The translations under genes were made by a program, and so were the position numbers. Under the pieces are notes generated by a model. That model was not told the DNA's origin and made no database searches. It saw only the letters and a program-made list of their open reading frames with translations. From Singulisphaera sp. GP187 (GTDB lineage Bacteria; Planctomycetota; Planctomycetia; Gemmatales; Gemmataceae), in the NCBI GenBank assembly GCA_945868575.1, contig CAMBMH010000015.1, positions 1 to 41,956 of the forward strand: 41,956 bases of DNA, given 5' to 3'. Each line of letters begins with the position of its first letter. Positions within the stretch are counted from its first letter, which is position 1. This document shows, one piece after another, positions 1 to 41,956 of this stretch.

Positions 1-28
1 ACAAATCCATGAGACCAACGAGGTCCTT

Positions 29-811
29 TCAGGGCGCAAGTTCCACAACCGCCAAAAGGGGACGATGATCCGAGGCCATTTCCTCGGGAATCACCCTGGT
101 TTCCAAGACCCTGAACTTATCCCTTGGACGAACGAGCACATAATCGATCTGATTTTTGGGATTTTGGGACGGGTAGGTCTTAAAATCCTTGCCCGAAGTG
201 GTATTTTTCCATTCGGTCAAAAGAATTTCAACCGGCTTCGCCGCGGGATTCGCATTCAGGTCGCCGGCAAGAATGACCGGTCTGGATACCTTTGCAAAAA
301 TTTCGTTGAGTTTTGTCGCCTGTTGCTCTCGAAACAAAATGTTGTTGTGATGAAGGTGGGTCGTAACAACGGAAATCTCCCCAGCAGGATCCTTGATCAC
401 AACCTCAAACGCAATTCTGGTCTCCCTGACAGGAGTTCCCGGAAGGATATGAATAGTGGATTCGCCCAAGGGAAACCTGCTAAGAACCGATTGCCCATAT
501 TGGCCACCCATAAAATCAATTTGTCGGCCAAACCGGCCATTCATCCCTGTGAGTTTTGCCAACTCGGCGGTCTGGTCCACCATGCCAGTTCGACGATTTA
601 TGTGGTCAACCTCTTGTAAAGCAACGAGGTCAGGCTGTGTCGATTTGATTACCTTGGCCAATCGGGGAAGATCGACTTTCTTATCCATCCCCTCCCCGTG
701 GTAGATGTTGTAAGCCAAAACACGAAAAGTCCGGGTTTGGCCATGCGCATGGCTTATTCCATTCAGAAACAAAACCAAAAGCCCCAATCGAATCATCCCG
801 AACATTTTCAT
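29..811 (-). CDS. Exported endonuclease/exonuclease/phosphatase (EEP) family protein
   Basis: A 260-residue member of the Mg-dependent EEP superfamily (exonuclease III/DNase I/sphingomyelinase fold). Residues 1-25 read as a signal peptide. The fold signatures follow in order: YNIYHG (Asn35), LQEVDH (metal-binding Glu), THLHHN, AGDLNANP and the terminal SDHRP (Asp248/His249). The catalytic set is complete, so activity is likely, but the substrate (nucleic acid, phospholipid head group or other phosphodiester) cannot be read. The ATG at 811 is chosen over a TTG at 844 because it overlaps the upstream stop as ATGA and has GGTGG just ahead of it. The overlap implies translational coupling with the second EEP gene (808-2043). 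A periplasmic or surface location is inferred. Confidence 0.85.
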   Translation of the reverse strand: MKMFGMIRLGLLVLFLNGISHAHGQTRTFRVLAYNIYHGEGMDKKVDLPRLAKVIKSTQPDLVALQEVDHINRRTGMVDQTAELAKLTGMNGRFGRQIDFMGGQYGQSVLSRFPLGESTIHILPGTPVRETRIAFEVVIKDPAGEISVVTTHLHHNNILFREQQATKLNEIFAKVSRPVILAGDLNANPAAKPVEILLTEWKNTTSGKDFKTYPSQNPKNQIDYVLVRPRDKFRVLETRVIPEEMASDHRPLLAVVELAP

Positions 812-2043
812 TTTCCACCATTGGCAATTTGCAAATCCAGCCAAACGAGACGATGATCACTCGCGGCATTGGGTTCATCAATTAGCAGACGATGGGATTC
901 GCCTACCTCCGGCCAAAAAATACCGCTATTGCTGACAAATAATTCCTTCGATGGTAGGACATAATCAAGCCTTCCAAAGGAGTGGGTTCGAAACGGCTTA
1001 TAGTCTGCAAAATTTGGCCCATTGCCCTCTGCGCCTCCCTTCGATTGGGGACGCGGGTCCTGCACTCTTGGGTGTTTGAGAAATAGATCCGTTACCCGTT
1101 TTCCATCCACCAGATCACCCCGGACCGGTTCCGCATTGAGATCCCCAATAAGCACAAATGGGACGGTCCCTTTCAGGCCCCCTTTTACACCTTGATCGTC
1201 GACAATATAGGAATCTTTGGTCGGGCCTGTGATATAGTCTGCCCAAAACCGGACCTCGTCATGATTGCGCCTTCCATTTCGATCCTCCGGCCCATCAAAA
1301 ACAGGAGGGGTGGGATGTGAGCAGAGGAAATGAATGGTGGATCCTTCGACTTGAACAGGAACATCCCAATGGCTTTTGCTAGATAGGCGAAAGATTTCGC
1401 TTTGCTTTTCGGAATAGTAATCGGGTCGTCCCTGCTTTCCGTCTGGAAGCAGATTGCCGGGCATCCTCTTCCATAGGAATTTCTGAAAGGTACGGATACC
1501 GGATCGATCCATTGGAAAACGGCTGTAAAGGGCCATGCCATATTGACCCGGATATTTGCCATATCCGAAAGCGTCTTCAGGACCATCTTTCCTGTTGTCG
1601 TTATTCAGATCGAGACCCGAAAGTACACCGGTGTTGACAGGTTCAAAAACGATATGAGGATATTCCAGGGGTTTCTGATCTCCCTGTCCTGTCGCCAAAT
1701 ACCGCTCGAAAAACAACCTGGCGCTCTGCCCTTTGAGGGAATTCGCGGAGGTTTCGTAATCGTAGTCAATTTCATTTACAAGCACGATATCGGGGCGAAC
1801 GAGCTGAAGAATTTGAGCTGCTTTTTTGAGCTGGGGGTTGGTCCCACGCCCCTGCCCATCCACCTGGTCTATCTTTTCCCTGCCTAGTTCATGAATGTTA
1901 AATGTGGCGATTCTTACCATGCCGGGAGATTTTGGGCTTTTTTCTGAAGAGGGATTTACGATTGTTTCCATCGCCTGTGAAGGCAACTCCGCCCCAATTT
2001 CCGCCCACAGGATTCCGATCAAGACAAGAAGCGCCCGCTGCAT
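808..2043 (-). CDS. Exported EEP-family phosphodiesterase-like protein (large)
   Basis: A 411-residue EEP-superfamily protein with a signal peptide (about residues 1-24). Visible signatures are TFNIHELG (Asn49), VNEIDYD (Glu91), the Cys-Ser-His-Pro stretch at the usual His position, IGDLNAEP and a terminal ASDHRLVW (Asp396/His397). It is about 150 residues longer than its downstream partner, mostly through insertions between the Glu and the C-terminal His; one contains an Asp/Asn-rich stretch (DLNNDNRKDG) that resembles a calcium loop. GGGAGG lies 5 bases before the ATG. The two adjacent EEP genes may be diverged duplicates, or may act together in phosphate scavenging from nucleic acids or lipids. 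That role is inference. Confidence 0.85.
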   Translation of the reverse strand: MQRALLVLIGILWAEIGAELPSQAMETIVNPSSEKSPKSPGMVRIATFNIHELGREKIDQVDGQGRGTNPQLKKAAQILQLVRPDIVLVNEIDYDYETSANSLKGQSARLFFERYLATGQGDQKPLEYPHIVFEPVNTGVLSGLDLNNDNRKDGPEDAFGYGKYPGQYGMALYSRFPMDRSGIRTFQKFLWKRMPGNLLPDGKQGRPDYYSEKQSEIFRLSSKSHWDVPVQVEGSTIHFLCSHPTPPVFDGPEDRNGRRNHDEVRFWADYITGPTKDSYIVDDQGVKGGLKGTVPFVLIGDLNAEPVRGDLVDGKRVTDLFLKHPRVQDPRPQSKGGAEGNGPNFADYKPFRTHSFGRLDYVLPSKELFVSNSGIFWPEVGESHRLLIDEPNAASDHRLVWLDLQIANGGK

Positions 2044-2100
2044 CGCGACCTCCCTTTTTCACAGCTATAACCCTGCAGAAAGTCTATAATCGGTTTCGGT

Positions 2101-2889
2101 TTAGGCGATCAACAATTTGTACGCGGCCACCAACAAAACCAAGGCAAGCAATCTTTTGAGCCAAACAGGATTGAATCGTCGACTTCCCAAAAAAGATCCA
2201 ATCCCTCCGCCAATCAGTACACAAAAGGCCCAAAAAAGTATCGGAATCCCCAGCACAGGGGTTAGTTCAGGAAATGTCCCTTTGGCAATGGCTTCCCAAG
2301 CGGGCATCGCCATTAGGCCTGAAAGAGAATTGAGGAGAATAAAAGGGGCTGACACTCCGGAAGCAACCCGGGGCGTTGCCCAACCACCAACCACGAGCAG
2401 CGGACTTAGGAAAATACCCCCGCCCACCCCGGCAAGGCCCGACAGGAATCCGATCAAGATTCCGAAAATAACAGCAATCCAAAAGGGTGGAATTCTTGCC
2501 TCTTTATCCGTTTGTCCCTCAGGAATTCCGGTTTGGGGAAGGCACATACGAAAGGCGGCGGCAACAAGAACCAATCCGAGCACAAATTTCAAGCCAGTGC
2601 CAAATTGTGAAGCAAACAACCGTCCTGCAAATGCCATGGGAACACTCGCCAAAGCAAATGGCCAGAAAAGGGACCAACGAAACGCCCCCGCGCGATAATA
2701 ATTGATGGTTCCAATTGATGCCACTACGACATTAAAACATAGCGCCAAAACGGGAATTCGATCGGCGCCAACTCCAAGCAAACCCAAAATCGCGATGTAA
2801 GCAGAAGCTCCTCCATGCCCCACGGATGAGTACAAGAGCGCCCCCAGCCCCAAAGCAAATCCCACCAGGACCCAATGCCCTTCTTCCAT
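2101..2889 (-). CDS. TauE/SafE (DUF81) family membrane permease
   Basis: A 262-residue polytopic inner-membrane protein with about eight hydrophobic segments. The two-fold repeat typical of TauE/SafE permeases is visible: SSVGHGGASAYIA near the N-terminus and FLSGLAGVGGGIFLSPLL near the middle. Family members export or import small organosulfur or sulfur anions such as sulfite, sulfoacetate and taurine-derived compounds; the substrate here is unknown. It lies 31 bases after the NicO-type metal exporter and 57 bases before the EEP pair on the same strand, so co-transcription is likely. The ribosome site is poor (AAAAGG directly against the ATG), so a slightly different start is possible. Confidence 0.87.
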   Translation of the reverse strand: MEEGHWVLVGFALGLGALLYSSVGHGGASAYIAILGLLGVGADRIPVLALCFNVVVASIGTINYYRAGAFRWSLFWPFALASVPMAFAGRLFASQFGTGLKFVLGLVLVAAAFRMCLPQTGIPEGQTDKEARIPPFWIAVIFGILIGFLSGLAGVGGGIFLSPLLVVGGWATPRVASGVSAPFILLNSLSGLMAMPAWEAIAKGTFPELTPVLGIPILFWAFCVLIGGGIGSFLGSRRFNPVWLKRLLALVLLVAAYKLLIA

Positions 2890-2920
2890 CCTTTTGATTT
2901 ATTAAGGATTAAAGATTTAC

Positions 2921-4279
2921 CTAACTGCCAACACCAGCTTTTGCACAAAGCCAAATTCCCATCACGACAATGATTAAGGCGCTGAGGATAGCAATTCGCC
3001 CGGTCCAGCGTTCAAAAGAATCGGTATCCCCTGTCCGTTTTTGAATGGCATCCCGACTTTTCACAACAACAATTCCCAAAGCTACCAGGACCGAAGCCAA
3101 ACCCGCGCTAAATGCAACCAAAAGGGGAAGTGCCAACCAGGTTCTCCCCGTAGCCATTGCAAACAACAGCATCGCGACCGCATCCCAACAGGGAACAAGG
3201 CCCCCGGTAATGCCAAGCAAAACGACTCCCCAGGAACTTGTTTTCCCATTTGAAGGGGCAACAGGACCATGAGTATGACCTCCGGGGCCATGGGTATGAC
3301 CTCCGGGACCATGGGTATGACCTCCGGGACCATGGTAATGATCCGCCATTCCGGAAAGTCTCAAAAGCAATAGCCATCCACCCATCCCTGTCAAAATCAA
3401 TCCACCAAACAAATTGAGGACGCGCTGCACATCCCCCGCCTGAGCGTCGGGAACAACGATGGGGAGGAACCCGGCGATGATCATTACAGCGGCAGTATGG
3501 GTCAGGGTGGTCACCAGGCCAAGGAGCACTGCCTGGTAAACTGTACCCCGTTCTCCGATGAGATACGCGGCAACCATCGTCTTCCCATGGCCCGGGGTCA
3601 GGGCGTGCCCCGCTCCAAACACTAAAGAAAGCAGCAAAAGTATGAGGAGGCCGTGTTTTTGGCCCAGAATCAGATCCATCAGACCATCTTCATGGGCTCC
3701 CTGCCACTCCGCTGGAGGCCCTTTCGGTGAAAGTTCCATTGCGACCGAGCTCCGCTTCGCCTCTTCCTCCCCAATGTTCCCCCATCTTGCCTCGACCTCA
3801 AGGAATCGTTTTCCGACAGGGAGGTTCGGTCCACCCCAAGGGCCCATCAACACCAGGCTGATTGGGTCAGAGGCATAATTCCCCTCCTCGAGTGTCAATT
3901 TTTCTCCCTGGGCAAGGCCTGACATGGGCGCCTCGAAAAACAAATCAACTCTTAAATGATCCAAAACTTCAAAATTAGTCCGGGATTCGGTCCATGGGAT
4001 TTCGCCCTTGGGACCCTTGAGGATCAGATTTTTGGGAATCCGTTTGGCCAAAAATTCCACATAAGCCTTGTGGATATCGTTTCGGTCGTTGATCTTGCTT
4101 AAATCGACATCATGTTCGGTCAGGTCGTAAAGCGCGCGGGTTTCATCGACCTCGTGCCGGTAAAGCACCTGAATCCGGTCAGGAGTGGTGCGCAATAGGA
4201 TCCGTCGGTCGTGATTCTCCCTGGGAACAGGATGAATTCCCATCCCCAGCAAAACGCAGGAAAACCAAAACGCCGCCAT
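2921..4279 (-). CDS. NicO-type nickel/cobalt exporter with N-terminal extracytoplasmic domain
   Basis: A 452-residue transporter. Residues 1-200 are a signal or anchor helix plus a beta-rich extracytoplasmic domain (DUF1007-like in character). From about 205 comes a NicO/RcnA-type membrane domain with the diagnostic HALTPGHGK at 225-233 and GGLVPCWDA at 359-367. Between them, residues 314-338 form a His-rich cytoplasmic loop built of three identical GPGGHTH units, a likely metal-sensing or metal-binding loop as in other NicO proteins. The predicted role is efflux of Ni(II)/Co(II) or a related divalent ion. AAGGA lies 7 bases before the ATG. It is the second gene of the leftward run and follows the terpene-cyclase-like gene by 31 bases. 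The family is firm; the ion is inferred. Confidence 0.88.
   Translation of the reverse strand: MAAFWFSCVLLGMGIHPVPRENHDRRILLRTTPDRIQVLYRHEVDETRALYDLTEHDVDLSKINDRNDIHKAYVEFLAKRIPKNLILKGPKGEIPWTESRTNFEVLDHLRVDLFFEAPMSGLAQGEKLTLEEGNYASDPISLVLMGPWGGPNLPVGKRFLEVEARWGNIGEEEAKRSSVAMELSPKGPPAEWQGAHEDGLMDLILGQKHGLLILLLLSLVFGAGHALTPGHGKTMVAAYLIGERGTVYQAVLLGLVTTLTHTAAVMIIAGFLPIVVPDAQAGDVQRVLNLFGGLILTGMGGWLLLLRLSGMADHYHGPGGHTHGPGGHTHGPGGHTHGPVAPSNGKTSSWGVVLLGITGGLVPCWDAVAMLLFAMATGRTWLALPLLVAFSAGLASVLVALGIVVVKSRDAIQKRTGDTDSFERWTGRIAILSALIIVVMGIWLCAKAGVGS
3269..3331 (-). repeat. Three tandem 21-bp units encoding GPGGHTH
   Basis: Three consecutive near-identical 21-base units lie inside the NicO-type exporter gene and encode residues 317-337. 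They differ by only one or two bases, which suggests recent expansion by slippage. Copy number may vary between strains and would change the His content of the metal-binding loop. Confidence 0.85.
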
Positions 4280-4310
4280 TACAGATCCTTAAATTCCATA
4301 GACACTGGTA

Positions 4311-5423
4311 TCAGGGCTTCTTCACACCTTTGGCATGGGCCAGTGCAATCAGGGCATATGCCGTGACCAAATCGGGATTCGATTCCATCCACCGATCCTG
4401 GGCATTGGTGTAAGAGCCATCATCCTTTTGGCGCTTGGCCAGTTCGGCAACCAACTCGACGCGCCAATGGTGCGATTTTCCCGAACTATCCTTGATCTCA
4501 TCGAGTTTCAGGGTGTCAAGGCATTTTGAAAGAGTTTGATAGTAGTAATAGAGCCCCCACGAGGCACGCTCCGCAGGCATTCCGGGGTGACGATTGAGAT
4601 CATAATTTTTGGAGATGTATTTGAGGGCTTCTTGCATTCTGGGGTCCTTTGGATCCAATCCGCAGTAAACCATGCTTTTGATCCCAGCGTAGGTCATACT
4701 CGCATACCCTGGTAATCCCCCATTTGCGGTGGCCTGATCCTGGGTTTTGGTCGAACCCATGGCAGCGGGCGAATAGATAAACGAACCATCATTGATCTTG
4801 CCCGCCCAGGGCTGATCGTTGGTCTCCCCGGCAAGGTTTTGGCAACGGCTCACAAATACCAGGGCTTTTTGGAAAGCAGGATCTTTGGGAGAAACGCCAG
4901 CGGCGACCAGGGCATCAAGGAAAATCTGCGTGTTGGAAAGGTCCGGGCGGCTTTTGCTATCATACCCGGCTCCGCCGTAATAATCGTTTTTCGGATCTTT
5001 TCCTTCAGCCTCATCCCATTGGAGCTGACGAAGAAACCTGGCCGCGTCCCGAATCACGGGACGATAGGTCTCGCGGTTCGCCTCGACGAGTGCCATTACA
5101 TTTACCGAAGTGACATAGTTTTGAAGCTGGACTTTGGGGTCGGGCCCCGCAATGTGACCCGCCTTGGGGTTGATCAACGTCTCAATATAGCGAAGGCCCT
5201 TTTCGACCATCGGGTCATCCGCGGGCACCTTGCCTGTTCTCAGGAGACCCGTTACCACCAAGCCCGTGATCCCTGGAGACAACTTGGAACTCCACGAACC
5301 ATCCGCCGACTGGCTTTTGCGCAAGTAGGCGACGGCTTTGTCGACCTGGTTGTCCCAGAGAGCCGGTTCGGGCTGGGTCTGATGTGCAAGGAAAAACGAA
5401 CCGAGCAGAAGGATCGAGGTCAT
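4311..5423 (-). CDS. Prenyltransferase/squalene-oxidase-repeat (terpene-cyclase-like) protein
   Basis: A 370-residue alpha/alpha-toroid protein. QW-like repeats of the squalene-hopene-cyclase kind are visible at both ends (AVAYLRKSQSADGSW near residues 30-44, AKRQKDDGSY near the C-terminus). No DxDD protonation motif is evident, and it is much shorter than a cyclase (about 630 or more residues). It is therefore probably not a hopene synthase but one of the short secreted toroid proteins seen in planctomycetes, function unknown. The reading frame runs open upstream to about 5795 over the end of proS. The ATG at 5423 is chosen for its GGGGGGA site 4 bases away, the hydrophobic N-terminus and a candidate promoter just upstream. 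It heads the five-gene leftward run. Confidence 0.8.
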   Translation of the reverse strand: MTSILLLGSFFLAHQTQPEPALWDNQVDKAVAYLRKSQSADGSWSSKLSPGITGLVVTGLLRTGKVPADDPMVEKGLRYIETLINPKAGHIAGPDPKVQLQNYVTSVNVMALVEANRETYRPVIRDAARFLRQLQWDEAEGKDPKNDYYGGAGYDSKSRPDLSNTQIFLDALVAAGVSPKDPAFQKALVFVSRCQNLAGETNDQPWAGKINDGSFIYSPAAMGSTKTQDQATANGGLPGYASMTYAGIKSMVYCGLDPKDPRMQEALKYISKNYDLNRHPGMPAERASWGLYYYYQTLSKCLDTLKLDEIKDSSGKSHHWRVELVAELAKRQKDDGSYTNAQDRWMESNPDLVTAYALIALAHAKGVKKP

Positions 5424-5448
5424 AGTTCCCCCCATTTGTACGCCATGC

Positions 5449-5483
5449 CAGCTTGTGTTTAGACAGGCCACATTTTCAAACAA
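5449..5483 (-). promoter_or_regulatory. Candidate sigma70-like promoter for the leftward run
   Basis: On the minus strand TTGTTT (5483-5478) and TAAACA (5461-5456) are separated by 16 bases. Transcription would start near 5449, about 26 bases before the ATG at 5423. The boxes fit only partly, so this is tentative. Confidence 0.35.
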
Positions 5484-5586
5484 CACCAAGGAACATTTTA
5501 AGGTGCCAAGAGCCGCGGGGCCCCCGACCAATTCATGATGGCCAAAGGTTACCCAAAGTTGGCTATTTCTTGCCCAGAACACTGGT

Positions 5587-5621
5587 GCAAGGGGCTCGTG
5601 CCAATCAAAACGGCCCCTTGC
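5587..5621 (-). terminator. Hairpin downstream of proS
   Basis: A 9-bp perfect stem (GCAAGGGGC with GCCCCTTGC) around a 17-base loop begins 21 bases after the proS stop. There is no clear U-tract, so it may end transcription only partly or only protect the 3' end. Confidence 0.4.
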
Positions 5622-5641
5622 TGTACCCCTTTTCGATGCGC

Positions 5642-7156
5642 CTAGTAGGATTTGGCAAAAACCACCCGACGCGCCGAGGGTCGCCCGGTGACCATGCAGA
5701 TACCCGCTTCGATCGGCAGATTGTTGGGGATACACCGAATGGTGGCCTTGGTTTCGGCTGCGATTTTGTCTTCCGTCTCGCGAGTTCCGTCCCAATGGGC
5801 CAAAAAGAAACCACCAGGCGACTCGATCTTCGTTTTGAATTCATCGTAAGAGTCGATTGTGTGCAAATTGGCATCACGAAACGCTTTGGCCTTGGCAAAA
5901 AGGTTGGCCTGGATGGCTTTGAGCAGTTCGACGATTCGCTCCGGAGCCTGCTCAAGCGGAATGCCAAATTGCTTCCCTTCCTTGCCGGGTTGGTCGCGCC
6001 GGGCCAATACGCACGCGTTTTGGGCGACATCCTTGGGCCCGATTTCCACCCGAACCGGTACACCTTTTAGTTCCCATTCGTTGAACCGGAAGCCCGGGGT
6101 GTTATTGAAATCCTCATCCACTTTGACCGCGACCGTTTCAAAGTTGAAGAAATCCTCACGCGGAAGCGCCTTGAGCGCATCTGCAAGCTTTCTCGATGCG
6201 GCAAGGGAGGCCTCCCGTTCACCGGCTTCCTTGCCTAATGGACAGATCACAACCTGGACCGGTGCCAGGCGAGGCGGCGCGATTAGCCCCTGATCGTCGC
6301 TATGGGTCATGATCAGGCCACCGATAAGCCGGGTCGAAACACCCCACGAAGTCGCCCAAGCGTGTTCCAGTTGGCCAGCGGTATTCTGAAACTTGACATC
6401 AAACGCTTTGGCGAAGTTTTGTCCCAAAAAGTGACTGGTTCCCGCCTGGAGAGCCCGTTTGTCCTGCATCATTGCTTCAATACAGAGGGTATATTCGGCG
6501 CCGGGGAACTTTTGCCCCTCACTCTTGGGCCCGTACAAAACAGGCATGGCCATCCACTCTTCCGCAAAAACCCGATAAACTTCGAGCATTTTGGCGGTTT
6601 CCTCCTCGGCCTCTTCTTTGGTGGAATGGGCAGTATGCCCCTCTTGCCAGAGGAATTCCGCGGTTCGCAAAAAGAGACGGGTGCGCATTTCCCAACGGAC
6701 GACATTGGCCCATTGATTGATCAAAAGTGGCAGATCCCGCCACGACTGGATCCAGTTCTTGTAGGTGTTCCAGATGATGGTTTCCGAGGTGGGACGGATG
6801 ATCAGCTCTTCTTCGAGCTTCGCCTCGGGATCGACCTCAACGCCCTTGCCGGGAATCGACTTGAGGCGATAGTGGGTGACAACCGCGCACTCTTTGGCGA
6901 AGCCCTCTGCCATCTGCTCTTCCTTGGCCAGATAGCTCTTGGGAATCAGAAGGGGGAAATAGGCATTAACATGGCCGGTTTCCTTGAACATACGATCAAG
7001 GGCCCGCTGCATCCGCTCCCAAAGGGCATAGCCATGGGGTTTTATGACCATGCAACCCCGAACGGACGAGTTTTCCGCCATGCCGGCACGATTGACGATA
7101 TCCAAATACCATTGCGAATAGTCCTGATTTCGTGGGGTTATTTTCTCGCCGGCCAT
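5642..7156 (-). CDS. proS: Prolyl-tRNA synthetase (short, ProS type 3)
   Basis: A 504-residue class IIa aminoacyl-tRNA synthetase that charges tRNA-Pro. All parts are visible: motif 1 around the [12 protein letters not shown] segment, motif 2 with [16 protein letters not shown], motif 3 ([12 protein letters not shown]), the anticodon-binding domain starting near [10 protein letters not shown], and a terminal zinc-domain-like segment ending in VVFAKSY. The length and the absence of the large editing insertion place it with the archaeal/eukaryotic-type short enzymes, which many planctomycetes use. It is divergent from the phosphatidylserine decarboxylase gene and is followed by a hairpin. Confidence 0.97.
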
Positions 7157-7267
7157 GGTTTTGCTATTCCTTGTTTTGGGTTGTCAGAATTTCCTGTAAA
7201 AGCAATTCTAGAACCAGAGGGCCCTTAACCACAGGCCCAAAGGATCACCCTCTGCTATCCTAACACG

Positions 7268-8224
7268 ATGAACCATTCCTCCCTTACCCAAACTGGCAAC
7301 ATCCCCCCTGGCCTCCCCATTACTTTGGATCAGCCAGGCGGCGGAGTCATTGTCCATTTCGAACTATTTTGTGGAGCGATTCGCCGGGGTTTGATTCGCC
7401 TCTTTTTTCCGGGTCACATCCGCTCCATGCAAAGGATCCGGCACGGAGACTGTCCTGGTTGCACCCACAATGTGATTGATTCCCGGGACCTCAAATACAA
7501 AAAGTTGCTCTGTTCTTATCGTTTTGACATAGCAAAGGATCCTTACGCCTGGCGCGAACAAACCTATATCGCGCGCCATGGATGGGCCGAAATCTTCTTC
7601 ATGGGTGCCCCTCTGGCAATTTTGGCAATCGCCGGATTGGTCTTGGCCCTTTTGGTTCATCCCGCCTGGCTGGCCATGACGGTTTCAACCTTGCCTTTTC
7701 TGGTGTTTACGGTGGCCTTCTTTCGCAACCCAAAGCGTAGCCCCCCTCCAGACGCCAAAACCCTTTCCAGTCCCGCGGATGGCGTGGTCACCGATTTGGA
7801 TGAGGTCGATGAACCCGGATTCCCTGGTGGCAAAGCCAAACGGATTTCCATTTTCCTCTCCGTTTTCAATGTGCATGTAAATCGCTCTCCCGTTTCCGGT
7901 ACCGTGGAAAGACTGGTCTATTTGCCCGGTCTCTATTTGGATGCCCGCCATCCGGAATGTTACAGGCGCAACGAACAGCTTTGGCTGGATATTCGGGATG
8001 ATGATGGGCACCTTTGGCGCATTCGCCAGGTGGCTGGCGCAATCGCAAGACGCATCGTTTGCCAGGCCAAAGTGGGAACGCGCCTATCCCGGGGAGAACT
8101 ATACGGCCTGATCAAGTTTGGATCGCGCACCGAGCTTCTCTGGGAAACCACCCTAGAATGTCGGCCTCTGGTTCATGTGGGTTCGGTTGTCCGGGGCGGA
8201 CAAACCGGCATTGTCCAAAAGTAG
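7268..8224 (+). CDS. psd: Phosphatidylserine decarboxylase, short pyruvoyl type
   Basis: A phosphatidylserine decarboxylase that makes phosphatidylethanolamine at the inner membrane. A hairpin membrane anchor (about residues 115-160) precedes SPADGVVTDLDEV, FLSVFNVHVNRSPVSG and the self-cleavage site FGS, where Ser286 would become the pyruvoyl group, as in the short archaeal-type enzymes (FGSR rather than LGST). Residues 1-95 are not typical of the family. They contain CPGC, have no ribosome site, and the ATG at 7268 sits 6 bases after a TATCCT box. So the mRNA is either leaderless or starts later (ATG at 7427, TTG at 7505). The enzyme call is firm; the start is not. Confidence 0.88.
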   Translation: MNHSSLTQTGNIPPGLPITLDQPGGGVIVHFELFCGAIRRGLIRLFFPGHIRSMQRIRHGDCPGCTHNVIDSRDLKYKKLLCSYRFDIAKDPYAWREQTYIARHGWAEIFFMGAPLAILAIAGLVLALLVHPAWLAMTVSTLPFLVFTVAFFRNPKRSPPPDAKTLSSPADGVVTDLDEVDEPGFPGGKAKRISIFLSVFNVHVNRSPVSGTVERLVYLPGLYLDARHPECYRRNEQLWLDIRDDDGHLWRIRQVAGAIARRIVCQAKVGTRLSRGELYGLIKFGSRTELLWETTLECRPLVHVGSVVRGGQTGIVQK

Positions 8225-8268
8225 GATTTTCAACTTCCCGGGCATAAACCTTCCCCAGCCAAACCTGA

Positions 8269-9387
8269 TTATCCTGGCTCCCCAAGATCAAAACATGCCA
8301 ATTGGGAACTTCCCCGGGCGTAAATGCGGGTGCCCACAAATGCCGGATGGGAGTATAGCCCTTTTTCTCCCGGGAAAATCTGGGCTTTGGCAATCGGCCT
8401 GCCCAAATCCCCTCCGGCGGAAAAAAGGCGCAGCTCCCCATCCAGGGAAATGACCAAAACCCGATCCTTTGAAGCGACAATAGCACAGTACCGGCCAAAT
8501 GCCGGATCGGTCGCCTCCCCCAAAGGTTGCAGATCGTTAACAACAAGACAATAAAGTCGCCTGGAAACACCAAAAAGGCGTTTTCCCACAATGACCGGAG
8601 TGTGCGTGTCGGGGGCAAGCTGCCTAAAAGAGGCCTTGGGCCTGGGATCTATCGAACCATCTTCCTGAAACCCATGGAGTCTGGTCCCATTATTTTCCGT
8701 GCATATGATCAGCCCATCCTCGACCGGCAATGGCGTTGGAACATTGAAATCATTGGGAGCTTTTGGCGCAAGCCTCCAGAGCCTTTTCCCTGTGGAGGGG
8801 TCCCATCCCCCCAACGAATCAAGATCATGCCCAACGATTTGGTTTTTCCCCTTTACCCGCGCCACCACAAGTGACCCATAGCCTGGCGCGATTCCCGGGG
8901 TTTTCCATAGGATTTTTCCCTTTTCGGGATCCAGTGCGGCAATGCCCGCATCCGGGGCCCCGGGCAGGACAATCAGCTTCCCTGCCACCACCAGGGGCGA
9001 GGCGCAAAATCCCCATTTGGGAGTCTCTTTTACTTCAAATTCGTCCTTGAGACTCATTTCCCAAACAGGTTCACCCGTTTTTAAATCCAGACAACCAAGA
9101 TGGCCCATGGCCCCCTGAACATAAACCCGGTTCCCAAATACAAGCGGTGTTGCCCGGGGAGAATTGCCATAATCCAATGAGCCAAGTGCAGGATAGGAAT
9201 GAGACCAGACAGGTGATCCGTCCTTGGCCCGGGCACAAAGAAAATTGTCGGTGGTGTCCCGAACGGTTCGGGCCGAATAGATCACAAATTCACTTGTTGC
9301 GGCAACGCCACCCAAACCAGGGCTTTCCGTTTCGATCGACCAAACTGTCCTCGGCGAGGCTGCTAGTTTTGAGGGGAGCCACTCCAC
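8269..9387 (-). CDS. PQQ-binding-like beta-propeller protein; true N-terminus upstream, reached by frameshift or tract variation
   Basis: A 372-residue PQQ/WD40-like propeller with repeated blades of the form GxVxALDxxTGKxxW (for example YVQGAMGHLGCLDLKTGEPVW and GGWDPSTGKRLWR). The given start is a GTG with no ribosome site. The typical family N-terminus, EWTGWRGPDRDG, lies in frame just upstream, and the frame stays open to 9519 with no ATG, GTG or TTG. It overlaps the end of the PhnD-like gene in the -1 frame, joined by nine A residues (9469-9477). A -1 slip or one extra A would fuse the two proteins, and the propeller would then gain the Tat export signal it otherwise lacks. A soluble periplasmic place is therefore likely only for the fusion. 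Confidence 0.75.
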   Translation of the reverse strand: MEWLPSKLAASPRTVWSIETESPGLGGVAATSEFVIYSARTVRDTTDNFLCARAKDGSPVWSHSYPALGSLDYGNSPRATPLVFGNRVYVQGAMGHLGCLDLKTGEPVWEMSLKDEFEVKETPKWGFCASPLVVAGKLIVLPGAPDAGIAALDPEKGKILWKTPGIAPGYGSLVVARVKGKNQIVGHDLDSLGGWDPSTGKRLWRLAPKAPNDFNVPTPLPVEDGLIICTENNGTRLHGFQEDGSIDPRPKASFRQLAPDTHTPVIVGKRLFGVSRRLYCLVVNDLQPLGEATDPAFGRYCAIVASKDRVLVISLDGELRLFSAGGDLGRPIAKAQIFPGEKGLYSHPAFVGTRIYARGSSQLACFDLGEPG

Positions 9388-9464
9388 CCGACCATCCCGG
9401 TCAGGTCCCCGCCATCCAGTCCATTCCCTGGGCGAATGGGGCGAAGATTCCTCAGCCGTTTCAC

Positions 9465-10337
9465 CTAGTTTTTTTTTACCGCCGCAAACGGAACAAATCC
9501 CTCTTTGGTTTCCAGAGCCTTAACCAGGTCGGGATGATTTTTGAGGGAAACAAGTTGGGCGGAAATCAGCTTTTGGGTTTCGGGGGAAAGTTGATCGTTT
9601 ACAAAGGCAACTACAAAAGGGACGGGGTCCGTTTTCCCGATAACCTTGAGATCACCTTTCTGAATGGTTCCGCACCCTTCCAGCAAAGGCGCCGCATAAC
9701 TGGAGATGACGGTCGCGCCTTTCTCCCCCTTTTTAGCCATATCAAGGATTTTGGTTGCCCCATCACTGCAGGAGTGACAAGAGACCGGCTTTCCTGGATT
9801 GATTCCAAGTTCTTTGAAAAGGTCGATTGCTGTTTTGTATTTTTCATCACATTCGGGAGGCCCGAATAGAACTTTGTGACTTCCCAAATCGGCGATGCTA
9901 AAGGCCGAATCCGAGGAGGGGACCACCACCCAACCTGTCATGGTGGTGGACCCATCTTTGCCCGTTAGGCTGGCAATGGGGGAGGCTTTCAGTCCGACCT
10001 GTTTGGATTCGAGACGAACGACCGATTCCTTGCCAATGATCAGGTCCGCTTTGCCACCTGATTTCTTGGCCAAAACTATGGGAAGCGACTCCCCAAAGTG
10101 AACCTTGACGGGACGCACCAAAACGGACCCAATGTGCTTTGCCAATACTTCGTAATCCCGTTGGGCATAACCTTTGACACATGGACAGGAAAGTGGCGCG
10201 GCAAGGGGATCCATCACCACAATGTGAAAGGGTTCCTCCGCCGAATTTGCAATAGATCGTGAAAGGGTTGGTCCGGAAGCCGCCACCAGGCCAGCTCCCG
10301 CAACAAATTGACGCCTGGTTACTCTGGATACACTCAT
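9465..10337 (-). CDS. Tat-exported PhnD-like periplasmic binding protein with six cysteines
   Basis: A 290-residue protein of the PhnD/SsuA/transferrin-like binding family, whose members bind phosphonate, phosphite or other small ligands for ABC import. The N-terminus has a twin-arginine signal (TRRQFVAGAG, Arg8-Arg9). No permease or ATPase gene is nearby. Unusually it carries six cysteines: Cys51 and Cys53 (CPC), Cys163, Cys187 and Cys190 (CHSC) and Cys222. Tat export and these cysteines suggest a bound metal or cofactor, or disulfides, rather than plain phosphonate capture. The ATG at 10337 is chosen over 10358 because GGAGG lies 5 bases upstream. It is the middle gene of a three-gene operon and ends in an A9 tract before its stop. 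Confidence 0.8.
   Translation of the reverse strand: MSVSRVTRRQFVAGAGLVAASGPTLSRSIANSAEEPFHIVVMDPLAAPLSCPCVKGYAQRDYEVLAKHIGSVLVRPVKVHFGESLPIVLAKKSGGKADLIIGKESVVRLESKQVGLKASPIASLTGKDGSTTMTGWVVVPSSDSAFSIADLGSHKVLFGPPECDEKYKTAIDLFKELGINPGKPVSCHSCSDGATKILDMAKKGEKGATVISSYAAPLLEGCGTIQKGDLKVIGKTDPVPFVVAFVNDQLSPETQKLISAQLVSLKNHPDLVKALETKEGFVPFAAVKKN
9469..9477 (-). other. A9 slippery tract at the PhnD-like/PQQ junction
   Basis: Nine consecutive A residues (minus strand) precede the stop codon of the PhnD-like gene, read as GTA AAA AAA AAC TAG. The PQQ frame reads GGT AAA AAA AAA CTA across the same bases. One extra A (transcript slippage or genomic variation) or a -1 ribosomal slip would bypass the stop and continue into the propeller. 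Confidence 0.7.
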
Positions 10338-10386
10338 CACACCACCTCCACCGTCCAACCCTAGAGATCCAATTTTCCAGATAAGG

Positions 10387-11748
10387 CTAATTCGCCGTCT
10401 TTTTCTCAGCCTTTGGCGCCAGAATCAACACTTTGGATCCAGGCTGATCACAGAAGTAGACCCGGGTCCCTTCCTTGTTCGCGGCAACCGCGACATTTTT
10501 GCATCCGCCGGAAATCTTGACCGCCCCTAACATCCCCAGGAATTCTCCTGTGGGCGTGAAGCGCTTGATGATACCCTCGGACTCGGCGGTGTAAACCTCG
10601 GTTCCGGTAAAGCGAACATTCATCGGATTGCAACAACCGCCAAAGCAGCCCGGATCGGTCTCCTTGCCGTTTTTGCCAAAGCGCCCGATTTCCTTCCCAT
10701 AGCGGTCATATTTGGCGAATTGGTGTTTGGTATTTTCCGCGACAAGAATATCGCTGCCGCAACATTGAATGTCCATCTGCCCGCAACAACCACCAATATT
10801 CGAAAGGATTCGTTTCGGATTTTTCAGATCGGCGTCCATGCGCCAGATCGAATAGCCATACCCCTCCGCCTCACCACAAGCAAGGAACACATCTTTGTCC
10901 GAAATGGCTACGCCGTTGATTATCCTTAGCCGACTGGTCAAATCTTCCATGACCGATTCGGGAGTGAGTGTTTGATAGAATTTTTCCGTTTCCTTGAACG
11001 ATTCAAGGATTTCCTTGTATTGGTTTACTTGGGCCTTTTCGGATTTTGTTAGGTCCCCTTCTTTTTTGGCCTCGAGTTTGGCGAGCCGGTCCTTGAATTG
11101 CTTGGTGGAATTGGCAAAGCTGTCCTTCTGGGACTTGACCTGTTTTTCCGCCCGCTCGCGAAGACCTTTTTTATCTTTCAGAAGATCCGCAACATGCGGA
11201 AGCTCGAGGACATCACCCAACTGTTTCCCTTTGGAATCCAATTTGGCCACCTTGGCATCACCGGCGACATAAACCGTGCCATCAGGACCACAATTGAGTG
11301 AATGGGCATGAAACGGTATCTCCCAAACAGCGACTTTCACCCCATCGCCATCAAGGACATGGATTTCGCTCTGGATTGACCCGTTGATCCGACCTTGTCT
11401 GGGCAGGGCCACCAGCGCCAGGACTCGCCCCTGGGGGTCCACCGTTAGGGTCTGGAGAGTGGCTCCCGATTTTTGACCCTGAATGGAGATCGCTTTGACC
11501 TGCTCGTGGGATCCAACTTTTGCAATTTCCTTGAGTGCCTTGTCTTCCTGATTTCCAAACAGGGCTTGCACCAATGTGCCAAGGACCGTCGGTTGAGCCG
11601 TGCCAGCGGGTTGAATCGTCACCACCGGCGCGACATTGGCCGCGGGCTGAATGATAACCGCTGGTTTTGAACTTTCCTGCGCGAGAGAGAGAGTCGAGGT
11701 TCCCAACACAAACAGGGTTCCCATAAGCATTTTGCGTTGGGTTCGCAT
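10387..11748 (-). CDS. Exported NHL/six-bladed-propeller-like protein with paired cysteines
   Basis: A 453-residue exported protein with a signal peptide (residues 1-23). The N-terminal half starts a propeller (TVDPQGRVLALV, GPDGTVYVAGDAKVAKLD). A lysine/glutamate-rich coiled-coil insertion covers about residues 190-265, and NHL-like blades then resume to the end. The second half carries striking cysteine pairs: Cys321-322 (GGCCGQMD), Cys329-330 (QCCGSD), Cys368 with Cys372-373 (GCFGGCCNPMN) and Cys416. Vicinal cysteines repeated at blade positions could hold metal or form redox disulfides; that is inference. GGAGAGA precedes the ATG and a good promoter lies upstream. It leads the operon with the PhnD-like and PQQ-like genes, 49 bases before the former. 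Confidence 0.8.
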   Translation of the reverse strand: MRTQRKMLMGTLFVLGTSTLSLAQESSKPAVIIQPAANVAPVVTIQPAGTAQPTVLGTLVQALFGNQEDKALKEIAKVGSHEQVKAISIQGQKSGATLQTLTVDPQGRVLALVALPRQGRINGSIQSEIHVLDGDGVKVAVWEIPFHAHSLNCGPDGTVYVAGDAKVAKLDSKGKQLGDVLELPHVADLLKDKKGLRERAEKQVKSQKDSFANSTKQFKDRLAKLEAKKEGDLTKSEKAQVNQYKEILESFKETEKFYQTLTPESVMEDLTSRLRIINGVAISDKDVFLACGEAEGYGYSIWRMDADLKNPKRILSNIGGCCGQMDIQCCGSDILVAENTKHQFAKYDRYGKEIGRFGKNGKETDPGCFGGCCNPMNVRFTGTEVYTAESEGIIKRFTPTGEFLGMLGAVKISGGCKNVAVAANKEGTRVYFCDQPGSKVLILAPKAEKKTAN

Positions 11749-11794
11749 CTTTATCTCTCCAGCAAGTAAGGGAAATTCCAGAAATGGTTACTCT

Positions 11795-11830
11795 GCTACA
11801 AATGATATCCCAATCCCCAACCCATAACAA
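11795..11830 (-). promoter_or_regulatory. Sigma70-like promoter of the NHL/PhnD/PQQ operon
   Basis: TTGTTA (11830-11825) and TATCAT (11807-11802) on the minus strand are spaced by exactly 17 bases. The start would lie near 11795, leaving a leader of about 47 bases before the ATG at 11748. Confidence 0.5.
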
Positions 11831-11922
11831 CCTAAACGAATGCCGGGACTGGTTGGAATTACAAAAAGAAAACCAAACTGAAACAACGAAACCAGGTCCA
11901 CCCCGCAAAGGTTATGGACAAA

Positions 11923-13959
11923 TCAGGGAGACTTGGCTTTTTTTGCGAGATCCTGGGCTTGTTGGGCCAAAGGTGTGTTTTTCCCAAGAAGCGGCTCCAC
12001 CTCGCGCAATAGCTTGAGCGCCTCGGGAGCATTTCCCTCCGCCAAAGCAAAATTGCATGCCGCCAACCATTTACGAAGGTGTGCCTGGGTCTGGGGTTCG
12101 CTTGTCATGGTAGAAAGCAACTCGCGAAGTGGCCCCAAAGCGGTTTGCCACTTCCCCTGTTCCAGGGCCACGCCCGCCAAAGGCTCCTGCAAGGGGGCCA
12201 GGAGGGTTTTGGCATCGTTTCGTTTTTGCCACCGCGACGACATCTCCACCAGCAGATTGAGCCTTTTTTGCGATTGGTTGGCATCCGCCAGAGTCTTGTC
12301 CCATTCGAGAACCAGCGCTGGCTGGGCCGCACGAGCCAATATTTCCATCATTGCCGCCCAGGCCTTGTCCTGTACTCTTGCATCCTCGGCGGATGACGCC
12401 GCCCGCCATAGGATTCCCAGGATCGGGGGACCTCCCGTTTCGCCCATGGCGCTGGCAGCCCGTGCCCGGACTCCCGAATCGCCATCACGGAGAAGAACTA
12501 CCTCCAAACGAGACTGAAGGCGAAGAAGGTCAGTCGCGGAAATTTTTTCCTTTTGACCAAGGATGTGGGCCATTGCGCCCACCAGCGAAAATCTCACCAG
12601 AGGCTGGGGATCATCCATCGCTTTAAGAATCGCTTCGATGGCTGTGTTGTTGGCGACCCTTTCGAGGGCTTGCGCGGAAATTTTCCGGACAGGCTCCTGG
12701 GGACTACGCAAAAGGTTGGCAAGAAAGGGGACCGCCGCCTCCTGCCCGCGGATGCTGAGGTCTTCCGCCGCCTCTACAACCACCTCGATCGCTGAATCCT
12801 CAAGGGATTTGAAAATCTGTGCTTCTATCGCAGTTTTGGAGGCGGCATCCTGATTCGAAGGAAGCCTGGCTTGTTGGGCAAGCCCACGAAGCGCCGCCAC
12901 GCGAAGCGGAACGGAGGGACTGCTTGCGACCTGAATTAGACGATCACGCGCGGCCGGGTCGGTTACCCGCCCCAGGCCCACACACGCGGAGCGAGCCACC
13001 GTGGGATCCGAGTCCCGACTGAGTCGGATCAGTAGGGCACCCAAGGGTTTGGCTGGCCCTGGCTCGGTTACCGCCAGAGCCTCAGCGCACCAAATTGCAG
13101 CCTGGTTACGCAAAGCAGGGTCGGATTGCTCAATTAATGTCGGCAGGTAAGCCAGTCTTTCCGTGGAGTTTTGGCGAGCGTAAAGGTCCTGATGTAGCCT
13201 CAAACCCTGGTTGCGTGTGGCATCCAGCTCGGACTCAAGGCGGGCAATCCTCGAAGCTTGATGTGCCAACCGCAGTTCCAGCCAGCGTTCATTGGACAGG
13301 TTTTTGTGGCGGGCCCACCATGCCTCCCATAAACCAGGGTCGGCACCGATGTCCTGTCCGGTAAGTGATACCAAAGCTTCCAGAACCGCGTACCGGATCT
13401 CGCTGGTTTCGCGGGAATTGACAGGCTCGGTCCTTTCGCGTGGAAGCGCCAAAAGAAGTGGCTCCACAGCAGCCTTTCGACCAGAACGCCCCAGGGTCCA
13501 TGCAATAATGGTGCGCGTGGGCGCTCCCACCCGGGGGTCAATCAGGGCATCCTTGAACCGGTCGATGGTCGCTTGGTCCAATTGGACAGATAACGCTTCC
13601 GCGGCGGCTTGCCGAACCGCCGGCCGGGTTGCCGTTAACGCACGAATCAAATCCTCCCGATATCGGGTATCCCTTTCCGCTCCAACGGCCGATGCCAGGG
13701 CCAGAAAGGTAGTCTCCTCCTCAAGCTGCTGCAAACTTTGGCGGACAATCGCCTCGGCTTCGCGAGATGGATGACGAACCAGGGCAAGGGCCGCCTGCGC
13801 CTGTACGATTGGCATATCCTTGATGCGGAGCTGTTCACGAAGCCGAAAGGGATCGACGGGAATTTCGACTTGTTTATCGGTCCCCGGTGGAAGCGAGGGG
13901 ACCTGCCCCATGGTTAAGAGGAGGGCGAGGGTCCAGCCTGCCAAGGGAGGCGTGATCAT
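11923..13959 (-). CDS. Exported HEAT-repeat protein
   Basis: A 678-residue protein with a signal peptide (about residues 1-26, ending near PSLPPG) followed by many HEAT-like helical repeats. Examples are PAVRQAAAEALSVQ, ALRNQAAIWCAEALA, DPTVARSACVGLGRV and SGVRARAASAMGETG. A short coiled segment sits near residues 215-245, and the last 130 residues look like TPR helices. Such proteins act as scaffolds; no catalytic residue is seen. AGGGG lies about 7 bases before the ATG. It has its own 174-base intergenic stretch before the NHL operon, so it need not be co-transcribed. Function unknown. Confidence 0.82.
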   Translation of the reverse strand: MITPPLAGWTLALLLTMGQVPSLPPGTDKQVEIPVDPFRLREQLRIKDMPIVQAQAALALVRHPSREAEAIVRQSLQQLEEETTFLALASAVGAERDTRYREDLIRALTATRPAVRQAAAEALSVQLDQATIDRFKDALIDPRVGAPTRTIIAWTLGRSGRKAAVEPLLLALPRERTEPVNSRETSEIRYAVLEALVSLTGQDIGADPGLWEAWWARHKNLSNERWLELRLAHQASRIARLESELDATRNQGLRLHQDLYARQNSTERLAYLPTLIEQSDPALRNQAAIWCAEALAVTEPGPAKPLGALLIRLSRDSDPTVARSACVGLGRVTDPAARDRLIQVASSPSVPLRVAALRGLAQQARLPSNQDAASKTAIEAQIFKSLEDSAIEVVVEAAEDLSIRGQEAAVPFLANLLRSPQEPVRKISAQALERVANNTAIEAILKAMDDPQPLVRFSLVGAMAHILGQKEKISATDLLRLQSRLEVVLLRDGDSGVRARAASAMGETGGPPILGILWRAASSAEDARVQDKAWAAMMEILARAAQPALVLEWDKTLADANQSQKRLNLLVEMSSRWQKRNDAKTLLAPLQEPLAGVALEQGKWQTALGPLRELLSTMTSEPQTQAHLRKWLAACNFALAEGNAPEALKLLREVEPLLGKNTPLAQQAQDLAKKAKSP

Positions 13960-14061
13960 TCGTTCATCCCCTGGTTAGAAGATATTGGGTAAATCTTGCC
14001 AAAATAGGAGTCTTCCGCCCCAATTTCAGGCGTCAGGGGGGGGACCTTGAACCGCTTAAGG

Positions 14062-14096
14062 TTGAGTTGCCCCGAATCTGACACTCTGCTTATATT
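14062..14096 (+). promoter_or_regulatory. Weak promoter candidate ahead of the GT39-type gene
   Basis: TTGCCC (14067-14072) and TATATT (14091-14096) are 18 bases apart in the 263-base gap between divergent genes, with CTCTGC just before the second box. The leader to the ATG would be about 120 bases. Tentative. Confidence 0.3.
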
Positions 14097-14222
14097 GGAG
14101 AGCGCCCTTTACCGTCAACCGGGATTGCCAATCCCGATGATCGGGTCCGAAATTTTAATGGAATTGCCCCGGCCTTTTCACCGGACCTTTCCACCAGGTG
14201 CCTCGACAGGAAGCTTCGACTC

Positions 14223-15962
14223 ATGGATTCTGCCTCCCAAATGCCGAAGGAAGCCTCCTCACCCATTTCCTGGTTGTCCCCCCCACTTTGGGTCGTGCTC
14301 CTCATTCTAACCATGATGACGATTCTGGTGGGAGTCCCACGGATCGGGTCTGCCACGCTTTGGGACCAGGACGAAGGGCTTCATGTGACTTGCACCAAAG
14401 AGATGATGGAGGCCAACAACTGGGTCGTGCCAACATTCAATTACAAGCTGATGGGCGACAAACCGGCCTTGATGTTCTGGCTCCAGCGGATTGCCTTTGA
14501 ACTGGGGGGTGTCAACGAGGCGATGGCCCGGATGCCCGGGGTTGTCTGCTCGATCCTTGCAGTTTGGGCCACCGCCATCATTGGCTGGAGTATGGGCAAG
14601 CCTGGGCAGAAGGGCCTTTTGGCCCTCCTTTCGGGAACGATCCTAACCACCTCGATCGCTTGTGTTGGGGCCGCGAGATTTGCCAACCCGGATGCAATAC
14701 TTAGCGCCTGCACCACTCCGGCCCTTGCCATTATCTGGGTGTTTCAGGCAAAACGATCCTCCGCCTGGATTTGGTCAAGCGCTTTTTTCACAGGTTTGGG
14801 TTTCCTGGCCAAGGGCCCAATTGGCCTCGCAATACCGGCCGGTGTCACTTTTTTGTTTCTCCTTTGGCACCGCCGCCTTCGTGAGGCTTTACACCTCTCC
14901 TCACTCCTTTGGGGGACCGTGATTTTTGCGGCAGTGGCGATTCCCTGGTATGCCTATGTCGGTGTGGAGACCAAGGGGGAATGGCTGGAAATCTTCTTCC
15001 TAAAGCACAATATCGGTCGTTTTTCTGCGGCAATGGAAGGGCATACTGGCCCTTTTTGGTACTATTTACCCATCCTGCTTATCGCTTTTGCGCCCTGGTC
15101 GATATTCCTGACTCCAATGGTCTGGAATGCCATTCGCATGGCAAGGGCACCCCTTCCCCCGGATTCGGAAAACGCACCCTCCGATCGGGAAAAAATGATC
15201 TTCCTCGGGATCTGGACACTTTTGGTGTTTGGTTTTTTTTCGGCAGCTTCCACAAAATTGCCCAACTATACCTTCCCCTGCTATCCTGCCCTCTCCATTC
15301 TTTTGGCCTGGTATTTTGTCCGCAAAATCGAGGGGACAGATGGATTACCCGGTTGGCTATGGCCAACCTGCTGGGGCCTATTGGGGCTGGTCAGCGCGAT
15401 TACCATCATTGGGTTCCTCATAGGGGCGGGTATCATTCCAGTTTCCGCGGGAGACAAAATGCGCACTTTCCCCGGCCTGGAATATTGGTCATGGATCGGG
15501 ATTTTCCCACTGGCAGGTCTGATTCTGGTTTGGCAAAAGAAAGGGCAATCCGGAAAACAGATTGCCATCATTTGTTTCAGCGCTTTCTTCTTTAGCGGCT
15601 CCATCGGCCTTTGGAATCTCTCGACCCTCAATGATGTCAAAGCCCAGAAGCCTCTTGTGGCTTTCCTTCCTGCGGATTTGTCCAAGCGGGAAGTCCAAAT
15701 CGCGACGCTGGGATGGTTTCAACCCAGTATCGTCTTTTATGTAGGCCGTGAGGTGAAGGTTCACCAACAGGATAAATTCGAAGAGTTGGAAAAAACCGTT
15801 CTTGATATCCCGCGCGAAACCTATCTGTTCACGACCATCCCCCAGTCAGAGAAGATGCGTGAACGGGGTTGGGAATTTACCGAAATGGGACGACACTACG
15901 ATTTTTACCGAAACCTTGAGGTCCTCGCTCTAAAGGTCGAAGGGCGATCCAAAGGAAAATAA
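14223..15962 (+). CDS. GT39/ArnT-like integral membrane glycosyltransferase
   Basis: A 579-residue polytopic membrane protein of the dolichyl-phosphate-mannose-mannosyltransferase/ArnT clan (GT-C fold). The first extracytoplasmic loop carries the acidic pair expected of the family (WDQDEGLH, Asp50-Glu51) followed by a KPALMFWLQ segment, which resembles the loop seen in ArnT-type enzymes. About eleven hydrophobic helices follow, then a C-terminal soluble domain of some 100 residues. It probably moves a sugar from a polyprenyl-phosphate donor to lipid, glycan or protein outside the inner membrane; the acceptor is unknown. AGGAAGC lies about 12 bases upstream. It is divergent from the HEAT gene and is followed by a hairpin shared with the pirin gene. 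Confidence 0.87.
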   Translation: MDSASQMPKEASSPISWLSPPLWVVLLILTMMTILVGVPRIGSATLWDQDEGLHVTCTKEMMEANNWVVPTFNYKLMGDKPALMFWLQRIAFELGGVNEAMARMPGVVCSILAVWATAIIGWSMGKPGQKGLLALLSGTILTTSIACVGAARFANPDAILSACTTPALAIIWVFQAKRSSAWIWSSAFFTGLGFLAKGPIGLAIPAGVTFLFLLWHRRLREALHLSSLLWGTVIFAAVAIPWYAYVGVETKGEWLEIFFLKHNIGRFSAAMEGHTGPFWYYLPILLIAFAPWSIFLTPMVWNAIRMARAPLPPDSENAPSDREKMIFLGIWTLLVFGFFSAASTKLPNYTFPCYPALSILLAWYFVRKIEGTDGLPGWLWPTCWGLLGLVSAITIIGFLIGAGIIPVSAGDKMRTFPGLEYWSWIGIFPLAGLILVWQKKGQSGKQIAIICFSAFFFSGSIGLWNLSTLNDVKAQKPLVAFLPADLSKREVQIATLGWFQPSIVFYVGREVKVHQQDKFEELEKTVLDIPRETYLFTTIPQSEKMRERGWEFTEMGRHYDFYRNLEVLALKVEGRSKGK

Positions 15963-15995
15963 TTTCCCACTATGGAATCTGGTTTTTCAACAAAT

Positions 15996-16028
15996 GGCAA
16001 AACACAAAGTCGGACCGTGTGTTTTGCC
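15996..16028. terminator. Bidirectional hairpin between convergent genes
   Basis: An 11-bp perfect stem (GGCAAAACACA with TGTGTTTTGCC) around an 11-base loop lies between the ends of the GT39-type gene (15962) and the pirin gene (16083). It could serve both strands. Confidence 0.6.
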
Positions 16029-16082
16029 TTGGTTGAATTTCATTCAGGCAAGGCGGTCAAATGAAGACTGCCAACCCCTTCC

Positions 16083-16787
16083 TTAAGACAGGTCGAAGAG
16101 CATAACCTCGGAAAAACCATCCCCCGCCGCGGCAAGTGACAGATCGGATTCATCGGTGATGGCGACGCCGTCACCATCCCGAAGAACTTGGCCCAATACC
16201 TCCACTTCTCCACGAAGCACCTGCACCCACACCGCTCTTGAGGGACTTACGGAGTGATGGACCGATTCCGATCCAGCCAAGTAGGAGAGGTAAATTTTCG
16301 CATCCTGGCAAATTGCCAGCGATCCATTGTGGCCATCGGGAGACGCAACCAAATGGAGCTGTTTATGTGCCGTTGATTCATCGATTTTCGTTTGGGAATA
16401 TGACGGGGCAAGCCGCTTTCTCCAAGGAGTTAACCAGATCTGATAAAGATGAACCGGATTGCTTTTGGAGGGATTGAACTCGCTGTGGCGAATACCCGTT
16501 CCTGCGGTCATGTGTTGCAACTCACCCCGCCTCAAAACGGAACCGTTACCCATGCTGTCCCGATGCTCCAATTCGCCATCCAGGATATAGGTGATAATTT
16601 CCATATCTTGGTGGCCATGCATGCCAAAACCAAGACTGGGATGAATACGGTCCTCGTTGATCACCCTCAGGGATCGAAATCCCATATTAACAGGATCGTA
16701 ATAATCCCCAAAAGAAAAACTGTGGAACGTATTTAGCCAACCATGATCAAAATGCCCCCGTTCCTGGGCCTTGCGCACCTTTATCAT
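16083..16787 (-). CDS. Pirin/YhhW-family bicupin protein
   Basis: A 234-residue pirin-family protein, close to the usual size of about 231. The N-terminal cupin shows every metal ligand at the expected place: His57 and His59 (GMHGHQ), His101 and Glu103 (RHSEF). Pirins of the YhhW type bind iron or another divalent metal and some have quercetin 2,3-dioxygenase activity; the physiological role here is unknown. The frame is open to 16913, but the ATG at 16787 is preferred because GGAG lies 9 bases upstream and the protein then begins at the conserved IKVRKAQERGHFDHGWLNT block. It stands alone, between a convergent and a divergent gene. Confidence 0.9.
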   Translation of the reverse strand: MIKVRKAQERGHFDHGWLNTFHSFSFGDYYDPVNMGFRSLRVINEDRIHPSLGFGMHGHQDMEIITYILDGELEHRDSMGNGSVLRRGELQHMTAGTGIRHSEFNPSKSNPVHLYQIWLTPWRKRLAPSYSQTKIDESTAHKQLHLVASPDGHNGSLAICQDAKIYLSYLAGSESVHHSVSPSRAVWVQVLRGEVEVLGQVLRDGDGVAITDESDLSLAAAGDGFSEVMLFDLS

Positions 16788-16976
16788 TTCCAGCTCCATA
16801 TTCCTCTGGACCGTTTTGCTGAAACTGGAAACTTGTTGGCCTGAAAACTCTGACCTGGGGACCAATCCCATATTCAATCTTTCAACAAAAATGGGGCATG
16901 GATGGGTAGCCAAAGGCGCTAATCTATCTTAAGTCTTTGGCCCGACAACGGGGAAAAGGTACGCCTGGGAGTTTTC

Positions 16977-18545
16977 ATGCGCCTCAAGAATTGGACCAGG
17001 TTTTGTCTCGTTTGTGGCTTACTCGTTTACATGGAAGCCAAGCCTCTATTTTCCCAAAATCCCGGCGATGCAATAAAAACAGCGAATCGGCCTTGGGCCG
17101 AAATCCAGGTGCAGGATGCTGAAACCGGCCGGGGTATACCCCTGGTGGAACTGGAAACCGTTAACAATCTGTGTTTTGTCACGGACAACGCCGGGCGGAT
17201 TGCGTTTCAGGAGCCCGGCCTGATGGGCCAGGAGATCTTTTTCACAGTCAAAAGCCACGGCTATGAAATGGCAAAAGACGGTTTTGGCTTCCCCGGGGTC
17301 CGCTTCATCCCCAAAGCGGGTGAAAGAAAAGTCATCAAGCTCCAACGAAAAAACCTTGCGGAAAGGTTGTGTAGGCTCACCGGGGAAGGCCTTTATCGGG
17401 ATAGCCACCTTTTGGGCTACGAAAGCCCTCTTTTCAAACCCCTGGGAGCCGGTCAGGTATCCGGCCAGGATTCGATCCAGGCAACCGTTTTTCGCGACAA
17501 AGTATACTGGTTTTGGGGCGACACCAACCGGATGAGCTACCCTTTGGGGCTTTTCCGGATGGCGGGAGCCACCACCCCGGTTCCCGGACCCTGTTTCGAC
17601 CCTTCCAACGGAATCGCTTTCGACTATTTCGTCGACAAGTCAGGCTTTGCACGAGCAATGATGCCCATCCCCGAACGCCCCGAGGGAGTCGTTTGGGTGT
17701 TTGCCCTCTGCGTCGTTCCCAATAGCACAGGAAAGGATACCCTTTGCGCTCATTACACCAGGCGCAAAGGTCTGGCCGAGGAGATCGAACACGGGATTGC
17801 CGTCTTTGACCCGGAAAAAGCGATTTTTCAACCAGCCAAAACCCTTCCCCTCACGGAAACCTGGCGCCACCCCTCCGGGCACCCTATTCCTTTCGAGGAA
17901 AACGGCAAAAAATGGCTTCTGATGGGGAGTCCCAACCCGAATGTGCGGGTCCCCGCCACCCTGGAAGCCATTCTGGATCCCTCCCAATACGAGGCCTTTA
18001 CCTATTTCAGCGCCCCTTCACCCAAGAGACCTGTGGACCCCGCATTGTCGGAGGAAAAAAAGCCTTTTTGGCGTTGGCAAAAAGACCTTCCTCCCACCGA
18101 TTCCAAAACCGAACACAAGCTGTTTAAAGACGGGACAATCCTGCCGGAGCACGCCTGCTTTTGCCCGGTTAATGTTTCCGATCCAAAGGAACGAATCATG
18201 CTGCACAGCGGATCGGTGCGCTGGAATGCGTTCCGAAAGAAATGGATACTCCTGGCGGGGCAAATCGGTGGAAAATCGTCCCTTTTGGGCGAAGTATTTT
18301 ATGCCGAGTCAGATGCCCCCAATGGGCCTTTTTCCCATGCAACAAAGGTTTTAACCCACGACAAACAGACCTTTTACAATGTTTGCCATCACGATTTTCT
18401 CGACCGGGAGGAGGGCAGGTTCGTCCATTTCGAGGGGACTTACACCAATGATTTTTCTGGAAACCCATGGAAAACTCCACGGTATAACTACAACCAGGTT
18501 CTTTATCGGCTGGATTTGGGGTCGAAAGGGCTCGGTTTGAGGTGA
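16977..18545 (+). CDS. Exported protein of unknown function
   Basis: A 522-residue protein with a signal peptide (about residues 1-26). Residues 40-120 look like a carboxypeptidase-regulatory or transthyretin-like beta domain (IQVQDAETGRGIPLVELET, TDNAGRIAFQEPG). The rest has repeated aromatic beta segments such as VYWFWGDTNRM, KKWLLMGSPNPNVR and RKKWILLAGQIGG. These recall five-bladed glycosidase-like propellers (GH43/GH32 or DUF4185 proteins), but no catalytic acid pattern can be assigned. It might bind or process a polysaccharide. No close partner gene is seen; it precedes the multiheme operon by 168 bases with a hairpin between. Confidence 0.75.
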   Translation: MRLKNWTRFCLVCGLLVYMEAKPLFSQNPGDAIKTANRPWAEIQVQDAETGRGIPLVELETVNNLCFVTDNAGRIAFQEPGLMGQEIFFTVKSHGYEMAKDGFGFPGVRFIPKAGERKVIKLQRKNLAERLCRLTGEGLYRDSHLLGYESPLFKPLGAGQVSGQDSIQATVFRDKVYWFWGDTNRMSYPLGLFRMAGATTPVPGPCFDPSNGIAFDYFVDKSGFARAMMPIPERPEGVVWVFALCVVPNSTGKDTLCAHYTRRKGLAEEIEHGIAVFDPEKAIFQPAKTLPLTETWRHPSGHPIPFEENGKKWLLMGSPNPNVRVPATLEAILDPSQYEAFTYFSAPSPKRPVDPALSEEKKPFWRWQKDLPPTDSKTEHKLFKDGTILPEHACFCPVNVSDPKERIMLHSGSVRWNAFRKKWILLAGQIGGKSSLLGEVFYAESDAPNGPFSHATKVLTHDKQTFYNVCHHDFLDREEGRFVHFEGTYTNDFSGNPWKTPRYNYNQVLYRLDLGSKGLGLR

Positions 18546-18572
18546 TCCGTTGAGGGCTCCGTGAAGTCACCC

Positions 18573-18595
18573 CCAAAACAAAGCCGATGTTTTGG
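18573..18595 (+). terminator. Hairpin after the exported unknown gene
   Basis: An 8-bp stem (CCAAAACA with TGTTTTGG) and a 7-base loop lie 27 bases after the stop, followed only by a T/G-rich run. It probably separates this gene from the cytochrome operon. Confidence 0.4.
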
Positions 18596-18713
18596 TTGGT
18601 AAGCCATTTGGATTGCTTTCCAAGATGGAATCACCAAGTGGCACCCCGGTGGGCGAACCCCTAAATCTATCCTTACATTTGTGTGAGGATTCAAAATCGG
18701 ATGAGGTGTATTA

Positions 18714-20111
18714 GTGGGAAGGCTGTTCGGCCTGATTTTGGGTTTGATCGGCCTTTCGAGCCTTTGCTCCGCCCTTTGCAGCCAAATTCTCCCTTCTCCC
18801 AAGCCTGACCTCCCTTCTTCGGCATCTTCCACGGAACCCTACCTGGTAGGGGCCGGATCGTGCTCCGCCTCGGGTTGCCACAACGCCAATGGCCATTCCG
18901 GAACCAAAGGGAGCGAATACTCCACCTGGATCGCTTCGGATCCCCACGCCCAGGCCTCCTCGGTTTTGGGCTCGGATCGTTCCCAAAAAATGCTGGCCCG
19001 ATATCTGGGAAAAAGCGCCAATACCGCCGATCCCCAAAAAGAGCCCGTTTGTCTATCGTGTCATGTGTTTCCCGACCCGACCCTGAACCAAGGCTCCTAT
19101 ACCGGGCGTTTTAGCGCGGCCGATGGTGTGAGTTGCGAGGCTTGCCACGGAAAAGCCTCCCAATGGGTTTCGGCACACTATCAGGAATCGTGGAAAACCC
19201 TTTCCTCCGCGGAAAAATCCAAATTCGGTTTTGTCGACACCAAGAATTTGGCGATCCGGACCCGGACTTGTGTTCCTTGCCATGTGGGCGAAAAGGAGAT
19301 GGATGTCAATCACGACCTGATCGCTGCAGGCCACCCGAGACTGCGGTTTGAAATGGGTTCCTTTTTGGCAAACTATTCCTCCCGACATTGGCGTCAGACC
19401 GACGAAATTGCCCGGGATCCCAATCATTCATGGAACATCTGGACCACAGGTCAGGTTATCACCACCAAAGCCGCGCTCGAACTCTTGTCCTACCGGGGCA
19501 ATCAAAAGACCAAGCCCTGGCCTGAACTTTCCGAATACAACTGTGCCGCCTGCCATCATTCCCTAAGTGGATTTTATGGTAATCTACCCTCCCACGGAAA
19601 AATGCTATTTGGTACCTGGAGCAACCTTTCGGGGAATTTACCCGCGTATTCTCCCTTAAACTCCTTGTGGGATAAAAAGGCCAAAGAAGACTTGGGAAGC
19701 CTGACCCGCTTGATGGTCAAGATCGGATCCCACCGGGCCGAAGTCGGAAGTTTGGCAGAAAAGCTTGCCAAAAAGCTTGATCACGGCACATCCCACTTGG
19801 CGCCTCCGCCTTCCCCAAAAGAGGTCCGGACTTGGATTGAAGCTTATGAAGGATCGATCAAAGAGAACAAAATAAATCCCAATTGGGATCAGGACACTCA
19901 AACTTACATAATGCTAAGGGCTTATTTTCAGCATGCCAGGGATCTGAAAAAGGAAGTTCCCCCCAATTTGGAGAACCACCTTGGGGAGCTTCAGGATGAT
20001 TTGACATCAGCATTTCAAACAAACACCAATAGCATTCTGCATTCTCCGGAAAATTATGATTCCAAGCTGTCGAGAAAATGGCTGCAAAAATTTGGGGAGG
20101 ATTTGCGATGA
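18714..20111 (+). CDS. Pentaheme c-type cytochrome, c554-like (first paralogue)
   Basis: A 465-residue periplasmic cytochrome starting at GTG with GAGG upstream and a signal peptide or anchor (residues 1-24). Five haem sites are visible: an unusual CX4CH (CSASGCH, Cys50) and four CXXCH at Cys113 (CLSCH), Cys141 (CEACH), Cys186 (CVPCH) and Cys277 (CAACH). The AAGHPRL block after the fourth site is like that of cytochrome c554 and related multihaem proteins. The C-terminal 180 residues are helical and haem-free. It overlaps the next gene by ATGA. Likely role: electron transfer, or an oxidoreductase subunit, in the periplasm. A catalytic CX4CH haem, as some multihaem reductases have at an unusual site, is possible but unproven. 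Confidence 0.88.
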   Translation: MGRLFGLILGLIGLSSLCSALCSQILPSPKPDLPSSASSTEPYLVGAGSCSASGCHNANGHSGTKGSEYSTWIASDPHAQASSVLGSDRSQKMLARYLGKSANTADPQKEPVCLSCHVFPDPTLNQGSYTGRFSAADGVSCEACHGKASQWVSAHYQESWKTLSSAEKSKFGFVDTKNLAIRTRTCVPCHVGEKEMDVNHDLIAAGHPRLRFEMGSFLANYSSRHWRQTDEIARDPNHSWNIWTTGQVITTKAALELLSYRGNQKTKPWPELSEYNCAACHHSLSGFYGNLPSHGKMLFGTWSNLSGNLPAYSPLNSLWDKKAKEDLGSLTRLMVKIGSHRAEVGSLAEKLAKKLDHGTSHLAPPPSPKEVRTWIEAYEGSIKENKINPNWDQDTQTYIMLRAYFQHARDLKKEVPPNLENHLGELQDDLTSAFQTNTNSILHSPENYDSKLSRKWLQKFGEDLR

Positions 20112-21637
20112 GCACATACTCTTCAAACAGGGGGTTCTGGCGCGGACTCACCTTGGGCGTTGCATTTTTCGGTCTTACCCTTTTCCTAAACCTGTTGACC
20201 TTGCGACCGGGGGTTCGAGGCGAATCGATTGCAGTTTCGAAGGCCGAACCCGCCGCCGGAAAACCGTTGCCCAAACTGTATTTCGGATCCAAGGCATGTG
20301 CCTCGGCAGGTTGCCACGAAAAGGGACAAGTCACTGATCCCCCGCTCCTCTGCCGAGGTGATGAACTCGATCGCTTCAAGGCCCATGACCGCCATGCGGA
20401 TGCTTATAACGCGATGACAGGAAAATTGGGCCGGGACATTCTCAAGCGGCTCAACTTGGGCGAACCCCAAACCGCCACAGATTGTCTGGCTTGCCATTCG
20501 GTGAACATCGAAAAAGGCGCAACCAAACACGAATCTTTCCAATTGGAGGAAGGGGTTGGATGTGTGGTTTGCCATGGCGCCCATGAACGCTGGGTGGGCT
20601 CACATAGTCTGGTGATTTCCCGATCCGCCTTCCGGATACTCCCACGGGAAACCAAGGAATCCGACTATGGGATGACCGACCTTTGGGATCCTGCCAAACG
20701 CACCGCCCTTTGTGCGTCGTGCCATGTGGGCAATCAGGAACAGGGGAAGTTCGTTACCCATGACATGTATGCGGCGGGCCATCCCCCCTTGCAAGGCTTT
20801 GAAGTCGCAAGCTGGTCGAACCAAATGCCCAGGCACTGGCAACTGTTGCGGGAGAAACCCAAAGTAGTCCAAAAGATCCAGGGGCACAATTCGAGCGTTT
20901 GGGAGGAGAGCCAACTGATGCTGGTTGGCTCGGCGATAACTCTGCGCGAATCGATGCGTCTCCTGGCAAGTCATGCCAAAACCGCCTCAATTAACGGCGA
21001 GATGCTCGATTGGGCCCTTTTTGATTGCTACGCCTGCCATCATCCCCTTGGTCCACGCAGTTGGCGTCAAAACCAGACCCACCCCGGCAAACCGGGCAGG
21101 GTTCCGCTCAAAACATGGCCGATGGTTTTACCCGGAATGGGTGAGAAACTGCTTGGGTCCAAAGAGGAGGTGGACCAATTGACCCGCGAACTTGAGAACG
21201 CGACCTACTCACGCCCCTTTGGTGATCCCAAAAAGATCCAGTTGGCATCTGAAAAAATCGCCCACTGGGCCGACGCGATTGCCAAATCTTTTGCGTCCCA
21301 ACCTCTTGACCAAAAGACCGGTCCCAAATTGGGAAGTGAACTTCTCAAAATCTGGCAAGCTCCACCACGGGATTTTGACTCCGCCCGCCAAACGGGCTGG
21401 GCCCTCCTGACCTATCACTCAGATGAAGCCGCCCTTGGTCGAAACATAAACAAGGAGTGGTTGAAGTTTCTCGAAGGTTATGAAAGCGGACTGGATCTGA
21501 AACTGAAAACCGGTCGGGGAGTTCGCCCCGCAAGAGGGGAAGTCGCCAATCCGAAACAGGACGATTCTCCGCCAGACCAATTTCATCCAGACGGTTTTAT
21601 GGGCAAGTTAAAATTCTATCTCCAGGAGGGGAAATGA
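20108..21637 (+). CDS. Pentaheme c-type cytochrome, c554-like (second paralogue)
   Basis: A 509-residue cytochrome with an N-terminal anchor or signal (about residues 10-30). It repeats the plan of its upstream neighbour: CX4CH (CASAGCH, Cys64), then CXXCH at Cys126 (CLACH), Cys152 (CVVCH), Cys202 (CASCH) and Cys307 (CYACH), with THDMYAAGHPPL after the fourth. The near-equal spacing shows the two arose by duplication. The start at 20108 (ATGA overlap, GGAGG 8 bases upstream) is chosen over an in-frame ATG at 20078. The C-terminal tail is Pro/Lys-rich. It probably forms a heterodimer or relay with the first paralogue; this is inferred from pairing and coupling. Confidence 0.88.
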   Translation: MSTYSSNRGFWRGLTLGVAFFGLTLFLNLLTLRPGVRGESIAVSKAEPAAGKPLPKLYFGSKACASAGCHEKGQVTDPPLLCRGDELDRFKAHDRHADAYNAMTGKLGRDILKRLNLGEPQTATDCLACHSVNIEKGATKHESFQLEEGVGCVVCHGAHERWVGSHSLVISRSAFRILPRETKESDYGMTDLWDPAKRTALCASCHVGNQEQGKFVTHDMYAAGHPPLQGFEVASWSNQMPRHWQLLREKPKVVQKIQGHNSSVWEESQLMLVGSAITLRESMRLLASHAKTASINGEMLDWALFDCYACHHPLGPRSWRQNQTHPGKPGRVPLKTWPMVLPGMGEKLLGSKEEVDQLTRELENATYSRPFGDPKKIQLASEKIAHWADAIAKSFASQPLDQKTGPKLGSELLKIWQAPPRDFDSARQTGWALLTYHSDEAALGRNINKEWLKFLEGYESGLDLKLKTGRGVRPARGEVANPKQDDSPPDQFHPDGFMGKLKFYLQEGK

Positions 21638-21653
21638 TCCTGGGAGCCTACGG

Positions 21654-22490
21654 ATGCTAATCGATCACACCCATCGTTCCTGGATCGTGGGAACCTTTGC
21701 CGTTGGCATGGGCGCGGTCACACTGTATTTCGTTTTGGACTATTTCACGCCCGGGGGTGGCTTGCGCGGGGGAGATACGGTTGGGCTCTGGTATGGTGTG
21801 GCGGGAAGCGCATTGATGGTTTTTGCCGGATTGATTTCCGCACTGAGGCGCCTTCCCAGTTGGTGGTTTTTGGGCCAAAGACGGGTATGGCTTAGGGGAC
21901 ATGTGTGGCTTGGACTTCTGAGCGGGGTCCTCATCCTTTGCCATAGTCATTTCCGTATGGGTGGTCCGCTGGAATTTCTCCTAATGGTGGTGGTTTTCCT
22001 TGTGATCGGTTCAGGAATTCTTGGCCTTTTGCTTCAGCAATTCATTCCCGCCCTGATTCGGGAACAGGTGGAATCGGAGGCCCCCCTCTCCCAGCTTGAT
22101 GAAATCCTTCTTCGTATGAGGGACCAGTCAGATGACCTTTATTCCAAGGCGGTAGGGGAATTGGCCGATGAAGTCGCCCGCTTAAGAGTGCAAGGGTTTT
22201 ATCTTGAGACCGCCCGTCCCTGGCTAAGTGAGGTCCTGCCCGTCGACAGTCCCATTGCCCATGCTCCGATTTCCCGGGAAATCTTCGCCCAGACCGCCAA
22301 AATCCAGGGGGGACCAAACCTCATGGCCTTTTTGACCAGGCTGGAAGGATATTGCAATGAGCGCCGCCAACTTGCCCGTCAGCAACAGCTTCACAAGATC
22401 CTCCACACCTGGCTCCTGATTCATGTTCCCCTTTCCGTGATGTTGCTCATCCTGGGAATCGCGCATGTTATCACTGCACTATATTGGTAA
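21654..22490 (+). CDS. Membrane di-heme b-type cytochrome-like subunit
   Basis: A 278-residue membrane protein with five hydrophobic helices (about 9-30, 43-64, 83-99, 106-128 and 250-277) and a soluble loop of about 110 residues between helices 4 and 5. Helix 3 has His83 and His97 (X13 between them) and helix 5 has His257 and His271 (again X13). Two helices each with a His pair 14 residues apart is the ligand pattern of two stacked b haems, as in cytochrome b, b561 and ferric-reductase membrane domains. It probably carries electrons across the inner membrane between the Fe-S protein and the periplasmic cytochromes encoded on either side. GGGAG lies about 8 bases before the ATG. No named family is certain. 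Confidence 0.75.
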   Translation: MLIDHTHRSWIVGTFAVGMGAVTLYFVLDYFTPGGGLRGGDTVGLWYGVAGSALMVFAGLISALRRLPSWWFLGQRRVWLRGHVWLGLLSGVLILCHSHFRMGGPLEFLLMVVVFLVIGSGILGLLLQQFIPALIREQVESEAPLSQLDEILLRMRDQSDDLYSKAVGELADEVARLRVQGFYLETARPWLSEVLPVDSPIAHAPISREIFAQTAKIQGGPNLMAFLTRLEGYCNERRQLARQQQLHKILHTWLLIHVPLSVMLLILGIAHVITALYW

Positions 22491-22523
22491 ATCCAGAATC
22501 GTTTCAGGAGACATCAAGAACCC

Positions 22524-23960
22524 ATGCCCTCCGCATTCCGACATCCCAAGAACCTTTCCGAATGGATCGACCTGGGCCGATATGGAACGGCACGGAGATT
22601 CCTTTCGGGATGGAGTCCCTGGATGTTGGGGGCTGCCCTGGTGAGCCTGGGACTGGTGATGGGTGCTTTGTTATTGGACAAAAAAACCGCGTTTCAGTCG
22701 GGTCCACTAAGCCATTCCCATGGCTCCTTTAACAACGCCTGCGCCCAATGTCACACCGAACCTTTCGCTCCGGCGGCACGACTGATCCTGTCAAACAGCA
22801 ATTTTTCCTCTGTAAGTGATGCCTCTTGTGTAAAATGCCACAATCCGGGCATCCACCATTTGGCCGAACAATTCCAGCCTAGCTGCGCAAGTTGCCACAA
22901 GGAACACCAGGGGGAAAGGGATTTGAAAAGGGTGCCCGATTCCGAATGCCTTCAGTGCCACAAGGACCTTCACAGGGCAGACAACGCCCCACCGCAAGTG
23001 GCGCAATCCATCACCGGTTTTGATGCAAAATCCCATCCCGAAATGCGTATCCATCAAGCCATTGGTGGCCCATCCACGGATCCAGGGACGGTGAGATTCA
23101 GTCATCAGTCCCACCTCAAACCAGATGGAATTTTAACCATTGCCAGTTTCCTCCCCAATGGAGATGCAAATCGCGTCCGAAAGATCTTGCGCTGCGCCGA
23201 TTGCCATCAAACGGACAAGTCGGGAAATCTGATGACAGAAATTTCCTACGATGCCCACTGCAAATCATGCCACCCGGTTCCTGTAAGACTGGCTGGCACC
23301 CCAAGCAAAGACCCAAGGTATACAAAGTTCGAAACCCTTGTTGCCAACTTCCAGGCCAGGCCGGCCCTTCATCCTGCCAAGGGCCAGGATACTTCGGCCA
23401 CTCTTGGCGAACTCAGGCAGCGTCTCGAAAAACTAATCGGGGATCCGCCACAAGTGCAAATCATGGACTATCTGGATTTTCAATATGGTTTTTTCAACGG
23501 GGTTTTTGGTGCCAGAAGGGAAATGAGCGACTGGCCTAAAGCCCAGATGAAATTTCTTGTCGAGCAACTTTTTCATCCATTTGGAAAGGACGGCAAACCT
23601 TCACAGGCGGGCTGCCTCTATTGCCACACGGCGGATCCCAAATCCGCCGACCCAATTCCGCTTGCTAAAAGCAATATTCCAAAGCGTTGGAATCGGCACG
23701 CACTTTTTCGTCATCAAAGCCACCAACATCTCGATTGCCAAAGCTGCCACAAAGCGCAATTCAGCCAAAACACATCGGATATCCTGATGCCAACCATCAA
23801 GCAGTGCATGAACTGCCATCACACGGGGTCGGGTGGCGCCCGGGCCGACTGTTCCGAGTGTCACAAATACCATCCTGAAAATGGATCTCGGGATATACAA
23901 TCCGGGGCATACTCCCACACTCTTGAAGCGTTGACCAGGGAAGGCAATCATGGCCCCTGA
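22524..23960 (+). CDS. Membrane-anchored decaheme c-type cytochrome
   Basis: A 478-residue protein with one transmembrane helix (about residues 32-51) and ten CXXCH haem sites in the periplasmic part, in order: CAQCH (Cys73), CVKCH, CASCH, CLQCH, CADCH, CKSCH, CLYCH, CQSCH, CMNCH and CSECH. Several sites are followed by further His residues usable as distal ligands, as in cytochrome c3/NapC-like chains. A haem-free stretch of about 90 residues separates sites 6 and 7, dividing it into a hexahaem and a tetrahaem part. It overlaps the next gene by 11 bases. Likely role: the long electron wire linking the membrane b-haem subunit with the pentahaem proteins or an outer acceptor. Confidence 0.9.
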   Translation: MPSAFRHPKNLSEWIDLGRYGTARRFLSGWSPWMLGAALVSLGLVMGALLLDKKTAFQSGPLSHSHGSFNNACAQCHTEPFAPAARLILSNSNFSSVSDASCVKCHNPGIHHLAEQFQPSCASCHKEHQGERDLKRVPDSECLQCHKDLHRADNAPPQVAQSITGFDAKSHPEMRIHQAIGGPSTDPGTVRFSHQSHLKPDGILTIASFLPNGDANRVRKILRCADCHQTDKSGNLMTEISYDAHCKSCHPVPVRLAGTPSKDPRYTKFETLVANFQARPALHPAKGQDTSATLGELRQRLEKLIGDPPQVQIMDYLDFQYGFFNGVFGARREMSDWPKAQMKFLVEQLFHPFGKDGKPSQAGCLYCHTADPKSADPIPLAKSNIPKRWNRHALFRHQSHQHLDCQSCHKAQFSQNTSDILMPTIKQCMNCHHTGSGGARADCSECHKYHPENGSRDIQSGAYSHTLEALTREGNHGP

Positions 23961-26520
23961 ACGAAAAATGGTTCTGAATCCACCCGCACGCCTTGATGAC
24001 CGGGACACGGATATCCTGGTTACCGGTGATCAATTGGCGCAAATCTCCCTTTTTGCCAAGGTCAAACGCAAACCCAAATTCGATGAAACTCCAGGGGCAA
24101 TCAAGCTTCGCTTCGTTCGCAAGGGAGAAATTCTGGTCCGACAGGGAGAAGCGGGATGGACCGCTATGTACCCACTTAAACCGGAAGACCTTGCGAATCT
24201 TGGTCCGGCACTGATCGCCGGGAACAAATCACAAGCTTTGCTGGTAAAAAACACTCTCGATGCTCGCGCCACAAGACCCTTGGAATCCGAGCCGGCGGTT
24301 GCTTTTCAAATTGCACTGCCCCGGCGACATAAACCCGGAAAACCAACCGGGATCATGGGGCTCTTCTCAAAGTGGTTTTCCGGGAGAAAAAGCGATTCCC
24401 CAGTCAATCGTCCAAAGCATATTCCGATAGACGCACCCCGTTACGCCGATCTGGAAACCAGGACCGCGATGATACTGGAAGGGGAACTATTTGGAGAAAT
24501 GAGCTGCAAAACCGGAGCGCCCCGATCCGGAACGATTGTCGCCGAGAAGGACGGGTTCCTTCTGGAAATGTTGCGCAGCGTACTTGATCTGATTGAAAGT
24601 GATCCGGGATTTCGTGAGGAATTTGACCAGATTTACAAAAACCGGATGCTCGAACATCAACTTCCCCGGATGCCCCTATTCTCCGAACTTAGCATCGACC
24701 AATTGAACCGAATCAAGGATCAAATTGAACTGGTTAGCTTCAAGATTGGCCAGGTTATTTTTCACGAGAATGACCGATCTGATGGCATATATATTATCCG
24801 CTCGGGCCTGGTGCAAGCAACGAAAAACCAGACCGATCTGATCGCCATTGAGGATATTACTGACTGGTCCAAGGCTATTGAGGCCTCGCGTTCCCTAGGC
24901 TTGCCGCCCATCGCTGAGGGGGAGGCAAATCCATTCCTGTGCCTTGGGCAGTCACTTTCCCAAATAATCGGGGACACCACCGATGCGTTGCACTTGACCG
25001 GTGATGCCAAACAGGATTGGGTCTACACTCTAAACGACTTTATCAAATCTCCATTTTCCGATACAAAAAACTATTCATTATTCGCTTTACCCGACAACCC
25101 GACACTTCGCGCTTTCCTTTCCACCTTGAACAAGGACCCCAAGCAGTGGTCCGATCTGGACAAAACCTCATTTGGAAGGCGTTTGGTTGAGACGATACTT
25201 CCCGGCACCATACGGCCAATCCATCAAAAATCTGGTTTGGGTTTTATCATCTCCTATTTAAGCAAAGGCGAAATTTTTGGAGAAATGGGGGTCCTTTCAG
25301 GACTTCCCCGTAGCGCCTCATGTATCGCTTATGTCCATGGCGATCCCGGGGAGTCCCATCAGGTTCGCGCCGCGAAATGGCGCAAGGATGAATCGCTGGT
25401 CCATTTGTTCCGAATTCCAAAAAATGTCTTTGAGGAAATTGTCGAGCAATCCCCTACCACATGTCTTAAAATCATCGAAGAGATAACCCTTCGGGCCAAA
25501 AATGACAAACTGGCCGAACCTCAATCGGGAGGCGCCACCACAAACGCACAATTTTCCGAACGGGCCAAAGCGCTTGGGCTTATGCAAGGCCAAAGCCTGA
25601 TGCTGATCGACCTCGACAAATGCACCCGTTGCGATGAATGCGTCAGGGCATGCGTTGACACCCACGAAGACGGAAAAAGTCGTCTTTTCCTGGATGGTCC
25701 AAGGTTTGGAAACCATTTGGTCCCGGCGGCATGTCGCTCCTGCATGGACCCGGTGTGCATGATCGGTTGCCCCGTCGGTTCGATTCATCGGGGCAACAAC
25801 CGGCAAATGGTTATCGAGGATTGGTGCATTGGCTGTGGTCTTTGCGCCAACAATTGCCCTTATGGATCGATCCAGATGCACGACCGGGGAATTCTCCCCG
25901 AAGGACTTGCCGGATGGCAATGGACAACCAAAGGACCCAAAAATCATCATGTCAATGGGAATATCCGTCCACCCCTTGTCAACGGATTGGAGTTCCATCA
26001 ATTGAAGGGCGCAGCCCCACCTTACATCCCCCACACTGGCCCCATCACATTTACCCATGAGTTTTCCGTCGATCGCGAGGAGTGGCAGGCCGCGTTACAG
26101 TTCCGGATCTCGCTCACCTGTCCCAATTCCCCTTCGCTTGTCAAAATAAATGGCAAACTAATAAATGACGATCCGAAATGGGGGTATAAACAGGGCCGGA
26201 GAGAATATGTCCTTAACAAGTCAGAGAATATTATCCGCCCCGGAAGGAACCGGATCGTGGCCACGATTGAGGCGACCGGCAAGGACCGCGAAACACTCTT
26301 TGAACTGAGAATCGATGGGGTCCACGAGGCGGAGCTCCCCGTAGGGGTACAAGCCGCCGAGGGCGAGGTCCTTGAGGTGAGCGAAAAACTGATCAAACAG
26401 GTCGCTGTAGTTTGCGATCTTTGCAGCAGTCAATGGGGACAAAAACCCGCCTGTGTAAACGCCTGCCCACACGATGCCGCCATCCGGATTGAGGCCCGAA
26501 GCGGGCTGCCCGGCACTTAA
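23950..26520 (+). CDS. Cyclic-nucleotide-binding four-cluster ferredoxin
   Basis: An 856-residue protein with no signal peptide, so cytoplasmic. Two CNB domains lie about 29-210 and 240-505. Each has the phosphate-binding cassette with its key FGE and Arg (FGEMSCKTGAPRS, Arg193; FGEMGVLSGLPRS, Arg454), but each is split by an insertion of 60-140 residues ahead of the cassette. A DmsB/NrfC-like ferredoxin follows: cluster I Cys558/561/564/568, II Cys595/598/603/607, III Cys626/629/632/636 and IV Cys822/825/835/839. Between clusters III and IV sits a beta-sandwich of about 110 residues (690-800). It probably passes electrons to or from the membrane b-type subunit, with cAMP or c-di-AMP-like control. 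The nucleotide and the control are inferred. Confidence 0.9.
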   Translation: MAPERKMVLNPPARLDDRDTDILVTGDQLAQISLFAKVKRKPKFDETPGAIKLRFVRKGEILVRQGEAGWTAMYPLKPEDLANLGPALIAGNKSQALLVKNTLDARATRPLESEPAVAFQIALPRRHKPGKPTGIMGLFSKWFSGRKSDSPVNRPKHIPIDAPRYADLETRTAMILEGELFGEMSCKTGAPRSGTIVAEKDGFLLEMLRSVLDLIESDPGFREEFDQIYKNRMLEHQLPRMPLFSELSIDQLNRIKDQIELVSFKIGQVIFHENDRSDGIYIIRSGLVQATKNQTDLIAIEDITDWSKAIEASRSLGLPPIAEGEANPFLCLGQSLSQIIGDTTDALHLTGDAKQDWVYTLNDFIKSPFSDTKNYSLFALPDNPTLRAFLSTLNKDPKQWSDLDKTSFGRRLVETILPGTIRPIHQKSGLGFIISYLSKGEIFGEMGVLSGLPRSASCIAYVHGDPGESHQVRAAKWRKDESLVHLFRIPKNVFEEIVEQSPTTCLKIIEEITLRAKNDKLAEPQSGGATTNAQFSERAKALGLMQGQSLMLIDLDKCTRCDECVRACVDTHEDGKSRLFLDGPRFGNHLVPAACRSCMDPVCMIGCPVGSIHRGNNRQMVIEDWCIGCGLCANNCPYGSIQMHDRGILPEGLAGWQWTTKGPKNHHVNGNIRPPLVNGLEFHQLKGAAPPYIPHTGPITFTHEFSVDREEWQAALQFRISLTCPNSPSLVKINGKLINDDPKWGYKQGRREYVLNKSENIIRPGRNRIVATIEATGKDRETLFELRIDGVHEAELPVGVQAAEGEVLEVSEKLIKQVAVVCDLCSSQWGQKPACVNACPHDAAIRIEARSGLPGT

Positions 26521-26656
26521 GACTCTGCTATTTAAGACATTAAATCTTATTCAAATCCGGTCTTGAGCTGTTGTCCCAAGGCGACAGGTGGTAGGATCAA
26601 CTTGTTGAAATCGCTCGGTTATCCCTCCTTAAGCCCCCCCTCCGGAGAACCGTGTC

Positions 26657-28219
26657 ATGGTCATTCGCAATCGTCGTGAACTCTTCAGCGACACCGCCAA
26701 AGGCATGCTTTTGGCTGGGCTTGGCCTTTCCGTAAGCCGCGATTTGGGGCTTGCTCCCGCCTGGGCTGCCGAGGAACCCGCCCGCCTTACTTTTGGTTCC
26801 ATGGAGCCGCTGGTTGAGTTTTTGGCCCAAACTCCACCCGACAAGATCATTTCCGCCTGTGTCGGCAAAATCCGTTCGGGCACCTCACTTCGCGAACTTG
26901 TTGCCGGTGCGGCCCTTGCCAATGCCCGGGCTTTTGGAGGGGAGGACTATGTTGGGTTTCATACCCTTATGGCCTTGGCCCCGGCCTGGTCCATGGCCAA
27001 CGAGGAAGGCAACCGCCCCGAATCCGCCCTACCAGTGTTGAAGGTCCTTTACCGCAACGCAAATCGCCTAAAAGAACGGGGACCAGGCCCCGATACGATG
27101 GGGCCCCTACCCCCTGTTCCCGTTTCCACGGACAATGCCGACTCCGCATCGGTCAGGGATGCCGCACGAGCAAAAAACCTGCAAAAAGCGGATCAGGTAT
27201 TTGCACCCTTTGCCAATCAGGGGCCGAACTTCGGTCTCGATGCCCTGATGGAAATGGTGGATGATGGAGCCGAGGTTCACCGCACTGTTATGGTGGCTAA
27301 ATCCCTGGAACTCTCGGGATTTGTCGGAACACCCAATGCCCACACCCTTCTTCGTCAATCCGTGCATTATTGCGTGAAAAACGAAGCCTCGGTTGGGTAT
27401 GTTCAGCAATCCCTGGAACTCCGCCAGGTGATCCCGACCCTTCTTGAACGCCATCATTTGTTGAACCCCTCAAAAGGGGGAAGGCGAATGGATGATGCTT
27501 GGATCTCAGGTTTTTCACGGACCGTGTTGGGTTCGAACCCGGCGGCAGCGGCGGAAGCCGTCGCCTTGGCCCTCGCTGAAGGGATCCATCCCGAGGACAT
27601 AGGCGAAGCCCTGGCTTTGGGATCGAACCACCTGGTTCTGCGGGACAAAGGTCGCCAGGGGCGAGCCATTCAACCCGGCAAACCAGAAGGGAGCGTCCAC
27701 GGCGATTCCACGGGGGTCCACTCGGGCGATTCGACCCATGCCTGGCGGGCAATCGCACGGTCGGGAAACACTCGTACCAGAAACAGCAGCCTGATCCTTG
27801 CGGGTTATCAACTCTCCCGCGATCGCTCCTATCAGGGAACAGAAATCCTCACGGCGAACCCGGTCCATTCAGGAGCCGTTGCCGAGGCCGCCAAAGCCTT
27901 CCCCCAGGAAAAACTCGCTAGTGAACTGGAGGTGACCATCCGGGCAAAAGATCAACCACGGGCCGCGGCCCTCGTCCAACGCATGGGCGAATTACACACA
28001 GATCCATCAATCGCCAAAAGCGTTCTACGCAAATTCGCCACCAGCGAAGATGGCGCCCTGCATGCGGAAAAATATTACCGGACTGCCTGTGATGATTTTG
28101 AAACCACGCGCAAAAGCCTTCGCTGGAGCCACCTTGCCGGTTTGGCTCGGGTGACCGCAAGCGCCTACGGATTCAAGGCGCCGGGCATTGAAGAGGCCTG
28201 CTCGATTTTAAAAGGCTAA
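26657..28219 (+). CDS. Tat-exported helical protein of unknown function
   Basis: A 520-residue protein beginning with a twin-arginine signal (NRRELFSDTAKG, Arg6-Arg7, then a hydrophobic stretch and an AWAAEE cleavage region near residue 40). The mature part is mostly alpha-helical with many Ala/Leu repeats and scattered His and Asp residues (HTLLRQSVHYC, and a run of HGDSTGVHSGDSTHAW near residues 350-365) that could bind a metal. No family is recognised with confidence; a metal- or haem-containing oxidoreductase would fit Tat export. It lies 136 bases after the cytochrome/ferredoxin operon on the same strand, so it may be its last member or a separate unit. GGAG lies about 10 bases before the ATG. 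Confidence 0.75.
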   Translation: MVIRNRRELFSDTAKGMLLAGLGLSVSRDLGLAPAWAAEEPARLTFGSMEPLVEFLAQTPPDKIISACVGKIRSGTSLRELVAGAALANARAFGGEDYVGFHTLMALAPAWSMANEEGNRPESALPVLKVLYRNANRLKERGPGPDTMGPLPPVPVSTDNADSASVRDAARAKNLQKADQVFAPFANQGPNFGLDALMEMVDDGAEVHRTVMVAKSLELSGFVGTPNAHTLLRQSVHYCVKNEASVGYVQQSLELRQVIPTLLERHHLLNPSKGGRRMDDAWISGFSRTVLGSNPAAAAEAVALALAEGIHPEDIGEALALGSNHLVLRDKGRQGRAIQPGKPEGSVHGDSTGVHSGDSTHAWRAIARSGNTRTRNSSLILAGYQLSRDRSYQGTEILTANPVHSGAVAEAAKAFPQEKLASELEVTIRAKDQPRAAALVQRMGELHTDPSIAKSVLRKFATSEDGALHAEKYYRTACDDFETTRKSLRWSHLAGLARVTASAYGFKAPGIEEACSILKG

Positions 28220-28249
28220 ACCGGGAAAAAAACCGACCGATGACACTCA

Positions 28250-28280
28250 CAATGGGGAAGGCAATTGACCTTCCCCATTG
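28250..28280. terminator. Hairpin between the Tat-protein gene and fumarase
   Basis: A 12-bp perfect stem (CAATGGGGAAGG with CCTTCCCCATTG) with a 7-base loop lies between the convergent stops at 28219 and 28365. It lacks a strong U-tract on either side, but the stem and place suit a bidirectional terminator. Confidence 0.6.
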
Positions 28281-28364
28281 TCATTAACCAGATCCGTTGA
28301 GAAACAGGCAATTCAGGCTGTTTGATCATCATCTGAACCTTTGGCCAGCCTGGGGGAATTCCCT

Positions 28365-29909
28365 TTAAATCAGGCCCGCCAAATTTTTGGACGATTGAGC
28401 CTCGACCTCCGCGTGAAGCGATCGGCCATGGCTGTCCATCGTGACCACTGCGGGGAAGTCCTTCACACGCAGTTCCCAGACCGCCTCGGGGCTTCCGAAC
28501 TCTTCCTTCATGTGGACACCATCGACCCCTTCCACGCAAAGGGCATAGATCTGGGCAGCCCCGCCGATCGCATGAAGGTAGACCCCGCCTAATTCCTTGC
28601 ACGCCGCAAGGGTCTTGGCTCCCATTCCGCCTTTACCAATCACCGCGCGGATATTGTAGCGTTTCATCACATCGGCCTGGTAAGGCTCTTCACGGATTGA
28701 GGTGGTTGGCCCAGCGGCCACAACGCGGTATTCGCCCGGCTTGCCGACCACGACCGGCCCACAGTGATAAAGAACGGAGTCCATCAGTGTGGGGATATCG
28801 CCACCCTGATGGAGAAATTTGTGGACGGCGTCACGCCCTGTGCAAACTTTGCCAGATAAAAGGACAATATCCCCGGCCTTGAGATTGCGAACGGTTGACT
28901 CGTCCAATGGGGTTTCAAGCCGAATAGCCTGGCGGTCGCCAAGATTCAATTGAACCCTTTCATTGGGAGACATCGGCTCAACAGGGTTGTCAAACTCACC
29001 GGGAACCTGGTATAGCCACTGGCAAACCGTTCCATCCGCATTAAGCAAAAAGCCGCGGCGCCGATAAGCCCAGCACATGTAGCTCACGCTGACGAAAAAC
29101 GACGCCGGCAAGCGATTGAGTTTCCCAACTTTGCAACAACCTACCGTGAGCTTTCCACCAAATCCCATTGGGCCAATCTGGAGTTGATTGGCTTCCTCAA
29201 GGATCCTTGCCTCCAAAATACCCAATTCTGTATCCGGATTGATGTCATCAACTTCACGAAGAAGCTGATGTTTTGCAAACTCATAGCCTGTGGCGCGGTC
29301 CCCACCAACACACACCCCAAGGAATCCGGGCCCACACCCTTTACCTTGGGCATTTTGAATGGCATCCAGAACACACCCCCGAACCCCTTCCAGATCCCTG
29401 TCGAATTTTTTGCCCTGAAGGGTCGCGGGAAGTGAATATTGCGAGCTCATGTTCTCGCAGCCGCCCCCTTTAAGGATAAGGCGGACATCAATTTGAGGAC
29501 TATGGTGCTGATGAAAGTGGAAAACCGGAGAGCCTGGCCCGAGGTTGTCGCCTGTATTTTTTCCATCCACCGAATCGACGGAATTCTGGCGAAGATACCC
29601 GAGATGAGTCGCCTCCGCCACAGCCAACTTGCACGCCTTCTCAAGCGCAATCTGGTCATAGCCCACGGGAACCGAGGCATAAAAAGTGATTGTGCCAGTG
29701 TCCTGGCAAATCGGAAGACTCCGCCGTTTTGCCAAGTCGATGTTGGTTTCGACCAATTCCAACGCTAGATCCGCACGGGACCCCGCCGTCTCCAGTCCAT
29801 GCTGAAAATGCAGCACCTGGTTGACATCCTGGGGCAAACAGGTTGATGTTCGCCGAATGAGTTCAAGGAGCGATTGCTTAAGGGTTCCCTGCTGGTTTTC
29901 ATGGCTCAT
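28365..29909 (-). CDS. fumA: Fumarate hydratase, class I (iron-sulfur)
   Basis: A 514-residue [4Fe-4S] fumarase that interconverts fumarate and malate in the TCA cycle. The N-terminal alpha domain has LPICQDTGT, KGCGPGFLGVC and VGCCKVG, which supply the three cluster cysteines. The C-terminal beta domain has LSGKVCTGRDAVHK, YHCGPVV, GPTTSIREEPYQ and IGKGGMG. Both domains are in one chain, as in FumA/FumB, and the length is near the usual 500-550. It is oxygen-sensitive in most species. GAGAG lies about 10 bases before the ATG. It follows the thioredoxin-like gene on the same strand, with a weak hairpin between. Confidence 0.93.
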   Translation of the reverse strand: MSHENQQGTLKQSLLELIRRTSTCLPQDVNQVLHFQHGLETAGSRADLALELVETNIDLAKRRSLPICQDTGTITFYASVPVGYDQIALEKACKLAVAEATHLGYLRQNSVDSVDGKNTGDNLGPGSPVFHFHQHHSPQIDVRLILKGGGCENMSSQYSLPATLQGKKFDRDLEGVRGCVLDAIQNAQGKGCGPGFLGVCVGGDRATGYEFAKHQLLREVDDINPDTELGILEARILEEANQLQIGPMGFGGKLTVGCCKVGKLNRLPASFFVSVSYMCWAYRRRGFLLNADGTVCQWLYQVPGEFDNPVEPMSPNERVQLNLGDRQAIRLETPLDESTVRNLKAGDIVLLSGKVCTGRDAVHKFLHQGGDIPTLMDSVLYHCGPVVVGKPGEYRVVAAGPTTSIREEPYQADVMKRYNIRAVIGKGGMGAKTLAACKELGGVYLHAIGGAAQIYALCVEGVDGVHMKEEFGSPEAVWELRVKDFPAVVTMDSHGRSLHAEVEAQSSKNLAGLI

Positions 29910-29958
29910 GGTTCAAGATCTCTCAAAAGAAACAAATGATCTATGAAATAGAAGAACT

Positions 29959-29991
29959 GCGGGTTTCTCCCCCAAAAAAGGACAAACCCGC
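29959..29991 (-). terminator. Weak hairpin between the thioredoxin-like gene and fumarase
   Basis: An 8-bp stem (GCGGGTTT with AAACCCGC) with a 17-base loop lies 35 bases after the stop of the upstream gene. No clear U-tract follows on the minus strand. Confidence 0.35.
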
Positions 29992-30025
29992 GGGAACCGA
30001 CCACCTTTGAAAATCAGGAACCGGC

Positions 30026-31741
30026 TTACTTCACTTCGGGCAGGTCCGCCTGAACGGCCTGAAGGATCTCATGGGTCTTGTCGTTCTGGATCAGGACAAC
30101 GAGCTTGAGATTTTTCAGATCGAGGGGCTTGAGGCCACCGGGGAAAGGACCGTTTTCTTTTTCAAAGCCATCAAGGTACCCCTTGAGTTTTTCGCGGAGC
30201 TTAGGGATCTCTACGGTAAAGGATTCCTCCCCTTCGGTCTTTTTCAGGGCGACACCCTCCACTCCACCCGGGAAATCCCGAACAATATGGTGATGGAGGC
30301 GCTGGCCATTGCTTCCGGGATAGCGGACCACTTCTTCAATCAGGACAGCCCGAAGCTTGAGATTTTCTGTGGATTTCAGGCCTTTATAGGTAACCCGGGC
30401 GCCAACCTTGGTCCCACTGGCTCCGGCATCGATCGCCAACTCCACGGGCGTCGTCGCGTCGACAAGGGAGGTGTTGATCAATTTGGTCGCCGCCTGGTAA
30501 CTTCTCTCGGCACCCTGGCGGCTTCCACCCATGCCAGGGCCCGTCTTGCCGTTCACCAAAATCGTCGGAGTTCCCTCGATATCCTTCTCGTAGTAGTTTT
30601 GACGCGCCTCGGCGGCCGCGTTCGTTAAAGCGTCGGGGCCAGGGATGTGCAAGTGATATTGGAGCAAAACCACGTCCTTTGGAGCATATGTTTTGAGCAT
30701 TCCATCAAACGCGACATCCGCCGCGACGCAAGGAGGACAAGTGGCACCCGTAAAGAGCTCGACCACCGCCACCCGGTTGGAACCGGCTTTGCGACCGGCA
30801 AATGAGGTCGGCTTGAATGGGATGTTTTCCTTTTCGAATTCTTCATCCAGTTTGGATTCCAGCTTTTCGAGACGACCCGCAATCTTGGTGGCCTCCTCGG
30901 TTTTGCCGGTTTTTTCCAAAGCGGTGCGCAATACCATCAAAAGTCCGGCTTCCTGCTGGGCCGGGGGATTGGCGCCCAAGTCCTTCAAAAGGCTTCCGAC
31001 AAGTTCTGCTGCCTTGTCCGCGCTATTTTTTTCCTTTGCCAATTCTCCTGAAATTTCACGAATGATCCTTGAGGAGAAGGCCCGACCAAACTCTTTTCCT
31101 GCCTGAACCGCAAGGTCCGCTACCTGGGCTGCCTTTTCCGGCTTTCCGGACCGAAGTGCCGCAAGCACAACCAGAGTCGCACCACGCATGGTCGCCGCAC
31201 GACCTGGAAGGTCCTTGATCATGGCGGATGCAATTTTTGCCTTGTCATCGACCGTTTCGGCCTTGCTGATGGCTTCCAACTTGTCGTTCCCCTCAGCGGG
31301 GCTTTCAAGCTTGACATCCTTCAAGTCCTTTTTGTCAGACTTCAGAATATAGGCCGGGAGAAGGTTACCCCGAAGGTCCATGTGGCCACCAGCACGGACA
31401 ACCTTTGAACCGGGAACAACAAAAACAAATCCCAGGGAGACCATGGGGGCAGAAAGTTTGAAACTAAGTTCGCCATCCTTGATGGTTGGGTCAACGACCT
31501 TCGAGTCCTTGAAAGGCTCAATGCCATGGGTCAGTGCCGTGATCTTCGGAGATTTTTCGTCGCCGGCGACCTCAATCAGGGCAAGGATACTGTCCTGTCC
31601 ACCACCCTGGGCGGGCAGTGTCCCCACAATGCGCCAAACCCCTGCCAGAGGCGTTTCCGCCGCGGAGAGGTTTCCAAAGGGATTGGCGACAAGCCCGATA
31701 AACAGGGCCAGAATTCCCGCAACTCCCACAAACCTGCTCAT
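30026..31741 (-). CDS. Exported multi-domain protein with thioredoxin-like CPPC domain
   Basis: A 571-residue exported protein. A signal peptide (about residues 1-29) comes first, then a beta domain (40-150) and a helical region rich in Lys/Glu/Ala (160-310). A thioredoxin-like domain has its active-site CPPC at Cys335-Cys338 (VELFTGATCPPC) and the cis-Pro segment GTPTILVNG. A C-terminal beta domain of the Omp28-like kind (VEEVVRYPG-type segment, HHHIVRDFPGG) closes the chain. It may handle disulfides or copper/haem-thiol chemistry outside the cell membrane, useful to a multihaem organism, but no partner is fixed. The start at 31741 has GGAGG 6 bases upstream and gives a proper signal peptide, unlike the in-frame start at 31795. 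Confidence 0.8.
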   Translation of the reverse strand: MSRFVGVAGILALFIGLVANPFGNLSAAETPLAGVWRIVGTLPAQGGGQDSILALIEVAGDEKSPKITALTHGIEPFKDSKVVDPTIKDGELSFKLSAPMVSLGFVFVVPGSKVVRAGGHMDLRGNLLPAYILKSDKKDLKDVKLESPAEGNDKLEAISKAETVDDKAKIASAMIKDLPGRAATMRGATLVVLAALRSGKPEKAAQVADLAVQAGKEFGRAFSSRIIREISGELAKEKNSADKAAELVGSLLKDLGANPPAQQEAGLLMVLRTALEKTGKTEEATKIAGRLEKLESKLDEEFEKENIPFKPTSFAGRKAGSNRVAVVELFTGATCPPCVAADVAFDGMLKTYAPKDVVLLQYHLHIPGPDALTNAAAEARQNYYEKDIEGTPTILVNGKTGPGMGGSRQGAERSYQAATKLINTSLVDATTPVELAIDAGASGTKVGARVTYKGLKSTENLKLRAVLIEEVVRYPGSNGQRLHHHIVRDFPGGVEGVALKKTEGEESFTVEIPKLREKLKGYLDGFEKENGPFPGGLKPLDLKNLKLVVLIQNDKTHEILQAVQADLPEVK

Positions 31742-31800
31742 GGCAAGCCTCCAACTTTCTGGACCACTTTTCGTGATCCGCTTTCTGTTAAACAAATATC

Positions 31801-32469
31801 CTACCGCTGGGGCCCAATTGGGCTATCCATCTCATCTTGTTCAGGCAAGGCGCTTCTTTGTTGGGAACGAATTGTCCCTCCGGCACAAAGGCCCGATTTG
31901 AGGGATTCGTTGAAATGCTTGCGGCAAAAAGGGATGTACCTCTCATTCCCTCCGATTTCCACCTGACTGCCCTCGCGTTCCACAAATCCATCCGCCGCCA
32001 CCCTTACGACCATGGTGGCCTTGTGCCCACAAAAACAGATCGTTTTTAGTTCCGTAATTGTGTCGGCCCAAGCCAGGAGTGCTGCACTCCCCGGAAAAAG
32101 TTCCCCCAAAAAATCCGTCCTCAAACCGTAACACATCACGGGAATATTCGCCTCATCCACCACCTGTGCCAATTGTTGCACCTGCTCCCTGGAGAGGAAC
32201 TGCGCTTCATCCACAAGGACACAATTGGGCACATTTCCCGAAATTGCCGTCCAAAAGTTGGTCCCTTGATCGTAGTGGATCGCACTGGAACTAATGCCGA
32301 TCCGGGAAGCGATCTTACCCTTTTCCCCGTGGATTTGGGCTACATCGTCCAAAAGTGCCGTGAAAAGCATGGGTTTCATGCCCCTTTCGACATAGTTATG
32401 TGCCGCCTGAAGCAGTGCGGTAGATTTCCCCGCGTTCATGGTGGAATAATAAAAATAGAGTTTGGCCAT
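31801..32469 (-). CDS. tdk: Thymidine kinase (type II)
   Basis: A 222-residue type II thymidine kinase of the nucleotide salvage pathway. The P-loop is MNAGKST (Gly14, Lys15, Ser16), the Walker B-like VLVDEAQF carries the catalytic Glu, and the zinc site shows CFCGHKA and PFCRKH with four ligands. The lasso loop before YIPFC is present. The C-terminal 30 residues are a hydrophilic tail not needed for the fold. It follows hemA by 24 bases on the same strand and precedes the thioredoxin-like gene by 59. Confidence 0.95.
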   Translation of the reverse strand: MAKLYFYYSTMNAGKSTALLQAAHNYVERGMKPMLFTALLDDVAQIHGEKGKIASRIGISSSAIHYDQGTNFWTAISGNVPNCVLVDEAQFLSREQVQQLAQVVDEANIPVMCYGLRTDFLGELFPGSAALLAWADTITELKTICFCGHKATMVVRVAADGFVEREGSQVEIGGNERYIPFCRKHFNESLKSGLCAGGTIRSQQRSALPEQDEMDSPIGPQR

Positions 32470-32493
32470 CAGTCAATTCCACATGGAATTTGT

Positions 32494-33768
32494 TTAATCG
32501 TGGATACGGAAAAGCTTGCGCAGGGCATCCAAAAGCGTGTGTTGGCCCGTGGCGGGACGCGAAGTTTCTTCCGCAAGGGCGCTGATCGGGCCATGGAGAA
32601 ACTGATTTTGCAGGAGCCGAAAAGCCCCTTCTATGGTGGCCCGATCCTCAGAAGCAACCCTGCCGGCAATTTTTTGCATCAGTTGCTCAACCACAACCTT
32701 GCGTTTGGCTTCGAAATCCCGGGTAAGCCTTGCAATTACCGGGCCATTTCGTCTGCGCGACCAATCGGCGCCAAAAGCGGCGACCTCATTTTCCACAAGG
32801 CTTTCTGCCGCGCCAATATGCCGACGGCGCTCGGCGATCCGGGCTTCGCGAACCTTTTGGAGATCATCGATGTTATATAGGCACATTGTCTCGCCATCAT
32901 GAAGCGAAGGCTCAAAATCCCTGGGAACGGCGATGTCGATAACCACCATGGTTCCCTTGCGCCTTTGCGACCTTACCCGTTGCCATCGCGCCTGATCGAC
33001 AATCGGCTCGTTTGCGCCAGTGGTGGAAAGAACAATATCCGATCGCACAAGCAGGTCATCGAGCTGTTCAAACGGGACCGCTTGCCCGCCGCAACCCGCG
33101 GCAATCGCCCGGGCTTTTTCCGGGCTCCGATTGGTGACCAGAATGCGCTTGGGCTTCAGCTCTGCGAGGTGCTTGAGGGTAAGCTCGCCCATTTTTCCAG
33201 CACCGATAACCGCCACAGTCTTGTCCGCAAAATGATCAAATACTTCCCGGACAAAATCGACTGCCAGACTCGAAACCGAAACATGCCCCTGGGCGATTCC
33301 CGTTTCGGTGCGAATGCGCCGCGCCACCACCCTTGCGTGCTGAAATAACGCATTGAGCATTGGGCCGACAGATCCCCCTTCACGGGCGGACTCAAGGGCC
33401 TGTTTCGCCTGGGCCGCAATCTGTCCCTCACCCAAAACCATGCTGTCCAGCGAACCCGTAACCCGGAACAGGTGCCTTACCGCGGCGGGCCCATCATAAA
33501 AATAGATGTGATTCTCAAGGTCAACGGGATTCACATTGTGGATCCGGCCCAAAAATCCCGCAATTTCCTTTGGTCCCGGAAGCGGCACATCCTCCCCGGC
33601 CAAATAAAATTCGACCCTGTTGCAAGTGCTAAGAAGGACTGTCTCGCACAAAAGCTCGCTATTGGCCCTCTCCAGCGCGATACGCAACGATTCCGGCCCA
33701 AAGGCAAGCTTTTCACGAATTTCTATCGGCGTGGTCCGAAAACTGAATCCAACCATCCGCAAATTCAT
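32494..33768 (-). CDS. hemA: Glutamyl-tRNA reductase
   Basis: A 424-residue enzyme that makes glutamate-1-semialdehyde from Glu-tRNA, the first committed step of C5-pathway haem synthesis. The catalytic Cys49 (STCNRVEFY), the SMVLGEGQI segment, the NADPH-binding VIGAGKMGEL and the long dimerisation helix are visible. The frame is open to 33942, but the ATG at 33768 overlaps the upstream gene's stop as ATGA and gives the family's normal N-terminus. Coupling to the HemX/CcsA-like gene is typical, since HemX controls GtrR levels in some bacteria. The high haem demand implied by the window's 20 c-haems makes the neighbourhood sensible. Confidence 0.96.
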   Translation of the reverse strand: MNLRMVGFSFRTTPIEIREKLAFGPESLRIALERANSELLCETVLLSTCNRVEFYLAGEDVPLPGPKEIAGFLGRIHNVNPVDLENHIYFYDGPAAVRHLFRVTGSLDSMVLGEGQIAAQAKQALESAREGGSVGPMLNALFQHARVVARRIRTETGIAQGHVSVSSLAVDFVREVFDHFADKTVAVIGAGKMGELTLKHLAELKPKRILVTNRSPEKARAIAAGCGGQAVPFEQLDDLLVRSDIVLSTTGANEPIVDQARWQRVRSQRRKGTMVVIDIAVPRDFEPSLHDGETMCLYNIDDLQKVREARIAERRRHIGAAESLVENEVAAFGADWSRRRNGPVIARLTRDFEAKRKVVVEQLMQKIAGRVASEDRATIEGAFRLLQNQFLHGPISALAEETSRPATGQHTLLDALRKLFRIHD

Positions 33769-34643
33769 GGCGCCAGGACCCCGGCGCTTGGGGAGGCATC
33801 CCTTGGAACTGTCGGCAGAGTATGGGGGAGCAACAGGCAAACCACAAGAATGATCCACGCGCAAATCGTCATCCACGCCATGACAGAACCGCGAAAACGA
33901 GCCCCATAACGGAGGCCAAATAATACCAAAAAGGTGATCCATAGCCCCATCGCGGCCAAAACCCTCGGATCGTAAAGCCCGTCGAGTTTCGAGGCATGGA
34001 CAAACAACAAACCCGCGCCCAAACCCATGCCAATACTAAGAAGCGGAAATGCGACCGCAATCAGCCGCTTGTTCATCGTCTCAAGCCCTTCAAGGGTAAA
34101 AAGCGAGAGCCCCCGGCCAGGCGCGAGCTTGTAGCGCAATTGCCGCGCGCGAATCAGAAACATCAAAGACGCAATAAAGGCCAAACTAAGGACCACCGAC
34201 GCCGCCAAAAGAAGGACGCCGTGAAGCGTGTTCCAGAATTGAAGACTACCCGTCGAGAACAATCCCGGAATCCGGCCATCACTCGGGGCGGGTGGACCGA
34301 TCAGCGTCGCCACACCAACCAATCCGAGAACAAGCGGCAGAAGAAACATCGACCAGGAAATACGTCCCGGATGCGATCGTTCATAAACAGCAAAAACCGC
34401 CAGAAACCAGGCAAGAACCAACAGCCCGCCAAATTGCCAGGCAAGGGGAGGCTGCCAAGTCCAAAGATATAGGGAGTGCGCGACAAGCCCGGCCATCGCC
34501 ATCAGCCACGCGCCACCCCGAAGCCAGCTTACCGCCCCGGGCCAGCTCCGGAAAACGGGATTGCCACGCCATACCGCCAGGCCATCAAGGCCCAGCGACA
34601 CCGCATAGCTTGCTGCGAAACAGAAAAGCGAGATTCGCTCCAT
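33765..34643 (-). CDS. HemX/CcsA-like polytopic membrane protein
   Basis: A 292-residue inner-membrane protein with about eight helices, in the same superfamily as CcsA/ResC cytochrome c assembly proteins and HemX. The WGxWWxWD haem-handling motif is not present. This favours a HemX-type role, controlling glutamyl-tRNA reductase, over cytochrome assembly. Conserved His residues sit at helix ends (TLHGVLLL, FVHASKLDG). It is translationally coupled to hemA by an ATGA overlap. Its ATG is only 17-50 bases from the enolase terminator, so the promoter must lie within or right after that hairpin. Confidence 0.8.
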   Translation of the reverse strand: MERISLFCFAASYAVSLGLDGLAVWRGNPVFRSWPGAVSWLRGGAWLMAMAGLVAHSLYLWTWQPPLAWQFGGLLVLAWFLAVFAVYERSHPGRISWSMFLLPLVLGLVGVATLIGPPAPSDGRIPGLFSTGSLQFWNTLHGVLLLAASVVLSLAFIASLMFLIRARQLRYKLAPGRGLSLFTLEGLETMNKRLIAVAFPLLSIGMGLGAGLLFVHASKLDGLYDPRVLAAMGLWITFLVLFGLRYGARFRGSVMAWMTICAWIILVVCLLLPHTLPTVPRDASPSAGVLAP

Positions 34644-34659
34644 TTACCTTTTCGCTCGC

Positions 34660-34693
34660 AAAAAAGACCCCTCGGGAAAACCTCCCAAGGGGG
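34660..34693 (-). terminator. Intrinsic terminator of enolase
   Basis: On the minus strand a stem (CCCCT...GGGA with TCCC...AGGGG, one mismatch, 5-base loop) is followed directly by TCTTTTTTGC. It lies 20 bases after the enolase stop and is the clearest rho-independent terminator in the window. Confidence 0.8.
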
Positions 34694-34712
34694 AATTACC
34701 AACCTGCCATTT

Positions 34713-36119
<1,407 letters not shown>

Positions 36120-36213
36120 TCAAAACCCGCACACCGCCTTCCGCGAGTTGGCACTCACCAGGGCCCATCCGGGATCCCAATCCCAATTACCTTTCCTTCC
36201 GGGCACCAAGCCG

Positions 36214-36250
36214 TTGACGCACCCGATGCAATGTGGCTAACCTCTGATCA
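36214..36250 (+). promoter_or_regulatory. Sigma70-like promoter for the second GT39-type gene
   Basis: TTGACG (36214-36219) and TAACCT (36238-36243) are 18 bases apart. Transcription would start near 36250, 7 bases before the first ATG (36257) and 22 before the second in-frame one (36272), which slightly favours the latter as start. Confidence 0.45.
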
Positions 36251-36256
36251 GATTCA

Positions 36257-37951
36257 ATGGGGCTACCCGGCATGTCTGATCGAGAAAATCGCTATGTTTC
36301 CCAATCCTCCACACCCTTTGGCTATTGGAGTCGGGCGGATTTCCTGTTCCTGATAACTCTTTTGGTCATCGCCGGAGGAATGCGCCTTTGGCACCTGAAT
36401 CATACCGAGGTCACAGCAAGAGACAGCATTGGTTTTATCCGGATTGCTTGGCGCATGGGTACCGAGCCCTTCGTCAATGTCCTAAGGGAATCCCACCAGC
36501 ATCCCGGCTTCCCCGCCGCGATTTTGGCAACCGCCAAAATCATGGGTCATGAACCCGCCTCGGCAAACCCTTTTGACCCAGATCCGGCTGCCCCCAAACA
36601 GTTTCAGCGCGCCGCTCAAATTCTCAGCTCCATCTCTTCAACACTTTTGGTTGTCCCAATGTACCTATTGGGACGAATTCTCATCGGCTCGATCGGCTCT
36701 TTCTGGGCCTGCCTTTTGTTCCAGGCGCTTCCGGCGTCAGGCCGTCTTTTTGCGGACGGGCTTTCGGAAGGGCTTTTTCTGCTTATGGCGACAACCGCGC
36801 TTCTATCCGCGTGGATGTGCCTGGACGATATGCACCCAAAAAAAAACCGCTATCTCTACTGGGCACTCCTGACGGGATTCTTTTCGGGAGCGGCGTACCT
36901 GATCCGGCCCGAAGGCCTCTTTATCGGAGGATGGGCCTTCCTGGGTATTGGCCTTCTTGCCTGGCGGCAAAAAAACGATCGCAAGCAACGCCTACTCCAA
37001 ATGGGAGCGGTTGCCGCAACCCTACTTTTGGTGGGCGGGCCCTTTGTCGCAACCATCGGCCACATCACCACCAAACCCACTGCAAAGCAAATCCTTGAAG
37101 GCGAAGACACCCCCCTGCCCGGCACCGAAAATAAACCTGCCGTGACCCAAAACCCGTTTCAATCCCCGACCGCTACTTTTGCGATGGACCTCCCCCTGGC
37201 TGTCTGGTGGGAGGGTGGAGCTGCAGGGACCCTTCAGCGGCTATTCTGGGGAGCCCATGCCCTGATTTATACCTGGACAAGAGGAATGTTTTGGGTCTTT
37301 GGACTCCCGATTTTCTGGACGATTTGGCGAAACAGACAAAGGCTTTGGACCCTGCGTATGCTGCCGGTTTGGGGCTTCGTTTTGACCATGGCCGCGGCGC
37401 TGTTCAAGGTCGCATCGCAAATGGGCTATCTTTCCGATCGCCATATGATTCTTTTGCTGCTTCTTGGGTGCTATCCCGGAATATGGGGAATCTTTGATCT
37501 GTTTAGTCCTATTTGCAATTGGCTTGGGAAACGGGGATGGCCGCGGTTTGCCGATGCTCTACCATCACTGGTCGTCGCCGGACTGATCGTGACCCCGCTC
37601 GTGCGCACCCTGGAGCCACTACATTCCAACCGGACCGGCTTTCGCGAAGCCGGCGAGTGGATCATGGAAAACAGCCGGCCAGGCGATCCGGTGATCGACG
37701 GGTTTTGCTGGACACACTATTATGCGGGTCGCGTTTTCACCGAAATTGGGCCCAAAGGGATTCCCATCAGCGATCCTCCCGTGCAATACATCATCGTCGA
37801 ACGATCCAACAACAAACACTTGCGTCTTCAAACATTTAATGAGGAAGACCTTGTCGCCAAAGGAGGGAAAGCCGTTTGGACCTCCACCCCACGAAAGGAC
37901 AAGGCCATCGTTGTTGTCTACCGCTTGCCTTGGGACAAACCCAAAGATTGA
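36257..37951 (+). CDS. GT39-like integral membrane glycosyltransferase
   Basis: A 564-residue polytopic membrane protein (about ten helices) of the dolichyl-phosphate-mannosyltransferase/ArnT clan. The first loop shows an acidic site (TEVTARDSIGF, Asp56) and a following HQHPGFPA segment typical of this group. The C-terminal 100 residues are a soluble domain. It is only distantly like the GT39-type protein at 14223-15962, so the two probably have different acceptors. The donor is likely a polyprenyl-phosphate sugar; acceptor unknown. The start could also be the ATG at 36272 (protein beginning MSDRENR). The stop is 18 bases from a convergent gene. Confidence 0.85.
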   Translation: MGLPGMSDRENRYVSQSSTPFGYWSRADFLFLITLLVIAGGMRLWHLNHTEVTARDSIGFIRIAWRMGTEPFVNVLRESHQHPGFPAAILATAKIMGHEPASANPFDPDPAAPKQFQRAAQILSSISSTLLVVPMYLLGRILIGSIGSFWACLLFQALPASGRLFADGLSEGLFLLMATTALLSAWMCLDDMHPKKNRYLYWALLTGFFSGAAYLIRPEGLFIGGWAFLGIGLLAWRQKNDRKQRLLQMGAVAATLLLVGGPFVATIGHITTKPTAKQILEGEDTPLPGTENKPAVTQNPFQSPTATFAMDLPLAVWWEGGAAGTLQRLFWGAHALIYTWTRGMFWVFGLPIFWTIWRNRQRLWTLRMLPVWGFVLTMAAALFKVASQMGYLSDRHMILLLLLGCYPGIWGIFDLFSPICNWLGKRGWPRFADALPSLVVAGLIVTPLVRTLEPLHSNRTGFREAGEWIMENSRPGDPVIDGFCWTHYYAGRVFTEIGPKGIPISDPPVQYIIVERSNNKHLRLQTFNEEDLVAKGGKAVWTSTPRKDKAIVVVYRLPWDKPKD

Positions 37952-37969
37952 TTGCTTTGCGAATTCGGT

Positions 37970-39178
37970 TTATTTGGCCGACTGAATCCGGGCCTCCTCC
38001 AAAAGCGCCGCAACCAGGTGCACCGAATCCCCCTGGGATTTGGCAGCTTCGATCATGGGCCTGAAATTGCCCGCGCTTCGACAGATTCCCGCCAATCCCT
38101 GAGGGGAAAGGGTTCGCCCCGCCCAAACCAGCGCTTCGGCCGACCTACCCAAACGCTCCAGCAATTTCCGAAGAATCTCCGCCGGAAACGGATTACCCTC
38201 AGCCAGTTCACGCTCCGCGATTGCTGTGAAATAGGAGACCTGTTTCTCGGTCTCATCCCCCATTAGCGCCGCAAAAAAGCGATCCTGCCCCTCAAAAAGT
38301 GGATCAAACGGAGGCTCGCCATTGGGGACAAACCGCCCCTTCAGTTTTTTGCCATAAGCACATAGATCCCTGACCCGGGCCATGGCTGGCCCAGCGGACA
38401 GCTCCTGCCCCAGTTGCACCACAGAGGAGAGGTGGGACAAGTCAATGTGGTAGGCCTCATCCTCAAACAGATTGTCACGCCCATCCAACAATTTGGCTAT
38501 TGCCCCAGGCTCAAAAGGCGCTTTGGCATCCTCCGGGATTGGTCTTTGCCCTTCGAACCTTTCGATCTCCGAAGAAAGACGATGCACCAACTCCCCATGG
38601 AGCGCATTCACCAAAAGCTCCAGGCAAGCCTTGCGAGCCTCAGGCCCTCCCGGGGTTTCGGGACTGGACATGGTGGTGATGGCGTTACAAAGCCCATAAC
38701 GACTCAAAACCCAACTGAATCCCCGCACAGGGTCGAGTCCTTCGTGGAAAGCCAGGCGAATGGCGGTTTCCACCATTTCATACTGGTCGTCCTTAAGCTG
38801 CTCCAGATCGATTTTGGCCAAGGCCTCCTGAATCGGCTGGGGCTGATTCAATAGGCGGTAATAGGTCCACGCGCCTGCCAAATCACCGCGCTCCAAAGCC
38901 CAGTGCCCCACCTCTGTCGCAGCGTCACGAATCGCCTGTTCGATGGCATCGTGAAACTGTGACGGAATCTCACTTGCGGGTCCGGTTGGAGTCTCCGGAA
39001 GCCCCAACCGAAACCTTGCCCGCATCAAACTGGTGTAAAAAAGACTTGTATGATCCCCTCGTTGACGAAGGGTTTCCTCAAGGTGATCCAAAAGAGCCTC
39101 TGGCCCCTCAATTCTCAGGCGCATTTCCCAGGAATCATCAAGGGGGGCCGAAGAGTTTGCGCTATCAGAATCAAACAT
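37970..39178 (-). CDS. Cytoplasmic helical protein of unknown function
   Basis: A 402-residue soluble protein with no signal peptide or membrane segment. It is mostly alpha-helical, acidic at the N-terminus, with TPR/solenoid character in the first half (AIRDAATEVGHWALERGDLAGAWTYY) and the last part (AERELAEGNPFPAEILRKLLERLGRSAEALVW). A more conserved-looking middle stretch reads YHIDLSHLSSVVQ. No catalytic motif is recognised. Its neighbours give no function. It has its own 200-base upstream region, which contains strong palindromes. Confidence 0.75.
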   Translation of the reverse strand: MFDSDSANSSAPLDDSWEMRLRIEGPEALLDHLEETLRQRGDHTSLFYTSLMRARFRLGLPETPTGPASEIPSQFHDAIEQAIRDAATEVGHWALERGDLAGAWTYYRLLNQPQPIQEALAKIDLEQLKDDQYEMVETAIRLAFHEGLDPVRGFSWVLSRYGLCNAITTMSSPETPGGPEARKACLELLVNALHGELVHRLSSEIERFEGQRPIPEDAKAPFEPGAIAKLLDGRDNLFEDEAYHIDLSHLSSVVQLGQELSAGPAMARVRDLCAYGKKLKGRFVPNGEPPFDPLFEGQDRFFAALMGDETEKQVSYFTAIAERELAEGNPFPAEILRKLLERLGRSAEALVWAGRTLSPQGLAGICRSAGNFRPMIEAAKSQGDSVHLVAALLEEARIQSAK

Positions 39179-39298
39179 GGAAATGTCTCTTTTCCCTTGA
39201 GGTTAGTGGCTGGTTTCCAAAAAATTCCAAAATTCATTTTTTGTTGAAAGTTTTTGCTTATCCGGGGTTGCTGTCATCAAATCAGGGTGTAACATTCC

Positions 39299-39362
39299 AA
39301 TGTCACGCTGCTGGATAGCTTTGACGGATGGGCGACGCCATAGCGGTCCGCAGCGTGACATT
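39299..39362 (+). repeat. 64-bp palindromic element
   Basis: 13-base perfect inverted repeats (AATGTCACGCTGC with GCAGCGTGACATT) enclose 38 bases that hold a smaller hairpin (ATGGGCG with CGCCAT, one bulge). TTTTCTT follows on the plus strand. It may be a terminator, a small structured RNA or a short mobile palindrome; copies elsewhere cannot be tested here. Confidence 0.5.
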
Positions 39363-39379
39363 TTCTTATCGAAGCTTTT

Positions 39380-39946
39380 TTATGCTTCTTGGGCCGCAGA
39401 TGTATTGGGATTTCCCAACTTCTGCGGCCCTTTTGCATTTTCCTGGTCCCTTTTCCTTTCCGAACCAACGGAATTTTCATTAGTTTCCGGACACTGTTGT
39501 TCGGAAACAGGGATGCTCAGCCCCAACCAAACCAGGCTAACCATCCACAGCACTGTGCAAAGCCATAAATAAATCTTGTGGAGCATTCGAAATGCCCGCC
39601 TGTCGAGAATGGTCTCTGTTTCGGGCACCATCAATGCATTCAGATGCGGATGAAGCCAAATCAGGTACAAAACCCCCGCTCCCAACACTAGCGCCAAACC
39701 CAATCTGAGTCGCCGAAACCGCCTCCAAAGCAGCGAATCAAGCAAAAAGATACCACAAGCCACCAAACCCGCCACATTCATCCACGGGGTCACTTGGCGG
39801 GTAAGGAATCCCTGTGTCCGGTCCCCCCACATGGCCGTCCCCAAAGGGACCACCACACCCGCATAGAAAACAAACCCGCCCTGCCAAAAGGCAAAGGACG
39901 CCATAGCCAGATACCTCGCCACCAACGGAAAAATTTGGGCCAACAT
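39380..39946 (-). CDS. Small polytopic membrane protein
   Basis: A 188-residue protein with four hydrophobic segments (about residues 5-30, 52-70, 75-92 and 118-140) and a charged C-terminal tail of about 45 residues. The FWQGGFVFYAGVVVPLGT stretch and the later HP and His-rich segments recall DUF4149/TMEM205-like proteins, but this is uncertain. The frame is open to 40096 over the HAD gene; the ATG at 39946 is chosen because GAGG lies upstream and the first helix then starts directly. It starts 11 bases after the HAD stop, so the two are probably co-transcribed. Confidence 0.7.
   Translation of the reverse strand: MLAQIFPLVARYLAMASFAFWQGGFVFYAGVVVPLGTAMWGDRTQGFLTRQVTPWMNVAGLVACGIFLLDSLLWRRFRRLRLGLALVLGAGVLYLIWLHPHLNALMVPETETILDRRAFRMLHKIYLWLCTVLWMVSLVWLGLSIPVSEQQCPETNENSVGSERKRDQENAKGPQKLGNPNTSAAQEA
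39391..39430 (+). terminator. Two-level hairpin with T-tract on the plus strand
   Basis: A 10-bp stem (GGGCCGCAGA with TCTGCGGCCC) encloses an inner stem (TTGGGA with TCCCAA) and is followed by TTTTGCATTTT. It lies over the last codons of the minus-strand membrane-protein gene, yet has terminator form only on the plus strand, where no gene ends. Confidence 0.5.
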
Positions 39947-39956
39947 AGGCTTTGCC

Positions 39957-40649
39957 TCAGGAAAGGAGCGCGGATGCGACCGCCTGACTATCCGACAAAT
40001 TTTCCAGAAGCAGGTCGGGCTGGTACTGCTCCAGTTCGGAAAAGGGGTGTCCTCCCGTTGCCACGGCCAAAACCTTGGCTCCAATCGCCCGTGCACAGCG
40101 AATATCCAAAGGCGTGTCCCCTAGAACCCAAACGCTCTGATAATCACTTATTACACTTTTCCCAAGGGCTTGGTGGGTTGCGGCCAAAGCCTCCCGGGCC
40201 ACATCATCACGGTCCTCATGAAGGTCGCCAAAACCGCCAAAAGGAAAGTACTTGTTGAGGCCAAATTGGGACAATTTATGGTGGGCCCCCCGGCGCAGGT
40301 TCCCCGTTAGCAACCCCATGGCCACACCTTCCTGTTTGCTCAGGCGATTGAGCAAATCCGGGATCCCGGGGAGAACACGACCAGGCGCACGATCCAACCG
40401 GGCCGGAAGGCGTCGGATGTATTCTTCCATCATCCGGCCAAGCTCGGCCTCTTCCTGGTGGGCGGGTGCGAGGTTGTGTTCCCGGATCAGTTCGAGGCCA
40501 ATAGCCCTGTCGGTCCTCCCGCTCAAGCGATGTGGAGGGATTTGGATCGGCTTGCCATAAAGAGCCTCAAATGCCTCTTCCAGGGCGTTCTTTCCCGCAC
40601 CGGCACCGGCCAAAAGAGTTCCATCAATATCAAAAAGCAGAACCCGCAT
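39957..40649 (-). CDS. HAD-family phosphatase
   Basis: A 230-residue haloacid-dehalogenase-type hydrolase of the phosphoglycolate phosphatase/PGMB group. Motif I is FDIDGTLL (nucleophile Asp7, Asp9), motif II lies at GLLTGN, the conserved Lys is in the K-rich helix, and motif IV is GDTPLDI. A helical cap (about residues 15-85) with SGRTDRAI selects the substrate. It probably acts on a small phosphorylated metabolite. AGGAGG is 9 bases before the ATG at 40649; the longer frame from 40670 is less likely. It is divergent from the NYN-domain gene. Confidence 0.9.
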   Translation of the reverse strand: MRVLLFDIDGTLLAGAGAGKNALEEAFEALYGKPIQIPPHRLSGRTDRAIGLELIREHNLAPAHQEEAELGRMMEEYIRRLPARLDRAPGRVLPGIPDLLNRLSKQEGVAMGLLTGNLRRGAHHKLSQFGLNKYFPFGGFGDLHEDRDDVAREALAATHQALGKSVISDYQSVWVLGDTPLDIRCARAIGAKVLAVATGGHPFSELEQYQPDLLLENLSDSQAVASALLS

Positions 40650-40793
40650 AAGCCGTGGCCTCCTAAACAATCTCCTGAGGCTCTTAGTTTCCGAGGTTCG
40701 CCCTGACCTTCCAGAAAAATCGTCCCCAGGCCTTTTTCCGGTTCAAAGGAAGCCTCGCCCAAAACCCAAATTTCCGAAAACCCGGCCATTCCG

Positions 40794-41381
40794 TTGTCAC
40801 CCAACATCCTGATCGATGGTTACAATTTGGCCCACCTGATGGGGTGGCTACCCCTTTTTGACAACGAAACCTTGTCCAAAGCCCGTGAAACCCTGGTTTT
40901 GCACCTGGCGTCGCTTACCAGGGAACCGGAACGAATCCTTGTGGTATTCGACGCCAAAAACGCCAGAACCAGTCGCGTCCCGGCAAGCCTTTTGAATTCG
41001 CCGGAAACGCGCCACAAGACCGGGATTTATGTCTGCTTTGCAACCGATCGTGAGGCGGATGATGAAATTGAAGAGCGCCTTTTGGACAACCGTACAAGAT
41101 CGGGGGGCCAACACAAGCTCTTGATCGTCAGTAACGACAGACGCCTTCATGCCGCGGCCAAAAAAGCCAAAGCGACAGCAATGACCTGTCAGGATTTTTT
41201 TGATCACATGGAACAGATTCTCAAGGCAAAAGACCCCACGGCACCCGAAGAAGCCGAAAAACCACAAGCCCCGACCCAGGAGGAAACCGACCGGGCGCTC
41301 GAAGATTTTGCCGACCTGGCCAGGGAAATGGGAGCCCCAAGGCCCATCACGCCACTCCCGAAAGGGCGCAGGAAAAAATAG
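40794..41381 (+). CDS. NYN-domain (YacP/Rae1-like) nuclease
   Basis: A 195-residue protein whose first 150 residues form a NYN/PIN-like RNase fold of the YacP type. The acidic metal site is visible as LIDGYN (Asp8), VVFDAKN, TDREADDEIEERL and VSNDRRLH. Rae1/YacP proteins cleave mRNA on ribosomes in Bacillus; the same is possible here. The last 45 residues are Pro/Glu/Lys-rich and disordered, ending in a basic GRRKK tail. The only start in frame is a TTG with no ribosome site, so translation may be weak or the start mis-set. No gene follows on the same strand within 575 bases. Confidence 0.85.
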   Translation: MSPNILIDGYNLAHLMGWLPLFDNETLSKARETLVLHLASLTREPERILVVFDAKNARTSRVPASLLNSPETRHKTGIYVCFATDREADDEIEERLLDNRTRSGGQHKLLIVSNDRRLHAAAKKAKATAMTCQDFFDHMEQILKAKDPTAPEEAEKPQAPTQEETDRALEDFADLAREMGAPRPITPLPKGRRKK

Positions 41382-41507
41382 ACCTTTGCGGGAGCCTAAA
41401 AAAGGGCAATCGGAAAAAACATTTCATTCCCTTCATGATAATTTTGCTCCAACATGACAAACGCATGGAAATCAAAAAATGACTACGACACTTTAACTAG
41501 TCGTCCC

Positions 41508-41542
41508 TGAAAAACCTTCCCGACCGAATTTTGGTTGGGAAG
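41508..41542 (-). terminator. Intrinsic terminator in the gene-free right end
   Basis: Minus strand: a 10-bp stem with one G-T pair (CTTCCCAACC with GGTCGGGAAG), a 7-base loop, then GGTTTTTC. It starts 4 bases after the stop of the small frame at 41546 and serves no other gene. Confidence 0.55.
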
Positions 41543-41545
41543 CCA

Positions 41546-41737
41546 TCATGCCAGCCTGATTTGCGTTGGCAATAGGGGCCTGAGGCAATACCCAATTCTG
41601 TTTGCGCTAGTCCAAACTAGCCTTTTCCAGGTATTCCGGCACCACCTGAGAAGAAAAAACACAAAGCAGCCAAAACCCCTCAGCAGGTTCCAGATGTTGT
41701 AACCAACCCCACTCATCAGGGCAATTGATCGAATCAC
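41546..41737 (-). CDS. Possible small membrane protein or small-RNA locus
   Basis: A 63-codon frame starting at GTG with GAGAGG about 10 bases upstream. The product has a Trp/Phe-rich hydrophobic centre (LLRGFGCFVFFLLRW) followed by a basic segment, which would suit a single-span small membrane protein. A terminator lies right after the stop, and TTGGCT/TAAATC (17 bases apart, 41768-41740) lie upstream. These signals hint at a real transcript, either coding or a small RNA of about 230 bases. The frame may equally be chance; codon evidence is too short to decide. Confidence 0.3.
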   Translation of the reverse strand: MIRSIALMSGVGYNIWNLLRGFGCFVFFLLRWCRNTWKRLVWTSANRIGYCLRPLLPTQIRLA

Positions 41738-41956
41738 CCGATTTACCTCTCAAAAAAGACCAAGCCAAACGGGGATCCCTTTCGCGATTTCATATTGTCG
41801 GTTCTGTCGCAAAATGCCTTTTTCCGGCCTTCGAAGGGTGAGGGGAATATCCCCAAAGCTCATTCCAATCGAGTTCGAAAGCACCTTGCCAGGAAATTGT
41901 CCAGATGGATCACTTGGACAAGCGAAACACCGAACAAACCCGGCTTTGCATCCGTG

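Follow-up and report, generated by a model that had tools for sequence, protein, structure and literature searches.

Five adjacent genes in a 41,956-nucleotide stretch of Singulisphaera sp. GP187 DNA (the window) probably encode an inner-membrane electron conduit, with a path through the membrane, a likely entry for NADH in sister lineages and a probable gate formed by cyclic-nucleotide-binding (CNB) domains. The genes p1, p2, b, c10 and fer are five ORFs in one tight block, all on the plus strand, as are all positions given below. Their spacings agree with those given in an earlier, sequence-only reading of this DNA: p1 and p2 meet in an ATGA overlap, 16 bases separate p2 from b and 33 bases separate b from c10, and the c10 and fer ORFs overlap by 11 bases. 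The total of 20 c-haem sites claimed there also holds by motif count (five in p1, five in p2 and ten in c10), while composition-preserving shuffles of the proteins yield 0.01-0.05 CXXCH motifs each. That reading had further proposed a conduit joining cytoplasmic Fe-S clusters to periplasmic c-haems. This proposal is supported by the invariant histidines and predicted topology of b, by a conserved candidate second histidine for each c-haem and by the recurring linkage of the genes in relatives. The genes, the motifs, the invariant ligands, the conserved linkage and the two architectures described below are read directly from the sequences.

The two pentahaem cytochromes p1 (18714-20111, with an N-terminal signal or anchor) and p2 (20108-21637) are paralogues with 28.7% identity. 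Both match the Pfam family Cytochrome_C554 (2.4e-10 and 41.6 bits for p1, 7.3e-10 and 40.1 bits for p2, against a cut-off of 20.8 bits). The ATG at 20108 is preferred as the start of p2 over the ORF caller's 20078, because it creates the ATGA overlap with p1 and is preceded by a GGGGAGG ribosome site. Each protein carries four CXXCH motifs and one CX4CH. Among 87 homologues of the p family, 72 keep one CX4CH and 14 more have five CXXCH instead; since the Cys and His of the CX4CH are also 100% conserved, we take it to be a real fifth haem site. Five non-motif histidines (His78, His155, His200, His207 and His225 in p1) are at least 95% conserved in the family, matching the five haems. The extra fifth haem and the five conserved distal histidines set p1 and p2 apart from the cytochrome c554 family itself.

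The decahaem protein c10 (22524-23960) has an N-terminal membrane anchor, ten CXXCH motifs and matches to Pfam Cytochrome_C7 and Cytochrom_c3_2, which makes it a c7/c3-like cytochrome. In an alignment of 26 sequences, all ten motifs and nine non-motif histidines are invariant, and a tenth non-motif histidine is at least 90% conserved. All twenty c-haems in the set are thus offered a candidate second ligand and are probably bis-histidine coordinated, with no open catalytic site.

The b gene (21654-22490) encodes the sole polytopic membrane subunit of the set, a di-haem b-type candidate. Its description as a five-helix protein with two H-X13-H pairs was confirmed by an AlphaFold2 model with five long membrane helices (pLDDT 94) and by the invariance of all four histidines in 41 of 41 homologues, although the two pairs are by themselves weakly unusual (3% of shuffles reach two). 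The loop between TM2 and TM3 carries a mean of six Lys/Arg, versus at most one in the predicted outer loops; the N terminus and the large loop, a helical domain between TM4 and TM5, are therefore predicted to be cytoplasmic and the C terminus periplasmic. Such a topology would set one haem close to each membrane face, with His83 (21900-21902) and His257 (22422-22424) as predicted ligands on the cytoplasmic side, and His97 (21942-21944) and His271 (22464-22466) on the periplasmic side. In Pfam, b itself matches no domain. Weak matches among the 41 members to DUF4405 (17 members), the ferric-reductase/NOX-type domain Ferric_reduct (13 members, best 0.0011) and Ni_hydr_CYTB (6 members, best 0.0025) suggest that b is distant kin of known haem-b membrane proteins. 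A Foldseek comparison of the b model with the PDB gave no match at E<=0.001 (best E 0.45), and a PDB sequence search with the b profile returned chance helical matches only and no relative. Because the b histidines are invariant and a candidate second histidine is conserved for each of the c-haems, these subunits look like wires and not like catalysts; the claim that the gene set lacks a catalytic subunit is likewise upheld.

On the predicted cytoplasmic side, fer (23950-26520) is a fusion of CNB domains with a DmsB-type four-cluster ferredoxin, as had been proposed: Pfam finds three cNMP_binding stretches (8.2e-21) together with Fer4 domains, all 20 aligned fer proteins keep the 16 cluster cysteines, and no export signal is seen in the sequence. 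The cysteines fall into four sets for four 4Fe-4S clusters, which is the pattern of DmsB-type proteins. Sets 1 to 3 (Cys558-568, Cys595-607 and Cys626-636) lie at 25621-25857 and set 4 (Cys822-Cys839) at 26413-26466. Between sets 3 and 4 is a lineage-specific insert (25897-26394) that occurs only in the window-like rows of the alignment and has no Pfam match. The HydN and DmsB models recognise fer at 1e-13 and 9e-13, yet below their equivalog cut-offs, and the best PDB relatives of its Fe-S part are 8c0z and 7qv7. The Cys pattern is shared with the DmsB/NrfC/HycB ferredoxins, from which fer differs in its fusion to three CNB stretches and in an array without a molybdopterin partner. Among solved structures, the CNB part is closest to the regulatory domains of cGMP- and cAMP-dependent kinases (E 3.7e-15). 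Its first phosphate-binding cassette (24493-24525) aligns with the same cassette in cGMP-dependent kinases and contains the Gly-Glu and Arg typical of CNB domains (Gly182, Glu183 and Arg192, invariant in 20 of 20). The invariance of the Glu and Arg suggests that the CNB domains are able to bind cyclic nucleotides and that fer is under cyclic-nucleotide control. The host genome encodes two class III nucleotide cyclases.

In roughly half of the loci, fer has a fused NuoE-NuoF protein beside it (Pfam Complex1_51K, 2Fe-2S_thioredx and NADH_4Fe-4S), and the fer proteins of these loci open with a NuoG-like 2Fe-2S/4Fe-4S segment. By six-frame search, 53 loci have both features and 52 lack both; in another three, all with a contig that ends upstream, the NuoG-like segment is the only one of the two. 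Loci with enough flank gave 43 with both, 33 with neither and zero exceptions. An earlier ORF-based tally had nine NuoG-like fer proteins without NuoE-NuoF, most of them produced by the way in which ORFs were picked. In a tree of the fer core, the link between the two features is mostly one clade split, with two independent contrasts, so there is no power for a statistical claim of correlated evolution. The adjacency of NuoE-NuoF is the stronger argument. For the long form, NAD(H) is the obvious and likely electron partner. The NuoE-NuoF domains and the NuoG-like N terminus recall the NuoEFG-type diaphorases of complex I, NAD-linked formate dehydrogenase and hydrogenase; in the sister loci, however, they are joined to a haem b and decahaem c path, where those enzymes have a module for quinone, formate or H2. 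The window falls within the short clade: its fer has no NuoG-like N terminus and no NuoE-NuoF lies nearby. Of the host genome's two PF01512 (Complex1_51K) genes, one encodes part of a formate dehydrogenase and the other is a separate NuoF-like frame of 445 residues. We rejected the host's own NuoE-NuoF as the missing entry module, as it belongs to the formate dehydrogenase; with the genome 90% complete, a NuoE-NuoF encoded elsewhere could have escaped notice.

The presence of this NADH module bears on an alternative in which b is a quinone-reactive di-haem cytochrome of a quinone-linked reductase or oxidase, and fer, c10 and the quinone pool exchange electrons. Energy-transducing membrane complexes often contain a di-haem cytochrome b subunit, and the weak Ni_hydr_CYTB likeness of the six b members points the same way. 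A further parallel is offered by CbcL, MtrH and MtoC of Geobacter and others, in which multihaem c and di-haem b domains are fused, mostly with six membrane helices; these proteins link the inner membrane to the periplasm and are proposed quinol oxidases or quinone reductases, a quinol oxidase in the case of CbcL, which has nine CXXCH motifs (PMC6295460). The b domain of that family is HydC/FdnI-like, a type to which the nearest approach in b is the weak Ni_hydr_CYTB match of the six members. The NuoE-NuoF-bearing relatives, however, have an unbroken cofactor path from NADH to b that requires no quinone, and we regard the quinone-linked alternative as rather unlikely.

The conduit that we favour would share with CbcL, MtrH and MtoC the coupling of a multihaem c-type cytochrome to a di-haem b-type membrane domain, but here two separate ORFs encode b and c10, the b protein is one of five helices, and a cytoplasmic Fe-S entry would be supplied by fer, whereas neither a CNB-ferredoxin nor an NADH module is described for those proteins. 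The Hmc complex of sulfate reducers is a transmembrane redox complex with NrfD-like and HdrD/DsrK-type Fe-S subunits. Like Hmc, Nhc and DsrMKJOP, the present set would combine P-side multihaem c, di-haem b and Fe-S subunits that bridge both sides of the membrane; we know of no CNB domains in any of the three. In DsrMKJOP, a di-haem b subunit and an NrfD-like subunit span both membrane sides (PMC8076601), but the NrfD-like and HdrD/DsrK-type subunits of Hmc and DsrMKJOP are absent from the five proteins by Pfam. The porin-multihaem clusters of Verrucomicrobia, a related phylum, are also multihaem clusters and combine a porin with octahaem cytochromes for a proposed extracellular electron transfer; the parts of that source available to us mention no b, fer or NuoE-NuoF (PMC5615132). 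Given the functional likeness to CbcL and DsrMKJOP, and since the defining features of those systems are lacking here, we consider the set a new transmembrane-conduit arrangement. The claim that no named complex has this composition stood up to a literature search whose coverage stopped short of bioRxiv and most subscription papers, and within the same coverage no NADH module or CNB domains were described on a b-c10-fer conduit.

We found b homologues in 70 of the 102 genomes from the host's order and in 66 of 246 from the phylum at large; the weakest of them are marginal matches. The loci that we sampled (40 regions, none longer than 20 kb, and 80 named loci) come from Planctomycetota, Acidobacteriota, Rokubacteria and Walliibacteriota, with a few metagenome-assembled genomes labelled Pseudomonadota or Actinomycetota; isolates with the system include Pan216, with the short form, and Tautonia sociabilis, with the NADH form of fer. 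Of the 52 loci covered by at least 6 kb on either side of fer, 45 have both b and c10 no more than 9 kb from it, and 37 have a p gene in this range as well. Thus, of the expectation that relatives would keep the same gene order, the part concerning the b-c10-fer core was borne out, but the exact five-gene order was seen in the genus only, and in the inspected loci outside it the p genes shift position. The linkage also bears on whether the genes form one complex at all. They could instead encode independent cytochromes and, in fer, a CNB-ferredoxin that acts as a regulator by sensing both the redox state and cyclic nucleotides, a regulatory role being usual for CNB domains; when b and c10 were folded as a single chain, with the TAA stop read through in frame, the model had a pTM of 0.44, c10 was poorly modelled and no subunit interface was obtained, a result that speaks neither for nor against contact. 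We consider this very improbable, since several phyla keep the b-c10-fer linkage, Pfam finds no DNA-binding or kinase domain in fer, and the fer proteins of sister lineages carry a NuoG-like electron-entry domain.

The sequence-only reading had called the conduit complete, which is not supported: the p genes move, NuoE-NuoF is added in about half of the loci, and a further cytochrome is encoded either next to the genes or on another contig. This cytochrome, an LVIVD-repeat protein of 1,200 residues with ten haem sites, is found near fer in 24 of the 52 well-covered loci; in the host its gene is on contig C7 and the product is 55% identical to a distant homologue. No relative of the protein was found in the PDB. 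In the host's order, 62 genomes have both the LVIVD protein and b, eight have b only, two have the LVIVD protein only and 30 have neither (Fisher 3e-16, uncorrected for shared ancestry). We regard the LVIVD protein as the best candidate for a carrier that comes next or last, and the five genes are therefore probably not the whole system.

The path that we propose would start with the reducing equivalents of the cytoplasm, which would reduce the four-cluster ferredoxin fer. From fer, electrons would reach the b haem on the cytoplasmic side (His83/His257), then the one on the periplasmic side (His97/His271), and would move on to the membrane-anchored c10 and from there to p1 and p2, which probably hand them to other periplasmic or outer cytochromes, the LVIVD protein being the best candidate. 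The sister lineages would have the fused NuoE-NuoF FMN/Fe-S module docked on the NuoG-like N terminus of fer, with NAD(H) as the likely partner; in the short form of the window this entry may have been lost or never present, and some cytoplasmic donor would feed fer. A cyclic nucleotide at the CNB domains probably gates the flow. We infer haem insertion and assembly, like the order of the path, from the sequences, and the outward direction is a putative one as well. Identical parts could serve both directions, and in the reverse case periplasmic or extracellular donors would reduce c10, then b and fer, so that the cytoplasm would gain NADH or reduced ferredoxin. The NuoE-NuoF of formate dehydrogenases, including the host's, also runs towards NAD+ reduction, and inward flow would build membrane potential. 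However, NAD+ reduction would require periplasmic donors of very low potential, and no such donor enzyme was recognised beside the inspected loci, whose neighbours are annotated in part; we find this direction quite improbable.

The outward conduit may, in its most far-reaching form, represent an unnamed respiratory complex of several phyla that carries electrons from NAD(H) or another cytoplasmic donor directly through the inner membrane to periplasmic multihaem cytochromes, bypasses the quinone pool and is switched by a cyclic nucleotide at fer, a view that we hold tentatively. If correct, it would offer a possible respiratory path independent of quinone, and a second messenger would act directly on a membrane electron conduit, of which no earlier case is known to us. 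Planctomycetota and Acidobacteriota are abundant but poorly understood bacteria of soil and water with many multihaem cytochromes, and a conserved conduit would provide a defined and testable entry to the use that these bacteria make of them.

Cluster cysteine sets 3 and 4 of the CNB-domain/four-cluster ferredoxin are separated by an insert of about 160 residues (window 25897-26394), which is common to the window-like ferredoxins of Gemmataceae and missing in those of the NADH type. A GH2 sugar-binding fold was hinted at for this insert below threshold, and in a single relative only (E 0.14). On the ferredoxin tree, the MAGs labelled Candidatus Kuenenia stuttgartiensis (L127, L153, L167, L169 and L181) are dispersed among Planctomycetia-type sequences, and these labels are doubtful. 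The window's genome also encodes an NAD-linked formate dehydrogenase (L103:7472-11984), with NuoEF-like, NuoG-like and molybdopterin-type parts.

The array is flanked by two further proteins. Downstream of the ferredoxin gene and on the same strand, a 520-aa protein with a Tat-like N-terminus (window 26657-28219) gave zero matches in Pfam and NCBIfam. A 522-aa protein 5' of p1, a pentahaem gene (window 16977-18545), gave zero matches in Pfam, and its upstream position is retained in the sister genome L061.

Distant relatives of the di-haem b candidate adjoin genes with 15-20 CXXCH motifs (L096:2506-4425 and L098:10465-12192); a CNB-ferredoxin was not seen beside them at these loci, and the arrangement possibly represents a further variant.

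The LVIVD-repeat decahaem cytochrome, a candidate further carrier (L190:8182-11835), found no relative in the PDB. Sharing 55-57% identity between distant planctomycetes, it is strongly conserved by the standards of multihaem proteins.
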